Positions 1-64,000 of a DNA stretch of 64,000 nt are shown here, piece after piece. Each line of letters begins with the position of its first letter. Positions within the stretch are counted from its first letter, which is position 1. This DNA is from Pochonia chlamydosporia 170 (lineage: Eukaryota > Ascomycota > Sordariomycetes > Hypocreales > Clavicipitaceae): positions 248,001 to 312,000 of the forward strand of contig NW_019154049.1 of the NCBI RefSeq assembly GCF_001653235.2, given 5' to 3'. The notes under the pieces were generated by a model. That model was not told where the DNA came from. It searched no databases and saw only the letters and a program-made list of their open reading frames with translations. A program made the translations under genes and the position numbers.

Positions 1-3000
1 TCCTCGCCGATGTCATCAAGAAAAGAATTTGTTCTAGCTGCGAGGGTATCTCGCCGGCGTATCGCAGAGATCGATTCGTCAGTATTTTTGAGAAATCTCT
101 GTCGGCCAAGGAGAAGGCAAAAATGTCTCGGCGAGATTTGCAACAAAAGGATGCATTGACCCGAGTCTACCAGGCAAAGCCGAAACCCACCGAGGATACT
201 GTTGAAATACTCGACGGCGGTTCTGCGGCTGCTGAGCAATCAAGCGATGACGAAACCTCGAGTCCAGCGGCCGTCGACGTCGCGGCATCTCAAAGATACA
301 TCAGCCCCATGGAGGTGCGGGCTCGTTTGGCGGAGTTGTTCGACAAAGAACAAGAAGTCATATCACTCCTATACAATTCAAAGCTACCCGCCCGACACTC
401 GCCCAAGGTTGTGCCTGACATGTTCTTCATAACAACTATTCTCGTGCCGCCAAACCGCTACAGACCGGAGGCACGCATGGGAGAGTCGCAAATCTCAGAA
501 GCCCAACAGAACTCACTCTACAAGTCAATCCTGCGGAGCTGTTCAAAGATCGCCCAAATTTACGCCTCATTAAATGATGGAACCACCGATTTTACACAAT
601 TACACTACGCCTGGGGGGAAACGCAAGAAGCAGTCAATTCTTTGATTGACAAGAGCAAGAACCCTGTGCGTGGTGCAGCTGCAAAACGCAACGAAGATGG
701 CATCAAGCAGAAACTCGAGAAGAAAGAGGGATTGTTTCGAAAGAATATGATGGGCAAGCGTGTCAACTTTGCAGCCCGAAGTGTTATCTCACCAGACCCC
801 AATATCGAGACAAACGAGATCGGTCTTCCGCCAGTCTTTGCATCAAAACTCACCTATCCGGAACCAGTCACCAGCCATAACTTTCGAGATATGCAGCAAG
901 CTGTGATCAATGGTGTCAGTAAGTGGCCTGGAGCCGTGGCTATCGAAGATGAAAATGGCCACGTCTTGAACCTTCGGAACAAATCAACCGATGAACGCAT
1001 GTCACTCGCCAACCAGCTTCTCGCCCCAACAACAACAAACAGCCACTCTGCGAGGGTAAGAAATAAAAAGGTGCATCGCCACATTACCAATGGTGATGTG
1101 GTGCTGATGAACCGTCAGCCCACCTTGCACAAGCCGTCCATGATGGGACACCGAATTCGAGTTCTACCTGGAGAAAAGACCATTCGAATGCATTACGCAA
1201 ACTGTAACACCTACAATGCAGACTTTGATGGCGACGAAATGAATATGCACTTCCCTCAGAATGAGGTTGCCCGTGCTGAGGCACTTCAGATCGCAGATAC
1301 CGACCACCAGTACTTGTCTGGAACCCAAGGGAAACCATTGCGAGGTCTGATTCAAGATCATCTGTCCATTTCGGTCATGTTATGTAGTCGCGATACCTTT
1401 TTCACCCGTGGCGACTACCAGTCCATGGTATACAATACAATTCGGCCAGAGAGTGGTCATCTTGTCAACGGGGGCAGAATTCAGCTTGTTCCCCCAGCGA
1501 TCCTGAAACCAGTGCCATTGTGGACCGGCAAACAGATTATCACCACTCTTCTCAAAAACATACAGCCTGTCAACTGCGGTCCCCTTAACCTGAAAGGAAC
1601 GGCACAGGTCAAGGCGGACCAATGGGCCCCGAAATCCGAGGAGGGTTCCATCTTGTTCCAAGATGGCGAGTTTATCACCGGTATCCTTGATAAATCACAA
1701 ATCGGCCAGAGCTCCGGTGGTCTGATTCATGCCATTCACGAAATTTACGGCCCAACTAGCGCCGGTCAGGTTCTCAACGCTTTCAGTCGGTTGTTGACTC
1801 GCTATCTCAATGTCAGGGCATTCTCCTGCGGTATGGACGACCTAAAGCTTACTTCTGATGGTGAAGCATCTCGGACGCAGGCACTGCAAGCTGTTGATCG
1901 CCTTGGCCTGGAAGTTGCTTCGTCGTATGTCTCTCTTGAAAAGAACTCAGACCCCACCAATCCTTTGCTTCTGGAGCGTCTTGAGGAAGTTCTTCGTGAC
2001 GATTCAAAACAAGAAGGATTGGATCTCTTGATGAACGCTGGATCTAGAGAGATCACAGATGCAATTCAAAGAGCCTGTCTTCCTCAAGGCCTTGAAAAGC
2101 CATTTCCCCGAAACCAAATGCAAGTCATGACCACTTCCGGCGCCAAGGGCTCTAGGGTCAACGCATCCCTGATCTCTTGCAACCTAGGACAGCAAGTCTT
2201 GGAAGCCAGGCGTGTTCCTCTCATGGTTAGTGGCAAGTCATTACCTTGCTTTAAGGCCTATGAAACGAACATTACAGCCAATGGTTATATCAGAAGCCGT
2301 TTCCTCACAGGAATCCGACCACAGGAATACTTTTTCCATCTTATGGCAGGAAGAGAAGGTCTTATTGACACAGCCGTGAAAACGTCGCGCTCTGGTTACC
2401 TCCAGCGATGTGTTATTAAAGGGATGGAGGGTCTAAGAGTGGCGTATGACACGACCGTCCGCGACGCTGACGGTTCCATTGTACAGTTTCTCTACGGCGA
2501 GGACGGTCTGGATGTCACAAAACAAAAGTACCTCACCGATTTCAGCTTTATCCTTCAAAATTTGTCATCGGAAGTTGCGCAGTTACGATACAACGCTGAC
2601 ATCGTCGCACGGCTTGGGGCAAATCGAGACATCTTCACAAAATACATGAAGAGTACAGTCAAGCACTTCAAAGCCGGCAGCCTCAAAGGGAAGGATCCGC
2701 TTTTAGGCACCGCGAATCCAGCAACCAATCTTTTCGTGTCGTCTGAGCGATTCTATGATGCCATGTCGTCCTACTTGAAGGAAAATGTGGATGGTCTTCT
2801 TCGCGAGAAAAACAGCACCAACGAGAACCAAAGCAAATCTCAGCAGGTGGCCCTTAGCCGCAAGAACGCCGAGTTGGTCTTTGTGATGAAGTACCTCCAG
2901 TCGCTGGTTGAGCCAGGTGAGGCTGTCGGTGTTGTGGCAGGTCAATCCGTGGGCGAGCCGTCAACACAAATGACGCTGAACACATTCCATTTGGCCGGTC

Positions 3001-4433
3001 ACGCTGCCAGCAACGTCACGCAGGGTATTCCACGTCTAAGAGAAATTCTAATGACAGCCGCAATGATCCCATCTACACCTGCGATGACTCTCCACCCTCG
3101 TGAGGGAGTCTCCGCAAGCGACATGGAACGCTTCGCAAAGTCCATCAGTGCCGTGCCCCTGTCCTACATTTTGGATAGTGTTACTGTGCAGGAGCGAATC
3201 GGCCGCGGTCAGATCTATGGTCTGGCCAAGATATATCTGATCAAATTCAAGCTCCACCCTTCACGGGAGTACCGGGAAACATACCACGTGAGCATTTCCG
3301 AAGTACTGAACTCTTTCGCGTATAAACTTCTACGCCAGATTATCACACTCGCCAAAGCTGAACTCAAAAAACGAGGTGAATTGGAGACTTCAGGCATGCC
3401 TGATATTTCGCAGAAGGTTGGCGTGGTCGAGATGGCAGCTCCGAATGCAGATGCTGAGACTGGTGGTGATGCGGACGAAGATGGAGGCGACGATGGGGAT
3501 GATGATGACTACACTAATGCCAAACAACGATCTAAGCGCACTGAGGCCGTTTCCTATGGACCAAATGATGAGGCCGATGATGAAGTCCAGAAGGCGATGA
3601 ACGAGGATGACATGGATGTCGACGAGACGGGTGCTGAGGCTGTTGGCGGCGGCGCAAGCAAAGATAAGCCAATGCAAAACGGTGCAGACAGGGAAGAAGA
3701 AGAAGACACAGACGGCGACGTGGACATGGAGTCGAGCAGCACCCGCGCGGAATATGTTGCAAGCAACTTTGCTGAGGTTACAAGCTTTGAGTGTGACGAG
3801 AAAACAGGAGAGTGGTGTAATGTGACTCTCGAATTCGACGCCACCGTTCCCAAGTTACTGATGCTCAGCATTGTCCAGAGGGCGCTGAAGAAGGCCATGG
3901 TAAGGGAAATCCGTGGCATCGGTACTTGTCGAGTGGGCGAAGGGCGCATGCTGCCTGAGGGAGACAAAGAGCCCATTATCCTTGCAGGCGGCAGCAACAT
4001 CCAGGCGGTTAAAGAGTTTGGGGATTACATCGATCCAAACCGCATTCAGACTAATGACATATATGCTGTGCTAAACATGTATGGCGTGGAAGCATGTCGG
4101 AGCAATATCGTTCAAGAGCTAGACGGTGTCTTTGGTTCTCACGGCATCAAAGTCGACGGTCGGCATCTGAACTTGATTGCAGACTACATGACGAGAAACG
4201 GCGTATTCACAGCCTTCAGCCGAAATGGTTTGAAGGGTAATGTCAGCCCATTTACCAAGATGAGTTTCGAGACAACGCTAGCTGTCCTCAAAGACGCGGT
4301 GCTCGACGGAGACTGGGACGAGCTGAACAGCCCAAGCAGTCAGTTGGTCATGGGCCAGCTGGGGAAACTGGGCACTGGCAGCTTTGACGTACTCACAAGA
4401 TTGCCAACACATCATGTAGAATCCTTTGCATGA
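1..4433 (+). CDS. RPA190: DNA-directed RNA polymerase I largest subunit, 5'-partial
   Basis: Catalytic largest subunit of RNA polymerase I, which transcribes rDNA in the nucleolus. The frame is open from the first complete codon at base 3 and shows no intron, so the gene begins upstream of the window; the ATG at 123 is internal. The universal magnesium-binding motif NADFDGDEMN lies at 1215-1244, and the bridge-helix/trigger-loop region with GVVAGQSVGEPSTQMTLNTF follows near 2925-2990. A long acidic, low-complexity insert (about 3440-3740, runs of D and E) sits in the C-terminal third, as in the variable acidic loop of Pol I large subunits. The C-terminus, rich in TKMSFETT-type residues, distinguishes Pol I-type from Pol II, which would end in a heptad-repeat tail. 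The stop is TGA at 4431-4433. The next gene is convergent. Confidence 0.97.
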   Translation, partial: LADVIKKRICSSCEGISPAYRRDRFVSIFEKSLSAKEKAKMSRRDLQQKDALTRVYQAKPKPTEDTVEILDGGSAAAEQSSDDETSSPAAVDVAASQRYISPMEVRARLAELFDKEQEVISLLYNSKLPARHSPKVVPDMFFITTILVPPNRYRPEARMGESQISEAQQNSLYKSILRSCSKIAQIYASLNDGTTDFTQLHYAWGETQEAVNSLIDKSKNPVRGAAAKRNEDGIKQKLEKKEGLFRKNMMGKRVNFAARSVISPDPNIETNEIGLPPVFASKLTYPEPVTSHNFRDMQQAVINGVSKWPGAVAIEDENGHVLNLRNKSTDERMSLANQLLAPTTTNSHSARVRNKKVHRHITNGDVVLMNRQPTLHKPSMMGHRIRVLPGEKTIRMHYANCNTYNADFDGDEMNMHFPQNEVARAEALQIADTDHQYLSGTQGKPLRGLIQDHLSISVMLCSRDTFFTRGDYQSMVYNTIRPESGHLVNGGRIQLVPPAILKPVPLWTGKQIITTLLKNIQPVNCGPLNLKGTAQVKADQWAPKSEEGSILFQDGEFITGILDKSQIGQSSGGLIHAIHEIYGPTSAGQVLNAFSRLLTRYLNVRAFSCGMDDLKLTSDGEASRTQALQAVDRLGLEVASSYVSLEKNSDPTNPLLLERLEEVLRDDSKQEGLDLLMNAGSREITDAIQRACLPQGLEKPFPRNQMQVMTTSGAKGSRVNASLISCNLGQQVLEARRVPLMVSGKSLPCFKAYETNITANGYIRSRFLTGIRPQEYFFHLMAGREGLIDTAVKTSRSGYLQRCVIKGMEGLRVAYDTTVRDADGSIVQFLYGEDGLDVTKQKYLTDFSFILQNLSSEVAQLRYNADIVARLGANRDIFTKYMKSTVKHFKAGSLKGKDPLLGTANPATNLFVSSERFYDAMSSYLKENVDGLLREKNSTNENQSKSQQVALSRKNAELVFVMKYLQSLVEPGEAVGVVAGQSVGEPSTQMTLNTFHLAGHAASNVTQGIPRLREILMTAAMIPSTPAMTLHPREGVSASDMERFAKSISAVPLSYILDSVTVQERIGRGQIYGLAKIYLIKFKLHPSREYRETYHVSISEVLNSFAYKLLRQIITLAKAELKKRGELETSGMPDISQKVGVVEMAAPNADAETGGDADEDGGDDGDDDDYTNAKQRSKRTEAVSYGPNDEADDEVQKAMNEDDMDVDETGAEAVGGGASKDKPMQNGADREEEEDTDGDVDMESSSTRAEYVASNFAEVTSFECDEKTGEWCNVTLEFDATVPKLLMLSIVQRALKKAMVREIRGIGTCRVGEGRMLPEGDKEPIILAGGSNIQAVKEFGDYIDPNRIQTNDIYAVLNMYGVEACRSNIVQELDGVFGSHGIKVDGRHLNLIADYMTRNGVFTAFSRNGLKGNVSPFTKMSFETTLAVLKDAVLDGDWDELNSPSSQLVMGQLGKLGTGSFDVLTRLPTHHVESFA

Positions 4434-4961
4434 ATGGCATCAGTCTAAAATTTCGGGAAGGTTGTCTTGCTTTTGCTTTTATTTCCATCTATGATGACGT
4501 TTCGGCACATGTATCATGTTTGTTGTTTATATTCACACGGGGGAGCAGTAGGATGTCAAGTCAATTGGTCTGGAGTTGCATATTTTCTTGTCTTGCAACA
4601 TTGAGCCTGTAATTAGAGTAGAGCATTAGGACAGAACCAATGCATCAAAGTCTATCTATGTCACAGACCCTGTACGTGATGGGCAGGAGAACTGGAAACT
4701 TCCGTAGAGCCTGGCTTGTTCATGTTGAGATTGGTGAGCCACGTCAACAATGGGTTCCTCATCACCGGATACTTGGAGAATTACAGGCCACCAAAGGCAG
4801 TCTGCCAACAGCTTTTGCCTCCGGGGAAGGTGTGACAATTTTGCCAAGTTCATAGGCACACGAAACTCATACTCTTATTCGGTCAGTCACGATGTTCCCA
4901 ATGAACTGAGTTCAATAGGTGCGACCAAGACAACGTGCGCAGATTCACTGATATCTGGAGG
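4434..4961. other. Convergent 3' intergenic region
   Basis: This lies between the stop codons of two convergent genes and should hold both 3' UTRs. I see no coding signal; the short frames here have no family resemblance and no splice-linked extension. Confidence 0.6.
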
Positions 4962-5816
4962 CTATAATGCGATGGTCATTCCAGGATCAAAGTCATGAGG
5001 GTTCCTGGACGATTTCTTCTGCTCTCGCTCTCGCGATGCGCCGCCGGGCAGGACATATCCCCGCTGATTAGCTACCAGTCTGACACCATTCCGCATCAAA
5101 TCCGTTGAGTAATGTGTGTGGCCAAACGCCCAGACATCAATGCCAGCCCAGCCTTGCTGATCGAGGAGGTCGGTAGCAAAAGCAGGCGTCCAGGGGTTAT
5201 TAGAATCCCCCGGTCGGGAAGTACCTTCTATACAAGGCGCATGATGCGTCGCGACTAGAAGCTCTCTTTTGGCGCCGTCCTTAAGTGCTGCGACTTGCTC
5301 ACGCAGCCACGCAGCCTCCATGGTGTGAATCTCGTTGTGTTTCTGAACAGTCCACCCGTCTATCTTCTTAAAGTCATTGATCTTAGACTCAATAACAACC
5401 GAAACCTGCTCTGGAATTTCGGACCAGAGCGTACAGCCGATAATTGTCAGTGTGGAGTTTAAGTCGTCCCATCGCGTTTTGTGTAGGAGAACGACAGTAC
5501 CACCAAGTGATGGTTCCTCCACAAGACGCTTCGCTTCATCAAGTCCTGCGTGATAGTCCAGGCCATAGAACTCGTGGTTTCCTAGCACCAAAAACACCTT
5601 GTCATATCGGGATACCTGCGCCTCAAGAAAATTTAGGTATCTATCGTAGTCAATCAGGCGTCCGATATCTCCAGCTAGCAGCAGAAATGGGGTGGTCGCG
5701 GGAAATGTGAAGGACAAGTACTGTTGACCGACCTCGAGATGCAAATCTGAGAGAACTTGGACTCGGGGGCGCGATAACCGTTGGCGTCTGAGGATAGCGT
5801 CCAGAACTGCTTTCAT
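4962..5816 (-). CDS. Calcineurin-like metallophosphoesterase, 284 aa
   Basis: A small cytosolic-type metallophosphoesterase, intronless. All five metal-ligand blocks are visible in order: SDLHLE near residue 23, AGDIG near 48, GNHEF near 80, THHAP near 185, and FGHTHYS near 232. This is the usual binuclear-metal active site that hydrolyses phosphate esters. Length and order match the single-domain fungal 'Ser/Thr phosphatase superfamily' proteins with no extra domains. There is no signal peptide or membrane segment. The ATG at 5816 was chosen because it is the first in frame and places the SDLHLE strand close to the N-terminus as usual. The natural substrate cannot be told from sequence. Confidence 0.9.
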   Translation of the reverse strand: MKAVLDAILRRQRLSRPRVQVLSDLHLEVGQQYLSFTFPATTPFLLLAGDIGRLIDYDRYLNFLEAQVSRYDKVFLVLGNHEFYGLDYHAGLDEAKRLVEEPSLGGTVVLLHKTRWDDLNSTLTIIGCTLWSEIPEQVSVVIESKINDFKKIDGWTVQKHNEIHTMEAAWLREQVAALKDGAKRELLVATHHAPCIEGTSRPGDSNNPWTPAFATDLLDQQGWAGIDVWAFGHTHYSTDLMRNGVRLVANQRGYVLPGGASREREQKKSSRNPHDFDPGMTIAL

Positions 5817-7562
5817 TGTGTATTGTGTGCTTGGGACGCAGCTGGAAAGAGGTCAAGATCAATTTGTGGTGCGAGCTAACATTGAAGGTGTGACCGTGGG
5901 CCAGCACTGACCAGTTGATCCTGGTGCCTCCTGTTGTCAAAGAGTTGCTGTGGTGGCTACGAGCATTCATCAATGGTCAAGTCAAGTTCATACTTGCATG
6001 TCCATCAAAAGAACCCGCGTTACAACCCGCCACAATGGATTTGACGCCGATAAAAAGTCGCCGCCACGATTCTGAAACATCACGGCCTTGAAATGTGCAC
6101 TGTCGGTGAGCTGGAGCTAAATTATTACCGCGTCTGCCATGAGGATGTGGTGGGCAAGTACTCGGCAGCTTTGAAATCGCGTGCTGGTGAACTGAGTCTT
6201 GAGTAAGTATGTTGGACTTTCGCTAAAGCGTTACCCAGACCTTGAGCGGTTGTTCGGCCGGCTTGGAGTGGATGCAGCAAAGGCAAAGCGAGCGGCATAG
6301 GACCTTGATCTTGACCAGGTGATGTGCAACGTGGTCTTCTAGGATAGTTCTACTACGGGCACGGATTAACGGATTACCTGGTCCGCAGATATATCGCAAC
6401 ATGTGAAAAGATGCGGTGCTGCGGTTGTCCGAGTGGCCGGCGGACTCTCCGGTCAAAGGGAAGCATTCAAGTTCTTGATGACATTGGGGGAAAGAAGTGA
6501 CGGAAACCGGGCAATTAGCTATAATTCGCGTCCAAATACAGAAATCTCTTCCGCATAAATTTGCCGGAAATCGTTCTCCGTAAGCCTTTTATGAATAGAT
6601 GCATCATGCTTGCCACCAATTTTGGATACGTAACTGCCAGGAATGAAGTCCTACCCGTCATACTATTGTAGACGAGGAAGCCCGAAGATGCATCGGGTGG
6701 GCCTGACGTTTTGTAAGTATTAAATCGCCAATAAGCCAGGGCACGGGGTACACGGTTCATAATGCACAGAATGCTAAAGCTGTTGCATGACGGCCGCACA
6801 AATAAAACAAAGCATGAGACTTATACACAATTACCCTTAGATCCTGGCCGCGAATATACTCTTGAATTTGTCACCAGTAGAGACCGGAAACCTCTGTGCT
6901 ATGGACCTTGATCCTTGCCTTAGCCAAACTACTGATCGACTACTCAAAAGTAAAGCTCTGACTTCCCCCAGACTGATCTGGTTTCAATGAACCCAAATTC
7001 TCCCCCTTCTAGCTCACAGCTTTCTCATTTGTATTCCTGCGGTTAATTAGAACACCAAGGCAAAAGTCTTGGGCTGAAAACAGTAACGAGGCATACATAG
7101 TCTGCCCACTCCAAGTTGATGGGCTGCAAATACCCCTAGGTTAATTGGCGGAAGATATTCTTTTTCGGCATCTAGTGCGAAATGGATGCACCGTATTGAA
7201 GACGATGAAGCCATTGACCAAATCAACCTATCAGGCACGACCTCGTGCCTCGATTCGCTTCATATCGTTGCGTCTTCGGACCCGCTTTCACGAGAGCTGA
7301 ACTTGTTGATCCCGGTGATGCACAATAGTCTGATAGAATATTCAGGGTTCTATCGTGCAAAGTATGGAAGGTGAATATTATACCTTGCGCTTACGGCAAT
7401 TTGTGCCGAGATCAGCGTTTAACAATGCAACAATAGGCGGAACTGTATCCCTGTTATGGACCTACCAGTTCTATCAAAAATCGTCTTCTGCAACCATTTT
7501 CAAATCTTTTTCTTCACCTAGACGACCCCAGAAGTCATATGAATCTACAAACCCTGACAATG
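5817..7562. other. Gene-free stretch, 1.7 kb
   Basis: Only short, unrelated frames on both strands; no domain, splice-linked exon set, tRNA or mobile-element end was recognised. It contains the promoter regions of the flanking genes, which both point away from it. Confidence 0.5.
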
Positions 7563-8141
7563 ATGTCTCTGAAGAACTATCTCCTCGTCGCACTCGGGCT
7601 CGTGCACAGCGGCCTGGCTCAGACCTGTCCTGCCGAGTTGACGGTAACAAACGGCGGCTTTGAATGCGGTCTATCCCCGTGGTATGTGCCGGCACCACAG
7701 CCAGGCCAGCCGAAAATGGCAATAGCATCACCCGGTTACGACAGTTATCATGCCCTGCGGCTGGACGTGGCGGAGTCCAACTTCACCGACTTCAGCCTTG
7801 TTCATCCTCCCATCGGCCTGCAGTGCGAAGGGTACTACTACAAACTCAGTTATGCAGTCAACTGGGACACATATTCCGGTCCGGCTAGTACTGAGACCAT
7901 CGGATGCAAAGTTCGTGCCCAGAGCTCCTACTGCTTTGGCGATATTGTTGGTACGGATCAGGTCTATGCGGTGCCTGGGGCAGGATGGAAGACTTATTCG
8001 TATACCTGCTTGGCAAAGAAGACTGGTCAGGGTACATATACGGTCGATTTTGACTGTTTTGGCAATGCTACTTACAGGGTCCCTGCGTTTAACTTTGAGG
8101 TGGATGCCCTCAACATTAAGTTGCTCGGGAAATCGCCTTAG
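7563..8141 (+). CDS. Secreted beta-sandwich (CBM4/9-like) protein, 192 aa
   Basis: A small secreted protein. The ATG at 7563 gives a clean signal peptide (MSLKNYLLVALGLVHSGLAQ, cut after AQ). In-frame ATGs at 7539 and 7560 would only lengthen the N-terminus with polar residues, so 7563 is preferred. The mature part starts with a TVTNGGFECGLSPW block, the NGGFE-x-G-x-x-PW signature of carbohydrate-binding-module/CenC-like beta-sandwiches common in fungal secreted proteins. Five to six cysteines and two N-glycosylation sequons (NFTD, NATY) fit secretion. There is no catalytic domain, so it is a lectin-like or wall-associated candidate rather than an enzyme. Single exon. Binding ligand unknown. 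Confidence 0.75.
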   Translation: MSLKNYLLVALGLVHSGLAQTCPAELTVTNGGFECGLSPWYVPAPQPGQPKMAIASPGYDSYHALRLDVAESNFTDFSLVHPPIGLQCEGYYYKLSYAVNWDTYSGPASTETIGCKVRAQSSYCFGDIVGTDQVYAVPGAGWKTYSYTCLAKKTGQGTYTVDFDCFGNATYRVPAFNFEVDALNIKLLGKSP

Positions 8142-8574
8142 AAGAGGGCAATTCTGCCTGCTGCTATTTGCTTGGGGGGTGGGGGGGTGGAGGATGTTTG
8201 GGGACAGTCTGGTTTGAAGCTGTATTGATGGGATCAAATAGCTCATAATTCTTTTACTCAAAGATAAAAAACGCCCATGTGCGGTTTTAAGAGCCTGGCT
8301 ATATTATTGATTGCGTCTGTGCGAGGGTGGCAGGGAGGAGAGACTTGCTTGCATTCTTGAGAATGTTCGCATGATGAGGTCATGCAAATGTTGAATGAAC
8401 TGACATTGTAGCTTATTCTTGAAGTGACAATGTTGAATCCATCAATGAATTCTATATTGGAGCATAGTGCCTCTGCCGGCCGATAATATCTGCCTGGACA
8501 AAGCGTCCAAGCTCGTGTAGAACTACACCACCAGTAACAACCCGCTTCTGCCCTGCCTCAGCCAAACAAACAAA
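8142..8574. other. Convergent intergenic region with G-rich run
   Basis: 3' flanks of two convergent genes. A run of G blocks (GGGGGGTGGGGGGGTGG type) occurs at about 8174-8190 on the + strand; nothing coding was seen. Confidence 0.5.
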
Positions 8575-10645
8575 TCAAAAGAACACTCCACGAGACGCTA
8601 TGCGCGCGAAGTTGTCTGACCAACATGATTTCATGGAACTAATCTCAACAGCATGAGAATTCCACTCCCAGAACGTCTCAATCACAGAAACAGCATCGGC
8701 AGGCCCCATGTCACCACCTTGTGCAACGAGCTTGTACAAGGACCGACATACAAATGACTTCTCCGTCACAATCGTCTGAGACGTCACCTCCAGACCAGCA
8801 ATAAACAGAGGCCAGAACGAGAATTTGGCTTGCCAAGCTGCGCGGCCACCGCCTTCGCCCCAGAGTCGACGAAGTGCTTCTAGCAGCGCATGGAGAGCCA
8901 ACTCTCGAAGGGAAGAAACATCCCTTAATATATCATCCTCCGCGTCGTCTGCGTTCAACAGCCTTCGAAGTGCCGGTATCGTCTTCGAAAGTTGTGGTTG
9001 CATGAAATGACATTGTAGGCAGTACAGCAACACTGATATTTGTTGAGCTCTTGCGAGGTTGACCCATGCTTGGCGGTGATTGACATCGTATTCTTCTGTG
9101 GACGTCACGCCCGTCGAACCATATCCATGATCGGATGCATTTAGGGTGATGGATTCCTTGGACGAGCCACCTGGGCTTGCCTTTGCAAACCGTCGTGGCC
9201 CACGTTGATTTTCGGCCCATGTCACCGGGTCAAAGTCAGCAATTTGACATACCAATTTCTCACCCACAGCAGCCCATTTTGTAGCGTAATGTTGCGTAAC
9301 GCTACTAAAGTACCGGACACGATTGATCCTGATTATGCCTTCAACTAGGGTGTTTGCACATGGGAAACCAATAGATAGCCCATCTTTGAACAATGTTGGA
9401 AGCAGTGGTATATACTCCTGCTGCTTGGCAGTATGCTTGGCCAAATCCTCAGTTGGCGTTGTGACACAGCTCATTATATCGATTCTGCCGTGTACTGTTA
9501 GTTTCAGTGTAACATGTTCGTATTCTTGTGGCGTTCTTACAACATGACGCTCACGAGACAAAACTCCAGATTCGCGTGGGTGTCGCCAGCGAGAGAGGCC
9601 ATGCCACCTCGATGCGCTATGATGGCCTTTGCAGCTTCAAGGTGAATTGGCCACGCGCTGAATGCCGACTGCTGAATCTATAGTGATACTTGTTAGTTGT
9701 GAGCATGATGACCACTTGGCGGCTTCCTACCTCAACTCGTAGCAGCATCACTACAATGTTCAGCGTCAAATCGCTGTACTGCGTCTCAGGATCTTGTATC
9801 TCTTTCCCAAGAGCTTCAAGAGCGTTCTGCTTATGCTTGTAGATAGAAGGTAAATGAGGGTGATGTACAGAGCCAAGAGAATAGCTTCTGCGCCGAACAA
9901 CCACACCACTCACACCCTGCTCAGCGGGGTATTCTAATAGACACTGACTACCTTGACTTTTGAGGAGTTGGTGCGTCATAGTTACAGAGATGACCAAATC
10001 CAGTATCATGTCTGGGTAGTAGCACCAGTACTCTGTTGGTAGTTGGTGCGGGTTGTCAGACGCATCTACACAAAGTAGGTCCGCGAGGTCGACGAGCATA
10101 TGCGCGTTCACTGCGTAAATATTCCCATTTCAGGTTAGTCAGTTTTAAGAGAGTAGGCAGGGAATAAGGAAGTTACACGTACAGTACATCAAAGAACCGA
10201 TGGCGAGCCTGTCTGCTTCATAACCTGAAGGGTTAATCATTGGCGCCAATGGCATGATGGGGCGGCCGGTAGAATCCCTCTCTGCCTTCAACTGCCCATA
10301 ACGCTTATACCACCGTATGAGTACGCCAAGAATCTCTTCATCTTCAGCCTCCTCACTATGAGGCCCTAGTTGTGGCGGCATGAGCACCAGCTTTGGTCGA
10401 CCCTTTGGCTTGGCGCGTTTCTCTTGTGGCAGACCCTTTTCTACTTGCCTACCGGCATCTACATCCCCTATCCGATTAATCTCCTGGGTTTGCATTCTTG
10501 GCGCCACCCATAACAAAGGCTTTTCGCCGTATCCAAGACACTCAACGCGTCTGAGGAGACACCGTTTGCAGCCAGGCTGATGTCCATCACAGCGAAGCCG
10601 CTGGCGACGACATGTGTGGCATGGACGAGGACGAGGGTTTGTCAT
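8575..10645 (-). CDS. Zn2Cys6 transcription factor, four exons, 629 aa
   Basis: A fungal-type nuclear regulator. Exons on the minus strand are 10645-10183, 10110-9731, 9677-9541 and 9484-8575. All junctions are GT-AG, and the phases join into one frame of 630 codons. The N-terminus carries the zinc cluster with Cys at residues 9, 12, 19, 26, 29 and 36 (CHTCRRQRLRC...C..C......C). The remainder has the helical pattern of the 'fungal-specific transcription factor 2' region, including NAHMLVDLADLLC after the first junction and HLEAAKAIIAHRGG in exon 3, a hallmark of that family. I took the ATG at 10645 because it sits eight residues before the first cysteine; the longer upstream frame has no such family start. 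It has no adjacent biosynthetic genes, so its target is unknown. Confidence 0.88.
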
Positions 10646-11607
10646 TATACCTGATTGAGCTCTTATTAGATGACGAAACTTGCCTTCACTTCGACTCTTT
10701 GTATTGCGATAGAAGTTGATATGGTGGTACTTGGCCCGGCGTGACAAAGTTGGCTCGGGAGTCAAGAGTCAGGACAAGGGTATGCGATGAAGTTCAAGGC
10801 GAACTTTAAGCTTTGGTAGCTACACAACACACTGATACGCCTTCACACCTTGATATGTGAGGAGAATATTTCGAATCTCGAGGGTCCCGTTCAAGGCCTC
10901 CATTATGGCCATTGACTGGGCTATACGGCCAAAACATGGGTTTGCGGACTGACAGATTGCCATGAACCGGGAGCATAGCCACTGGGCTAATCGGGCTGAG
11001 AACTCGGTACGCTAAACCGATAAAGGGCAAAAATGGACAACAGAGTTCCATTACAAATGGGTCCAGAAGTTTCCCCTACGCCCTACGGGAATTGAGCGAA
11101 GTCAATAAGCTGATCGTAGTGTTTCTCTTTTCAAGACACTCAACGTGCCCATCTCTTTCCATCTGGCAAAGATAACCCCAGAACCATGCCACTCTATGAA
11201 TGCGACTCCAAGGGCACATCGTAGAAATGTCCAATATACTCTTAGGGGTAGTTATTCGTCGTACTCTTGTATTGCTTCAAGTTGCCAAGTGCCGGGATGC
11301 GCTGACATGTTTTGCGATGGCCTGTCGCCAGTGTTCACTGATCTCCCGTGTTCGTGTCAACAGAATATAACCTGTACTATCCCTCTGCATCATCGGAGCG
11401 TTCCCTTTTGCCAGGCTGAATGACCCAACGGTCAATTTTCCTTGATAGGTAGTATCCCAAATCTCACTCAAAGGCTCCTCGTGTCCTCACACAATCTATC
11501 TCGGTTCCTGATGAGTCTGCAGAAGCCTCCAAGCCATGCCAGAGAGGCCCATGACAGTCTGGTTGATTTATTCACTATAAAGCGCATGCATTAATAGCAG
11601 CCAATTT
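10646..11607. other. Intergenic region, about 960 bp
   Basis: This is the upstream region of the Zn2Cys6 gene and the downstream region of the kinase-like gene. Short frames only; no RNA gene or repeat recognised. Confidence 0.5.
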
Positions 11608-13024
11608 CTAGTTGCTACAGTTGATTACTTCACCACTAGCGAGCACCCGAGTCCCGTTGTGCAAAAGTGTCTGCGGCGGCCGTTCCCAGCTTAAAACCTT
11701 ATCACCCCTATCCCGTACATCCTGCCGCCTCTCATCCCACATGTCTACGGTAAAGAGAGACAGCTGTCCATGAGGACCCTTGTTGGAAATTGTCTTCTGC
11801 GGTGGCTTGGGCAAGGATGGCCAGTCAATGGCATCTGGCAAGCGGTCTGGGTCGACGGCATTGAGGTCTCCTGCCCTTCTCTCCCGCCATTCTCGCAATA
11901 TGAGCTGATATGACGCAGCTGGATGGTCCAGCTTCACCTCTGGATGCTTTGCCCACTCTAGTGAGTCTAGTCTAAGGTCACCGAGGTTCTGCTCTTCGTG
12001 GGGCCTACTCCGGAGGCTATTGTCTCGAGTAATAATCTCGTAGGTGGTGAATATAACGCCCTTAACATCGTTCCGGTCCTCGAGGTAACTCTCACCCTCC
12101 CCAGGTGAAGAAGGATGATTGATGCGGGCTGCAAAGTTAAAGTCCAAGAGCATGACAGAGTCTGTTGACTCGTCAACGACGATGTTTCGCGGGGCGATAT
12201 CTTGGTGCGAGATACTGTATCGGAGGTTCAAGTCGTCTACAACCTTTATGAGCTGCTTTAGCCACTCCAGTCTGAAAACGCGCGACTTGTTCTCCTCTAG
12301 ACTGCCGCCAGGCACATAGGTGCTGGTGAATCCAACCACGCGACCCTCGAGTTCGTCAACGACAATCCGGTCAAAGGGAACGATATTTGGGTGGCGAGGT
12401 AGACGCATCCACAGGTTCATCTCCTACCAGGATCTTTGTGCGTACTGCCATAACCAGTAGTATTTAAATACAACCTGCCCAAGGGTAAGGGTCAGTTTAA
12501 TCACAGTTACAGGGCGACACAATCCGAGACCGGAACTTAGCTTTTACCTTTTTAGCAGATGCTCCCAGACATGGAAGGTATGAGACAAGATCCACATCAG
12601 GGCCAAGCCTCTCGAGTTCCTCAAGTTCGTCACGCCGTACTGTCTGAATCTGAATCCCTTCCGGGAAGAAGCTTTCGTGAAGCAATGGATAGTACACGCA
12701 GCAGGTCGGATCGTCCTTTGGATCAGTATATGTTGAGATGATCTCGCCAGCATGCGATACATAGATCCTATAGATGTCGGGAGATAGTTGGCTGCTATAG
12801 CGGCTGAAATGTTCAATGGCAATACTCTCGTCGTCTTGCTCTCCGTCCATAGTTACCGAAACCACCCGTCTCTGGTCCCAATCGGTGACGTGCCAGGTGC
12901 TTGGCCCACCGACAGGGATATCGCCACTTAAACAGAAATACTTGGAATCGTCGTCAATCATGTTGTTGTTCTCGTTCTCTTTCGCAATCAAGGCGTTGGG
13001 TTGAAGAGGAATGAAGCGGGGCAA
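11608..13024 (-). pseudogene. Protein kinase-like gene with in-frame TAG in exon 2
   Basis: A fungal kinase-fold protein. Exon 1 is 13024-12548. The best intron is 12547-12475 (donor GTAAAAG, branch CTGAC, acceptor GGGCAG), and exon 2 runs 12474-11608. Exon 2 keeps the catalytic loop ISHQDIAPRN (HxDxxxxN) and DFNF in place of DFG. With this splice the frame reads VVFKYY, where the K is the likely ATP-contacting lysine, and then meets TAG at 12426-12424, just before EMNLWMRLPRHPN, a region normally continuous in this family. An alternative acceptor at that same TAG (intron 12547-12424) restores an open frame but deletes the lysine-containing strand. So the locus is either a recent pseudogene or encodes an N-lobe-defective pseudokinase. 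A sequence error is the third option. Confidence 0.7.
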
Positions 13025-14298
13025 TGAAACCGTGTGAGATAACTTGGGGATGTGGCAATCGCGGCGAATAATGTTTTAATATAATAACATTAAGAGGTAC
13101 CTATATAACTGCAATATAGAATACATTTTACTTTACTTTGGCAGTTTTTCTGGTCGCATTTCCTCTATTCCTGAGTAGCCAAGGCAACCAAGAACGATCG
13201 TACAGCAGCGCAACCCGAGATAGACGTGCGTTTGCTTCGTATTCAGCATAATGCTCAGCGCGGCCATACTTCCCGATCCAAATTCACCAGATAGTCGGCC
13301 AGCATACATTTTTGATCTTCGAAGCAACGTCAATGGTATCAAAATATCCAAGGGTTTATCACCCATGTGGCGAATGACTACACAAACAGTCCAAAGTTCT
13401 CCATAAGTGACTAACCTGTTTTCTCCAGAGACCTGAGACGAATCAACCATTTTCACGCCCGGTTCCGAAAATTCCCAGTTTTACAGTTAGCATTCCATAT
13501 ACAATCAACGCCTACGGAGGCGAAGCTTCAACTAGTTTGCGTCTTTTGTTCAATGCGGTGATTACATTGTTAGACAAAAGAATGCCAGGCAACGTGCTCG
13601 TGCTGGTCTTTGGGCAAGTCCCTCTCCCTCCAACTCTCCACTTTCAGTTTCTATCCGTCCACTAGCGGCTGAAATCCATACATATGTAGTTTTCCTGATG
13701 ACATTGAACATTTATTGAAAGCATGTTAGGAGCGCTACTTAGTATTATGCTTTGCTACTCTGCACATGAACCGAGGCACTGACTGTTGCAGCTTGTGACC
13801 GGCATGCTCTCCCGCCAGCATCCCAACTTATCCACGCACCAAAGACGCATCAACGAATGCAGGCAAATATGCTAGGTTCGTTAATAAGCCTATTTATTAT
13901 CGTTTATGAGTTTCCATTCTGCTTGAGACCTGCTTTTGAAATTAGCACATAACGGATGACTCTTTCAAGAAAGAGTTCAACCTCAGGTCGAGAATCATTT
14001 GGACCTGACACATGTCTAGAACTAGTGCTAGCTGCGTTTCTGAAACATATAGTCAACGCCACAACTCAGCTGCATCATGATTCTTTTTCGCGAGAACTTG
14101 ACAAAAACAGGCTAAGTTCAGGTATAACATGTGAATTGCGAACAACCTTACTCAATTCATTTACAGCAAAACACAAAAGTATGTATTACTTTCGGTATAT
14201 ATACGTAGATATAGAGTGGGCCAGAATATCGCGATGTCGCTCTATTGCGCTCTCTTTGCCAATTGCGTGTTTCGTCAACTTCCATTCGTCTGCGTATC
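13025..14298. other. Intergenic region, about 1.3 kb
   Basis: Divergent promoter space between the kinase-like gene and the HsbA-like gene. One 107-codon minus-strand frame (13456-13133) has no recognisable family and was not called. The TATA element of the HsbA-like gene is listed separately. Confidence 0.5.
14196..14203 (+). promoter_or_regulatory. TATA box of the HsbA-like gene
   Basis: TATATATA lies about 95 bp before the ATG at 14299, a normal distance for a fungal gene with a short leader. Confidence 0.5.
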
Positions 14299-14994
14299 AT
14301 GAAGTTCGCTGTCCTAGCTTGTCTAGCCACCGGCGCTTTCGCTGGCACGATCTTTGGTCGTGATCTTAGCACAGTTAAATCCGTCCTTTCAGTCGTTGGC
14401 GATAACATTGCCGGTCTGGACAGCGCAGTCAAGTCCTTTGATGGCAATCCACTCAAGCTTTTGACAGCGTCGGACACTCTGATCAAGTCACTAAACGATG
14501 GCAAAACCAAGGTCGACAAGTCCAGTGGATTATCAATCATCGACACTCTTGGCCTTCTAGGACCGATAATAGGGCTGCAAAACAAAGCCGATTCCCTTGT
14601 TGCAGATCTCAAAGCCAAGAAGAACATAATTGCGAAGAATGGATTTTGCGCCGTGACGCTGTCCCAGACTACCACTATCAATACGGCTACTCAGAACCTA
14701 ATTAATTCTGTCGTCGCAAAGGTTCCCGGTCTTCTTCAAGGTATTGCGAGAGGTCTCACGTCTGGTCTTTCCAAAGATCTTCGCGACGCGATGGATATAT
14801 TTAGCCCGGCAAATTGCAAGGATAGCACTCCTCCCATCACGACTTCGTCAACAGCACGTCCAACGTCCACCGCTCCTCCAGGCACAACTTCTCTCCCTGA
14901 TGATGGTTGTCCTGCCGCTCAGACCGTTACTGTCACTGCCATCGATACAAAAGGTTGCGTGCCAACTAAGGCTCTTTTCCTTCGTAGTTGGTAG
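14299..14994 (+). CDS. HsbA-like secreted cell-wall/surface protein, 231 aa
   Basis: A single-exon secreted protein. The ATG at 14299 gives a signal peptide (MKFAVLACLATGAFA) followed by an amphipathic helical domain of about 150 residues rich in L, D, K and S, matching the hydrophobic-surface-binding protein A family. In that family the protein adsorbs to hydrophobic surfaces and recruits degradative enzymes. Two cysteines flank the core (ending NCKDST). After it come a Ser/Thr/Pro-rich linker and a short tail with two more cysteines. Upstream in-frame starts would bury the signal peptide and were rejected. A TATA box stands about 100 bp upstream. No GPI signal is evident, so release into the wall or medium is expected. 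Confidence 0.8.
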   Translation: MKFAVLACLATGAFAGTIFGRDLSTVKSVLSVVGDNIAGLDSAVKSFDGNPLKLLTASDTLIKSLNDGKTKVDKSSGLSIIDTLGLLGPIIGLQNKADSLVADLKAKKNIIAKNGFCAVTLSQTTTINTATQNLINSVVAKVPGLLQGIARGLTSGLSKDLRDAMDIFSPANCKDSTPPITTSSTARPTSTAPPGTTSLPDDGCPAAQTVTVTAIDTKGCVPTKALFLRSW

Positions 14995-16038
14995 TTTCAG
15001 CGAGGTATAACATGAGGGATTATGTTACGTATATTCACAATGGAGCCAGTCATCTTGTAGCTGGCTCGTCTATATAGCTTAGTAAGATATACAACGTACA
15101 AATGCAAGTTCAATCAGCTGTGGAAAGTGATCGCTGGAGCTATTGACATCTTGACAGGTTTCATGCTATTTAGAACGATTCTGTGTTTCCTTGTGTACGA
15201 ATGAGTTAATTTGGTTGTGTCCTGGTCAAGTCGTCTATTCCAATTGTGTACTTAATAGCGCGCTTAAGAGGTTATACAGCAACGGGAGTAAAGTAAGCGA
15301 AACGTAGTGATCCTATTTTTTGAAATAATTGCCGAGACATATATTATCAAAGAAAATCACGAGTTGGTCATTTGACCAGCAAAACGGGACGATCCGCCGA
15401 TCCAGAGAGATAGTCCAGGTTATATTCCGCTGACATATGATGCAAATGAAGTTAGCGAACTTTCTACCTGCAAGCTCGCAGCGTAGTTGGTTTTGCCGCA
15501 TCGTCTAAGCACGTGAATTTGACGCAAGGCTACCATTAATCTATTGTGTCTTTATCAAATTTTATGCATTACTTATCATACCCTATGAGACGAGACAACC
15601 GTGCACTTTGGCAGTGTAAACGGGAAAAAATGATATTGCCGCAACGTGTTGCTATTGTTTATTTTATATAAGCTGAAGCTATGAGCCGCATCTGGCACTA
15701 TCACTCTGATATAAGCAGTTCCGTCCCGTACCACCGTCACGATGTGACACCTTGACAATGCCGTTCGCCCGCCATTCTAAACCAACGCAATGGCCACACG
15801 ATTGGAGAGCATCAAGAAATACTTGATGTATTGTTTCACACGCGAGTAGTGGAATCCGAAAAGAGGGGGCTATGCCACAAGAACGAGGAAGGCACAAATA
15901 TAAATTCCCCTCTTGTGGCCGTTCGAAACAGAATGGAACAACTACTCATCCTTCTTTCGTCTTCCAACTATTTCTCAGTCAACCAAGACAAACTTCGATA
16001 TCTTCCCTTGATCGCATAACGATACTAGGACTCTCATA
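14995..16038. other. Intergenic region, about 1 kb
   Basis: AT-rich spacer. Short frames only; nothing recognised apart from a TATA element for the next gene at 15899-15905. Confidence 0.5.
15899..15905 (+). promoter_or_regulatory. TATA box of the repeat-precursor gene
   Basis: TATAAAT, about 135 bp before the ATG at 16039. Confidence 0.45.
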
Positions 16039-16716
16039 ATGGCAATCTCAAAGTCTCTCCTTCTCTGGGCGCTTGCCGTGTCTCAGGTACGATCCCAAAA
16101 CTTCATCTTTACATATAACCGCAATGCATGATTCTTACTGAGTAACCTGCAGGGCCTTGTCCTCGCATATCCGGTGGGAGAATCGGGCTCTAGACTCGAA
16201 AGCCGTTTCCTCCGACCAGTGCGACGGCCAGATGCGCCCCAAGCCGATGTGCGCTTTGGGGCAGATCAAGGTCCCGTCACTGACGTTTCGGAGAATGCAG
16301 ACATAATTCCTTTCTATTCAAGGCATTCCCATAAAAAGGGTGAGAAGGGTGGGAAGCATGAGAAGGGTGGGAAGGGCGCAGACGCAGAAATTGTTACCCA
16401 ATCCTTTCCCCTAGAAGGACAACCAGATGGTGACTTGTCATCAGGACTGGCTCGGTATTTAAAGGGATCCCATAAAAAGGGTGAGAAGGGTGGGAAGCAT
16501 GAGAAGGGTGGGAAGGGAGCAGACGCAGAACTTGTTACCCGTTCCCCTCCGCTAGAAGGACGACCAGATGGTGAATTGTCATCAGGACTGGCTCGGTATC
16601 TAAAGGGATCCCGTGGAAAGGGTGCGGAGAACCCAGACGCAGAAAATCCTGAATATATGGGGGGATGGTGCGGTAAGAGTGTGCCGAAAGCAGTGCAAGA
16701 AGGATGCCCAGAATAA
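16039..16716 (+). CDS. Secreted repeat-containing precursor protein, about 203 aa
   Basis: Two exons, 16039-16086 and 16153-16716; the intron (GTACGA...CTGCAG, 66 nt) falls inside the signal peptide. The signal reads MAISKSLLLWALAVSQGLVLAYP. After a spacer with dibasic RR, the protein has two near-identical 47-residue units and the start of a third. Each begins GSHKKGEKGGKHEKGGKG (very basic, glycine-rich) and continues with an acidic/neutral segment ending SSGLARYLKG. Basic blocks alternating with a conserved peptide core recall fungal repeat precursors cut by kexin-type proteases, but the classical KR site is absent from the units, so processing is only inferred. No family is recognised. 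An alternative second intron, 16673-16730 (GTAAGAG...CAACAG), would replace the last 15 residues and extend the protein to 217 aa, ending at 16816. Confidence 0.7.
16330..16650 (+). repeat. 141-bp in-frame tandem repeat
   Basis: Unit starts at 16330, 16471 and 16612, exactly 141 bp (47 codons) apart. The first two units are nearly identical; the third keeps only its beginning before diverging. Shorter echoes of the unit (AGAAAGGGT..., GACGCGGAAAT, CCTGAATAT) recur at about 16797-16870. Confidence 0.9.
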
Positions 16717-17906
16717 CCAAGTTTCAACAGGAGAGATCCATAATCGTGGAGGTCGAGACTCCGCAGAAATAGCAGTTCCCCGAATTCCAAAGGTACCCTC
16801 TAGAAAGGGTACGTAGAGCCCAGACGCGGAAATTCCTGAATATTTAGGGGGATCCCGCAGAAGGGGTGTCAAGAGCACAGAGCCAGAAGTCGCTGGTCGA
16901 GATGAGTAACTGGGACGCAACGTCGAGTTCGAGTGATGACGGGCCCTACGCAGGTGTGGGGGTGAGATCGTGAAAATTGGTTTTGGTTTCAGTCACGATT
17001 GTGTTTGACGCATGGCTAAGTACAAGTTTATGATACTTTGCGATTTTTTTCCTAGCATGTTATGTAGGACTTGTGTTAGATTCAACTCTGCACAAGGTTT
17101 ATATCGTTTCTTACTGTATACCATGCTTACGGCTCTATGCCAAGCATTAGTTATGTAGTTATAACAACAACGATGAAATATACGCGTCGAGAATTTTCCA
17201 CCTGTGCTCTCTTTGCAGAAGACCCGGCAATGGTGACGGATCTACTGCTACTATGCATACTATCTCGGGGGAGTCGTCTTTTAGGTGTCGCCTAGAGCTT
17301 CGCGTATCGGTAGTTGCAGTTTCCTGGAACATGATTCACAAATACCAGGGCTTTTTCTTCCTTCCAGCCGAGTCATGTTGTACATGTCGGGTTCATCTCC
17401 AAAGCAGGGTGCACCAACATCGAAACGCAGCACGGGTCACGAACTCACATAATTCGCCCCGGTAGTCTCGGTATGCACGGTCTGCGTGAATGATACGTCC
17501 CTGACTTCTTTACATCTCAAGCTTGAAAGGTTGACATCTTTGTGCAAACACATAATTGAGGCGAAGTGGGCTCACCAGGATGACATCCCTGAAGCTGAAC
17601 ACTACCGAAGCCACAGAACACTCCACCAATTAGTCAAAGCGAGAATCTGCCTGGTCAATTGATAGGCTAGTGCCTGATGTACTCCCTGTTCCATTGTGGA
17701 CTTGAGCTCAGCTGGTGGTTTGCCAAGTTTCGACTGCCTGGCTTCAGCCGCACATCATCGTGAAGATGCGAGCTTGGAACAAACATCTGTTGCGGCCAAG
17801 GTGTGTTTCCTGCCTCAAAACTCGACGCGTACTTAACACCCGTTATAAATACTGTCAATTGGATCTAGGTATTTCCATACGACATTCAGTTCCAAATTCC
17901 CCTTCA
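16717..17906. other. Intergenic region holding decayed repeat units
   Basis: The first 190 bp carry degenerate copies of the repeat in another frame (SRKGT, stop, then SPDAEIPEYLGGSRR) ending at 16908. After that there is nothing coding until the DUF4246 gene. Confidence 0.55.
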
Positions 17907-20158
17907 ATGAGACCGTCCAGCCAGATCTCTCCTACAGCTGCTTCCCTGACGCCGGAACAAGAAGAAACGTTCAGGCTTTGGATCGGTAGACACAATTGGA
18001 AGACACGGCCATCGTTGCAGACAGCGGCAGATTACCTACAGCTCAAGTACAATCAGTCATTTCCTTCAGAACTAATGAGCCGCATTATCGACGACGTTTA
18101 CGCGGAGAGAGTCGCACCACCTGATCCAGTGTTCATCCAAGAAAATCCTGCCGAGATGGAGACTGAAACATCGGCACAAGACCCCGTGGCTACTCATAAC
18201 AGCAAGTTTAAATTTCCTGGCTACGGGCTGCCCACTTGGTTTCTGCCGAAAGATGGCGAGCATTTCCCCATTCTAGTAGGCGATCAAGAAGAGGGTTGGC
18301 GGGCTGCTACGCTTCTCATTCGAGAATTGTGCATGCTCAAGGTTATGGAGGATCTCACCAACAAGCCCGAGTGGTGGACCAAAGTCGTTGATCCAGAAAT
18401 ACGGGTCAAATGGAAGAATGAAATGCTTTCACTTGACTGGGAGGCATTTCACGAGCATGCCGATTTCACGCCGAGAATGGCCGACGCCGTGAGTTTTTGA
18501 CGCAGTAACTTGAATGACACCTCTCACGATACAAGCATGCTAACTGCCGTAAATAGTGCATAGAAGAGTTGACTAAGAAGGCCCGTCTCTGCGAAGAAAC
18601 GGGACTGGTTCCCGTCTTTGACTACTCAGCTTGCGTCGTCAAGTCGGACAAACTCATGGATAAGGATCTGATCAAGAAGCTCGCTGATGCGATGGCACCA
18701 TTGGAGAATGTGCCCGAGGAGGAAAAAGACTGGCATCCAGGCAGTGATGGCAAAGTCTTGGATATCGTCCATCCTTCGCTGTGGCCGTTGATTTATGGAC
18801 GGTCACGAATCCTACCTGACAAGGAAATCACCGTGGATGATTGCCTGAATCATGTCGGCATGGGTGAAGTAGTGGCCAAACCCAAGTCAGAGCCACCTGT
18901 CACTTCTAGATCATGGGGTCCGGAACCGGTCAACGTCTCTTCTGTCAATTACCAATGGCTTCCTTGCAATGTTGCCGTTGACGGGGAGGGAAAGGCAAAG
19001 ATTACGAGTTACGTCAACAATCTACACCCGATCCAACATGCCAAGCTCTACCCGATAATCGAGCAATTCATCACAAAGTCCCTACCAGCATGGGACCTCG
19101 TCTATCGATGGCCGAAAGAATTCGAGTTCCAGCGACTCACCACCAGCGAGGCAGGAACGCAATGTACCACTCAAGAAGCATGCAAGGACTCGTATGAATG
19201 CCGGCCAACAAACCGACCGGTAAACGATGATGAGCCGCCGCGGGAGGAGTATGAGGAAGATGAAACGGGGTACGAGGAGAGCGAGCGCGGCCAACTTGAC
19301 GCTCTGTGGTTTCGGTCAACGCATCCGCAGATTCTGCCTGACGCAACTCTTGATTCCGACACTCCTGAGAAGATTGAGAAAAAGGCAAGCCAAAATGAGT
19401 ACCAGAGCAGCCGGAAAGAACAAGGTCGGTTCAACGTCACAGCAGACAAGATCAAGACAAGTGGCTTTTTCGGCTCAAATAAACAGATCCAAGTTATCGT
19501 CAAGCTGGCAAACATCCATCTTACACCGGACAAGCCCACCTACGATGGAGGCTCATGGCACATCGAGGGCCAGCGTAACGAGCATATTTGCGCCACGGCC
19601 CTATACTACTACGATAATGAAAACATTACCGACTCGCGGTTGGCGTTCCGCACGTCCTCAAACTCAGAGGATCTAACCATGAATCTGGACTACATGCAGA
19701 GTGACGTTCGCTCTATTGCAAGAACATTTGCCGTAGACGAGGCACACGAAGCAACAACCCTTCAGAACATTGGTTCGGTCCTCACACGTCAAGGACGGGC
19801 GATCTTCTTCCCCAACCTCTTGCAACATCAAGTACAGCCGTTCTCACTTGCTGACCCAACCCGTCCGGGTCATCGCAAGATTCTCGCCTTGTTCCTTGTT
19901 GACCCAGCGATCCCCGTCATTTCGACGGCGAATATCCCTCCCCAGCAGCGCCCTTGGTGGCCTGCAGAAGATTACATTCGCAACAGTAATCGCCTCCCAC
20001 CGGAACTTGCTCACATTGTTTTACAAAATGTGGATTATGTAATTGACGAAGAGGAGGCGAAGGCGATCCGGGAGAAGCTCATGTCTGAGAGGACGGTGAT
20101 GCAGACTGCGTTTAGCGAGGCGTTGCAGTCGGTAGAGTTTAGCTTTTGCGAGCATTGA
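17907..20158 (+). CDS. DUF4246 family protein, 727 aa
   Basis: A conserved fungal protein of unknown biochemical role. Exons are 17907-18488 and 18557-20158 (intron GTGAGT...AATAG, 68 nt, phase 0). Family landmarks run in order: a PGYGLPTW block, RELCMLKVMEDLTNKPEWW, the WLPCNVAV region, EWQ/HIEGQRNEHICATALYYYDNEN (a histidine-rich core resembling a cupin/2-oxoglutarate dioxygenase strand), GRAIFFPNLLQHQVQPF, and a C-terminal PPQQRPWW. Length is normal for the family. The H...(D/E)...H-like residues and the RPGHRKIL block have led others to suspect a dioxygenase fold, which I cannot test here. The ATG at 17907 was chosen because upstream codons look non-coding; an earlier in-frame ATG at 17766 is possible. 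No functional partner is adjacent. Confidence 0.85.
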
Positions 20159-20628
20159 GATGTGACGTCTTTAGAAATTTATATTATAACTGCGTATTAT
20201 TTTGTCATGGCCACAGAAGTCAAGGTTACTGCCAATGTGATAGTTTCATTGTCTGCTGCCTCGGCTGCTTCACGCCCGTCAACTCCGACGTTGCACGACA
20301 TGTTCAAGAGCTACACAGGGGACAACCACTGTCTCACTAACCAAACTCCTCCAATCTATACGCTGCTTTGTCACCTGAGCACAGTAAGATTCACAAATAA
20401 CACTGGCGTCGTTTCCAAACACAGCAGCTCAAACACCGGCCCAATGACAAAAGGCGCTGCTCTACGCCACGTTGACATCACTGGCCAGGATATAAAGCCA
20501 GCAGCCATCACCAGAGGAGTAACACAGCTATAAAACTGGATGGTTCAGTTACCCCACCTCTTGAAGACGGCATTTCTTCAACTACATCAGTTATCAATAC
20601 AAGAAACACAAGAACAAGCTCATTCATC
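20159..20628. other. Intergenic region with promoter of the small gene
   Basis: Spacer of 470 bp; small frames only. It includes the TATA box at 20491-20497. Confidence 0.5.
20491..20497 (+). promoter_or_regulatory. TATA box of the 78-aa gene
   Basis: TATAAAG, 132 bp before the ATG at 20629. Its position supports the small gene being transcribed. Confidence 0.5.
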
Positions 20629-20924
20629 ATGCCATCGTCAGCTTCCATCAAAGCAAAGGAAAAGTACGAAGCGATGCTTCTAGCCGCAAAGGGAGATGGA
20701 GTTTCTCGTAAGTACCGCGTAATCAAGGACCACTTCCAACTGGATGGTTACCTATGATCCGGCTAGACATGTCGAACCGCGTCGCCGCAACGAGACACCC
20801 GTCTTCGGGGAGTTGTGAGATGACCAACTCCATCACGCGCAGGTCGAGCCATAGCAGCAATACCTCAAGCGCCGGCCGCTTCCGAACCATGATTAAAAAC
20901 ATGTTGTCTCCCCCCGCGTATTAG
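20629..20924 (+). CDS. Small spliced protein, 78 aa, unknown
   Basis: A gene too short for ordinary ORF calling. Exon 1 is 20629-20707, exon 2 is 20767-20924; the 59-nt intron has a consensus GTAAGT donor and GGCTAG acceptor. The joined frame is exactly 79 codons. Without splicing the frame ends after a few residues with no sensible sequence. The product begins MPSSASIKAKEKYEAMLLAAK and is rich in Ser, Arg and Lys, with a basic C-terminal stretch (GRFRTMIKNMLSPPAY). It has no signal peptide, no cysteine pairs and no membrane segment, so it is probably a cytosolic or nuclear small protein. Support comes from the TATA box, perfect splice sites and low-complexity but non-random composition. No function can be assigned. 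Confidence 0.6.
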
Positions 20925-21677
20925 GATCTTGTCCGGTATGCTTGGTGGGCGTGAAATAGTTTGGCTAGCTTAGTGTGCGGAACAACTGCACTTGTCTTAA
21001 TGAAGATGTTACTGTTACTTTTGGAGTTGTAATGTGACGCGTAGTTATAACCACGTGAATGAAGGGATCGGCCATTTCCCGCCAAAAGTTTGGCTTGCCA
21101 AAAAGAGCGATGAGTGCAATCGGCTACGTTCCAGTATTCCCGAGTTGTTGTAATGTGCAGCACTTGTGGATACTAAAGAGACTCGAGCCGTTCGACGCAT
21201 TTGACACCACATTAGAGAGGCACGTTACCTATTGCTTCTCCTTTCATCTCCTAAATGGATGAGATAGGCAAACATAATCTAGACACACTGCAGAAAAGCC
21301 GCGAACCCATGGTCTTCACAGCGCCACAGTAGGTTTCCAGCAGCCACTAACCCCAGGCACCCTGCATAATGTCTTGAAGCGGAAGGTGTAATGGCATCGT
21401 GAAACTGAGGGTTGCATTGTGACCATTGCAATCTGAGGGATGCACGTGGCATGTATACAGAATGGACAAGTTTCGCGGTAGTCTGATAGGAGACTTTCCA
21501 AATGGATTCCCGGATTTGTCTCAAACTGTCCGTTCGTGGCAGTAACTGGTGCAATTTGGCCTGCTTTAAGCCCGGGCTTTCTTCAGAGTATGAGGGCAGA
21601 TGTGTCCTGGGACTAATATCATATTCGACTATGCCTTCCCTGTCACCCCATCGCCAGATCTTGTTCCCACTGATCGT

Positions 21678-21723
21678 TTTGACTCAATTACAGCCGTCAG
21701 TTTGACTCAATTACAGCCTTCAG
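21678..21723. repeat. Two-copy 23-bp tandem repeat
   Basis: TTTGACTCAATTACAGCC followed by GTCAG, then the same unit with TTCAG; one mismatch over 23 bp. It holds a TGACTCA motif (AP-1/Gcn4-type core) in each copy, about 530-570 bp upstream of the chitinase start. Confidence 0.8.
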
Positions 21724-22117
21724 TTTTTCTCTCCTTGTCCATCTCACGAAATGTTAAAACTCCCGCCCTGCCCAGCAATGTCAGAAACAACTAGTAGCCC
21801 AGACTAGTGCAGGAACATGTCCCATCAGCTTAAACCCCCACCAAATCTCCCATCTAAGTGCATTGCTGCAAGATATGGACGCTACGGATATTCGGCACGT
21901 TTTGTACCCATCACGGGATGGGCAAAGTCGCCCACACTGAGACGATTACACGATGGATTATATCACTTCATTCCTGTCCATGTAACGTCTCTTCATGAAT
22001 AGGAGTGCTCCTCAGTCATTCACAACTAACAGTGCCTTTGTCTGAGTGAGATTAGTGTGCGCGATGAGCCATGTGGACTTCAACTCAGTCGGTGGACAAT
22101 TGGCGTGGAGAAGCAAG

Positions 22118-22124
22118 TATATAA
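22118..22124 (+). promoter_or_regulatory. TATA box of the chitinase gene
   Basis: TATATAA, 129 bp before the ATG at 22253. Confidence 0.5.
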
Positions 22125-22252
22125 CATTCCTCAACGCGGCTACGAATTGACGAACATTGCATCACAACGCATCGGCTTCTTCATTTTCTTTGCAAATATT
22201 CTTCTCCTTCTCTGTATATACTCTTGATTATTTCATCGTACATAGCTTCAAC

Positions 22253-23566
22253 ATGCATTATTTACGTGCACTTTCCGGTCTCAGCCTTCTTGGTCTAGCA
22301 TCTGCTGCCCCCTTCACTGATAACTCACCACTTCAACGACGACAAGCCCCAGGAGCCCAGAACGTTGTATATTGGGGCCAAAACGGCGGTGGTACAATTG
22401 AGAACAACGACCTAGCCTCATATTGCAAGTCAAATTCCGGCATTGACGTACTCGTCCTAGCCTTCCTCTACCAATTTGGCAGCGGTGGAAACATCCCCAG
22501 CGGCACAATCGGCCAGTCATGCTACGTTAGCACTGCTGGTCAAGGCCAAAACTGCGAAGCCTTAACTGCCGCCATACACACCTGCCAATCTGCTGGCGTG
22601 AAGATAATCTTGTCTCTTGGCGGTGCCACGAGCTCTTATTCCCTGCAGTCGCAGGCGCAGGCCGAGCAAATCGGCCAGTATCTGTGGGATTCGTACGGCA
22701 ACTCTGGAAACACTACAGTCCAGCGGCCCTTTGGCAGTAATTTCGTAAATGGATTCGACTTTGACATTGAGGTGAACGGCGGAAGCAGCCAGTACTACCA
22801 GTACATGATTGCCAAGTTGCGAGCCAACTTTGCGTCAGACAAGTCCAACACGTACTACATTACTGGTGCACCGCAATGCCCTATCCCCGAGCCAAATATG
22901 GGGGTCATTATCAGCAACTCTGTTTTTGACTATCTTTTCGTGCAGTTCTACAATAACAACAACTACACCGTCCCATGTGCACTGGGAATCAACGGCGACG
23001 CTCCTTTCAACTACAACAACTGGACGGCGTTCATATCCCACACTCCCTCTGCTAATGCCAAGATATTCATTGGTGTACCAGCTTCACCCTTAGGTGCGAA
23101 CGGGACTCCCGCTGGTGCAGCGTACTACGCCACTCCAGAGCAGCTTGCCGACATCGTTAATGAGTACAAGTCTGACGCACATTTCGGCGGTGTCATGATG
23201 TGGAGTGCTGGCTTTTCGGATTCCAATGTCAACAATGGATGTACCTATGCGCAGGAAGTTAAAAATATTCTCGTTAGTGGTGTGCCGTGCGGATCGTCGG
23301 GCCCCCCTACCTCAACTCATACTGCGACTACAACGACCATTACGAAGACGACGTCGACTAGTTCTCCGACTGCATCCCCAACTGGTGGGACAGTTCCTCA
23401 GTGGGGACAGGTATGTTTATATTCTCTGCAGCTACCCAAGTGTTGAAGATGTAATTGTTTGCTAACGACTTGATAGTGTGGTGGTCAGGGATACACTGGG
23501 CCTACTCAGTGCGTTGCGCCTTACAAGTGTGTTGCACAAGGAGCTTGGTGGTCATCATGTCAGTGA
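22253..23566 (+). CDS. GH18 class III chitinase with C-terminal CBM1, 415 aa
   Basis: A secreted endochitinase. Exons are 22253-23410 and 23477-23566 (intron GTATGT...GATAG, phase 0). The signal peptide (MHYLRALSGLSLLGLASAAP) is followed by a short pro-segment ending in dibasic RR. The GH18 barrel starts at QNVVYWGQNGGGTIENNDLASYC. The catalytic strand reads NGFDFDIE: the essential Glu and central Asp residues of DxxDxDxE are kept, but the first Asp is Asn, as in some class III fungal enzymes. SLGGATSSY is the preceding substrate strand. A Thr/Ser-rich linker leads to exon 2, which alone encodes a cellulose/chitin-binding module (CGGQGYTGPTQC...CVAQGAWWSSC). Without splicing the module would be lost. 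A TATA box lies upstream. Likely roles are chitin nutrition, wall remodelling or attack on chitinous hosts. Confidence 0.93.
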
Positions 23567-26500
23567 GCTAAGTAGGAATGGAAAGTAAATGATATGTGGG
23601 GACTAGTAGTTGGATTGGCTTTTTATCTGTCAACATTCTGAGTTTCTGTTGTTTTGCGTTGGGAAATGTCGGAAAACTTGTTTAGTATCGTGCCATTTAT
23701 GATGCTCTCAACTATGGGAAGTTACGAATACAGTACAAGTAAACAAGTTGATGGAGCTGTACAAAATGAGAGAAACTAGGTTGCAAATCCACTTCGATAG
23801 TAAATATGCTCGCAACACCTCTAAATCTTCTTCACTAAGTTCAGCCTCCATCTTTTGAACGCAACAGCAGCATTGGTCCTGACACAAGAAGCCAAGAGAA
23901 CCGACAGAAGTGCTGTTTGCATAGACAAGAGGTTCTCCGTTAGCCCAAAAATTAGATGGCTTCAACAGTTGCCGTATCGACCAGGACTACAACTGACAAC
24001 GTGTACAGCAAACCGCGTATATCAATTCAGTGCATGCATTGACGGCGGTCCACGGTCACGAGTGTTTGACCACCAGAACATGAATTAGTCGCCTTAGGAG
24101 GGAAATACTTATGAACTCCCACTGTATGAGTGTCCATCCTTCGGAACTGGCCGGCCACTAGAAAGTGACTGATTGGTCATCAATGAAAGAGCACTTTCGC
24201 AAGGGAGCTATAGAAAATTAAATGACAAGTCGTCTGACGAGCTAATGGTACGATTCTTTGCCGGTGAGACACACTTGGTAGCCATTGTAGCTCCCAATAT
24301 AGGAAGGAGTTACTGCAAGAATCGGACAGCGTATAATAGCACTGGGGCCGATAAGGATAGTAGGCTCTGGACGCGACGGCAACTCACTAAGCACATATAC
24401 ACGTATCCATGCATTGCCAAGAGCTATCATCAGTACATTGCCGAGTGGGAGCAACCTGGTAGACAATTGAGACACAGCTCGGACCGGTTAGAGCAACAGG
24501 GGCATCCCATGGATCTCAGATCGGGCTAGGTGATGGGATTTCTGCAATGGATGAGCATCTGTGGGGTCAATTGCGGCTAAATCAAATCTTGTTTCTAACG
24601 AGAGGACCGCAGTCTTGTGTGATATAAGCTAATAGTGCGAGATTTACTATCCTCTGCCTTCCTTAAATGACACCGGTTGATTAAAAGTAATGAGTTAATT
24701 TATCAGTTGCCAAAGTCCCTGCCTTTCTGAGTTACCGTAGACGCAAGACCCTTGTCACAAATAGCGATAACCAAATTCGTTATAACGCCTTATTAAGCTC
24801 CGAGCCTGCTGCTGCCATTGCAGTGATAACCCCAAACAGAAGACTTGTGATATTCTTCAAGCACAAGTAGCAAGCGCGGATGCACCGTAGTGGAGGGGAA
24901 TAGTGAGTGCAAGAACTAGAATGCGTATATAGCCCATGCGGAGTTGTCAGGACACCGAGTCTATTACTCGGGATACTGTCCGTAGTGAAAAGTTGTGAGA
25001 GCCCACAACGCGGCAGTCCTCCGTGTCTCTCTTCCTACGGGATATCCGACTTTAATCCTCGACAGGAAGTCGTGGGGTACTGGCAATATTTGGAAGCCTG
25101 TTCGAAAGAGGAAGCTAGAAGCACAACCGGGGTTGGATTAAGAGTGACCCCCATACTCAGCCACTTTTAGAGTGATGTCGCACTCGCTTTATTGCCGGAT
25201 TGGCATCACTTCCGGGGAAGCAAATGCCAAGTTCGCCGGGTTACCAATCCAATGTCTAGAGCAGTGGGGAAGATATGTCAAGTGTCGCAGGATATAAGGC
25301 TCAACTGCACCACACTTTATGTGGTGTCACATTTTTTTTGTGAGATTTTAGATAAGCCGGGACTCAGCAGAGCGCATCACATTACAGGTTGCAAGTAGAG
25401 GGTCTGCACATTACGTGCATGTCTCAGCCAAAGAGTACTGTTGTACATATATCGCTATATGTCAAACAATCAGGTGCTGCAAAGCAATATCACATTAAAG
25501 GTGCGGGGAAGTCAACTTACAACCAACATGGAGTGTTTCACGACTGCTTACTTTCCTCCGGCTCGATACAGCTACTACACATGCAATATGTGTAGTACTA
25601 CCGCATCTCGAAGGATGATCCATGGACGGTTAATTCTGATCTGGTGCCCAAAGCCAAAGCCTTATAAGCTGCCACCACAGTCTCACAAGTTACAGCATCT
25701 CCAGTTCTCCACCACATCACCATCAAAGTGAGACGGCCGACTTTCCGCATCGGGAAAGTGAAATGCGATTCGAGGATTCGTCTCACCCCGACGCTGCCAC
25801 CCTATCCATGTTGTGCATTGAATCCAACGAAACTCGTGTTAACTAACCAGGATGGCAGGTCGAATATTCCTGCTCAACTAGTTCCAGCATTTGGTTGGTT
25901 TACAAGACAGCATATTAACCTGCTTCAGGCTTACTGAGTCTGACTCCATATGATAAGGCGCTCAGTGGAAACATTGCACTACTACCTGCCCAAAATGGAC
26001 TAATATAAACCTACTCTTCGCACTGCTTTCGAATTCGCCCGGTGCTTATTGCCAAGGGCAACCTAGATAGACGAGCCGTTGCGCTGCGAAAACGCGTGTA
26101 ACGCACGACTTCACTTTGAGACACAGCAGATGTCGTCCTGCCCGCCCTGACCTTTTCTTTGACATTCTACCCAGAACGGAGTCACTGCGTCTTGGCGTCG
26201 ATCCGAAGAATCCTACAAGCACTTGGCATTTACCCCCATGCCAGGGGGGCCACCTCATATGTGTGGGTTGGGGGCCACTCCGCGCAACATGCTTAAAGTC
26301 AAGCTTCCTCATTTTGTCTAGGACCTTCTCATCTTCATGCGGATACCGCCGCAGGACCTCGGCAGTTCTCATCACTTTTGAGCCAGCCTCTAAGTGGAAC
26401 ACCTTTCGGGGAAGTGCTCGAGCTTCCAGATTTGGAGATGAGAAATGCTACCTCCATGATGGACCACAACTTGTGACTGGTTCGATGCTAGGTTGTAGGT

Positions 26501-26666
26501 TGTACTGTATCTCAAGGGATCCTTGGTGATTCTGGCGTCGGCGACCACTATAAAAAGGCATGTCCCAACAGACAGAAGATGATGATAATAGGAAGCAGTC
26601 TCAATCACTGGATACGATAAACTCAAGTCTAATACCTTCCAAGACATCCTTCAACTATCTATCAAT
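23567..26666. other. Gene-poor stretch, 3.1 kb
   Basis: The longest empty stretch in the window. No ORF over about 140 codons and no family resemblance; no terminal inverted repeats or reverse transcriptase/transposase fragments recognised. A small hairpin (CTTTCC...GGAAAG) lies at about 25741-25757. It ends with the TATA box of the deuterolysin gene. Confidence 0.5.
26549..26556 (+). promoter_or_regulatory. TATA box of the deuterolysin gene
   Basis: TATAAAAA, 111 bp before the ATG at 26667. Confidence 0.55.
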
Positions 26667-27790
26667 ATGAAGCTTTTCACCGTTGCAACGCTGGTCACCT
26701 TGGCTGCTGCTGCGCCAAGCATTGCGCCTAATCCCAAGGTCAATGTCAAGCTGGAAATGCAGGAAAACTCCAAAGTCAAGGCCACCGTCAGCAACCCCAC
26801 AGGCGAGAGCATCAAGATCCTCAAGACGGGGTCGATCTTGGACTCGGCCCCAGTTCAGAAGGCTTCCGTGTCCAACGAAGGTAAGTAATTTACATAATCT
26901 CAGGGCCCGTGCTCATCAAGAAGGGGCACTCAATGAAGTCCATTTTCTAACCAACACCAGGCAGCAAGGTCGCTTTCGAAGGCATTAGAGTCTTCATGGG
27001 TCCTCAAGCCGAAGAGTCAAATTTCCAGATCATCCCTGCAGGTGAATCCGTCGAAGTGACCTTTGACATTGCCGAGATATACAACCTGTCCAACGGTGGC
27101 AGCTTTGACGTCCAGTCCAACGGCCAGCTCAGCTACGCCAAGTCCGGTGATATTACCAAGCTGGGGTACATCTCCTTCGAGTCCAACAAGCTCAACACAC
27201 ACGTCGACGGCGCCGCAGCCGCGGCCTCATACTCATCCTTCCACCAGATGATGAAGCGCGAGACCATCCAAAGCGACTGCACCGGGTCCAAGCTCACCGC
27301 TATCCAAACGGCCAGCAAGAACATCCGCGACATTGCCACCAAAGCCGCCGAGGGGGCTCGATCCGGCCCAGCCAAGAAGATGACCGAGTACTTTGAGAGT
27401 GCTAGTCAACAGACTCGCAACGTCGTGGCCGGTGCTTTCGACAAGATGGCTAAACTCTACAGCACGTCTGGAGGCAAGCCGGATGTCTACTGCACTGACC
27501 GGGCCAGCAACTGCCAGGGAGGAGTCGTTGCCTACACTCTGCCCTCGCAGAATTACATCGTCTACTGTCCCACTTGGTTCAGCAGCTACCAGCCCCTGGA
27601 TCGAACTTGCCGAAAGGTTGACCAGGCTCATATTGCTGTCCACGAGTCCACCCACTTGAGTCTTGTCAAGGGCACCAGTGACTACAACACTTATGGATAT
27701 GCGAACAGCATCAATCTCCCGGCTAGCCAGAATCTTAACCACGCTGATACGTATGCTTACTTTGCACATGACACCTTGTCTGGCTGTTAA
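26667..27790 (+). CDS. Deuterolysin, M35 neutral zinc metalloprotease, 347 aa
   Basis: A secreted zinc endopeptidase precursor. Exons are 26667-26880 and 26961-27790 (intron GTAAGT...CACCAG, 80 nt). A signal peptide (MKLFTVATLVTLAAAAPS) precedes a pro-domain of about 170 residues that ends at dibasic KR before ETIQSDCTGSK, the usual kexin cut. The mature domain has the aspzincin signature: HESTH (HExxH) at about 299-303 and the third-ligand region GTSDY, with Asp near 312, followed by YGYANSINL. Six cysteines fit the three disulfides of deuterolysins. The enzyme degrades proteins extracellularly, often basic nuclear proteins in characterised members. The ATG is the first after the TATA box. 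Nothing in the sequence looks defective. Confidence 0.93.
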
Positions 27791-29583
27791 ACATTGCGGG
27801 AAAGAGGTCTGACCTGTGGTGGTTGGTGAGCATACATGTATAGGTACTAAGGCGAAGTTAAATAGTACAGTTCTGTATATAGCTTAATATATTAGTTAAG
27901 GATGACTACTTGCCCATGTTTTATTTTGTTTCACGTCGTATTGTATGCCCTGTGTTGTGTGCCGATGCCATTCCGTCATCCGGGTGGTTATCAAGCCAGA
28001 GATGTGATCACGTCGGTTGTAGTGAGCCCAACGCACCCCAATCTCACCAGAATGTATTTGTGGAAATCGTCCATGGTTGTCAAGTGTAATGAGTCGGTGT
28101 ACATGGACCAAGTCATGGTCAGTTCAGACGCACGTTTCATCGGCTATCGACTACCAACAGCACCGAGAGTCCAAGTTCCAATTTAAGCAAATTACCATGC
28201 GCCCTTGCGCTGAGCTCCCTTGTAAAGAAGGGTATTTACTTGCCACAATTTACAACAGCTTGCTCCGTAGATCGTCAAGTCCTGTAGATGCTCACGGCAC
28301 CTGTTGTGTACACAATCTCCTCGCGACACGCTTTGTTGCTCACACATACGCCTGAACCCGCACAAAGCACACATCAAGAGTGTCAGGGTTTGCATGTCAG
28401 CAATCACAGCTTCAAATTCTCTTGTGGGCGGTATTCCCGACCAACATGCATCAGGAGTCCGATTCACTGCTGTCTCTGAGCAAGCCATTTGCTTATGCAC
28501 TGGCCCGGTCCCAAATAGCCACTAAAAACTGGAATACAACGCTGCATTAGTACCAACTGCATTGCTAGCTCGAGCCGTGGCCATCCCATCCGCAATCGTA
28601 CCACAGAGCACGCTGGCCGACTTTGAGACAAGCCGAGCCTGACTCGTCGATGTGAGCAATGTTGTCGAGATTATTATTCTGCTAAAGCGGCTAGATTTGC
28701 GTGCTAGGTCAAACATTTGAAGCTGGATGCTCCATCGGATCGCCTTCGCTTGTGGGTGTCGGTGCGGTTGGCGTCAAGTTGTCATAGGCGTCAATGAACC
28801 TGCGGATTAATTGGTATGGATAGCCTGCAAGCTGCATTCTAAGTTTGGTGTGTGATGCAGATAATGTGGCCAGGGCGCCGATCTTTAATGGTGCGCATTA
28901 AACTTCTGATTCATTTGTCTGTTCTGACTTGGTCAGCTGAAAATAGTACATGTATTTGTATTCAAGTCCGTAGTATCGGTGATTGCACTTATACGCGAAA
29001 CGTTCGGAATCGGGAACGTTGTATAATATCAGCACAGCGAATAGGGGTGAATTTATCTCGAGAATACTAAATGTAAAGATGTACTACGATTTAGAGATTC
29101 CAACAATCTCAGAAACTGACTCACCAGACTCAAAATCAGTGGTGCGTCCGCTGCCGTTACGGAGTGACATGCTTGTTAAGAAACACTCAACAAACTCGCT
29201 TAACTGAGCTAGTCTCTGACAAACATGTACAAGTTTCCGAGCCAGCCTGATTTCCAAAATGCACCAAGATTTCGTTCTATTCTTCTTAAGATAGTACAAA
29301 CAAAGAGCTTGGGACATTACAGTTTCTCGTTCCTTTTCAACCGTAAAAAGCATAGGGTAGCCAACCACAACCACAGACGATTGTGGCACGGCTTTCATCG
29401 CCGCAGATCAACCACATTTCGACCCCACTACCCCACTCTGCAGTTTGCAAGAAACAGTCAAGTGTCAAGCAGAGCTCCAAGACACCAAAAAAATGTCCAG
29501 CCGCTCAACACCATCCGCAATTGACCCCCTCGCACTGAACAAGTCCGTCTCCCGCCAAATCCTCGCCTTCCTAAACCGCCGCC
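27791..29583. other. Intergenic region, about 1.8 kb
   Basis: Boundary between the sparse secretome region and the housekeeping island. Small frames only. A reading frame beginning at ATG 29492 overlaps the start of the RRP41 gene and is described in the findings. Confidence 0.5.
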
Positions 29584-30492
29584 ATGCCTCTAGACACATC
29601 AACCTACTCCTTAGCACTCCTTCGCGTAGACGGCCGACGCTGGAACGAACTCCGTCGCCTCCACGCCCAAATCCGCACACAAGATGCCGCCGACGGATCG
29701 TCATACTTCGAGATGGGCCACACAAAAGTAATGTGTGTCGTGACCGGCCCTTCAGAACAAAATGCACAGACGCAGGCGCAGCGACGAGGTGGTCAGGCAA
29801 CGGGGCGTGACAACGCTTCCATTAGTGTGAATGTGGTTATTGCTGGGTTTTCGAGCGTGGATCGCAAGAAGCGCGGACGAAACGACAAGTGAGTTCTACC
29901 CTTTCGATTTCTAATTTGGGACCTCAAATTGCAATACAAGACCGTGAGAGGAACGACGATTGCTGATGTCTCTGATAGGCGAATTCAAGAGATTGAAATC
30001 ACCATTGCCAAGGCACTGTCTTCAACTGTCCACACGCACCTGTTCCCGCATTCCACCATTACGATATCACTACACGTCCTCTCGCAAGACGGATCTCTCC
30101 TCGCTGCCCTAATTAATGCCGCAACTCTTGCCGTCATTGACGCTGGTATTCCGATGACCGATTACATTGCGGCCTGCACAGCCGGGTCAACATCTTCCTA
30201 TGCTGCTGGCGATGACTCTGCGGACCCGCTCCTCGACCTTAACAATCAAGAGGAGCAGGAGCTGCCGTTTCTCACCGTAGCGTCGCTGGGGGATAGTGAC
30301 CGCGTTGTGGCCCTGGTTTGCGAGAGCCGCGTCCAGGTCAGTCGTCTGGAAGGTATGCTTGTGGTTGGCTTGGATGGGTGCAAACAGGTCAAGATGTTTC
30401 TCGATAAGACCATCAAAGATAAGGGAGTCAAGATGATTAGAGAAGGGGCTGTGCAACGAAGCGATACCATGGCCATGGAGCTGGACGAGTAG
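29584..30492 (+). CDS. RRP41: Exosome complex subunit RRP41/SKI6, 272 aa
   Basis: An RNase PH-fold ring subunit of the RNA exosome, acting in rRNA processing and mRNA decay in nucleus and cytoplasm. Exons are 29584-29888 and 29979-30492 (intron GTGAGT...GATAG, 90 nt). The N-terminus has the family block RVDGRRWNELR, then DGSSYFEMGHTKVMCVVTGP. The second exon has the DGSLLAALINAATLAVIDAGIPM core and a C-terminal helix ending in acidic residues. As in eukaryotic homologues, no phosphorolytic activity is expected. The length is slightly above yeast Ski6, through a short glycine/serine/acidic insert between GSTSSY and LPFL. The ATG at 29584 matches the conserved start. Confidence 0.95.
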
Positions 30493-30656
30493 ACTTGTGT
30501 GCATTTGCCCCCCACCAGGTGATAATCTGGCTCTTTATGGCGGACAAATGCCCGCAAAAGCAGGTTGGTAATACGCTTGATACAAATTTATACTACTACG
30601 ACGCTATCATCAAGTCAACTAACACGGCATGGATTTAACCCTAGATGTACAACCGT

Positions 30657-32167
30657 TTAGAGCTCCTCATGCTTAATCTCCTCCTCCTCTTCCTTCTTGG
30701 GCGTTTCTTCCGACGCAGCAGCCTCTGACGTTGTGGTGGAGCTCTCCTCAGCAGCCTCTTCCGCGGCGATGATCTGCTTAGGCAGCTTGTTCTTGGTTCC
30801 TTCACCCATACGAATGGCATCAATCCATGCCTCGACGCTCTCGGCATCAAAGTTGCCATTATAATGTCGCCACCAAGAGCGGCGGGCGTTGACGGCAACG
30901 AGCTCCACGTCTTCCGTCAGGTCAAGGGCTTTGCGAACCGAATCGGTTCCTTCGACGTTGCTGGGAATGGCGATAAAGGGAAAAAGCTGTCGGTGTCCGT
31001 GAACATATTTGGTGTTGAGCAGCGACAACGAGTTTGTAACCTTGGCACCATTCTCAGAGGCGTCGGCTGGAATAAAGGCCAGAATACAGGTATGAGCCTT
31101 TTGGTGCAGACACTTTTCGACGAGCGTGTCCTTGGAAGTGATGGTCGTGATGGAGATAACGTCTGGAGTGGAAGCTGTAGGCTCAGCCGAGGTAGTGTCT
31201 GACGCTTCGGGTGTCTTGGTCGACTCTTCCTTTTCGGATTCGGTGGTAGTAGACTTGGTAGTCTTTGCCTTGGTCTGGGCTTTTTCAGACGACTTGCTCG
31301 CCTTCTTCTTGTCGTTCTTTGCCTTGGCTTTTGCGGGAGCTGGGTCAGGATTGGGTTCGCCGACCTGTTTCAAGAAGGCAACCATGTCCTTCTTGTTCAA
31401 CTCGCCATCATAGACAACAGGTTCCTTGTCGCCGCCAGGAACAAGCACAAAAGTAGGAAACTTTTCAATGCCAAATTTCTCCACAGCCTTGGTCTCCTTG
31501 TTGCGAACCTGACCAACAGAAATGACGTCCAAAAAGTCAATGGCAATACTCCGTAGCAATGCGCTCGTGGTTCCCTTGTCCGTAAACAAGATCGCCTTGG
31601 GCTTATCGCCCTTCAAGAACCCGTCGAGGTCCTTGTCCGCAACTCGTGTAACATGGTTGTTGATCTTGCTCACGAGCGCCTCGATAATAGATGTAGCAGT
31701 CCGCGGGCCCTGGTAGTCCTCGATCATGGGCTTACTACCAGGCTTTTTGCCAGGGCGAACAATTTTGAGTGTGGGGAAACCCTGTACTCCCATGCCACCA
31801 CAGAATTGCTTGTTCGTCTCTTCATCGCAGTCAATGGCGGCGACTTTCGCAAGACCTTCGAGCTTCTTGGCGGCACTTTCATAAGCTGGTTTGAGGTTCT
31901 TGCAGTGGCCACACCAGGGGGCGTAGAATTCGACAATCTAAGCCGCGTGATATACGTGAGAAGTTCGTCCTTGTAAGCGGCGTGGGGGAGAGTTAGTAGT
32001 AGTGAGGGAACGTGTCTTACCGAAGTGTGATTAGATTGAGCAATTAGAGTATGGTACGTTTTGGCATTGATTTGAAGGACGGGCGAGTTCTTTGCGTACA
32101 TGGCATGGGCGCTGGGTATCGCAGCCAGCACCGCCGTCAGAGCACCAACGACGCTTGGGTTATGCAT
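30657..32167 (-). CDS. ER protein disulfide isomerase-like (MPD1-type), 475 aa
   Basis: A luminal thiol-disulfide oxidoreductase for secretory protein folding. Exons are 32167-32021 and 31937-30657 (intron GTAAGA...CTTAG, 83 nt, phase 0). The signal peptide is MHNPSVVGALTAVLAAIPSAHA. A single active thioredoxin domain holds the catalytic APWCGHCKN (Cys58, Cys61) directly after the intron. A second thioredoxin-like domain follows that lacks CxxC. Then a low-complexity K/T/E-rich linker, a third thioredoxin-like region containing the WWRHYNG block, and an acidic tail. The C-terminus is HEEL, a variant of the HDEL/KDEL retrieval signal. The architecture matches fungal Mpd1-related proteins rather than classical two-CGHC PDI. 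Confidence 0.9.
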
Positions 32168-32855
32168 GGCGGCGGCTCAGAGCAAAAGTGAGTTTGCTAT
32201 GTGTGGGAAGTGAGCGCAAAGATGGGATGGAATAGAGACGCTATGAAGAGTAGAAGAGAGACGGTGGTCAGCCTGACAGGTCTGAGCAGTTAATTTATGT
32301 TGTGATGGACACAGGGTTGAAGCAACATGTCCTGATGTATGGAGTAACACATTGGGAAAAAGGCCACGGTGGAGCTGTCTGGTGGTTCATGTTGGTACAA
32401 ATGTTGACACTTTTTGCAGGAACAAGTTGACTTGGGCCAACATTGGACCAAGCGGACAGCCACAGTTTGCTCAACCGATTGAGCAACGGACTGTGGCGCG
32501 AGCTGTAGAGGGGCAGCGAAGCCAGCCTTCAACGGCCAGAGACCAGGCGAGCTGCGGCTTGCCAGACATTGCGGCTGTGGACTGAAGCCAGTCTGTGAGG
32601 GGTCAACGTCTACGTATGTCACTCTCAGGCACCGACTTCTGCTCCCATTGGCGGGGCCTTCAGAGCAGGCATCAAACACCATCAAGTCCACATGCAATCC
32701 AGTCTCATTCTCAACATCGCAACTCGTCTGTCGCCCAGCGTCCAATTAACGAGCCCTTGCCACCAAATGTATATACATCTTGGCTGAGCTCCGATCCGTC
32801 CTTACCACGAATCTTCTCGACGACGCCCAACAACAAACATTAAACCACCACAACA
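32168..32855. other. Divergent promoter region
   Basis: 688 bp between the divergent ER disulfide isomerase and VTA1 genes; no coding signal. Confidence 0.5.
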
Positions 32856-34197
32856 ATGACTTCAGAGCCTCTGCCCGCGCCTCTCAAGATTCCCGAGGTC
32901 AGCCGGTTCATCAACCGCGCAAACCAGCTGCGCACAATCAAACCCGCCATAGCATATTGGTGTACGTCCTCCATTATCACACTGCAACTTCACCGCCAGA
33001 AAGTCTAATCGTTGATAACACATTTAGGCGAGTACCATGCCGTCAACCAAATCGTGACCAAGAGCCTACACACCACCGACGACGATTGCTTCGCATACAC
33101 GAAAAGCCTGATTGAGCGCCTGGAAGCTACCAAGATTGAACGCGCAGAGGATGATGCAATTGTCGATAATACCGCCGGACAGGCGTACGTGGAGCAATTT
33201 GCGCAAGAGACGTTTAGTCGCGCCGAGAGAACCATGAGAGCCAACAAGGTCACAAGGTACGTTTGCCTCTGTAGGAGGGGATTTTCATACTGCCACGACC
33301 GTTCATATTTTGCCAAAATTACATTTACAGCACAATGTTACAATTACAGCTTTGAGAAGTGGTAAATGGACTGGTGTTGACCCTCGCAGACAAACGGCAG
33401 ATACCTTCGACGCAGCCGCCACATTCTTCGACCTCACTCACGAATGGGGCACCCCCGAGCCCGACATCCTCAAAAAGATCAAATTCGCAAAATGGAATGC
33501 CGCTCGCATTCTCAAAGCCATTAGAGAAGGAAAAGATCCCAACGAGACGAATCCTCAAATTCAAGAAGAGGAAGAGCTGGAGCTTCTCAGCCCGCCTGCT
33601 GCTCCCCAGCAAATCAAGAGCCCACCAGCTGCGTCTATAGAAGATGTGCCCGATGCTGGAGAACCAGCTGAACCAGCTCAAGAGGGCTACTTCCCACCAA
33701 CGTCAGCCAACCCCGAACCATTCGTTCCGTCACCATTAAGCCAGAGCCCCGGCCCTTCGGCATCAGAAATGCACCCTCCAGCACAGGTGTCGCCCGTCCC
33801 ATCGCCAGAACCGCATATCCCACCACAACAAGTCCCGCCACAGCCTTCACCCCAAATACCAACGAAGCTACCATCCCAATTCGCGCCGCCTCCTCCTGAA
33901 CCATCTGCCCCGAGCCCTCAACCTCTGTGGGACAACACACCTAGCGTTCCACCGTCCATATCACCTCCAGCACCTACGCAGCACTATGCACCTCCTCCTG
34001 TTGCGTCGGCCCCGATTCCCGTCCGCCAAACGCCATCTCAACCACCGAGTGTGCCCTCGGGATACACCCTGAACCACAAGAGTATAGAACAGGCTCAGAA
34101 GCATGCCAAATGGGCTATATCGGCGTTGAACTTTGAAGATGTGCCTACAGCTGTTCAGGAGTTACGGAATGCGTTGGCAATGCTGGGTGCTCAGTGA
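32856..34197 (+). CDS. VTA1: Vacuolar protein sorting-associated protein VTA1, 380 aa
   Basis: An activator of the Vps4 ATPase in ESCRT-III disassembly on endosomes. Three exons: 32856-32961, 33028-33256 and 33390-34197. The introns (GTACGT...ATTTAG; GTACGT...TCGCAG) join at AYW/CEYHAVNQIV and KVTR/QTADTF, both strongly conserved. The N-terminal about 160 residues form the tandem MIT-like Vta1 domain, including AGQAYVEQF and HEWGTPEPDILKKIKFAKWNAARILKAIREG. The middle is a long Pro/Ser/Gln-rich disordered linker. The C-terminal HKSIEQAQKHAKWAISALNFEDVPTAVQELRNALAML is the Vps4-binding dimerisation helix pair. Reading through the second intron would insert unrelated residues, so splicing is required. 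Confidence 0.94.
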
Positions 34198-34832
34198 TGC
34201 GAGGAGGTGAGCTGTATGGGGTTGCTGAGTATAATATCTAGATAGTGCTGCGGCCTGGTCATGTTGGATATTGGACCTGGTAATATGCTTCGGAAAGCGC
34301 TGTATTTTTACGTAGAACACAATACCGCATACTGCCGTTTCTGGACGTACATGTCTTGAGTGGCTGCATGCGATTTCAACCATATCGATAGATCTGTCAA
34401 GTGTCATGACGGGAGGCAGATAGCAGAACCAGCCTCGTGGCATATACTATCCACAGCACCACATGCCGGTAACTCTCCAGAACGAACTACGCCGTGAAAT
34501 ACACGGAGCAACATAAGAATACGAAACAAAATATTTGCCAACACCTTAATTCATACACCTACTATACAAATTATCTATCTTCGTCCATTGCCTGTGCAGT
34601 CTTGCCTCTGCCCTGCCTGCCGCCCCGGCTAACAAAATGCGACAAAATATTCTATGTGAAATGCCCTCCTCGACTGCCGAATCCTCATGAACTCAACAAA
34701 CAAACAAACAAAAGTTGAATGTAAACATCCTCTCCCTCAAAGGCCCTACTTTTAGTTTTGCTTCCATTTACAATTACAGTTTGTGATGATAGAGGGGAGA
34801 CAGTCGTGTATGCTGCTCGACTGATGGAGGCA
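34198..34832. other. Convergent intergenic region with AAAC repeat
   Basis: 3' flanks of VTA1 and TIM50. A short (CAAA)n microsatellite lies at about 34695-34713. No gene. Confidence 0.55.
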
Positions 34833-36493
34833 TTACGCCTTCTTTTCGGGACTGGCACTAGCACCCTCGCCGGGCTTGGGCCCGAACCAGCCGGAAAAGG
34901 AGCCCATCATGCTGCTCATAGCTTCTTGTTGGGCCTTCTCCATGGCAACTTGTTCCTCCTTGAGCCACTTCTCGCCGTTTTCTCGAATTTCCTTCTCCAA
35001 AAGCTCATAGTTGCGCTGGCCACGCTCTCTAGCAAGGTCCTGCAACATCTTGCCCTGGGCAAATGCCTCTGATGGGTTCTGCTCGCCTTCTGGAGCCATC
35101 GTCATGCTCATGTTGCTGGATTTCAGGCCGAGGAGGTTACTCAGCGCACCGACTCCAGATCCCTTGGAGTGTTTCTTCTTCTGCTCCAACTGCTTGTTGA
35201 ATTCTTTTCGCGCAATGGCCTCGCGGCGAGCAAATTCCGTGGGGATGTCCTTGCCCTCAAATGATTTCAAAACTTTGCGGACGTCTGAGTACTGCATCGT
35301 GTGGATGTATTCAAGGAAAGGAATCAGGCCGACCAGATTATTGTCCTTGGCGTCTCCCTTCCATGGATCTAACACGATAGCGTTCTCTGGTTGCTTTCGT
35401 ACATGCTGTGCGTTGGTGTCGATGATGATGACCTTGGATAGGTCTCGGTTAAGATACGACAAATCCTTTCAAAGGGTAAGCGGCTGTCTATATTTCAATT
35501 TTCATCCAATCAATGAAAACATACCTTGACGATCTCGCCGTCTTCGTACTTGGTAGCCTCGCGGTAAAGCGGCCACATGATGAAGCGGAACGGGTCCAAT
35601 TTGCGAACGATGGGCTCACCCATGGCGAAAGGAACAGTCGTGAAGAGAACTAATTCGTAATACTGGCTGAGATATCGGACAAAGTAGTCCATACCAGGCC
35701 GCTTAGCAACTCTCCAACCGTGTTCTCGGGTCCATTCGCTGTGAACCAAGAGGTCATCCAAACTAATACAAAGAGTGTATGGGCGTTCGAAGCTCGGGTC
35801 GGGATCTGGGAGCAATTTGTCGAAGGCGGGATCCTGGTAATAGGAGACTGATTCGCCCATACGGGCTCTTACTCTCTGCCACCACAGAGAAGGGGTCCAA
35901 CCATTGGGAATATCGCTGTGGCGCTCGGCCTCAATAACGTCATCCCACTCGCGGCCCATGTAGAGAACTCCAAAGGATCCTCCAGCAGCAGCAGCTAGCA
36001 GCATGAATCGCGCCCACCATTTACGGTTACGGTCGCTCGTCGAAACATACTCGGCGCGATCTCGCTTGCCACGGCCCTCGGATTCCTCATCTTGCTCTAC
36101 AGCCTCCAAAGCCGACTGTGATCGACCTGAGTGCTTCCGTAGTTCTTCATCAAGAGTCGATGGAATACCCTGTGTTAGATCAGGTAGCTTGTGGAAGGGA
36201 ATCGGCTCGGCCTCGTTGGAGGATTCAGCTTTTTGGGCGGCTGCGTTATCGCCGACCGACGGCTCGGGCTTGGAGTCGGCATTGGATTGGGAAGCTGGGT
36301 TTGCTGACGAGGACTGGTTCTGGCTTTGGCTTTCGCGCTTTCTAGTATTCTTGTTGTTACTGGCAAACGATCGCATCCACGGGGAGACCGCCGCGGCTGC
36401 TTGTCTGCTTCGGAACGCTGGCGACGCAGCCGATTGTGATAATTGAGCAACCATCATGCCCATGCGCGGGGCGCGGGCTATTCTGGACAGCAT
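34833..36493 (-). CDS. TIM50: Mitochondrial import inner membrane translocase subunit TIM50, 533 aa
   Basis: The receptor of the TIM23 complex, anchored in the inner membrane and facing the intermembrane space. Exons are 36493-35525 and 35465-34833 (intron GTATGT...GAAAG, 60 nt, phase 0). The N-terminus is Arg/Ser/Ala-rich with no acidic residues for about 40 residues, a mitochondrial presequence. One membrane helix follows (RFMLLAAAAGGSFGVLYMG, about 161-180), then the FCP1/SCP-like domain with SLDDLLVHSEW and RPGMDYFVRYLSQYYELVLFTT. The phosphatase DxDx(T/V) signature is degenerate here (LDDLLVH), as in other Tim50 proteins, which are not phosphatases. The C-terminal coiled region ends in a FSGWFGPKPGEG motif. 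Convergent with VTA1. Confidence 0.95.
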
Positions 36494-37458
36494 TTTGATG
36501 TGTGGTTATTCTAGAGGTCGCAATGAATAGGTGAACAATACGTATCGATAGCTATCACAAGCTTGACGCCACATTGGCGGCCTGACTGATACAGGAGGTG
36601 ATGCTGGAATTGAGGGATACGGATGGCCAGGTTGGCGGAGCTTGAGAGAAGTTGGGAGAATGTCCCTTTTTTTCCAGCTTGCGATTGATTCGGTGGTGCC
36701 AGAGCTCCTCAGGTGCACACGATGGATGACATGGCTGCCGGCTCGCCCATTGAAAATTTACACATGGCAGCTCGACCCGCAAAAGATTAGCCGAAGTTTC
36801 GACGATCTTGGAAACGGACCTGCCCGATGTCGCTGCAAGCTCAATTGAGAGGCATACCAGCTGGACCATGCACGTGATGAGGAGTGTGACAGTGTCTCCC
36901 AGATCGGTTTCCCTATTGGGTGACCACAGCTTCAACATACATAGGCACGGCTGGGCATTGTTCCTGAGCATGTCATGTCACCCTGCCACTCAACACTCTC
37001 CCACTTCCCCTCATCCCAACATCACGAGACCACCACCATTCCTTGAGGATTGTCCTGGTCGCAATTGAATTTGGACTTAATCCTGTCTTTCACATCTGGC
37101 TACTCTTTTCACATACAACATTCAGCGAAATTCGGCATTATGGTGCCCGCGTGTGCTGCATTCTAGAGGGTGGTTTCCCAGAGTCTCCACGACCTTTGAC
37201 ATGGCACCACCCTCTACGAGTCGACTCGTGCACCGAGGACTGCCAACGCAAGTATTAAATCAACTGTACTAATCTTCCAAGAAAACTCTGATCGACCGCG
37301 ATAATTGCGTTGGCCATTTGCGCGTGTCCGAAGACGAAGATTTCCCATCCTTTTACACCCTGGCGCTAGTGTCTCGAATTTGCACCAAAGTCGCCACCAA
37401 CTAAAGACGATCTATCAGAGGAAAAACACACTTAGCCTTTCATAATTCACATTCCAGA
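36494..37458. other. Divergent promoter region, about 960 bp
   Basis: Shared upstream space of TIM50 and the F-box-like gene. One 138-codon minus-strand frame (36971-36555) has no family resemblance and was not called. Confidence 0.5.
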
Positions 37459-38421
37459 ATGACTAGGCGTCCAGTGAGACGAAACTCTCGGCCTCTGACA
37501 GGTTTCACCCCGCGCACTGTCACTCCGATTTCGTCTGTAACAACAACACCCAATGGTTCCGCGTACACATCAACATACACTTCCGAGGTTGAGGTCGAAG
37601 ATGATGTCAGCAAGATCCCAATTGCTTCGCTGACCCTCAATACTCCTCTCACGCCATTAAAACGCAAGAGTCGCGTGCCCCCAACACCATTTCGCTTTCT
37701 GGAATTACCCTCGGAATTACGACTCAAGGTGTATGAACATTACTGGAGCGATGCCGAGACAGTTCTGGACCTTGATCCGGACAATTATAAAAGATATCAC
37801 AAGAGACTGGGTCTAGTGCGCGTCTGCAAGCAAGTACATGCTGAAGCGACGCATTTCTTCTACAGCTCTAGAGCCATTCGGGTGTTCCCGACTTGTCCCG
37901 GCAAATACTTCAAGTCCAAGAAGCCACTCCTGGCTCGCATGAAACCAGTTCAACGGCGATGTATCACGTCGCTCGAGCTTCGGCTCGGCCCTGGTTGGGG
38001 AGCTCCTCCTCGAGGCTGGGTGGTGAATGACGCTCTCGGTCTAAAGGACTGCAGCAATCTTCGCAAGCTGACTGTATATGTTGAATGCGATCCAAGCGAT
38101 GGTATCTTCAAAGGATTTCGTCGATCGGAAGGGTTCTACGAAAGCTTTAGCTGCAGATTACTCGTCAATGTCCTCAGCGAGCTCCCGAATGATGTGGCGA
38201 TCGAATTTGAGGCTTATCCCGGCGTGAAGAAGTCTGGCGCCATGATGCGCGGCTTACTTGACATTGCCACTCAAACCAAGCGGCGAATACTCTGGGGACC
38301 AGAACGAGGATGGACAGACGAGCCCGAAAAGGAGGAGAAACCTGCATCTGACCATCCTCAGTTATCGGACAGTCTTCCCATGGAGGGGTACGCACCGCAC
38401 AATGTGCTCGTCGTGGCGTAG
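37459..38421 (+). CDS. F-box/2EXR-like conserved protein, 320 aa
   Basis: A single-exon fungal protein of unknown target. After a basic, Thr/Pro-rich disordered N-terminus of about 70 residues there is PFRFLELPSELRLKVYEHYW, the start of the F-box-like/2EXR domain seen in large fungal families. It is followed by LVRVCKQVHAEATHFFYS, the second conserved helix with the typical CKQ-x-x-x-EA pattern, and LELRLGPGW, the usual third block. This kind of domain is thought to bind Skp1 or serve as a scaffold, but no substrate can be named. There is no signal peptide, membrane segment or zinc motif. The ATG at 37459 is the first in the frame. Divergent from TIM50. Confidence 0.75.
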   Translation: MTRRPVRRNSRPLTGFTPRTVTPISSVTTTPNGSAYTSTYTSEVEVEDDVSKIPIASLTLNTPLTPLKRKSRVPPTPFRFLELPSELRLKVYEHYWSDAETVLDLDPDNYKRYHKRLGLVRVCKQVHAEATHFFYSSRAIRVFPTCPGKYFKSKKPLLARMKPVQRRCITSLELRLGPGWGAPPRGWVVNDALGLKDCSNLRKLTVYVECDPSDGIFKGFRRSEGFYESFSCRLLVNVLSELPNDVAIEFEAYPGVKKSGAMMRGLLDIATQTKRRILWGPERGWTDEPEKEEKPASDHPQLSDSLPMEGYAPHNVLVVA

Positions 38422-38729
38422 GCACAATGTGTTGACTTTCGGCATGTAACGCAATACTTATGTTATGATTTATGTACTTTCGGATTGGGACTGGAACGGC
38501 GTACGGGGCTGGGTATTATTTCTCGTGGGTTCTAATACTGCAATTTTGGCACATGTTCTCTGCTCAATCGCTCAAGCATTGTATCGTCTTCTTACTTCTC
38601 ATTATCTAGCTACACTAGCGATTACCATTTCTCAATTAATTACAAATAACTAGTCCCGAAACTGATTCTAGTGAATGTTATCTGTATTCACCACCGATTC
38701 CTGGCTTCCGCACATCTCAAACCAACAGT
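38422..38729. other. Convergent intergenic region
   Basis: 308 bp of AT-rich 3' flank between convergent genes. Nothing recognised. Confidence 0.5.
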
Positions 38730-39675
38730 CTATTTTGTGACACGGCAACGCTCACAGACTGGATTAGTGACGCACTGAAAATAGCTAGACAACGTTAGTA
38801 CTCATCCTCTTCATATTTCTGCGTGACTTACTCTTCGCTTTCTTTATTCACGATGCTGGAACAGTCGCAAAAGCCAGGACACCCCGTTGGCATCGTAGCA
38901 GATGAAGTCTTGGTCGTGGTCACCAACGTGCTGTTCGACACGAACGTCTCTGAAGCTAATGCCGCTGCATTTGTAGAACGGCATTTCTCGCACTCAGGAT
39001 TGGTAAGACACTCAAAGAACCTATACTTGTTAGTACCCTTCTTTGACTTGTGCCATCTACACGTACTCTTTACTCTCTTTGTTCTCAATCTTGGAGCAAT
39101 CGCACCGTCCTCCGCAGTCAACACCGACAGTTTTTGCTTCGGATGACACTTTTGCTGACTGCACCGTAACAACAACCGTCTGCGTCATAGTCACAAACAC
39201 CTGCGTAGAAGAAGTCGGCGTGACAACTTGCTGCGTCACCACAATATTCAGAACCGTCCCATTCGTAGTGATGGTATATGTCCCAGGCGCCATGGTGTGA
39301 TAGTCCGTGACAGCAAGTCTCGTCACATTCACCACAGGAACAACCGATTTCGTGCTGGTGGTAGATCTGCTCACCCAGCAGCGCTCACAGTTGGGATTCG
39401 TAACGCACTGAAAGTATCTAGAAATGGTAAGCTGAGATAGGAAACTTGGAGAGTCGGACGTACGCATCGCTATTCTTGTCAGCTATGCGAGAGCAATCGC
39501 ATAGACCGCCAGGCGAACAATCATTTGCGTTGGCAGAGGGCAGCGCGGCGGATGAAGTGCTAGGCCAGAAGGTTGTGTCTGAGTTAGAGCATGCTGTAGC
39601 GATGGTGTCGGGTTTTGGAACCGCGTGGGTGAGACTGATGAGGGTGATGATGCTTGACAGGAGGAGGGCGTACAT
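38730..39675 (-). CDS. Modular cysteine-rich secreted protein, four exons, 268 aa
   Basis: Exons on the minus strand are 39675-39464, 39417-39067, 39020-38832 and 38784-38730. All introns are phase 2 and very short (46, 46 and 47 nt); introns 2 and 3 carry a perfect TACTAAC branch site. The start gives a signal peptide (MYALLLSSIITLISLTHA). The protein repeats one module three times: a C-x-G-x-C-D-C-S-x-I-x-(N/D)-K-x-S block at the end of an exon, then, directly after the intron, F-x-C-(V/L)-T-N-P-x-C-E-x-C. Between modules are Thr/Ser/Val-rich spacers, the longest in exon 2. Nothing follows the last module except a few residues. I know no named family; paired cysteines and secretion suggest an effector-like or wall protein. 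The upstream TTG start was rejected in favour of the ATG. Confidence 0.8.
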
Positions 39676-40420
39676 CTTGGTGAAGCTTGTCAATTGGATT
39701 GTAGCGAGATATCAGGGAATTTGATGATTCTTTTCATATAGGAAAGTTCGGTTCTTATAGCTTCGTTTCTGGCTGTCTGATGGAACATTTCTGCTTGCTG
39801 TTCAAACACTATTGCAGCTCACTGTGCCACGTCGTACAATTCCGTGGTGTATCGGTGCAAACATGCGTATTGTAACGGTGCGTTAACTATCATGACGAGG
39901 GATGCTAGAAAAGCGTGCTTGCTTTAGCCCCTATTTGTGAAGTCATTTAAACGGAGCTTCACTATTAATATCCAGAGCCTGTAGTAACTTGTAGTGACTA
40001 TATTGTCAACAGATTCCGGCGCATAAAGTTGTTAGCATTCACGGAGCAATGCGCACATAACGCCAAGCATGCAAATTAAAATCGGACCAGTTCTCCGGGC
40101 CACCAGCCCGTTCCATCGGACGTTGCACTACCAGACGAACATTGTGTATGACGCAATAAAATATTTCGACCGGGATAGCATCACACAAGCCGGGATAGAT
40201 AGTAAACATCGAGTCAGTTGAACCATCTCCTTTACATCAGACTATTTCAAAAGATCAGATTTTATTCCACAGCATCGTACACAAGGGAGCAAACCAGCCT
40301 CCTTCACCACGTACGCCTCAACCCATGCAAACAATTCCAGAAAAATTATGCCGCCAAAATACTTGTACAGTAAGAAAATCAGGGTATACAAATGCTCTAA
40401 TCATGCCCATATACATTTAA
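39676..40420. other. Intergenic region, about 745 bp
   Basis: Contains a TATA-like CTATAAGAA (minus strand, about 39752-39760) for the cysteine-rich gene. Otherwise nothing recognised. Confidence 0.5.
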
Positions 40421-42172
40421 TCATGACTTTCCCTTGGGTTTCCCATTCGGTACTACTCCGTTTTTGCGCTCCATCCTCTTCTTCTGCCACTCTTCCACCT
40501 TGTGCCGTGCCCAGATGAATGCTTGGTGAAGATGGGCATCTACATCGACGCCTCGTGCTTCCAAAACCGCCACCCCAATGTATGAGAGACCAAAAAATAG
40601 TACACCAAAGATCATGAAATGTGTCATCCACCAGAAATGCTGTCGTCCAAGGGGACAATCCACGTATTCATGCTCCCACTCCCACGTCTCATGGTTGAAC
40701 CACATGCTGAGGAGGCCTGCATTCCCGCCAAAATCGCCCATCATGCTACGGACGGTAATTTCTCGACGCCCAGGGTGTTGTTGCAGTGCGAGGACGTTTG
40801 ACAATTTTGCGTCTTGCCATTTGCGTGATTCCCAGGATCGTTCGTCCGCATTGGTGCCGTTCGTTTGGTTGACAAAGTGGTACGTGTCACAGCCGGCGTG
40901 ATCGTGTCCGTTGAGGACAAGCCCGGGACGACCTAAGCCTTGACCAGATGCCTGAGGATCACGGCTGACGCCGAAAATGCCTTCAAGAAGGCCCTTGCTG
41001 GCGTCGGCACTCAAAAGGTATTGTTCCTTAACACCGCCGCCATCTTGGGCGCCGTGGAAGTCGAAGAATGGTGCATCAACACAGACGCCTGCTGGTTTGT
41101 AGAGCGGGATATGGGTTAGTATCAATGTGAATTGCCCCTTGTATTCAACAGCACATGCTGTGCCAATGACTGCGTTGATGAAATTGTATGTCGCGTCCTG
41201 CAGCCCCTGATCTTTCGCGGGTGTGTCCAGGTTCATGTCGTTGAGCACGACAATTCGAAGTTCCGGGGGCAGTCGTACAGATTGGGGGTTTGTTTCCGGG
41301 TCTTGAATCGTAGCGTTTGTCTCGGGATCGGTCACGGGCAGCTCGAATCGTAGCTCGTAGTTTGCCTTGCCAAAAACGCGCTCAAATCGTGCCATTCGCT
41401 CAGGGGTCAAGTCGCCGGCGTAGCCGATGTCGTGGTTACCGGCAACGTTCATTATCCGTCGGGTCCAGACATGTTCTTCTGAGGAGCCGTCTAGTATGCC
41501 CGACAGATTGTATTCGAGATTGGGCCACATGGCTACATCGTCAGGAACACGCTCGCCACCGCGGAACGTACGATTCCAAAACCGTCGCCCTCTCCGCTCG
41601 AACTCGTCATCTTCGATCCACTGACTGCCCAGAAGATCTCCCAATACAGTGACGTGAGTAGGCTGTGTCCACCAATGCAATGTTCTGTAGATGTGCGCTA
41701 GGTAGAAATCGTTGCCGAACAGGTCGAACCGCTTGCGATACGACTCGAAGATGAAGGGGATATCCTCAAAGAATATGTCAATGATGTCGTGTAGTATTAT
41801 TCGTATTCTATCTCTGAATGAATCATGCCATATTTGAAACGTGAGCCGCTGGAATATTGTCTTGACATGCGGAAAGATGCCTAGGTACTCGATGGGAATG
41901 GACGTATCACCCTCAAGTTGGGGATCGCCGAGGGCCAGCAGTCGAAAAGGGGCTTGTTTGGTCGGTAATGAATTTGCTTCATCTCGTGCGTTTGCGTCTG
42001 CGTACGGCCAGTGCAACTGCTTCGTTACCTCAAAGGCCGCCTCGGGATCTCTGGAGGGCAACGGAAATGCGCATTGACTGAAGAAAGGGTACAAATACAA
42101 ATAGATGGAACAGGCTATGGTTATGGGGACCAACAGGCCGAAGCCATTACGAAGAAAAGTCCGCACCAACAT
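40421..42172 (-). CDS. Ted1/Cdc1-type ER metallophosphoesterase, 583 aa
   Basis: A membrane-bound calcineurin-like phosphoesterase. In yeast the Cdc1/Ted1 group removes ethanolamine phosphate from GPI anchors in the ER, and the same role is inferred here. Single exon. An N-terminal hydrophobic helix (GFGLLVPITIACSIYLYLYPFF) is followed by a luminal catalytic domain with all metal blocks: LALGDPQLEGD, VTVLGDLLGS, NVAGNHDIGY, LILTHIPLYKP and LNGHDHAGCD. Near the C-terminus are FWWMTHFMIFGVLFFGLSYIGVAV, one or two more membrane segments, and a basic cytosolic tail. The ATG at 42172 was preferred; the longer frame begins at a TTG. The large insert between the first two blocks is normal for this family. 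Confidence 0.87.
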   Translation of the reverse strand: MLVRTFLRNGFGLLVPITIACSIYLYLYPFFSQCAFPLPSRDPEAAFEVTKQLHWPYADANARDEANSLPTKQAPFRLLALGDPQLEGDTSIPIEYLGIFPHVKTIFQRLTFQIWHDSFRDRIRIILHDIIDIFFEDIPFIFESYRKRFDLFGNDFYLAHIYRTLHWWTQPTHVTVLGDLLGSQWIEDDEFERRGRRFWNRTFRGGERVPDDVAMWPNLEYNLSGILDGSSEEHVWTRRIMNVAGNHDIGYAGDLTPERMARFERVFGKANYELRFELPVTDPETNATIQDPETNPQSVRLPPELRIVVLNDMNLDTPAKDQGLQDATYNFINAVIGTACAVEYKGQFTLILTHIPLYKPAGVCVDAPFFDFHGAQDGGGVKEQYLLSADASKGLLEGIFGVSRDPQASGQGLGRPGLVLNGHDHAGCDTYHFVNQTNGTNADERSWESRKWQDAKLSNVLALQQHPGRREITVRSMMGDFGGNAGLLSMWFNHETWEWEHEYVDCPLGRQHFWWMTHFMIFGVLFFGLSYIGVAVLEARGVDVDAHLHQAFIWARHKVEEWQKKRMERKNGVVPNGKPKGKS

Positions 42173-43209
42173 GAAGCCCGCTACATCCGTTGGCGACAAA
42201 GGTGAAAGAAAGTGGCAGACAGGATCTGCAGAAATGAAAGGTTGTCGCCAAGGAACGGCTGGGAGTTGAGAAAGGGGTGCGCGTAAAGAGGTTATTGCAG
42301 GGTTTGGCGGGAGACTTTCGCGGGACCAGCCGCGACTTGATTTGCTTAGTCAGAAATCTGCATGTGCACACCGAAATGTCTGGTGCTTCTCAACACAAAC
42401 GGCAGGCTGAGAGCAAAATCATCAACCAAAGAATCTGTTGAACGCCAGATGTCAACAGCGAGTACATGGTCCGTCCAAGTTGGTCGGTCGACACAGCGAT
42501 TATCTATCGATGAATTATCTCGGCATGACAGCGGTCGCGCGCTCCAGGACGATCCGTGAGCTAGGGTCCCTGCTCACAAAGTCCATCTGGCGACGGAGGG
42601 ACTACCATCCTTGTGCTGGATCTTGAATGAAGCAGGCTCTCATCCAATCCCTCTTCAACCAGACAAGTCCGTGAGTCTCGGCGGCTTGAGTGAGAAATAC
42701 GCCCAATTTTCTCTGTGGCCACTCTTGGCAGAGAAAGGATCGATTCACATGCCACCAACTCCCTTTGCTACTGCCACAGTCGCAAAAATTGACAGAAACT
42801 TTTAGTCTTGATGAAAGAAACAATTGCAGTTAAGGCTAACACCATTGCTCCATTCCCATGATGCATAGCATGCGCGCCCTCTTTTTCTCTGTTGTGCTAC
42901 GGACTATGTAATAGCACCAGTCACAGTGGCACCTCACCATCACAACGATATCCACGGGAGACCAGTGACCTAAAATCCCGTGGCGTTGTTGATAGAACAA
43001 ATCTATTTGTCTGTTACACTTTATTCAGACAGATTACTTATCAAGATCTCGAGCATTTTGGATGATGCTAACAACTTTTGCGCGAATCGCACCCACCATC
43101 CACTACGATAGCATGACGTAGGGTATTTGGGGACGATAAAGGCGGCCTCTATCCATTCAACATGCACAACAGAGTGAAAATAGATGTAATAAAGAGCAAG
43201 AATCTTACT
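42173..43209. other. Divergent promoter region, about 1 kb
   Basis: Between the Ted1-like and the unknown conserved gene. No gene or element recognised. Confidence 0.5.
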
Positions 43210-43884
43210 ATGAAGCGAGTTTGCTATAATTTTCCAGCCAACTCGGTTTCTAGATCACTTTCAAAGCCTCCACCCCAACGAAGAACATTCGCCATGTCAA
43301 GCAACGCACCCGGTTCCGAATTCGAGCCACGTCAAACGTCGTCCACATCAGACTACACTCCCAATCCCTCCAAATCACTGCCTTTAACGCCCCCGAGACA
43401 AGCCTTGGTAGACGATATCATCGCTCTATATTCTTGCAAACCAACCATCGAGCGCATCAAACGCTACACGCCCGACTGTGTCTACGACGACCAGTTCGGC
43501 TACGCCAACAACCGATACAAGGTAGCCGGACAATGGTTTGCGCTCCCCAAATTATTTAGCTCGAGCGAGAACACGGGATACGAACTCGTTCGAAATGATC
43601 GGGAATTAATCCAATTTAAGAATGAGCAAAAGTGGACATTCCGGTTTCTTCCCAATTCTGTCACCATCAACGGACTTATATCTTTGAGTTTGGACCCCAA
43701 GACTGTGGACCACGATTTCATCCAGGTCAAGTATCATAAAGATCAGGCCAATGAGAAAGATTATAGTCATCAGGGACTGGGGTTCAATTTTAAGAAATGG
43801 CAGGCAGATCATGTGGCACAGAGTATTGACAAGGAGGAGGTCAAGTTCTTTGAGAAGGATAACATTGATGTGAATGAGAAGTAA
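43210..43884 (+). CDS. Conserved fungal protein, NTF2/SnoaL-like fold suspected
   Basis: A single-exon protein of 224 aa from the ATG at 43210. Other in-frame starts are 43162 (240 aa) and 43294 (196 aa). From 43210 the first 30 residues are basic and Ser-rich without acidic residues, which could be a mitochondrial presequence. The core runs from ALVDDIIALYSCKPT through YTPDCVYDDQFGYANNRYKVAGQWFALPKLF. That pattern (helix, then a 'D-x-x-V-Y-D-D' strand, then a helix with W/F) is like small NTF2/SnoaL-type proteins. A second block, HQGLGFNFKKWQADHV, ends the domain. No catalytic residues can be identified. I recognise it as conserved in ascomycetes but cannot name the family with certainty. 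Confidence 0.7.
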   Translation: MKRVCYNFPANSVSRSLSKPPPQRRTFAMSSNAPGSEFEPRQTSSTSDYTPNPSKSLPLTPPRQALVDDIIALYSCKPTIERIKRYTPDCVYDDQFGYANNRYKVAGQWFALPKLFSSSENTGYELVRNDRELIQFKNEQKWTFRFLPNSVTINGLISLSLDPKTVDHDFIQVKYHKDQANEKDYSHQGLGFNFKKWQADHVAQSIDKEEVKFFEKDNIDVNEK

Positions 43885-44022
43885 GGGTGGCAGCAGTGTA
43901 CACTATCGGATTGTAGTGCCATTACCGATAATGTCTTTCTCTACTAGAATTGCGTGCATGCTTTAAAGTCACTGTATCTCTGCCGCGAGTCGTGCACGCA
44001 CCGTTAATCAGGTAATGAAAGA

Positions 44023-47000
44023 TTATGATTCAGTTCCGATTTTGAGGTCTTCATTGCCATCATCCAGACCATCGTGCATGTTGAGAGCCACGTCGGGACG
44101 GAAATGCTGGTACGCATATTTCGTTGAGCTTGCGTCCGTCACTAGCAGCTTAAACACAACCCTGGCCGATTTCCTTCTCCGACTTCCGCTCTGTGATATC
44201 ACCAGTTCCTGCAGCGTGGCTAGGAGTGTCCGGATGTCCTCCTGCATGGCACAGGCCTGTGATCACGGATCATGTCACGAATTTCCGAAGCCTCCATCAA
44301 ATCTCGGGCCGGTCCCTCTTCAGCCTCTCATTTCATTTCAAGAAACTTGACTTGCCAGCGATTTTGAGGCAGTGCCCGAGTTCCCTTCATAATTTGCAAG
44401 TCTGCTCACTTGCCTCGGGCTGCCGCTGACATGATAGGCATACCTTGTTCCAGTCCTACTAGCAGCTGGAGGAAAGATCAGCTTAACCGACAGACTCCCA
44501 CTGGTGGCTGAAATAATAACATCGAAGTCAATACGAAGCAAGTTCCCGGTGCGAAGCGTGCCAATGATGTTCGTCGGTATTTCTTGTTCGACATCATTGA
44601 TTTGAAAACCGTAGCTTTCAAATAAAAGTTTCTTGGCGAGGTTGACTTGATACTTATGCTCGAGCTGGCACAATATCTGGCCTGTCACTCTTGAACTCAT
44701 GAGCGACAGTTCCTCCGTCCGTAGGATCTCGACGTAAAACAGTGTTGCAATAAGATGATGCGCAGCGACTCGTAGAGACTCTCGCGCGGGATTTGTGTCG
44801 CTAAAATGATCTTTAGTTTGCCTGGAAAGATCTTCAAGCTGCGAAACGTCATCTAGCTCGGGCCTTTTCTGCATGTCCATATTCAGTCTGTGGAATCTCT
44901 GGAGCTCCTCTCTCGATAATTTTGATGCGAAGGTCTTCCAAATTGGTTCGGTTTCCATTGAATGCATGAAAGAGCTCCAGAGTCGAAAGGGGAATGCGCG
45001 AACCGGAGGTGGCCTTGGATCTTTTGAGGCTTTTGGTGAATGTTCTTCCCCTTCAATTCTACCAGTCCCGATAGAAATGGCAATGTCGAGATGATAATCT
45101 GGCGCCCAGAGGAACCGAGCTTCCTGAACGGCCAACTCAATGGGGCAATTGTACTTGAGTCCGCCATCTTGGAAGTTTCCTCTTTTGGTAGGGTAAGCTG
45201 GAAAGTAGCCAGGTGCTGCAGAAGTGCAGCGTCCCCTAGCAGAATCAGGTACACGAATGTAGTACAGTAAAAAGAAGGGGTTGCAAAAATAGGCTCTTAC
45301 GCTTGCCAAATCTCGAGTTCATCTTCTGGCCTGTTCTGTCGGTAGACTTTGGCTCCTGAGTTGTCTGTGAGTCAACTGCACATGAGATGATCAATCAGGA
45401 CTGACCTCGACATTGATCTCTTCTGCTATAGTTTGCTAATAGAACGACCTCTTCTGTCAAGCAGTCTGTCGTGGTTACTGCGACTTTTATTGATCTTTGT
45501 TCTTCTCCAGACTCCTGTAGTTTTAGTACGGATGTACTGCCAAATAAGGTCCTCCGAGTGTTGTCACCAAAGGCCTCTTGGAGAGCGTTTTCAATTGGCG
45601 CCGCTCGATACAAGCTGTCGTGAAACAAAGCCGATATATAGTTCCAAATTTTGTTTTCACTGTGCCGTGTAAATGCTTTCTTTGCAAGATCCTCAAAAAC
45701 TCGACGGCATTCCGTCGCCTTCCACAGATTACATGCGAGACCGAGTGAAATAATACCACCTGCACGGATTTAGTTATACGGAATGAGAGGTGTTGAATTG
45801 ATACATACCCGTGCTTGTTCCAACAACTAAATCGAAAAACTGATGAATAGGGATACCTAGACCAATTTCTTCCTCCAAGACCTCCAATATGGTGACAGAG
45901 ACCATGCCGCGAACACCGCCACCGTCGAGGGACAGTATCCTAACGCCTGCTGTACTGGGTTTCAATCGAAAGGTCCAAAGTTTAGGCTCCTGTTTACTAG
46001 ACATTTGGCATAAGCTACAGTCTGACAAAGAAATAGTACCTCTCTGTGTATCAAACGTCCCAAATCTTCGAATACAGCTTTCGCAGATTGCGTGTCCGCA
46101 CGCTAATACTTCTTGTGGAATATCTGATATGCAGAAGAAACACGCAGTGTTTGAAAACACTATCGTCCACATATCTTGCTCTACTTTCAATGTCTGACGA
46201 TGCTCCATTATAACCGCTTGTATGTAATTGTCTCGATGGCCATGATGATCGTGTAACTTCTCCCCTATCGTCCGATGGTAGAGCCGGAGTTGATCAAAGA
46301 ATCTTTTCAAGCGAATTTCGTCAAAGGGAGACTCGAAATCGCCCTGCCCAATGACTCTTCCGTGCTTGTTTTGGTGCAAACCACCATGAGTGTCTCTGGT
46401 GTTCTGGCATTGGCCCCCTGAATTGTGATATTTGCATCGACCCCGCTCATAATGTTCTGTATACGCTGTTTTGCACTTATCTCGGTAATGAACATCAAAA
46501 TTTACATTTGGGTGCAGGACTAAATTGATATTTCAGTCAGTCTTGACATGCATGATATTGGGAATGAAGTATTGCGCATATTCTTTTATGCCCAACGTAC
46601 TAAAATCATCATTTTTCAAGGTTGCAAATGACATGTAAGACGCGAGGAGTCGGGCAAGTCGGTCATCTGTACCAGCAGGACTTTCACCAAGATTTGCCAT
46701 TTCGATTGCTTCTATGAGGTGCGTGATATAGTCGCTGAAGTTCTGCGGCGGTGGACTGACCGACTTGAGGACAGCGTGGAAATCAAAAGGACGATCAGGA
46801 TCCCTGGTAAAATGAATAAATGCATTGTTAAAGAACAGATGTAGCTGGGTTGTGTTAAGTCTCGTCCAGAGATTCCTTTTTTTGTTCTGTATCTGTTGGC
46901 ATTCAAAGAGCAAACGTCGTCGTAACTGAAGAACTTGGTCCTGGAGCACATCAGGGGCAACTAGTTCCTTGGAAGGTACGTAAATAACCCGTACCTCAGT

Positions 47001-48461
47001 GAAATACAGTTTAATGAGATCATGCACTGACTTTGGACCGGACTGAGGCTGGCAAGCTACGTTGGACCATGCCTCTGCAATCTTCCGGAGCCCATGGTCA
47101 ATGATTGGCATATCTCGAAAACGATGGAGAAGGTCTTTTGTGGCGGTATCTTCATCCAACCACTCCTCCAGATGATTTCGTGTGCCATTGATCACAATGA
47201 CCACCCGTGGCAACGCAGGCTGGTTGACAGACTTGGTGAGGGACTTATCCGCCCATACAATAAGTTGGCTCAATGCAACCTCTGTAGTATTAGGCTGCTG
47301 GGTGACGAAGCAAATAATCTCGCTGAAGGAATAGAGCATGCGTGGATATAGGTCTCGAACTGCATAGGTTCGACCTGGCATGCTTTCAACGGTTTCCGTG
47401 TTCGTCGAACGCAGTGGTGTTTCGCCTACGGACCTGAATGTCCTCTCTTCGGTGGACCCCGATCGATTCCCCAATTGGCGAACATAACTAAACAAAGTTA
47501 GTTCCCAGAATCTTCATAAGGCAGGAAGCGTTTCTTCCACCTACTCATACCATGCTACCCCGTTTTCACTCATCTTTTTCTTGATTTTGGCAGATAGTGG
47601 TTGGGAATCTCCACCATCAAGCCCTTCGCAGTCAGCAAATAGGAATGGAGTTTGGCTGTCCAAGGTGCTGCCATCGGCATAAAGGTGAACGTCGGCGCTG
47701 TTTGGCGAACCGTCCGCAAGACCCGGTACGGGCGTAGGAAAGTGCCGATCTTGCTCAATCGCTTCATTTTCCGCGGGTCGTACCGTTAAGAGGGCTTTCT
47801 AGTAGGTTCTCGAGCATTAGACTTGATACGATCACGGCTTAAAATCTTGGAGAAAGGGATATTCTTACAATCAATGTAGACTTGCCACTACCAGTTGTTC
47901 CTATAAATGATACGAGGGATGGATACTGATTTCGGCGATTCTCGAACTTGGAAAGAGCGACAGTACGTTGATAGACGTCCGTATTGACTAGTTCAGGCTG
48001 ATCAACACGCTTCCCCGGCGTTAGACCAAACCATAAGGAACCCGTATCGGCTTCGTGCAAATGAGTCATCTTCTCTGGATCATTTTCGCTAGTAAAGATA
48101 CTGTCAACGAGGTCATAAGTCGCTACGGGGATTTGTCGATGCCGAGAGTCGCACCCATCATGGCGTCTCTCCTTCATCCAATCGGCTTGACAATAGATGT
48201 TATCTTCCCGAGGACACCCAGGGCAAAAAGCCATGTGGGATTTCCGGCGCTCATCGCAACCAAAGGAACATTTGTGGTTACTGAGCTCCCTAGATCTGAC
48301 GAAGTGAGTTGTGATCCAAGCCAACATCACAGAGGATGGATGACGTACGATTCATTTTTGTCTGTAGTAGACAGACTCATGCGTGTCTCTGCTGATGAGG
48401 AGTACTTGCTACCATTTCTTTTGAGGCCCACGGGATAAGCGTGCCCCGCGGTCCCAGACAT
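44023..48461 (-). CDS. Zinc-ribbon/GTPase/RING/patatin multidomain protein, about 1284 aa
   Basis: Nine exons: 48461-48349, 48295-47869, 47798-47551, 47487-46601, 46519-45809, 45759-45406, 45355-45301, 45235-44410 and 44256-44023; all GT-AG with phases that join. Domains in order: an N-terminal Cys/His zinc-binding segment (CSFGCDERR...CPGCPRE...C...C), a GTPase-type P-loop GTTGSGKS at 170-177 with DCEG at 236-239, a RING-like cluster (CFFC...CGHAICESC...CSLC, about 685-729), and a patatin lipase domain with oxyanion loop DGGGVRG (757-763), nucleophile GTSTG (Ser794) and catalytic Asp in DGG (955-957). The architecture matches a fungal 'FabD/lysophospholipase-like' family I know from memory. 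If exon 9 is not used, exon 8 runs on to a stop at 44338 (1230 aa). Predicted to hydrolyse lipids when switched on by nucleotide; that is inference. Confidence 0.87.
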
Positions 48462-49623
48462 CCTTTCGAGTCCGTCTAGTCCGAAGTTCTGGTACTTATC
48501 TGAAGCCTCTGAGGACTCTGGGTTCCTTGAAGCCCGAAGCCACTCCCAACAGTCAAAGTATATGCCTTGGGCATGAAATCAGAAAGCGAGCGTTATCGTT
48601 TCTCTCAAAGCAAGTATTGGATCTCATGAAGTTAGGCTGGATAGTGTATATGCATGGGAACTAAGCAAGCGCCAAGTGGTACACTGGCCAGGTGTGAAAG
48701 CATCAGGCAACTGGGTCTGGGTCGATTAAATACATGGACCTAATTCTCTTGCAAAGGAGACCAGACAGTAACCTAACATTGAAACATAAAACCTTGAATG
48801 TGATTGGGAAGGCCCTTCTAGGGTCCTGGGCGGTGGCACTGGGACATCTAGAGGCGGAGTGCACTACCAACGCCCTACAGCGACAAATTACCGCCTCTGC
48901 TGTGCATCTTGCGCCATACTCTCATAAAGCCGTTGTATTTCAATCTCAAGAGCTATTAATATAAAATGCCTTTGCCTTCTCCTCTTCTTTGAGAAGAGAG
49001 GAAGGAGATATCTTCCTTGCATTCCTTTTGCTTCTCACACTCTGTCGGTTAATCCCTTAAGATGATTGGCTAAGAATCCCAACGAGTGCACCACCACACA
49101 AGCCCACACGGGACGAGCCGCCAGAAAATTCAGATCAAATCAAATGGTTTTAATGTCTGGTTTCATTGGGCGCCTCAGGTAACGGAACAGTACATACATG
49201 TATGTAGGTATATATCAATTGATGTCAATACATTAATGCAGCGGTGACGTGTCAGACTATCCTCCAATCAACTGAAACATTTCTAAAAACAAATCCGTCC
49301 AGTCTGGCCGCATGTGCATAGAAGCGGCTACTGACCGCAGCAGCTGAATGATGAGATATAATACCATTCTTTCGAGTCCATGCCTACTCCCCTCATTTCG
49401 GCTTTGCGACATTCGTGGGTTCTGTTCACCTTCGTCGCTATTATGTTATTCTCCTTTGAGCCTCGCTAATCGGCTGTGTTTCCACGGCATTCAGACTACA
49501 CCGACACACCGTATCATTGAAACTTCCGACATATTCCAGGAGGATCAGACCCGACTACGTTCCCCCTGAAGGGATTTTAGAATCCAACACAGGCGTACTG
49601 AGAACCCAAACAGCCTTCTAACA
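48462..49623. promoter_or_regulatory. Divergent promoter of the patatin and GTPase genes
   Basis: A 1.16-kb region between the start codons of the two outward-facing NTPase genes, the only space for both promoters. A TATAAAA element on the + strand lies at 48960-48966. No coding sequence recognised. Shared regulation is inferred from the layout only. Confidence 0.5.
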
Positions 49624-50742
49624 ATGGCCGAAGAAGTTGATGATCAGGAAAATGTAGGTAATACCGGGAAGCGGTCAGCTGGTTTGAACACTGACATGGA
49701 GAGTAGCTACCCTTCAAAGAAGCTGACCTGCTTAACTGCATTGACCAAGAGAGTTTTCTTGTCACAGTTATGGGCTTAACTGGTGTTGGCAAATCGAATT
49801 TGCTTGAACGACTTGGCGCAACATCTCTGCGCACGGTTGATGGCGCTATGGTCGGCCATAGACTCGAATCTCGTAAGTATCATATACATATAGCTAGTCG
49901 TTCCGAGAGGGAGGCGGTAGTAACCGAAGGTAGATACGAGGACAGTTAACTTTTACTCCTTGAAATACCGAGATCAACACTTTCTCTTTATCGACACACC
50001 AGGATTTGAGGACGGTGCGCGTCAAAATTCCGACATACTCCAAATCATAGCACAGCATCTGGCGACTTCGTACAATCACAAGAAATATCCAGATTCTGTC
50101 ATCTACGTATCCAAGATTACAGAGACAAGATTTATGGGTCATGCGAGGAAGAACTTGGATTTATTTGAAGAGGTCTGCGGGACCGACAGCATGGAAATGG
50201 TGACGCTTCTCACTACTATGTGGGATACTGCCGGACAGGTGCCTCCAACTAGGATATCAGACTTTGAATCCCGGGAAGAAGAGTTGATCACCAAATACTG
50301 GAACGAGATGATTCAACAGGGCGCAAAACCTCGTCGTAGTGACAATACAAGAGACTCACTGCTTCCAATACTGGATCAATGCATTGCCCGTCGAGCGCAG
50401 TTGCAAGAGCAGGGTCGGACGCACCCCGCACTACAGCTCCAGACGGAGCTGGTAGAGGACAACCGGAAACTGATAGATACCTCTGCCGGTTCGCTTCTGG
50501 CACATGAATTCAGGCAAACGGAGAAGCGGCTCGAGAACCACAAAGAACGCTTGTCGAAATATCTTGAGGAGGACCCACAAAATGAACGCCTTGCAAGGAG
50601 AATTGAGGCGGTGGAGTATGAAATTCAAGAGAATAAAGAGGCAGAGGATAGGCTTAGATACTGGACAATCGCGGGGATAAGTACCGCCTTCATCGCTGCT
50701 CTTGGGGGACTTCTTGGGCTTATCTTGAGTGCTGCAAGGTAA
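49624..50742 (+). CDS. AIG1/GIMAP-like small GTPase with C-terminal membrane anchor, 330 aa
   Basis: Three exons: 49624-49653, 49707-49872 and 49946-50742. Introns are GTAGGT...GAGTAG and GTAAGT...GACAG; joined length is 331 codons. The first exon is a 10-residue acidic start. Exon 2 carries the G1 P-loop GLTGVGKS (33-40); exon 3 begins with the G3 motif DTPG (82-85, in FLFIDTPGFEDG). A candidate G4 is TTMWDTAG. A long charged helical region (about 225-300, coiled-coil-like) leads to a hydrophobic C-terminal helix (WTIAGISTAFIAALGGLLGLIL), a tail anchor. This is the layout of plant/animal AIG1/GIMAP-type GTPases on organelle or endomembranes. Without splicing the P-loop would be lost. Divergent from the patatin gene. 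Confidence 0.85.
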
Positions 50743-51854
50743 ACGGAAGAATGTTTCCCGAAAGTCGTTTTGCATCCCAGTTCTCTTGTACCAGATGTGT
50801 TGGGTAGCACCTCCGGCACCTAAAATCTGCGGTTTTTCGCTGCAAAGAAACTTCCGTTGTTGTCTGCTTCCAATTAGATCAGGTTTCACAAGATTGGGGG
50901 CAATTTCGAAATACAACTAGAGCTGCCTACCCCATCAATACTATTCTTCCTGGCCGTCGCCTTCTCGCCAGATGAGATTACCACTTGCCGACCCCATGTT
51001 TGGAATATTAACGATTTCCTGAGACGGCAACTGGTAATCAGGGTTGCCAGCTCCGCCTCGTTGTCTAGCCTTTGGTGCGGCACTATTCGGAACTTTTGGA
51101 CAAACTCTTGGCGTACACTTCGCTTCTCAACTCTTCCATGTTCCCCTTTTGGCGGCTTTGGGACATGCCATGAACCCCAAGTCCGGCTCGCTTTTATCCC
51201 AATTTTCTCCCGGGGAAAAGCCCTGAACACTTTCATGTAGGTGAATAAGAAAAAGACCGGTAGAGAAAAGGACATGAGTACAGGGTGCGGCAAGAACGGA
51301 ATAGGAGAACTCAGGAGTCAGGAGTCAGGTCACGGACCATAGAGTGGGAAAAGGAGAAGGTGACACAGGTCAAAATCTCGTCTCAAGAGCCAGACACGTA
51401 CCCGACGGTATGGTTGACAACATGAAGAACAACTGCATCTGGGCGCACAAAGGACATCGATTATGAACCAGCTGGAACTGCTCACCTATGGTATCCACGA
51501 TAATGTGATCAATTTGCCGCGTCGCAAAACCATGCGCTGTCTTTCCTGAACTTATTTTGCTGGCCATTGCGTCTTCCATAATACATTCAAAATAGAACAA
51601 AGCTCTTCATTAGAAGCCTAGCTAAAAGACTATCGAGTAAAGATACAATTTGAGCGGTAATTTGCAATGTTGAACTGGCCACAGAGACTCTCCGACGGAT
51701 TAAGACTTCCACATGTGAACACTTGGTTGTTAAGTTTTGCTCATTTCCTTCCTCCGAAGCGACTCATTATCGTCATTAAGTCATAGACTCCCAGCAAAAT
51801 GAGCTTTGGCAAAGCCTGCCCCTCGTTCATCCTCCATAGTAGCAAAGTAAGCTA
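50743..51854. other. Convergent intergenic region, about 1.1 kb
   Basis: Holds two minus-strand frames (51293-50886 and 51600-51370) without family resemblance, not called, and a short TCAGGAG direct repeat at about 51311-51328. Otherwise empty. Confidence 0.45.
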
Positions 51855-52576
51855 TTACATCATAGCGCCACCAGCAAACAAAACACCAGCGACGAACAAA
51901 GCATCGAGTGTAGCATCACGGCGCAAGGGAGCTGCAGCATTAGAAGTGGTACTGCTGGTCGCCGCGGTCTGAGATCCGGTCTGCCCGCCTGCAGTGGGTG
52001 TAGGGGTGATGGTCGTCATACCACCGGTAGAATCTGTCTTCGTCACAGGGGCGGTAGGTTGGCTGCCGGCTCCTTCAAAGGTCTTGGTAAGCTGATTGAT
52101 GTCAGTCAGCCTGGAAGCAGAGACGGAGATGCTCTGCACCATGCCGGTGGCATCAGGGCTGTATTTAGTGCTGGAGAAGCCACAAGTTGACATCAAGTTA
52201 TTTATATCTAGGCTACAAGTTAGGCTTGTACATATTATGATCCGACTGCACACTTACCATTTAGATCATCCTGATCGGCGCGGTTGTCGTCTCTCTTGGT
52301 GCTGTTGGCACTCTGATGCATGCAGTCGGCGCAGAGGGCAGCAATCTTGGCAACATCAAAACTATTGTTGGTGCAGATGCATTGCGCCTCGAGACGGTTC
52401 TCGTCGCGATCGATATCACTTCTGAGGTCGGTGTCGCACTTATTGCTCAGATCGCCAAGGGGCTTGCAAATGGTTTTGCATGAGTTGGGAGCGTCGCCCA
52501 TGTCAAAGCTGACTTTGGCGCTGACGCCGAGGAGAAGAGGCGCGATGGCCAAAGCAAGAGTCTTTACGGAGTGCAT
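51855..52576 (-). CDS. CFEM-like GPI-anchored cysteine-rich protein, 223 aa
   Basis: A cell-surface protein. Exons are 52576-52258 and 52207-51855 (intron GTAAGT...CCTAG, 50 nt). The signal peptide is MHSVKTLALAIAPLLLGVSA. The mature N-terminal half has spaced cysteines (CKTIC, CDTD, CICTN, CADC, then STCGF after the intron), a pattern resembling CFEM or appressorial CAP22-like proteins. A Thr/Ser/Pro-rich stalk follows, then a GPI signal: small residues with a basic pair before a hydrophobic tail (LDALFVAGVLFAGGAMM). A TATA-like AAATAAAT lies about 100 bp upstream on the minus strand. Predicted to sit on the outer wall; heme or iron uptake is possible but not shown because the full CFEM spacing is not exact. 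Confidence 0.75.
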
Positions 52577-54989
52577 GTTGATGATGGATCGGATAGTGTT
52601 TAGGTATTAATTGATGGATGAGGGCGTAGCTGAATGTGAATTGAGATTGTAACTGGATATGGGATGCAAGTTCGATTTATTTATCTGTTGCACTGCCCGT
52701 GACGTCAGTTTGGATTGTTGCAAGACCAACAACCTAATCATAGCCCATCGGCCATGCAAAGAAAAGACAAACAGGAAGATGCTGTGACCGGCAGGCACAC
52801 CACGGCGAGGATCCGAGGATGATCGACTCTCTACTCATGCACTTGAGTCAAACCTGCAAAGCAAAATCTCCACTTGTCGTCTCCCAATGCCGCCAAGTTT
52901 ACATTGGAAATGACAAGATGGGTCAGTCCATGCAACCCTACATATCCCCAACTTCCCCAGTTTTTTTCCAGAATCTCAGGACATCTACGGCTATGCACTG
53001 GACGTGTTGATCAAGCAACACGTAAGTGCGTCGTCAAGTCCCGATTTAGATACAAGTCGCGTGACCGCCTTCTCTGTACACGTAAACCCTCACATCTGCC
53101 GAAACAGAACAGAGACGACGATGTGGTCCAATTAAGAGCTTGTGTAAATTATCCAATCGACTTCAGAATGACAAGTTGAATCAAGCCCGGAGGCGCCCGG
53201 TTCGTCCCTCTTGTCAAACGGAGCAAGCCCCGAAGCCATGCCGTTTAGCATACCCGATTTAGACCACCCGAAAGAGGTTGGCGTAGATTACTCTATTTTC
53301 TTAGCACAAATGGAGAAGTCGCCTCGCAATCATTGCATAGCATGACAGACAACAGTCGGTTAAGCCGGCAATAGATGCGGAAACTAATGTGTACGGAAAT
53401 GCTTCTACCCTGACGGCATTCACTGGCGAGACCAAAGTTCAACTTGGATGTTTTTCATGTGGCGGATGAATTCCACTCTTTCCTGCAGGATTGTTGGTTG
53501 ACGACGTGGGAATGGAACATTAAGGTCTTGGCATATGTAATAGCCCATGGCTTCTCCATTAGAGTCCGCCTGCCCCATGGAATTGGGCTACCTCTGGTCA
53601 ATTTCTCTGTTTCACTGTGCAATGTCCCGGTTTTCAGTTTGCGGAAGCCATTGGGTAAGTGTGTGGTCTGATTTGGATCAAATACGCATAAAAATAGGGC
53701 AGCTTGTCCTGCGCCACGAGAACTGCCTACTCTGCCACACAAGGCAGACCCATGGCTTGGCCATTTGCAGGCGCATTGAGCCTTATGCGCCAAGTATGTC
53801 CGACACGCAATCACTTCGTGGACAGGAGGGCCTGTCGTTGAATCTGGCTGGTATTGGACAATTCATATAGAAGATGTTCTTCACGCGGCTTTCCAGCCTT
53901 GGCTAACTTATAATAATGGGGCAAATAAACATCGTAAGCATAAATCGCGGTTTAAAAAGCCTATTAGATGGCATGAATCTAATTATACCGCTCAAGCAGA
54001 CGTACGATGTATGGACAATAGAACTACTCTACCAGCATCGCTGATGCCGTGCTCATATTGGAGCCCTATAGCCTGGTTGTCGCCTACTGCTCTGTGTATT
54101 ACTGCATTCTTCATGGAGCCTCAAAATCATGATTTTTCCTTTTTAACATATTTAGAAAAGTCTGGTGTGTTCGTCATCTCGGGTTAGGCTCTCAATGGAC
54201 AGTTAGTGGCAGAATCGATGTCATGATAAGCACAGAGCATTGGACGCAACGGTTCAAGCTGATTGGATTCACTCACATTGATCTTTTAAGGCCTGAGTAG
54301 TAAAATACTCTTTGTGGCGATATTATCGCCAACCAAACCGAATTTGTCTTCTATGATATCCTCTCTTACGTAGGCCATAGCGTGAAGCAATAATGTTGCC
54401 CTTTCAGGAGAGATTTGTATCCCGTCTGGTTGATATTGCGGAGACAGGCGTAGATTCAAGAAACGACTCGGCTCCTGGAACTAAAGAATGCTGACGATGC
54501 CAAAGACTGGCTTGACCGAAGGAGCCGATACCTGGGTCCACTGATATGCTCCGGACCAGCAATTCTTTCTGACAAGAGCTGGAGTTCTTAGTCATGGGTG
54601 AAACTCGTCACTTAGAGCAGATGTCCTCTCTGTATAGCCTATCTCATAATAATGAGAAGGAAGAATTGATGAAACCGTAACCAACCACATCGGATGTCGA
54701 AAACTGAATTCCCTCAGATTCGTGCGAATGGAAACCTGGGTACTTCCGGGTCAAAGCTGCGAAATGAACACCTAGAGCCTCTAAATTTGTCTATAAAGTT
54801 TATTACATATAATATTATACAGCTGGAAAGAAAATATGCTGTGCAGAGCTGCAAAGCGACACTCTACGATGTCACTTGTCAACCCCACGCTTCAAGACTC
54901 AGCGGCACACAATTTGTGACTCGAGCAATCGCCAGAATAGGTGGATGGAAAAGAAGTTCAAAAAGTCAGACCGTGATAGACGTAACATC
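52577..54989. other. Gene-poor stretch, 2.4 kb
   Basis: Between the CFEM-like gene and the 3' end of the L-amino-acid oxidase gene. Only small unrelated frames; no transposon sequence recognised. Confidence 0.5.
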
Positions 54990-57658
54990 TTACACCTTGA
55001 TCCAACGCCCCATCCACGTCTGGGTGATATGTTTTGCTTCATCGACCAAGCCAAGCTCTAAATTTGCATGTTAGTGTATAGACACCACTGCGGCAGATCA
55101 CCGAGACCTGGGAAAAACAACAAGAACATACCGAGAAGCAATTGAACGGTGCCACGGACTGCAGATTCCAAGGCAGAGGCGACTATTGTGCATGTTAATA
55201 CTCCGGTTTATCAGCTGCTGGGTCTTTCATAACTTACTCCATGAATGAGTGTAGGCTGTGTGCTCGCCAATAAATATGATCTAACAATGTATTAGTTTTC
55301 ATTTGCTTCATAAGCAAAGACTATACAATACAAGATGAATAGAAGGCCAAAATACTCACATTATTCTCCGTGTTAAAGTAGCTCGGGATATACAGCTCAT
55401 GCTGGCCAACATTTGGGAAAGCCCAGGCACCACCTCCAGTACCTTCGTCCATTAACCAGCATTTGCGGCTGAATTTGCCCGTGTACTTCTCACGCACGAC
55501 AGGTCCGTGAATGTTCGTCAACGCGTCCAGTACATACTGCACATGTTCTTCTTCCGGTGTTGATACCCAGCGTTCGGCCCAGTCAAGCGCCTTGAGGTAG
55601 CTGCCAATGATATATGCTGGCCCAGTGGAGTTGAGGTTGTAGGACGGGTAGCACACATCACCAATACCGGGAGGGCTAGTGATCGCATTGCAGCTGCCGA
55701 AAATTGGTTTCTCAAGATTCTCCCAGAACCGGTCTTGGAATTGAACGAAAACCTACGAGTGTGAGCGGTGCTGACGCTAGTGAACCTGGGGGGTGCTTAC
55801 CTTGCAGGCCGGCTGATAGTTGAGATATGATATCGCGTTGGTCAATGTAGGGGAAAATTCTAATACACGTACAATTAGATATCCTCATTTTGGAGGTCAT
55901 TTTGGAGGATGGCTGTGCTTGGCAGTCTTACTGGGCAGCTCTCGCCATTTTCTCACTGCTGTGAAAGGCGCCGTGATTAGAGCATAGTCGTACGTGGTGT
56001 TTTGCCACTCGAGATCCATAAAGTTGTTTTTCCACGATATCTGGACCTCCTTCTTCCCTGGCGAAAACTTGATTTTCTCAACCTTGCGGTTATAATGGAC
56101 ATTGCTGCCAACGACACGTTCAAAGGCGTTTGGCAGTCGGTTCATTCCTAGGGAACACGATCAACGTTAGTCCCCTCAAGTTTACTGCGCCGAGAAGCAT
56201 AAAGTCTCACCCTTGTCAATAGTTACCCATTCGGTAGCTGAAAAATACAAATCGTCATATCTTTAGTTGCACCATTAGCGGATGTGGGTCAGTGAGGAAT
56301 TGACTTGGAACTGAGAAGACGTACACATTGACCCAAAAGGGAGCTAAGGAGCCACCCGCAAGTGCCTGATCGGTTACGTTCAGACTGTATTTGAGAAAGT
56401 TGTGAATATAAGCAGACTCGGACCAGTTGTCACCTCCTTGGCCGTTCAGTCCCATATCTGGTGCATCGTCAGTACGGCTCATGGGCCACTGCAGTATGAC
56501 GGTATCGATACACACCTAAGAACTTCTTATGTGCCTCGTAGATATTCTCGCTAACGAGCTTCCACATAGCTGGGTCGTGCTTGATCTTATTCAGTTTATC
56601 ATTCAGTTCGTTCAGAGCCGGGTCGGATGACGTAGACGGAGGCTGAGCCGTGTATTCACTTTCCGGCAATGCAGGCGCATTAAAAAAAGGAATCCAATTA
56701 ATCTTCAGCGCGGGCTCATTCTTGTTAATCTTATTCAGCGTATCGGCAAGCTGAAACACGATATGGTGATCCGTGAAGTTGAGGGTTTGGTTTGTGGGCA
56801 ACGTGATGCTCAGAGGGATACGCATTGCCCCTTCTTCCTGGTATTCATAAGCCGACGGCGCCGAGTCATCAAAGTATTTGGTACGGATGCGGCTACGGTA
56901 TCGTTACTTGGCAATTCATTTGAAGAGGCGAGGCGTATACTTACCCTCCCAGTCGGCCGCTTGACTCGGATATTTCAATGTTGTTGAACCCTGCTGTTTT
57001 CAACAAATACTAACCTACTGTTAGTAATGGCTCGTCGATTTCCGTGACTTGAACCCACATAAGACATGAGCCCAGAGATGCCACCGCCAATAATGCCAAT
57101 TCCTACACTTGTTAGCTAGGTGAGTCGACCAATAGGCTTGAAGAACTCACTTTTACATTTCGCAGCTTTTACATCAACGGCGCCAATCTCCTTGTTCTTG
57201 AGGAGCTTAACTCCGTCAAACCAAGGACCCTCGGCGTCTATGCCGGACGCGTTTGTCATTGCGACGGAACTCCCATCTCTCTTGACGTTGGGGTGTGAGC
57301 CAGCAAACTCGATGGGGTTGCTTCGACCAAGAAGCCTATTTGAGCCTTTTTTCCAAGCTGAGATACAGCCTCCCGATTGCTCATTGTCTGAAGTCACCCA
57401 CACAAACCTCTGGTTGCCGTGGTCTGTAACATTCGCTGCGCTGGAAGTAAATATTTCTGAGCCGGAGCTATTGGTCGCATCACATGGCCCATACGTGAAA
57501 GTGTGTAAGTCTTTCACGTCTTGGAGGTAGTCTACGTGGACATTGCTGAGTGCCGAATCCACGGCTGACGGAACCCGAATATGTATGTGTTGAGTAGCAG
57601 GGGATGCCGAAACTGTTGCAGCAAGGAAGAAGAGACCAAGTACACGACTGACGGCCAT
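54990..57658 (-). CDS. Secreted L-amino-acid oxidase (flavin amine oxidase), 668 aa
   Basis: Twelve exons, minus strand: 57658-57151, 57102-57059, 57009-56945, 56892-56516, 56457-56325, 56260-56211, 56147-55932, 55859-55801, 55752-55360, 55280-55238, 55182-55132 and 55057-54990. Every junction is GT-AG and the phases join into one frame of 669 codons. A signal peptide (MAVSRVLGLFFLAATVSA) and a pro-like N-terminal part of about 150 residues precede the FAD dinucleotide fold GIIGGGISGL (about 171-180). The ESSGRLGGRIRTKYF second flavin block, WVTIDKGMNRLP, the GGGAWAFPNVGQHE block and the C-terminal IFIGEHTAYTHSW follow. The last is the amine-oxidase C-terminal FAD contact, as in fungal LAAOs. 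It oxidises L-amino acids to keto acids, ammonia and hydrogen peroxide, which can inhibit competitors. A TATAAA lies about 105 bp upstream. Confidence 0.9.
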
Positions 57659-58217
57659 TTTAACGAAATTTCAAACGAAAGAAAAGACTTGGAAAAGACT
57701 GGAAATGCCTGAGCGGTGTTTGCAGTGATACATAGTTTACAGTGTAGTCTAAAGGATAGCTCTTTATATTTATTTATCACCTCATTTATTCTTTCATCAC
57801 TACAATAGAGTCAATGCCAGACCTAAGTCTCAAGACGGCAATAGATACGGCATTCTAGTCAGTCAAATTTCCGGAAACGATACGGGCGTGTATGTGGGAT
57901 CTGTTTGACATATTTCTTCCTAACAGCTTTCAGACAATTATCCAAGGGCATGTCGTTCGGCCGTATGTGTGGGCCATAAGCACCGGCTGAAGCCGATACA
58001 TGGGATCTATCTTGCGGCCGTATTTGCGGGACTCCGATTATGCTGACGGGCGCCATCAAAATGTAGATCATTGACCATTCAGGCTAGTCAACCAGCGGTA
58101 AATTGGAATAAACCAAAGCTGACATTATTATCGTCATTTCTCCTACACCATAAGTCTTGCTCGAGTGTACGTTTGTGGTCATCTACATTGAGCCATTTCG
58201 CCAAGCGCACCGCAGGA
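57659..58217. promoter_or_regulatory. Divergent promoter of LAAO and its Zn2Cys6 neighbour
   Basis: 559 bp between the two divergent starts. It holds a minus-strand TATAAA (about 57763-57768) for the oxidase. Short distance and orientation suggest shared control. Confidence 0.5.
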
Positions 58218-61056
58218 ATGGATTCCGGTGCAGTATCCGATCCGACAAGAAACACCAGCAACTTGGCCATACGTGCCAATCCTGATTCGGATAAGGAAGC
58301 TGACTGGGATGCTTCTCGTCCCCAAGCAGCCCGGAGACGACGGAATCGAGTGATTCACTCATGCATGGAATGTCGCCGCCGAAAGAAGAAATGCGACAGA
58401 GCGGTAAAGCAGACCCTTGAACCACCTCACCGTGCCTTCTAATAAAGGAGACAGGATCGTTGCCGAAACTGCATTGAATCTGGCCAGCAATGCATCTATG
58501 TTCCGCCTGCAGATTCTGAAACTCGGTTAACTTACATGTTGACTCGAATGAAGGAGGAAAAGGATGCAATCGAAGCTACGCTCCTAAAGGATACGTACGA
58601 GGACCACGCTCGTTCCGGGAAATCCGGACAAAGTCGAAAGCGCTCTAGAGCACCTAGAGATGAAGGAACAGATGAAGCGGAAGAGTCTAACAGCGATGAT
58701 GATGGATATCTAGAACCCACGCCGTTGGCAGTCGAGCACGCAGCCTATGCAACCAGTGCGGATGATGATGTAGACGGACTGGGCATAATGATTGGGAGAA
58801 TGCGACTGACTGAGCGTATCGGCGGCTTATATCGCCCATGGATCGCTGACGAGGTATGTATACATTATCAAGTTACCCCTCAGCTCTTAAGATTTCTGAA
58901 CGTGGGATAGATCATGTCCTCACTACAACACAACCCCAGCCGATCCTCTCCTTCAGTACAGTCAGCCACAGTTTCAGTCCCTCCTGATGATGTCGAGGAA
59001 ACTGAACAATTCTCCTCCGCACCATCTCTCAATCTGATACTCGGCCATGGTCACCATCATGAAGATTTAGTGCAGTATATTCCCACCCGCAACATTACAG
59101 ACAGGCTTCTAGAGCAGTACTGGGCTGCAGTTCATCCTATAGTGCGAACACTTCACCGACCTTCATTCGCACAGCGATATGAGACTCTCTGGGAGGCGAT
59201 TGAAAACGGAGACCAGGTGGCACCGTCCTTGGTTGCTTTGGTCTGCGCTGTGCTCATGTCTGCTCTAACTAGCATGGGCAACCAGCACGTATTGGAGGCT
59301 TGCTCCGTTTCCAAGATCAACCTTCATAGTCGTTTGAAATTGGGTACGGAGCTTGCCCTAAGTCAAGCAGAGCTATTGAAGTCGTCGAAGACGGAGACAA
59401 TACAAGCTTTTGTGACATATATGGTATGTGTGTTGTCACTATTTCCAACTCCTAGCCTTCAACCCCGCAGTCATTTTTAACACCCTGCTCATTACGTAGC
59501 TTTCTATTTGTGTCGGTGAGACATCTCGTGCTCATTCAGTCTTGACCGGCATGGTCGTCAGACTAGCAGAATGTATGGGCCTTCATCGCGATCCATCTGA
59601 ATACGGCTTCTCACCAGCAGAGTGCCAGACTCGACGACTCATCTGGTACCAAATATGCTACCTAGACATCAAAACAAGCAGCATCCAAGGACCTCGACCA
59701 TTCATCCACGCTGACGGATACACCACACGTCTTCCCTTGGAACTGACCTCGCCGATACCCATGCAAAACACGCCTCGTCCCTGCCACGACTTAATATTTC
59801 CCATGATTCGGTTCGAATGTCAAGAAATGCAGCGCAAGTGCTTAAAAATGCGACAAAGAGTGGACCAGAAGAGGCTAAGTATCACCAAAGCAATTTCTAA
59901 GGTCGAGGCATTCCGTATCGCGATGGAAGCCAAGTACACGCCTTTCCTCGACTCACCGTCCCCGAGCCCAATGCAGAAAATGGCGAGACTAGTGATGACG
60001 CTCTTCATCAGCCTTATTTACCCTTTTCTGCTACACCGATACATGAACAGCGTTACGTATCGCATGCCTGACAGGCTACGCCAAATAGTTCTTGTCAAAG
60101 GCACAGAGGCGCTGGAAGCAGCAGTAAAGCTAGACGCATCTGAAGATCTCCAGCACTGGGCCTGGTATAATTCCTCTTATCAGGAATATCACATTGCGTT
60201 TCTGCTCCTATTTGAGGTGTTTAATTACCCTCTCCGCAAGGAAGCGAGCAGGATATGGGTGTGCCTCGACTGGATATTCGCGGATGTGTTGGCAGGCGTA
60301 CCTTTCGTAGGTGCAGGCGTCCACGCTTCAATGCAGGACATTATTGCACATCGGGACAGTAAAGCGAGATATATCTTGACTACGATTTCTGAACGGATGC
60401 GCATCTATCAACGAGCCAAGGGATTGAGATCGCCGGCACAGTTCCACGAATCCATGGTTGTGGTTACGCCTCAGAAGGCTGGTGACGACTTTGATCCCAT
60501 GATGCCGCTCAACTATGCACACGCGATGCCTGAATTAAGCACTAGCAGTGTGAGCCTTTGTGAGGCTTCTCATCCTCAGCCGTCTCTTGGTAGTACGAGA
60601 CGCTCACAATCAGGAACTCAACGTTCATCAATTTTAGCAGATGACGGCCACAGAACGGCGAATGCGTGGCCACATGTCTTGGAAAAGGAGGGCAGTTGGG
60701 GTATCCATACTTCTCCAGGCATGTTTTCGGACACGAAATTGGATAACGATAGATTAAGTGGCGAAAGACTTCAATCTGGCCATCTTGGTGATGAACCGGG
60801 CACAACGACAACTGGAGATGTAACATCTGCGCATTCCGAACACGACCCCCAAAGCCAGGAACAGCCGCTGATAGATATAGACTGGGTAAGCAAAACACGA
60901 TACTCTGAACTGGCTTGTCAAACACCTGTATTGATTACTTTCATTTTGCGACAGGTTCTCTGGGACACGTTGTTTCCGCCGCAGATCAATAACGGCGATT
61001 TGGATATAGCCGAGCATGGCTCATGGTTAGACGGGCCATCCAGTAACAGCTATTAG
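58218..61056 (+). CDS. Zn2Cys6 transcription factor adjoining LAAO, about 861 aa
   Basis: Exons are 58218-58403, 58455-58853, 58911-59423, 59500-60885 and probably 60955-61056. The first intron (GTAAAG...GACAG) cuts the zinc cluster after residue 62; joined, the cysteines are at 49, 52, 59, 65, 68 and 75 (C2-C6-C5-C2-C6-C). Helical linker residues follow, then the fungal-specific transcription factor domain: LLEQYWAAVHPIVRTLHRPSF, MVVRLAECMGLHRDPSEYGFSPAECQTRRLIWYQICYLD, and the rest. A C-terminal IDIDW/VLWDTLFPP block favours splicing of the last 69-nt intron (60886-60954); without it the frame stays open and the protein is 884 aa. Next to an L-amino-acid oxidase and divergent from it, so it is a plausible local regulator (inference). 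Confidence 0.88.
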
Positions 61057-61905
61057 GTTATATTGTGAGGGCATCTACATAGTCATGGAATTTCATAGGC
61101 GAGAAAGTATGCGCCCGTGATAAGAGCTGCGAATAAGGCTTTTTTTTTTTAACGCCATGGGACAAACAATGCGCCAAAACAACAGAGTTGAAGTCATCAA
61201 AAGTGTCATGTATAGATGTTACGACTCGAGGTGATAGGGGTCACTTAGATTGTTTCTGAATGTATGGCTACATATACTTTTGTAAAATCTCCACATGAGA
61301 ATATTGTCGCCAATCTGAAGTGAACTGTCTCGTGTCAAACCTTGGTTCCTTCAAAGCGGGTTATGCCACGGACGCAGGTCTCTGTTGCGCGCTGTCGTGG
61401 AATAGAGCCAACATCGAGGAGGCGCTGTTCCCCCGTTCATATTGGCTCATTGCCACACATAGATCCTGTAGACTCGGGCTAATTTGATGCAGATACATGG
61501 CGATGGCAGCTGTCTGTTTACGCGGCCACAATCGAGAGAAACAGTAAATGGGAGCTGCCTGGATGATATCAATTACAGTTTGGAAGCGAAGAAGATGATC
61601 GGGGTAAATTAGTTGAGTCAATCTTGCAATGAAGTCTGGTGTCAAGTGTCAACTGGTTGTTCGGCCTTGGAGAAACAGGGCACCCGTGTGTGCTCAATGT
61701 GCACCAGACATGCATGACAAACTACATTCACCTTGGGAGGCTTCCCCATACAATGAGAGCCCTCTCTCTCCCTCTCTCTCACCTACGAACCCTTCCACCA
61801 GAACCCGACCAACTCGTTGGACCGCAACGCCATGCTGATGCCGGACCAGCAAACCCTCCGTGATAAATCCTAGGGTTCTTAACGACTGCAGCTGCAGCCA
61901 TAGCC
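61057..61905. other. Intergenic region with CT microsatellite
   Basis: Includes an 11-T run (about 61140-61150) and a CT-rich tract (about 61764-61788). A 94-codon minus-strand frame (61645-61361) looks protein-like but has no recognisable family and was not called. Confidence 0.45.
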
Positions 61906-62790
61906 ATGTCCTTGGACACGAGTGCGGAAACGTCACCTCGGCTACCGTTCTTTGCTCTTCAATCCCGCCTCCCAGCTCCGTTGCCAACAGCGGAGGAGAT
62001 TGAAACTTCGAGCGAGCTCCTTCAGGAATATACCGGCCGACGAATCGTGCGTTTCGGTGACCATTACATAATAAAATATGGCTTAAATGTGAGCCCGGTC
62101 GAGGGTGAGAATATGTTACTAATCGGAAAGATATTGCCCGCCCATGTGCCAGAAGTATATGCAATATATTCCACCAAAAATGAAGAAGGCGGCCTTGTCT
62201 ACTACATAATCATGGAACGCATCGCTGGACATGGGCTGGACGCCTTATGGAACGGCCTTGACTCAGCGAGAAAAACTGAAATTGCTCGAAAACTGCGGTC
62301 GTGCCTGGACACAGTACGGAGGCTCCCTTCCCCAGGTTATTTCGGGTGTATTGGCAGACGGAAATTCGAAGATTCCATGTTCTGGGTAGCGCCCGATGAT
62401 GATAGTCTGAGCTCTACAATCAGCGGGCCGTTTGAGTCGGAGTCTCTATTAAACAGCGCTTTAATTGAGAAGTATCTTTATAACAGTGGACTGGATCAGA
62501 AGGCTGCGTTTTACCGCCGCGTACTTCCTCTCATTCTGCGTGGTCACAAGCCAGTATTCACGCACGGCGACTTGCACAGAAAGAATGTCATATTAAGGGA
62601 AAACGGTGAGCTCGTTTTACTTGATTGGGAGGCCGCTGGTTGGTATCCCGAATACTGGGAGTATGCCATGGCAATGTTTGCGTGTGGCGCTTGGCAGGAT
62701 GATTGGCACGAGTTCCTCGGCCAGGTCTTGGTAGAATACCCAACCGAATATGCATGGTTTGATATGCTGAGGAGAGAAATATGGAGCTAG
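61906..62790 (+). CDS. APH-type phosphotransferase, 294 aa
   Basis: An aminoglycoside-phosphotransferase/choline-kinase-fold protein, common in fungi and rarely linked to drug resistance; its substrate is unknown. Single exon. An ATP-binding N-lobe (GRRIVRFGDHYIIKYG, with the K likely binding ATP) is followed by the hinge YYIIMERI, the catalytic HGDLHRKN (HxDxxxxN) and the metal-binding LLDWEAAGWYPEYWEYA motif. All key residues are present and the length is normal. The ATG at 61906 is the first in the frame, 44 residues ahead of GRRIVRF. There is no signal peptide. Its neighbours do not tell a pathway. Confidence 0.85.
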   Translation: MSLDTSAETSPRLPFFALQSRLPAPLPTAEEIETSSELLQEYTGRRIVRFGDHYIIKYGLNVSPVEGENMLLIGKILPAHVPEVYAIYSTKNEEGGLVYYIIMERIAGHGLDALWNGLDSARKTEIARKLRSCLDTVRRLPSPGYFGCIGRRKFEDSMFWVAPDDDSLSSTISGPFESESLLNSALIEKYLYNSGLDQKAAFYRRVLPLILRGHKPVFTHGDLHRKNVILRENGELVLLDWEAAGWYPEYWEYAMAMFACGAWQDDWHEFLGQVLVEYPTEYAWFDMLRREIWS

Positions 62791-63144
62791 AAGAGCAATG
62801 ACCTTGAAATATTAAGCAGGACGTGTATAAAATTATCTCCGAAACGCAGACAAGGACGGTCCTGGGCGTTTATTCAGCCAATGCCCGGTAGTTAGATGTG
62901 ACTGCAAATGCTATCAATCTATTTCAAGGGAGGCGACCATGGGGTCGGCGTATCGCGCTCTTTGCACGGACAAAAATTGATCGGCGGTCATTATGAATTG
63001 ACAACATCGCAAAGTCAAACGCTTCCCTGCTGGGTTTTTTTGTATAGAAACCCCAGAATATCACTATGGTTTCTTGTTGTGTTGCATTCTGCTTGACATC
63101 ACTTTTATTCACGTCTTTTTAGCAACAAAACAGAGCCCACAGCA
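62791..63144. other. Intergenic region
   Basis: 354 bp with no recognised feature. Confidence 0.5.
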
Positions 63145-63411
63145 ATGTCGTACCCGATTTACAAAGTCGCTTATCTTGGCCTTCCTCGCAATCACCATGC
63201 CACTTTTGTTGAAACTGACGCCAACGGCGGTGGGGTAGTCTTCCATGTGACAGGAGATATACAGAACGGGATGCGATTTGAGACCAAGGCAGCTAAACGC
63301 CCTGAGGACGAATTTCGAATGCCAACCCATCACACGAGGGTCTCTCGTATATTCGAACACCAATTGATGTCTTCGATTTGCCTGGCGACGGTGGGACGCA
63401 CAAATGTCTAG
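63145..63411 (+). CDS. Truncated short-domain protein (DUF6914-like)
   Basis: 88 codons, of which only about the first 55 look conserved: a compact beta-rich block with YKVAYLGLPRNHHATFVE and HVTGDIQNGMRFETKAAKRPEDE, which I recall as DUF6914; the name is from memory and uncertain. The family normally continues for another 80 or more residues. Here the conserved sequence stops near 63310, where the frame becomes antisense to the family pattern and another reading frame starts to read as a kinase. So this is a truncated, probably broken copy fused head to tail with a kinase fragment. Confidence 0.5.
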   Translation: MSYPIYKVAYLGLPRNHHATFVETDANGGGVVFHVTGDIQNGMRFETKAAKRPEDEFRMPTHHTRVSRIFEHQLMSSICLATVGRTNV

Positions 63412-64000
63412 TATTCGAACCTATGAGAGAGACTCTTTCCCAGTTCCAGCAAAGACTGCCACGGCAAAGGCTAGGGCTTTCCTTGTTTAAAGCGTACATG
63501 TTTTGTCTTCTTCAAGCGCTGGACTACTTGCATACAGACTGCCGTTTGATCCATACAGGTATGAGTTTGGCATTCCGCCTCTTGCTTATGCTGCTGACCA
63601 TTTAGACATCAAGGATGACAACATCATGGTGACGATTGAAGACGATTCGGTGCTAGAAGACCTTGTTCATTACTACAAGACCAACTCCCAACCTCGACAC
63701 ATCCGAAAGGAAGATGGGCGTGTGATGTACCTGTCGCATGATGAGTTTGGTGGTCTACGAGGAACTAACTTTTTACCGCAGCTGACTGACTTTAATCTCT
63801 GCTTCCCTGGATTCCCTGATAACCGGGGGCATATCTCTCCAATCCAATCTCACCGATATCCTGTGCCGGAGGTGTTTCTCGGCTGTCCATGGTCTTATGG
63901 CGCCGATATATGGAATCTCGGCTTAATGGTAAGTAGAAACGTTGTGTAAATTAACTACTCTCTTTTATACTGGCTCTAACTGAAGCAGATGTGGAACCTC
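63304..64000 (+). pseudogene. SRPK-like protein kinase without N-lobe, 3'-partial
   Basis: Exons are about 63304-63558, 63606-63928 and 63989 onward past the window edge. Introns are GTATGA...TTTAG (63559-63605) and GTAAGT...AGCAG (63929-63988). The frame begins after a TGA at about 63300 and reads YIRTPIDVFDLPGDGGTHKCLVFEPM (hinge), RLIHT/DIKDDNIM (catalytic loop HxDxKxxN), LTDFNLC (DFN in place of DFG), and then SYGADIWNLGLM/MWNL in the activation segment and F-helix. The ATP-binding N-lobe with glycine loop and lysine is absent and its place is taken by the DUF6914-like fragment in another frame. Likely a chimeric remnant; a distant upstream exon could exist only if a long intron spans the fragment. 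Confidence 0.6.

What the first reader, a model, noticed from the sequence alone, without database searches (positions are those of the whole stretch)
44023..50742. Divergent patatin-GTPase-RING protein and GIMAP-like membrane GTPase
A 1284-aa protein unites a zinc segment, a GTPase P-loop (GTTGSGKS with DCEG), a RING-like cluster and a catalytically intact patatin lipase. Its head-to-head neighbour is a P-loop GTPase with G1 and DTPG motifs, a coiled coil and a C-terminal membrane helix. Patatin is a known effector domain of fungal NLR-like proteins, and GIMAP/GBP-type GTPases act on membranes in animal immunity. The pair could form a nucleotide-switched lipase system acting on membranes (self/non-self recognition or defence). 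The co-orientation and the functional link are inference.
Basis: partly seen in the sequence, partly recalled or inferred. Interest (0 to 1): 0.78.

Follow-up and report, generated by a model that had tools for sequence, protein, structure and literature searches.

The report
Fungal GTPase-lipase and membrane-GTPase gene pair
A fungus carries, head to head, a gene for a large lipase fused to a GBP/atlastin-like GTPase and a gene for a membrane-anchored GIMAP-like GTPase; the closest relatives of both also lie on one contig in a fungus of another class, which hints at a two-part membrane defence or self-recognition module.

Summary
The window (Pochonia chlamydosporia 170) carries two intact divergent genes, start codons 1,162 bp apart. 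Gene A (minus, 8 exons, 1,233 aa): B-box-like finger, GTPase domain, RING-like finger, patatin lipase with its Ser-Asp motifs. Gene B (plus, 3 exons, 334 aa): GTPase, helices, C-terminal membrane helix.

New here. (1) By fold, the GTPase of A's family is of the atlastin/GBP type and the lipase is near patatin, iPLA2beta and the CBASS effector CapV (model of a relative). (2) B's model best matches GIMAP7 by Foldseek; VIA-align ties GIMAP with Toc34 and Arf types. (3) A's closest relative and B's clade-mate in Lojkania enalia report the same 543,747-bp contig. Among listed hits, 0 of 4 other species with both families share a contig; 0 of 2 B paralogs at home lie near a patatin gene. (4) B's clade ends in a membrane helix (5 of 5); 10 of 27 other B-like proteins end in a CaaX box; two carry HET domains.

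Best reading: a nucleotide-switched lipase (A) recruited or gated at a membrane by B, probably for defence or self-recognition. Function is inferred; nothing was measured.

The parts
44338..48461 (-). Gene A: B-box-like / GTPase / RING-like / patatin protein, 1,233 aa; exons 48461-48349, 48295-47869, 47798-47551, 47487-46601, 46519-45809, 45759-45406, 45364-45301, 45235-44338
   Evidence: spliced model with seven GT-AG introns and one open frame; 41-42% identity to P0001, over 95%
48139..48270 (-). N-terminal zinc segment, B-box-like
   Evidence: C51, C62 and H90 invariant in 13 aligned proteins; weak matches of a profile of 56 relatives to TRIM28 and MID1 chains, E 0.012 and 0.02 (that these are B-box structures is recalled)
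47878..47901 (-). G1 / P-loop GTTGSGKS
   Evidence: sequence; G170, G173, G175, K176, S177 invariant in 13
47622..47633 (-). G3 motif DCEG
   Evidence: sequence; D236-G239 invariant in 13
46374..46475 (-). second Cys/His cluster between GTPase and RING
   Evidence: C587, C596, H603, H607 invariant in 13
46008..46142 (-). RING-like cluster
   Evidence: C685, C688, C699, H701, C704, C707, C726 invariant in 13; PF13445 17.7 bits, under its 25.2 cut-off
45130..45935 (-). Patatin domain (residues 754-970; split by introns)
   Evidence: PF01734 E 1.4e-27
45758..45821 (-). GTSTG nucleophile elbow (spans the intron 45808-45760)
   Evidence: sequence; S794 conserved in at least 90% of 13
45148..45168 (-). 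DGG catalytic Asp motif
   Evidence: sequence; D958 invariant in 13
   Evidence: open after an intron 44409-44257; no counterpart in P0001 or P0002
48462..49623 (.). divergent intergenic stretch of 1,162 bp, possible shared promoter (inferred)
   Evidence: one match in the genome, itself
49624..50742 (+). Gene B: GIMAP-like GTPase, 334 aa; exons 49624-49653, 49707-49872, 49934-50742
   Evidence: equals deposited protein P0121; PF01926 E 2.6e-9
49773..49796 (+). G1 GLTGVGKS of gene B
49993..50004 (+). G3 DTPG of gene B
50212..50226 (+). G4-position motif TTMWD of gene B
   Evidence: W162 invariant in 28; the assignment to G4 is inferred
50662..50739 (+). C-terminal membrane helix (tail anchor) of gene B
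   Evidence: hydropathy 2.11 over 19 residues, 5 from the C-terminus; helix 311-333 in the model, modelled with pLDDT about 61-72 there

Best explanation
The pair is a two-gene membrane-effector module. B is a tail-anchored GIMAP-like GTPase that sits on an intracellular membrane. A is a soluble lipase, inactive at rest, whose atlastin/GBP-type GTPase self-associates in the GTP state. Recruitment to, or release from, B brings the patatin domain to phospholipids, and lipid cleavage damages or signals at that membrane. The most likely use is defence or self/non-self recognition with regulated cell death; the RING and B-box may set its level through ubiquitin. Shown: gene structures, intact catalytic and nucleotide motifs, fold types (from models, for A on a relative), the membrane tail, shared contig of the two clades in one fungus of another class. 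Inferred: GTP binding, contact between A and B, lipase output, immune role.
Against: Only one other genome shows the linkage and the distance inside its 543.7-kb contig is unknown; Pochonia is the seed, so there is one independent case. P0002 (Talaromyces) has no known B partner and P0123 (Hyaloscypha) no known A partner in my capped, length-limited searches. Among listed hits 0 of 4 other species with both families (Rhypophila decipiens, Echria macrotheca, Xylaria scruposa, Cladophialophora bantiana) share a contig (other copies in those genomes were not seen), and 0 of 2 home paralogs of B have a patatin gene within about 5 kb (read by eye). VIA-align does not single out GIMAP for B: Toc34 and Arf-type rows tie or lead. 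The B clade-mate P0125 matched no PADLOC family. In Podospora 11 of 12 MMR_HSR1 genes were in a set down-regulated in incompatibility (PMC4835503; not family-specific). No expression, polymorphism or biochemical data for A or B. The G4 positions of both proteins differ from the classical NKxD (recalled), so GTP specificity is unproven.
Confidence: 0.4

Rival explanations
1. Two independent genes of two expanded, patchy fungal families that happen to be neighbours; each does its own job.
For: Both families are multi-copy; in the listed hits they do not share a contig in 4 of 5 species with both, nor lie near each other at 2 of 2 home paralogs of B.
Against: Shared Lojkania contig for exactly the focal clades. 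With an assumed genome of 35-50 Mb (not looked up) two random genes would both fall on that contig, given one there, in about 1.1-1.6% of cases.
Confidence: 0.33
2. An allorecognition (heterokaryon incompatibility) or meiotic-drive locus in particular (a special case of the best explanation): A kills, B is the recognised partner or antidote, as with PLP-1 and SEC-9.
For: Patatin effector needed in PLP-1, linked two-gene het systems common; HET fusions of two B-like GTPases; Patatin genes 6 of 9 up in Podospora incompatibility (PMC3689799).
Against: No strain polymorphism data; A is not an NLR. The Podospora genes counted are not shown to be of this family.
Confidence: 0.2
3. A housekeeping lipid-remodelling pair: GTP-controlled phospholipase at an organelle membrane, with no immune role.
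For: Fold kin such as atlastin, iPLA2beta and Toc34 do membrane or lipid housekeeping (matches; roles recalled); a Trichoderma patatin acts in injury oxylipin signalling (PMC10714772, passages; that protein's family was not tested).
Against: Patchy distribution of the focal clades in the searches made and deep divergence (41% and 37%), unlike housekeeping genes.
Confidence: 0.17

Closest known systems
PLP-1 (patatin-NB-ARC-TPR NLR) with SEC-9, Neurospora
   Same: patatin lipase coupled to a nucleotide-binding domain in one fungal protein (passages)
   Different: PLP-1 has N-terminal patatin, NB-ARC and TPR; A has C-terminal patatin, an atlastin/GBP-type GTPase, B-box-like and RING-like fingers, no repeat match; B is a GTPase, not a SNARE
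CapV, CBASS phospholipase effector
   Same: closest solved relative of the lipase domain by sequence profile and among the top by fold
   Different: P0001 is under the NCBIfam cut-off (126.4 of 200 bits); fused to a GTPase and zinc fingers; no cyclase gene was sought
Animal guanylate-binding proteins, atlastins, RNF112
   Different: no PF02263 match for A or P0001; P-loop lacks the arginine that GBP and atlastin carry there (recalled); lipase fused
GIMAP/IAN and Toc34 GTPases
   Same: top Foldseek matches of B; C-terminal membrane helix as in several GIMAPs (recalled)
   Different: AIG1 (PF04548) 18.2 bits against a cut-off of 27; VIA-align ties them with Arf-type GTPases
Eleos (LeoA, LeoBC) anti-phage system
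   Same: best PADLOC match of B is LeoBC (E 2e-10); two-GTPase theme (recalled)
   Different: the match covers about 80 residues of the G domain; the Lojkania relative P0125 matched no PADLOC family; the partner A is a lipase, not a LeoA relative by these matches
Fungal B-box/GTPase/RING/patatin proteins named FabD/lysophospholipase-like or PNPLA domain-containing
   Same: same layout; A is a member
   Different: A, P0001 and P0002 group apart from the rest and lack the long C-terminal extension of several others

Membership tests
Fungal B-box/GTPase/RING/patatin family | same order of domains and invariant residues over most of the length | tested here: met
   13-sequence alignment with shared P-loop, DCEG, RING and patatin residues; 127-row tree
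Patatin-like phospholipases | PF01734 over cut-off and Ser-Asp motifs | tested here: met
   97.6 bits against 27.7; GTSTG and DGG
Patatin-like phospholipases | lipase activity | not testable with these tools
   needs an enzyme assay
Fungal NLRs | NACHT or NB-ARC domain plus repeats | tested here: not met
   neither NACHT, NB-ARC nor a repeat family among the 12 rows for A up to E 10
GBP/atlastin GTPases | fold of the large GTPase domain | tested here: met
GBP/atlastin GTPases | sequence family PF02263 | tested here: not met
   not listed for A or P0001
GIMAP (AIG1) family | PF04548 over cut-off | tested here: not met
   18.2 bits against 27
GIMAP (AIG1) family | fold specific to GIMAP | tested here: inconclusive
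CBASS CapV | NCBIfam NF041079 over cut-off | tested here: not met
   126.4 of 200 bits for P0001
CBASS CapV | adjacent CD-NTase | not tested
   no cyclase search was run
Eleos | LeoA plus LeoBC | tested here: inconclusive
   B matches part of LeoBC (E 2e-10) and LeoA (1.6e-6); P0125 matches none; P0001 matches LeoBC only around the P-loop, E 1.9e-4
Heterokaryon incompatibility locus | polymorphic alleles and cell death in mixed strains | not testable with these tools
   one strain only

The most novel reading that the evidence does not exclude
An undescribed class of fungal immune-type effector: an atlastin/GBP-type GTPase fused to a CapV/iPLA2-type lipase (with B-box and RING), working with a tail-anchored GIMAP-like GTPase as one two-GTPase module that travels or is kept together across classes of Ascomycota, combining the kinds of parts used in vertebrate GBP and GIMAP immunity with those of a bacterial anti-phage lipase.
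Probability: 0.3. Interest if true: 0.85.

Novelty: new variant of a known kind. Interest (0 to 1): 0.62.

Why it matters
Fungal immunity is mostly described through NLRs, HET domains, gasdermins and amyloids. In the main text of five reviews or surveys (PMC10197012, PMC12881547, PMC9815663, PMC4986451, PMC12258605) the word GTPase occurs 0 times; the patatin passages shown treat it mainly as an N-terminal NLR domain. If the pair works as proposed, fungi would have a GBP-like lipase and a GIMAP-like partner, a testable link between vertebrate cell-autonomous immunity and bacterial lipase effectors. Even without the pairing, giving the GTPase of a large family annotated mostly as hypothetical a fold type gives it a mechanism to test.

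Tried and rejected
NLR reading of A: rejected, no NACHT or NB-ARC match. The 1,284-aa model: kept only as an alternative last exon. My first B model (330 aa, used) had a wrong acceptor; corrected with P0121 and its relatives. Broad-family adjacency: not supported. A second A-family search with a two-row alignment (A3) brought no new close member beyond P0001 (next row 365 bits against 1,319); by its length rule it could not see proteins over about 1,180 aa (P0002 is missing from it for that reason), so a long Hyaloscypha partner could have been missed. Starship cargo: 42 DUF3435 matches in the genome, the nearest at C14:321699-323192 on the plus strand, about 23 kb beyond gene B; nothing shows that the pair is cargo. 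Telomere: no TTAGGG or CCCTAA in the last 9,859 bases of the contig. Repeats: the intergenic stretch has one match in the genome. Horizontal transfer: GC3 of A 0.464 and B 0.493 are below the 12 other open frames measured, 0.511-0.614 (raw frames, not curated genes), suggestive at most. Bacterial relatives of B by contig scan: not obtained. Rows dropped: the tree of A used 127 of 149 sequences (those over 900 aa, gene A included); the tree of B used 31 of 32 (partial P0124 left out), with P0140 and P0127 trimmed to their G domain and P0148 cut to 300 aa.

Papers: PMC10197012, PMC12881547, PMC3689799, PMC4835503, PMC9815663, PMC4986451, PMC12258605, PMC10714772, PMC5867883, PMC11249213 and PMC12373286 were seen as listings (abstract starts) and found passages only, none whole. 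The passages of PMC5867883 did not settle what kind of patatin VdPLP is. The Eleos-GIMAP link is recalled; [quoted passage not shown]
Full report
WHERE. The window lies in contig C14 (352,858 bp) of a 44.2-Mb genome in 49 contigs. Gene B is identical to a deposited protein of Pochonia chlamydosporia 170 that reports a contig of that same length (P0121). The fungus belongs to Clavicipitaceae, Sordariomycetes.

GENE A. I spliced eight exons on the minus strand, 48461 to 44338, with seven GT-AG introns. The 1,233-aa product is 41% identical over 95% to P0001 of Lojkania enalia (E 4.8e-285) and 34% over 90% to P0002 of Talaromyces proteolyticus. 121 proteins passed E 0.001 among 7,988 scored (120 listed); the named ones are nearly all from ascomycete fungi, with Babesia ovis at the bottom. 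In 13 aligned proteins most cysteines and histidines of the N-terminal finger, the P-loop, DCEG, a second Cys/His cluster, a RING-like cluster and the patatin motifs are invariant or nearly so. So A belongs to a widespread fungal family that is annotated mostly as hypothetical, PNPLA or FabD/lysophospholipase-like. Gene A groups with P0001 and P0002 (support 100; gene A with P0001, 91; quick tree, P0002 flagged as a long branch). No Pochonia protein for gene A was listed, so the deposited annotation may split or miss it.

GENE B. Three exons, 334 aa. Its model is good (pLDDT 88.8; lower, 61-72, in the last stretch). Foldseek ranks GIMAP7 first (rows 1-4) with Toc34 and GIMAP2 next. VIA-align ties GIMAP2 and Toc34 with Arf-type GTPases and lists a tubulin-cofactor complex chain on top, so GIMAP-like is fair but not exclusive, and the AIG1 Pfam cut-off is not reached. 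PADLOC gives LeoBC (2e-10) for B, nothing for its relative P0125, and CBASS phospholipase effectors (8e-42) for P0001. All five members of B's clade, the partial P0124 included, end in a membrane helix (hydropathy 1.71-2.68), while 10 of the 27 other B-like proteins end in a CaaX box and 0 of 148 A-type hits do. Different tails for what looks like the same purpose argue that membrane attachment matters for this GTPase family.

THE PAIR. The start codons are 1,162 bp apart. The contig column is checked by P0121 and C14. By reading the names, five named species stand in both lists; in one of five the listed proteins share a contig, and it is the one with both focal clades. Copies that the capped lists do not show were not seen. 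Counting the window itself, the focal clades are linked in 2 of 2 genomes in which both are known, of which one is independent. In this genome two further B-like genes and eight further A-like places (E up to 0.001, most matching only the RING and patatin part) are not near each other. The pairing is thus clade-specific as far as seen, not a property of the families.

MECHANISM. Large GTPases of the dynamin superfamily self-associate with GTP (established knowledge), CapV forms filaments with its ligand (titles), and PLP-1 in Neurospora needs both its patatin and its nucleotide-binding motif to kill (PMC12881547, passage). I therefore expect A to be an inactive lipase that assembles in the GTP state, with B as membrane anchor, sensor or brake. 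Two B-like proteins fused to HET domains in Xylaria and the commonness of linked two-gene cell-death systems in fungi (passages) point to defence or self-recognition. In Podospora 6 of 9 patatin genes rise in incompatibility while 11 of 12 MMR_HSR1 genes stand in a down-regulated set; neither count is specific to these families. None of the mechanism steps is shown for A or B.

NOVELTY. Five reviews or surveys searched by passage hold the word GTPase 0 times and discuss patatin mainly as an N-terminal NLR domain; PMC4835503 notes that such effector domains also occur in non-NLR proteins. A 2025 paper mentions CARD+AIG1+HINT proteins in a few fungi (PMC12373286, passage). In ten literature searches, each showing only its top 6-20 rows, no title or abstract start named this family layout or pair; the library lacks most subscription papers. 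I score it as a new variant of a known kind: known folds, a combination I did not find described, and a clade-specific pairing, with modest confidence in the function.

Mended: the GIMAP fold test is now inconclusive, the PADLOC miss of P0125, the RNF112 rmsd, the length limit and the MMR_HSR1 count are told, and the species counts are limited to listed hits.

Noticed in passing
P0140, P0151 (Xylaria proteins): B-like GTPases fused to an N-terminal HET domain, linking this GTPase family to fungal incompatibility.
   Followed up: partly
P0126, P0131, P0133-P0136, P0142, P0145, P0146, P0150; L031 paralog: Ten of 27 non-focal fungal B-like GTPases end in a CaaX box, and so does the home paralog in L031 (ends CCIM, seen by eye): a family with interchangeable lipid and transmembrane tails.
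   Followed up: yes
G000:C14:321699-323192 (beyond the window): DUF3435 (Starship-captain-type) match with one TAA inside, with an equal-scoring match at C7:251-1744, at the start of that contig.
   Followed up: partly
P0048 (Fusarium), P0065: A-family proteins with C-terminal ankyrin repeats (P0048) or a C-terminal NPHP3_N/NACHT-type domain (P0065): members with receptor-like additions.
   Followed up: no
P0001 model residues about 1063-1174: A beta-rich stretch follows the patatin domain; not searched alone.
   Followed up: no
window 44338-50742: Both genes have lower GC3 (0.464, 0.493) than the 12 other open frames measured (0.511-0.614).
   Followed up: partly
P0123 (Hyaloscypha): Annotated B relative lacks the P-loop; a mis-spliced gene model is likely, but a real loss is not excluded.
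   Followed up: no
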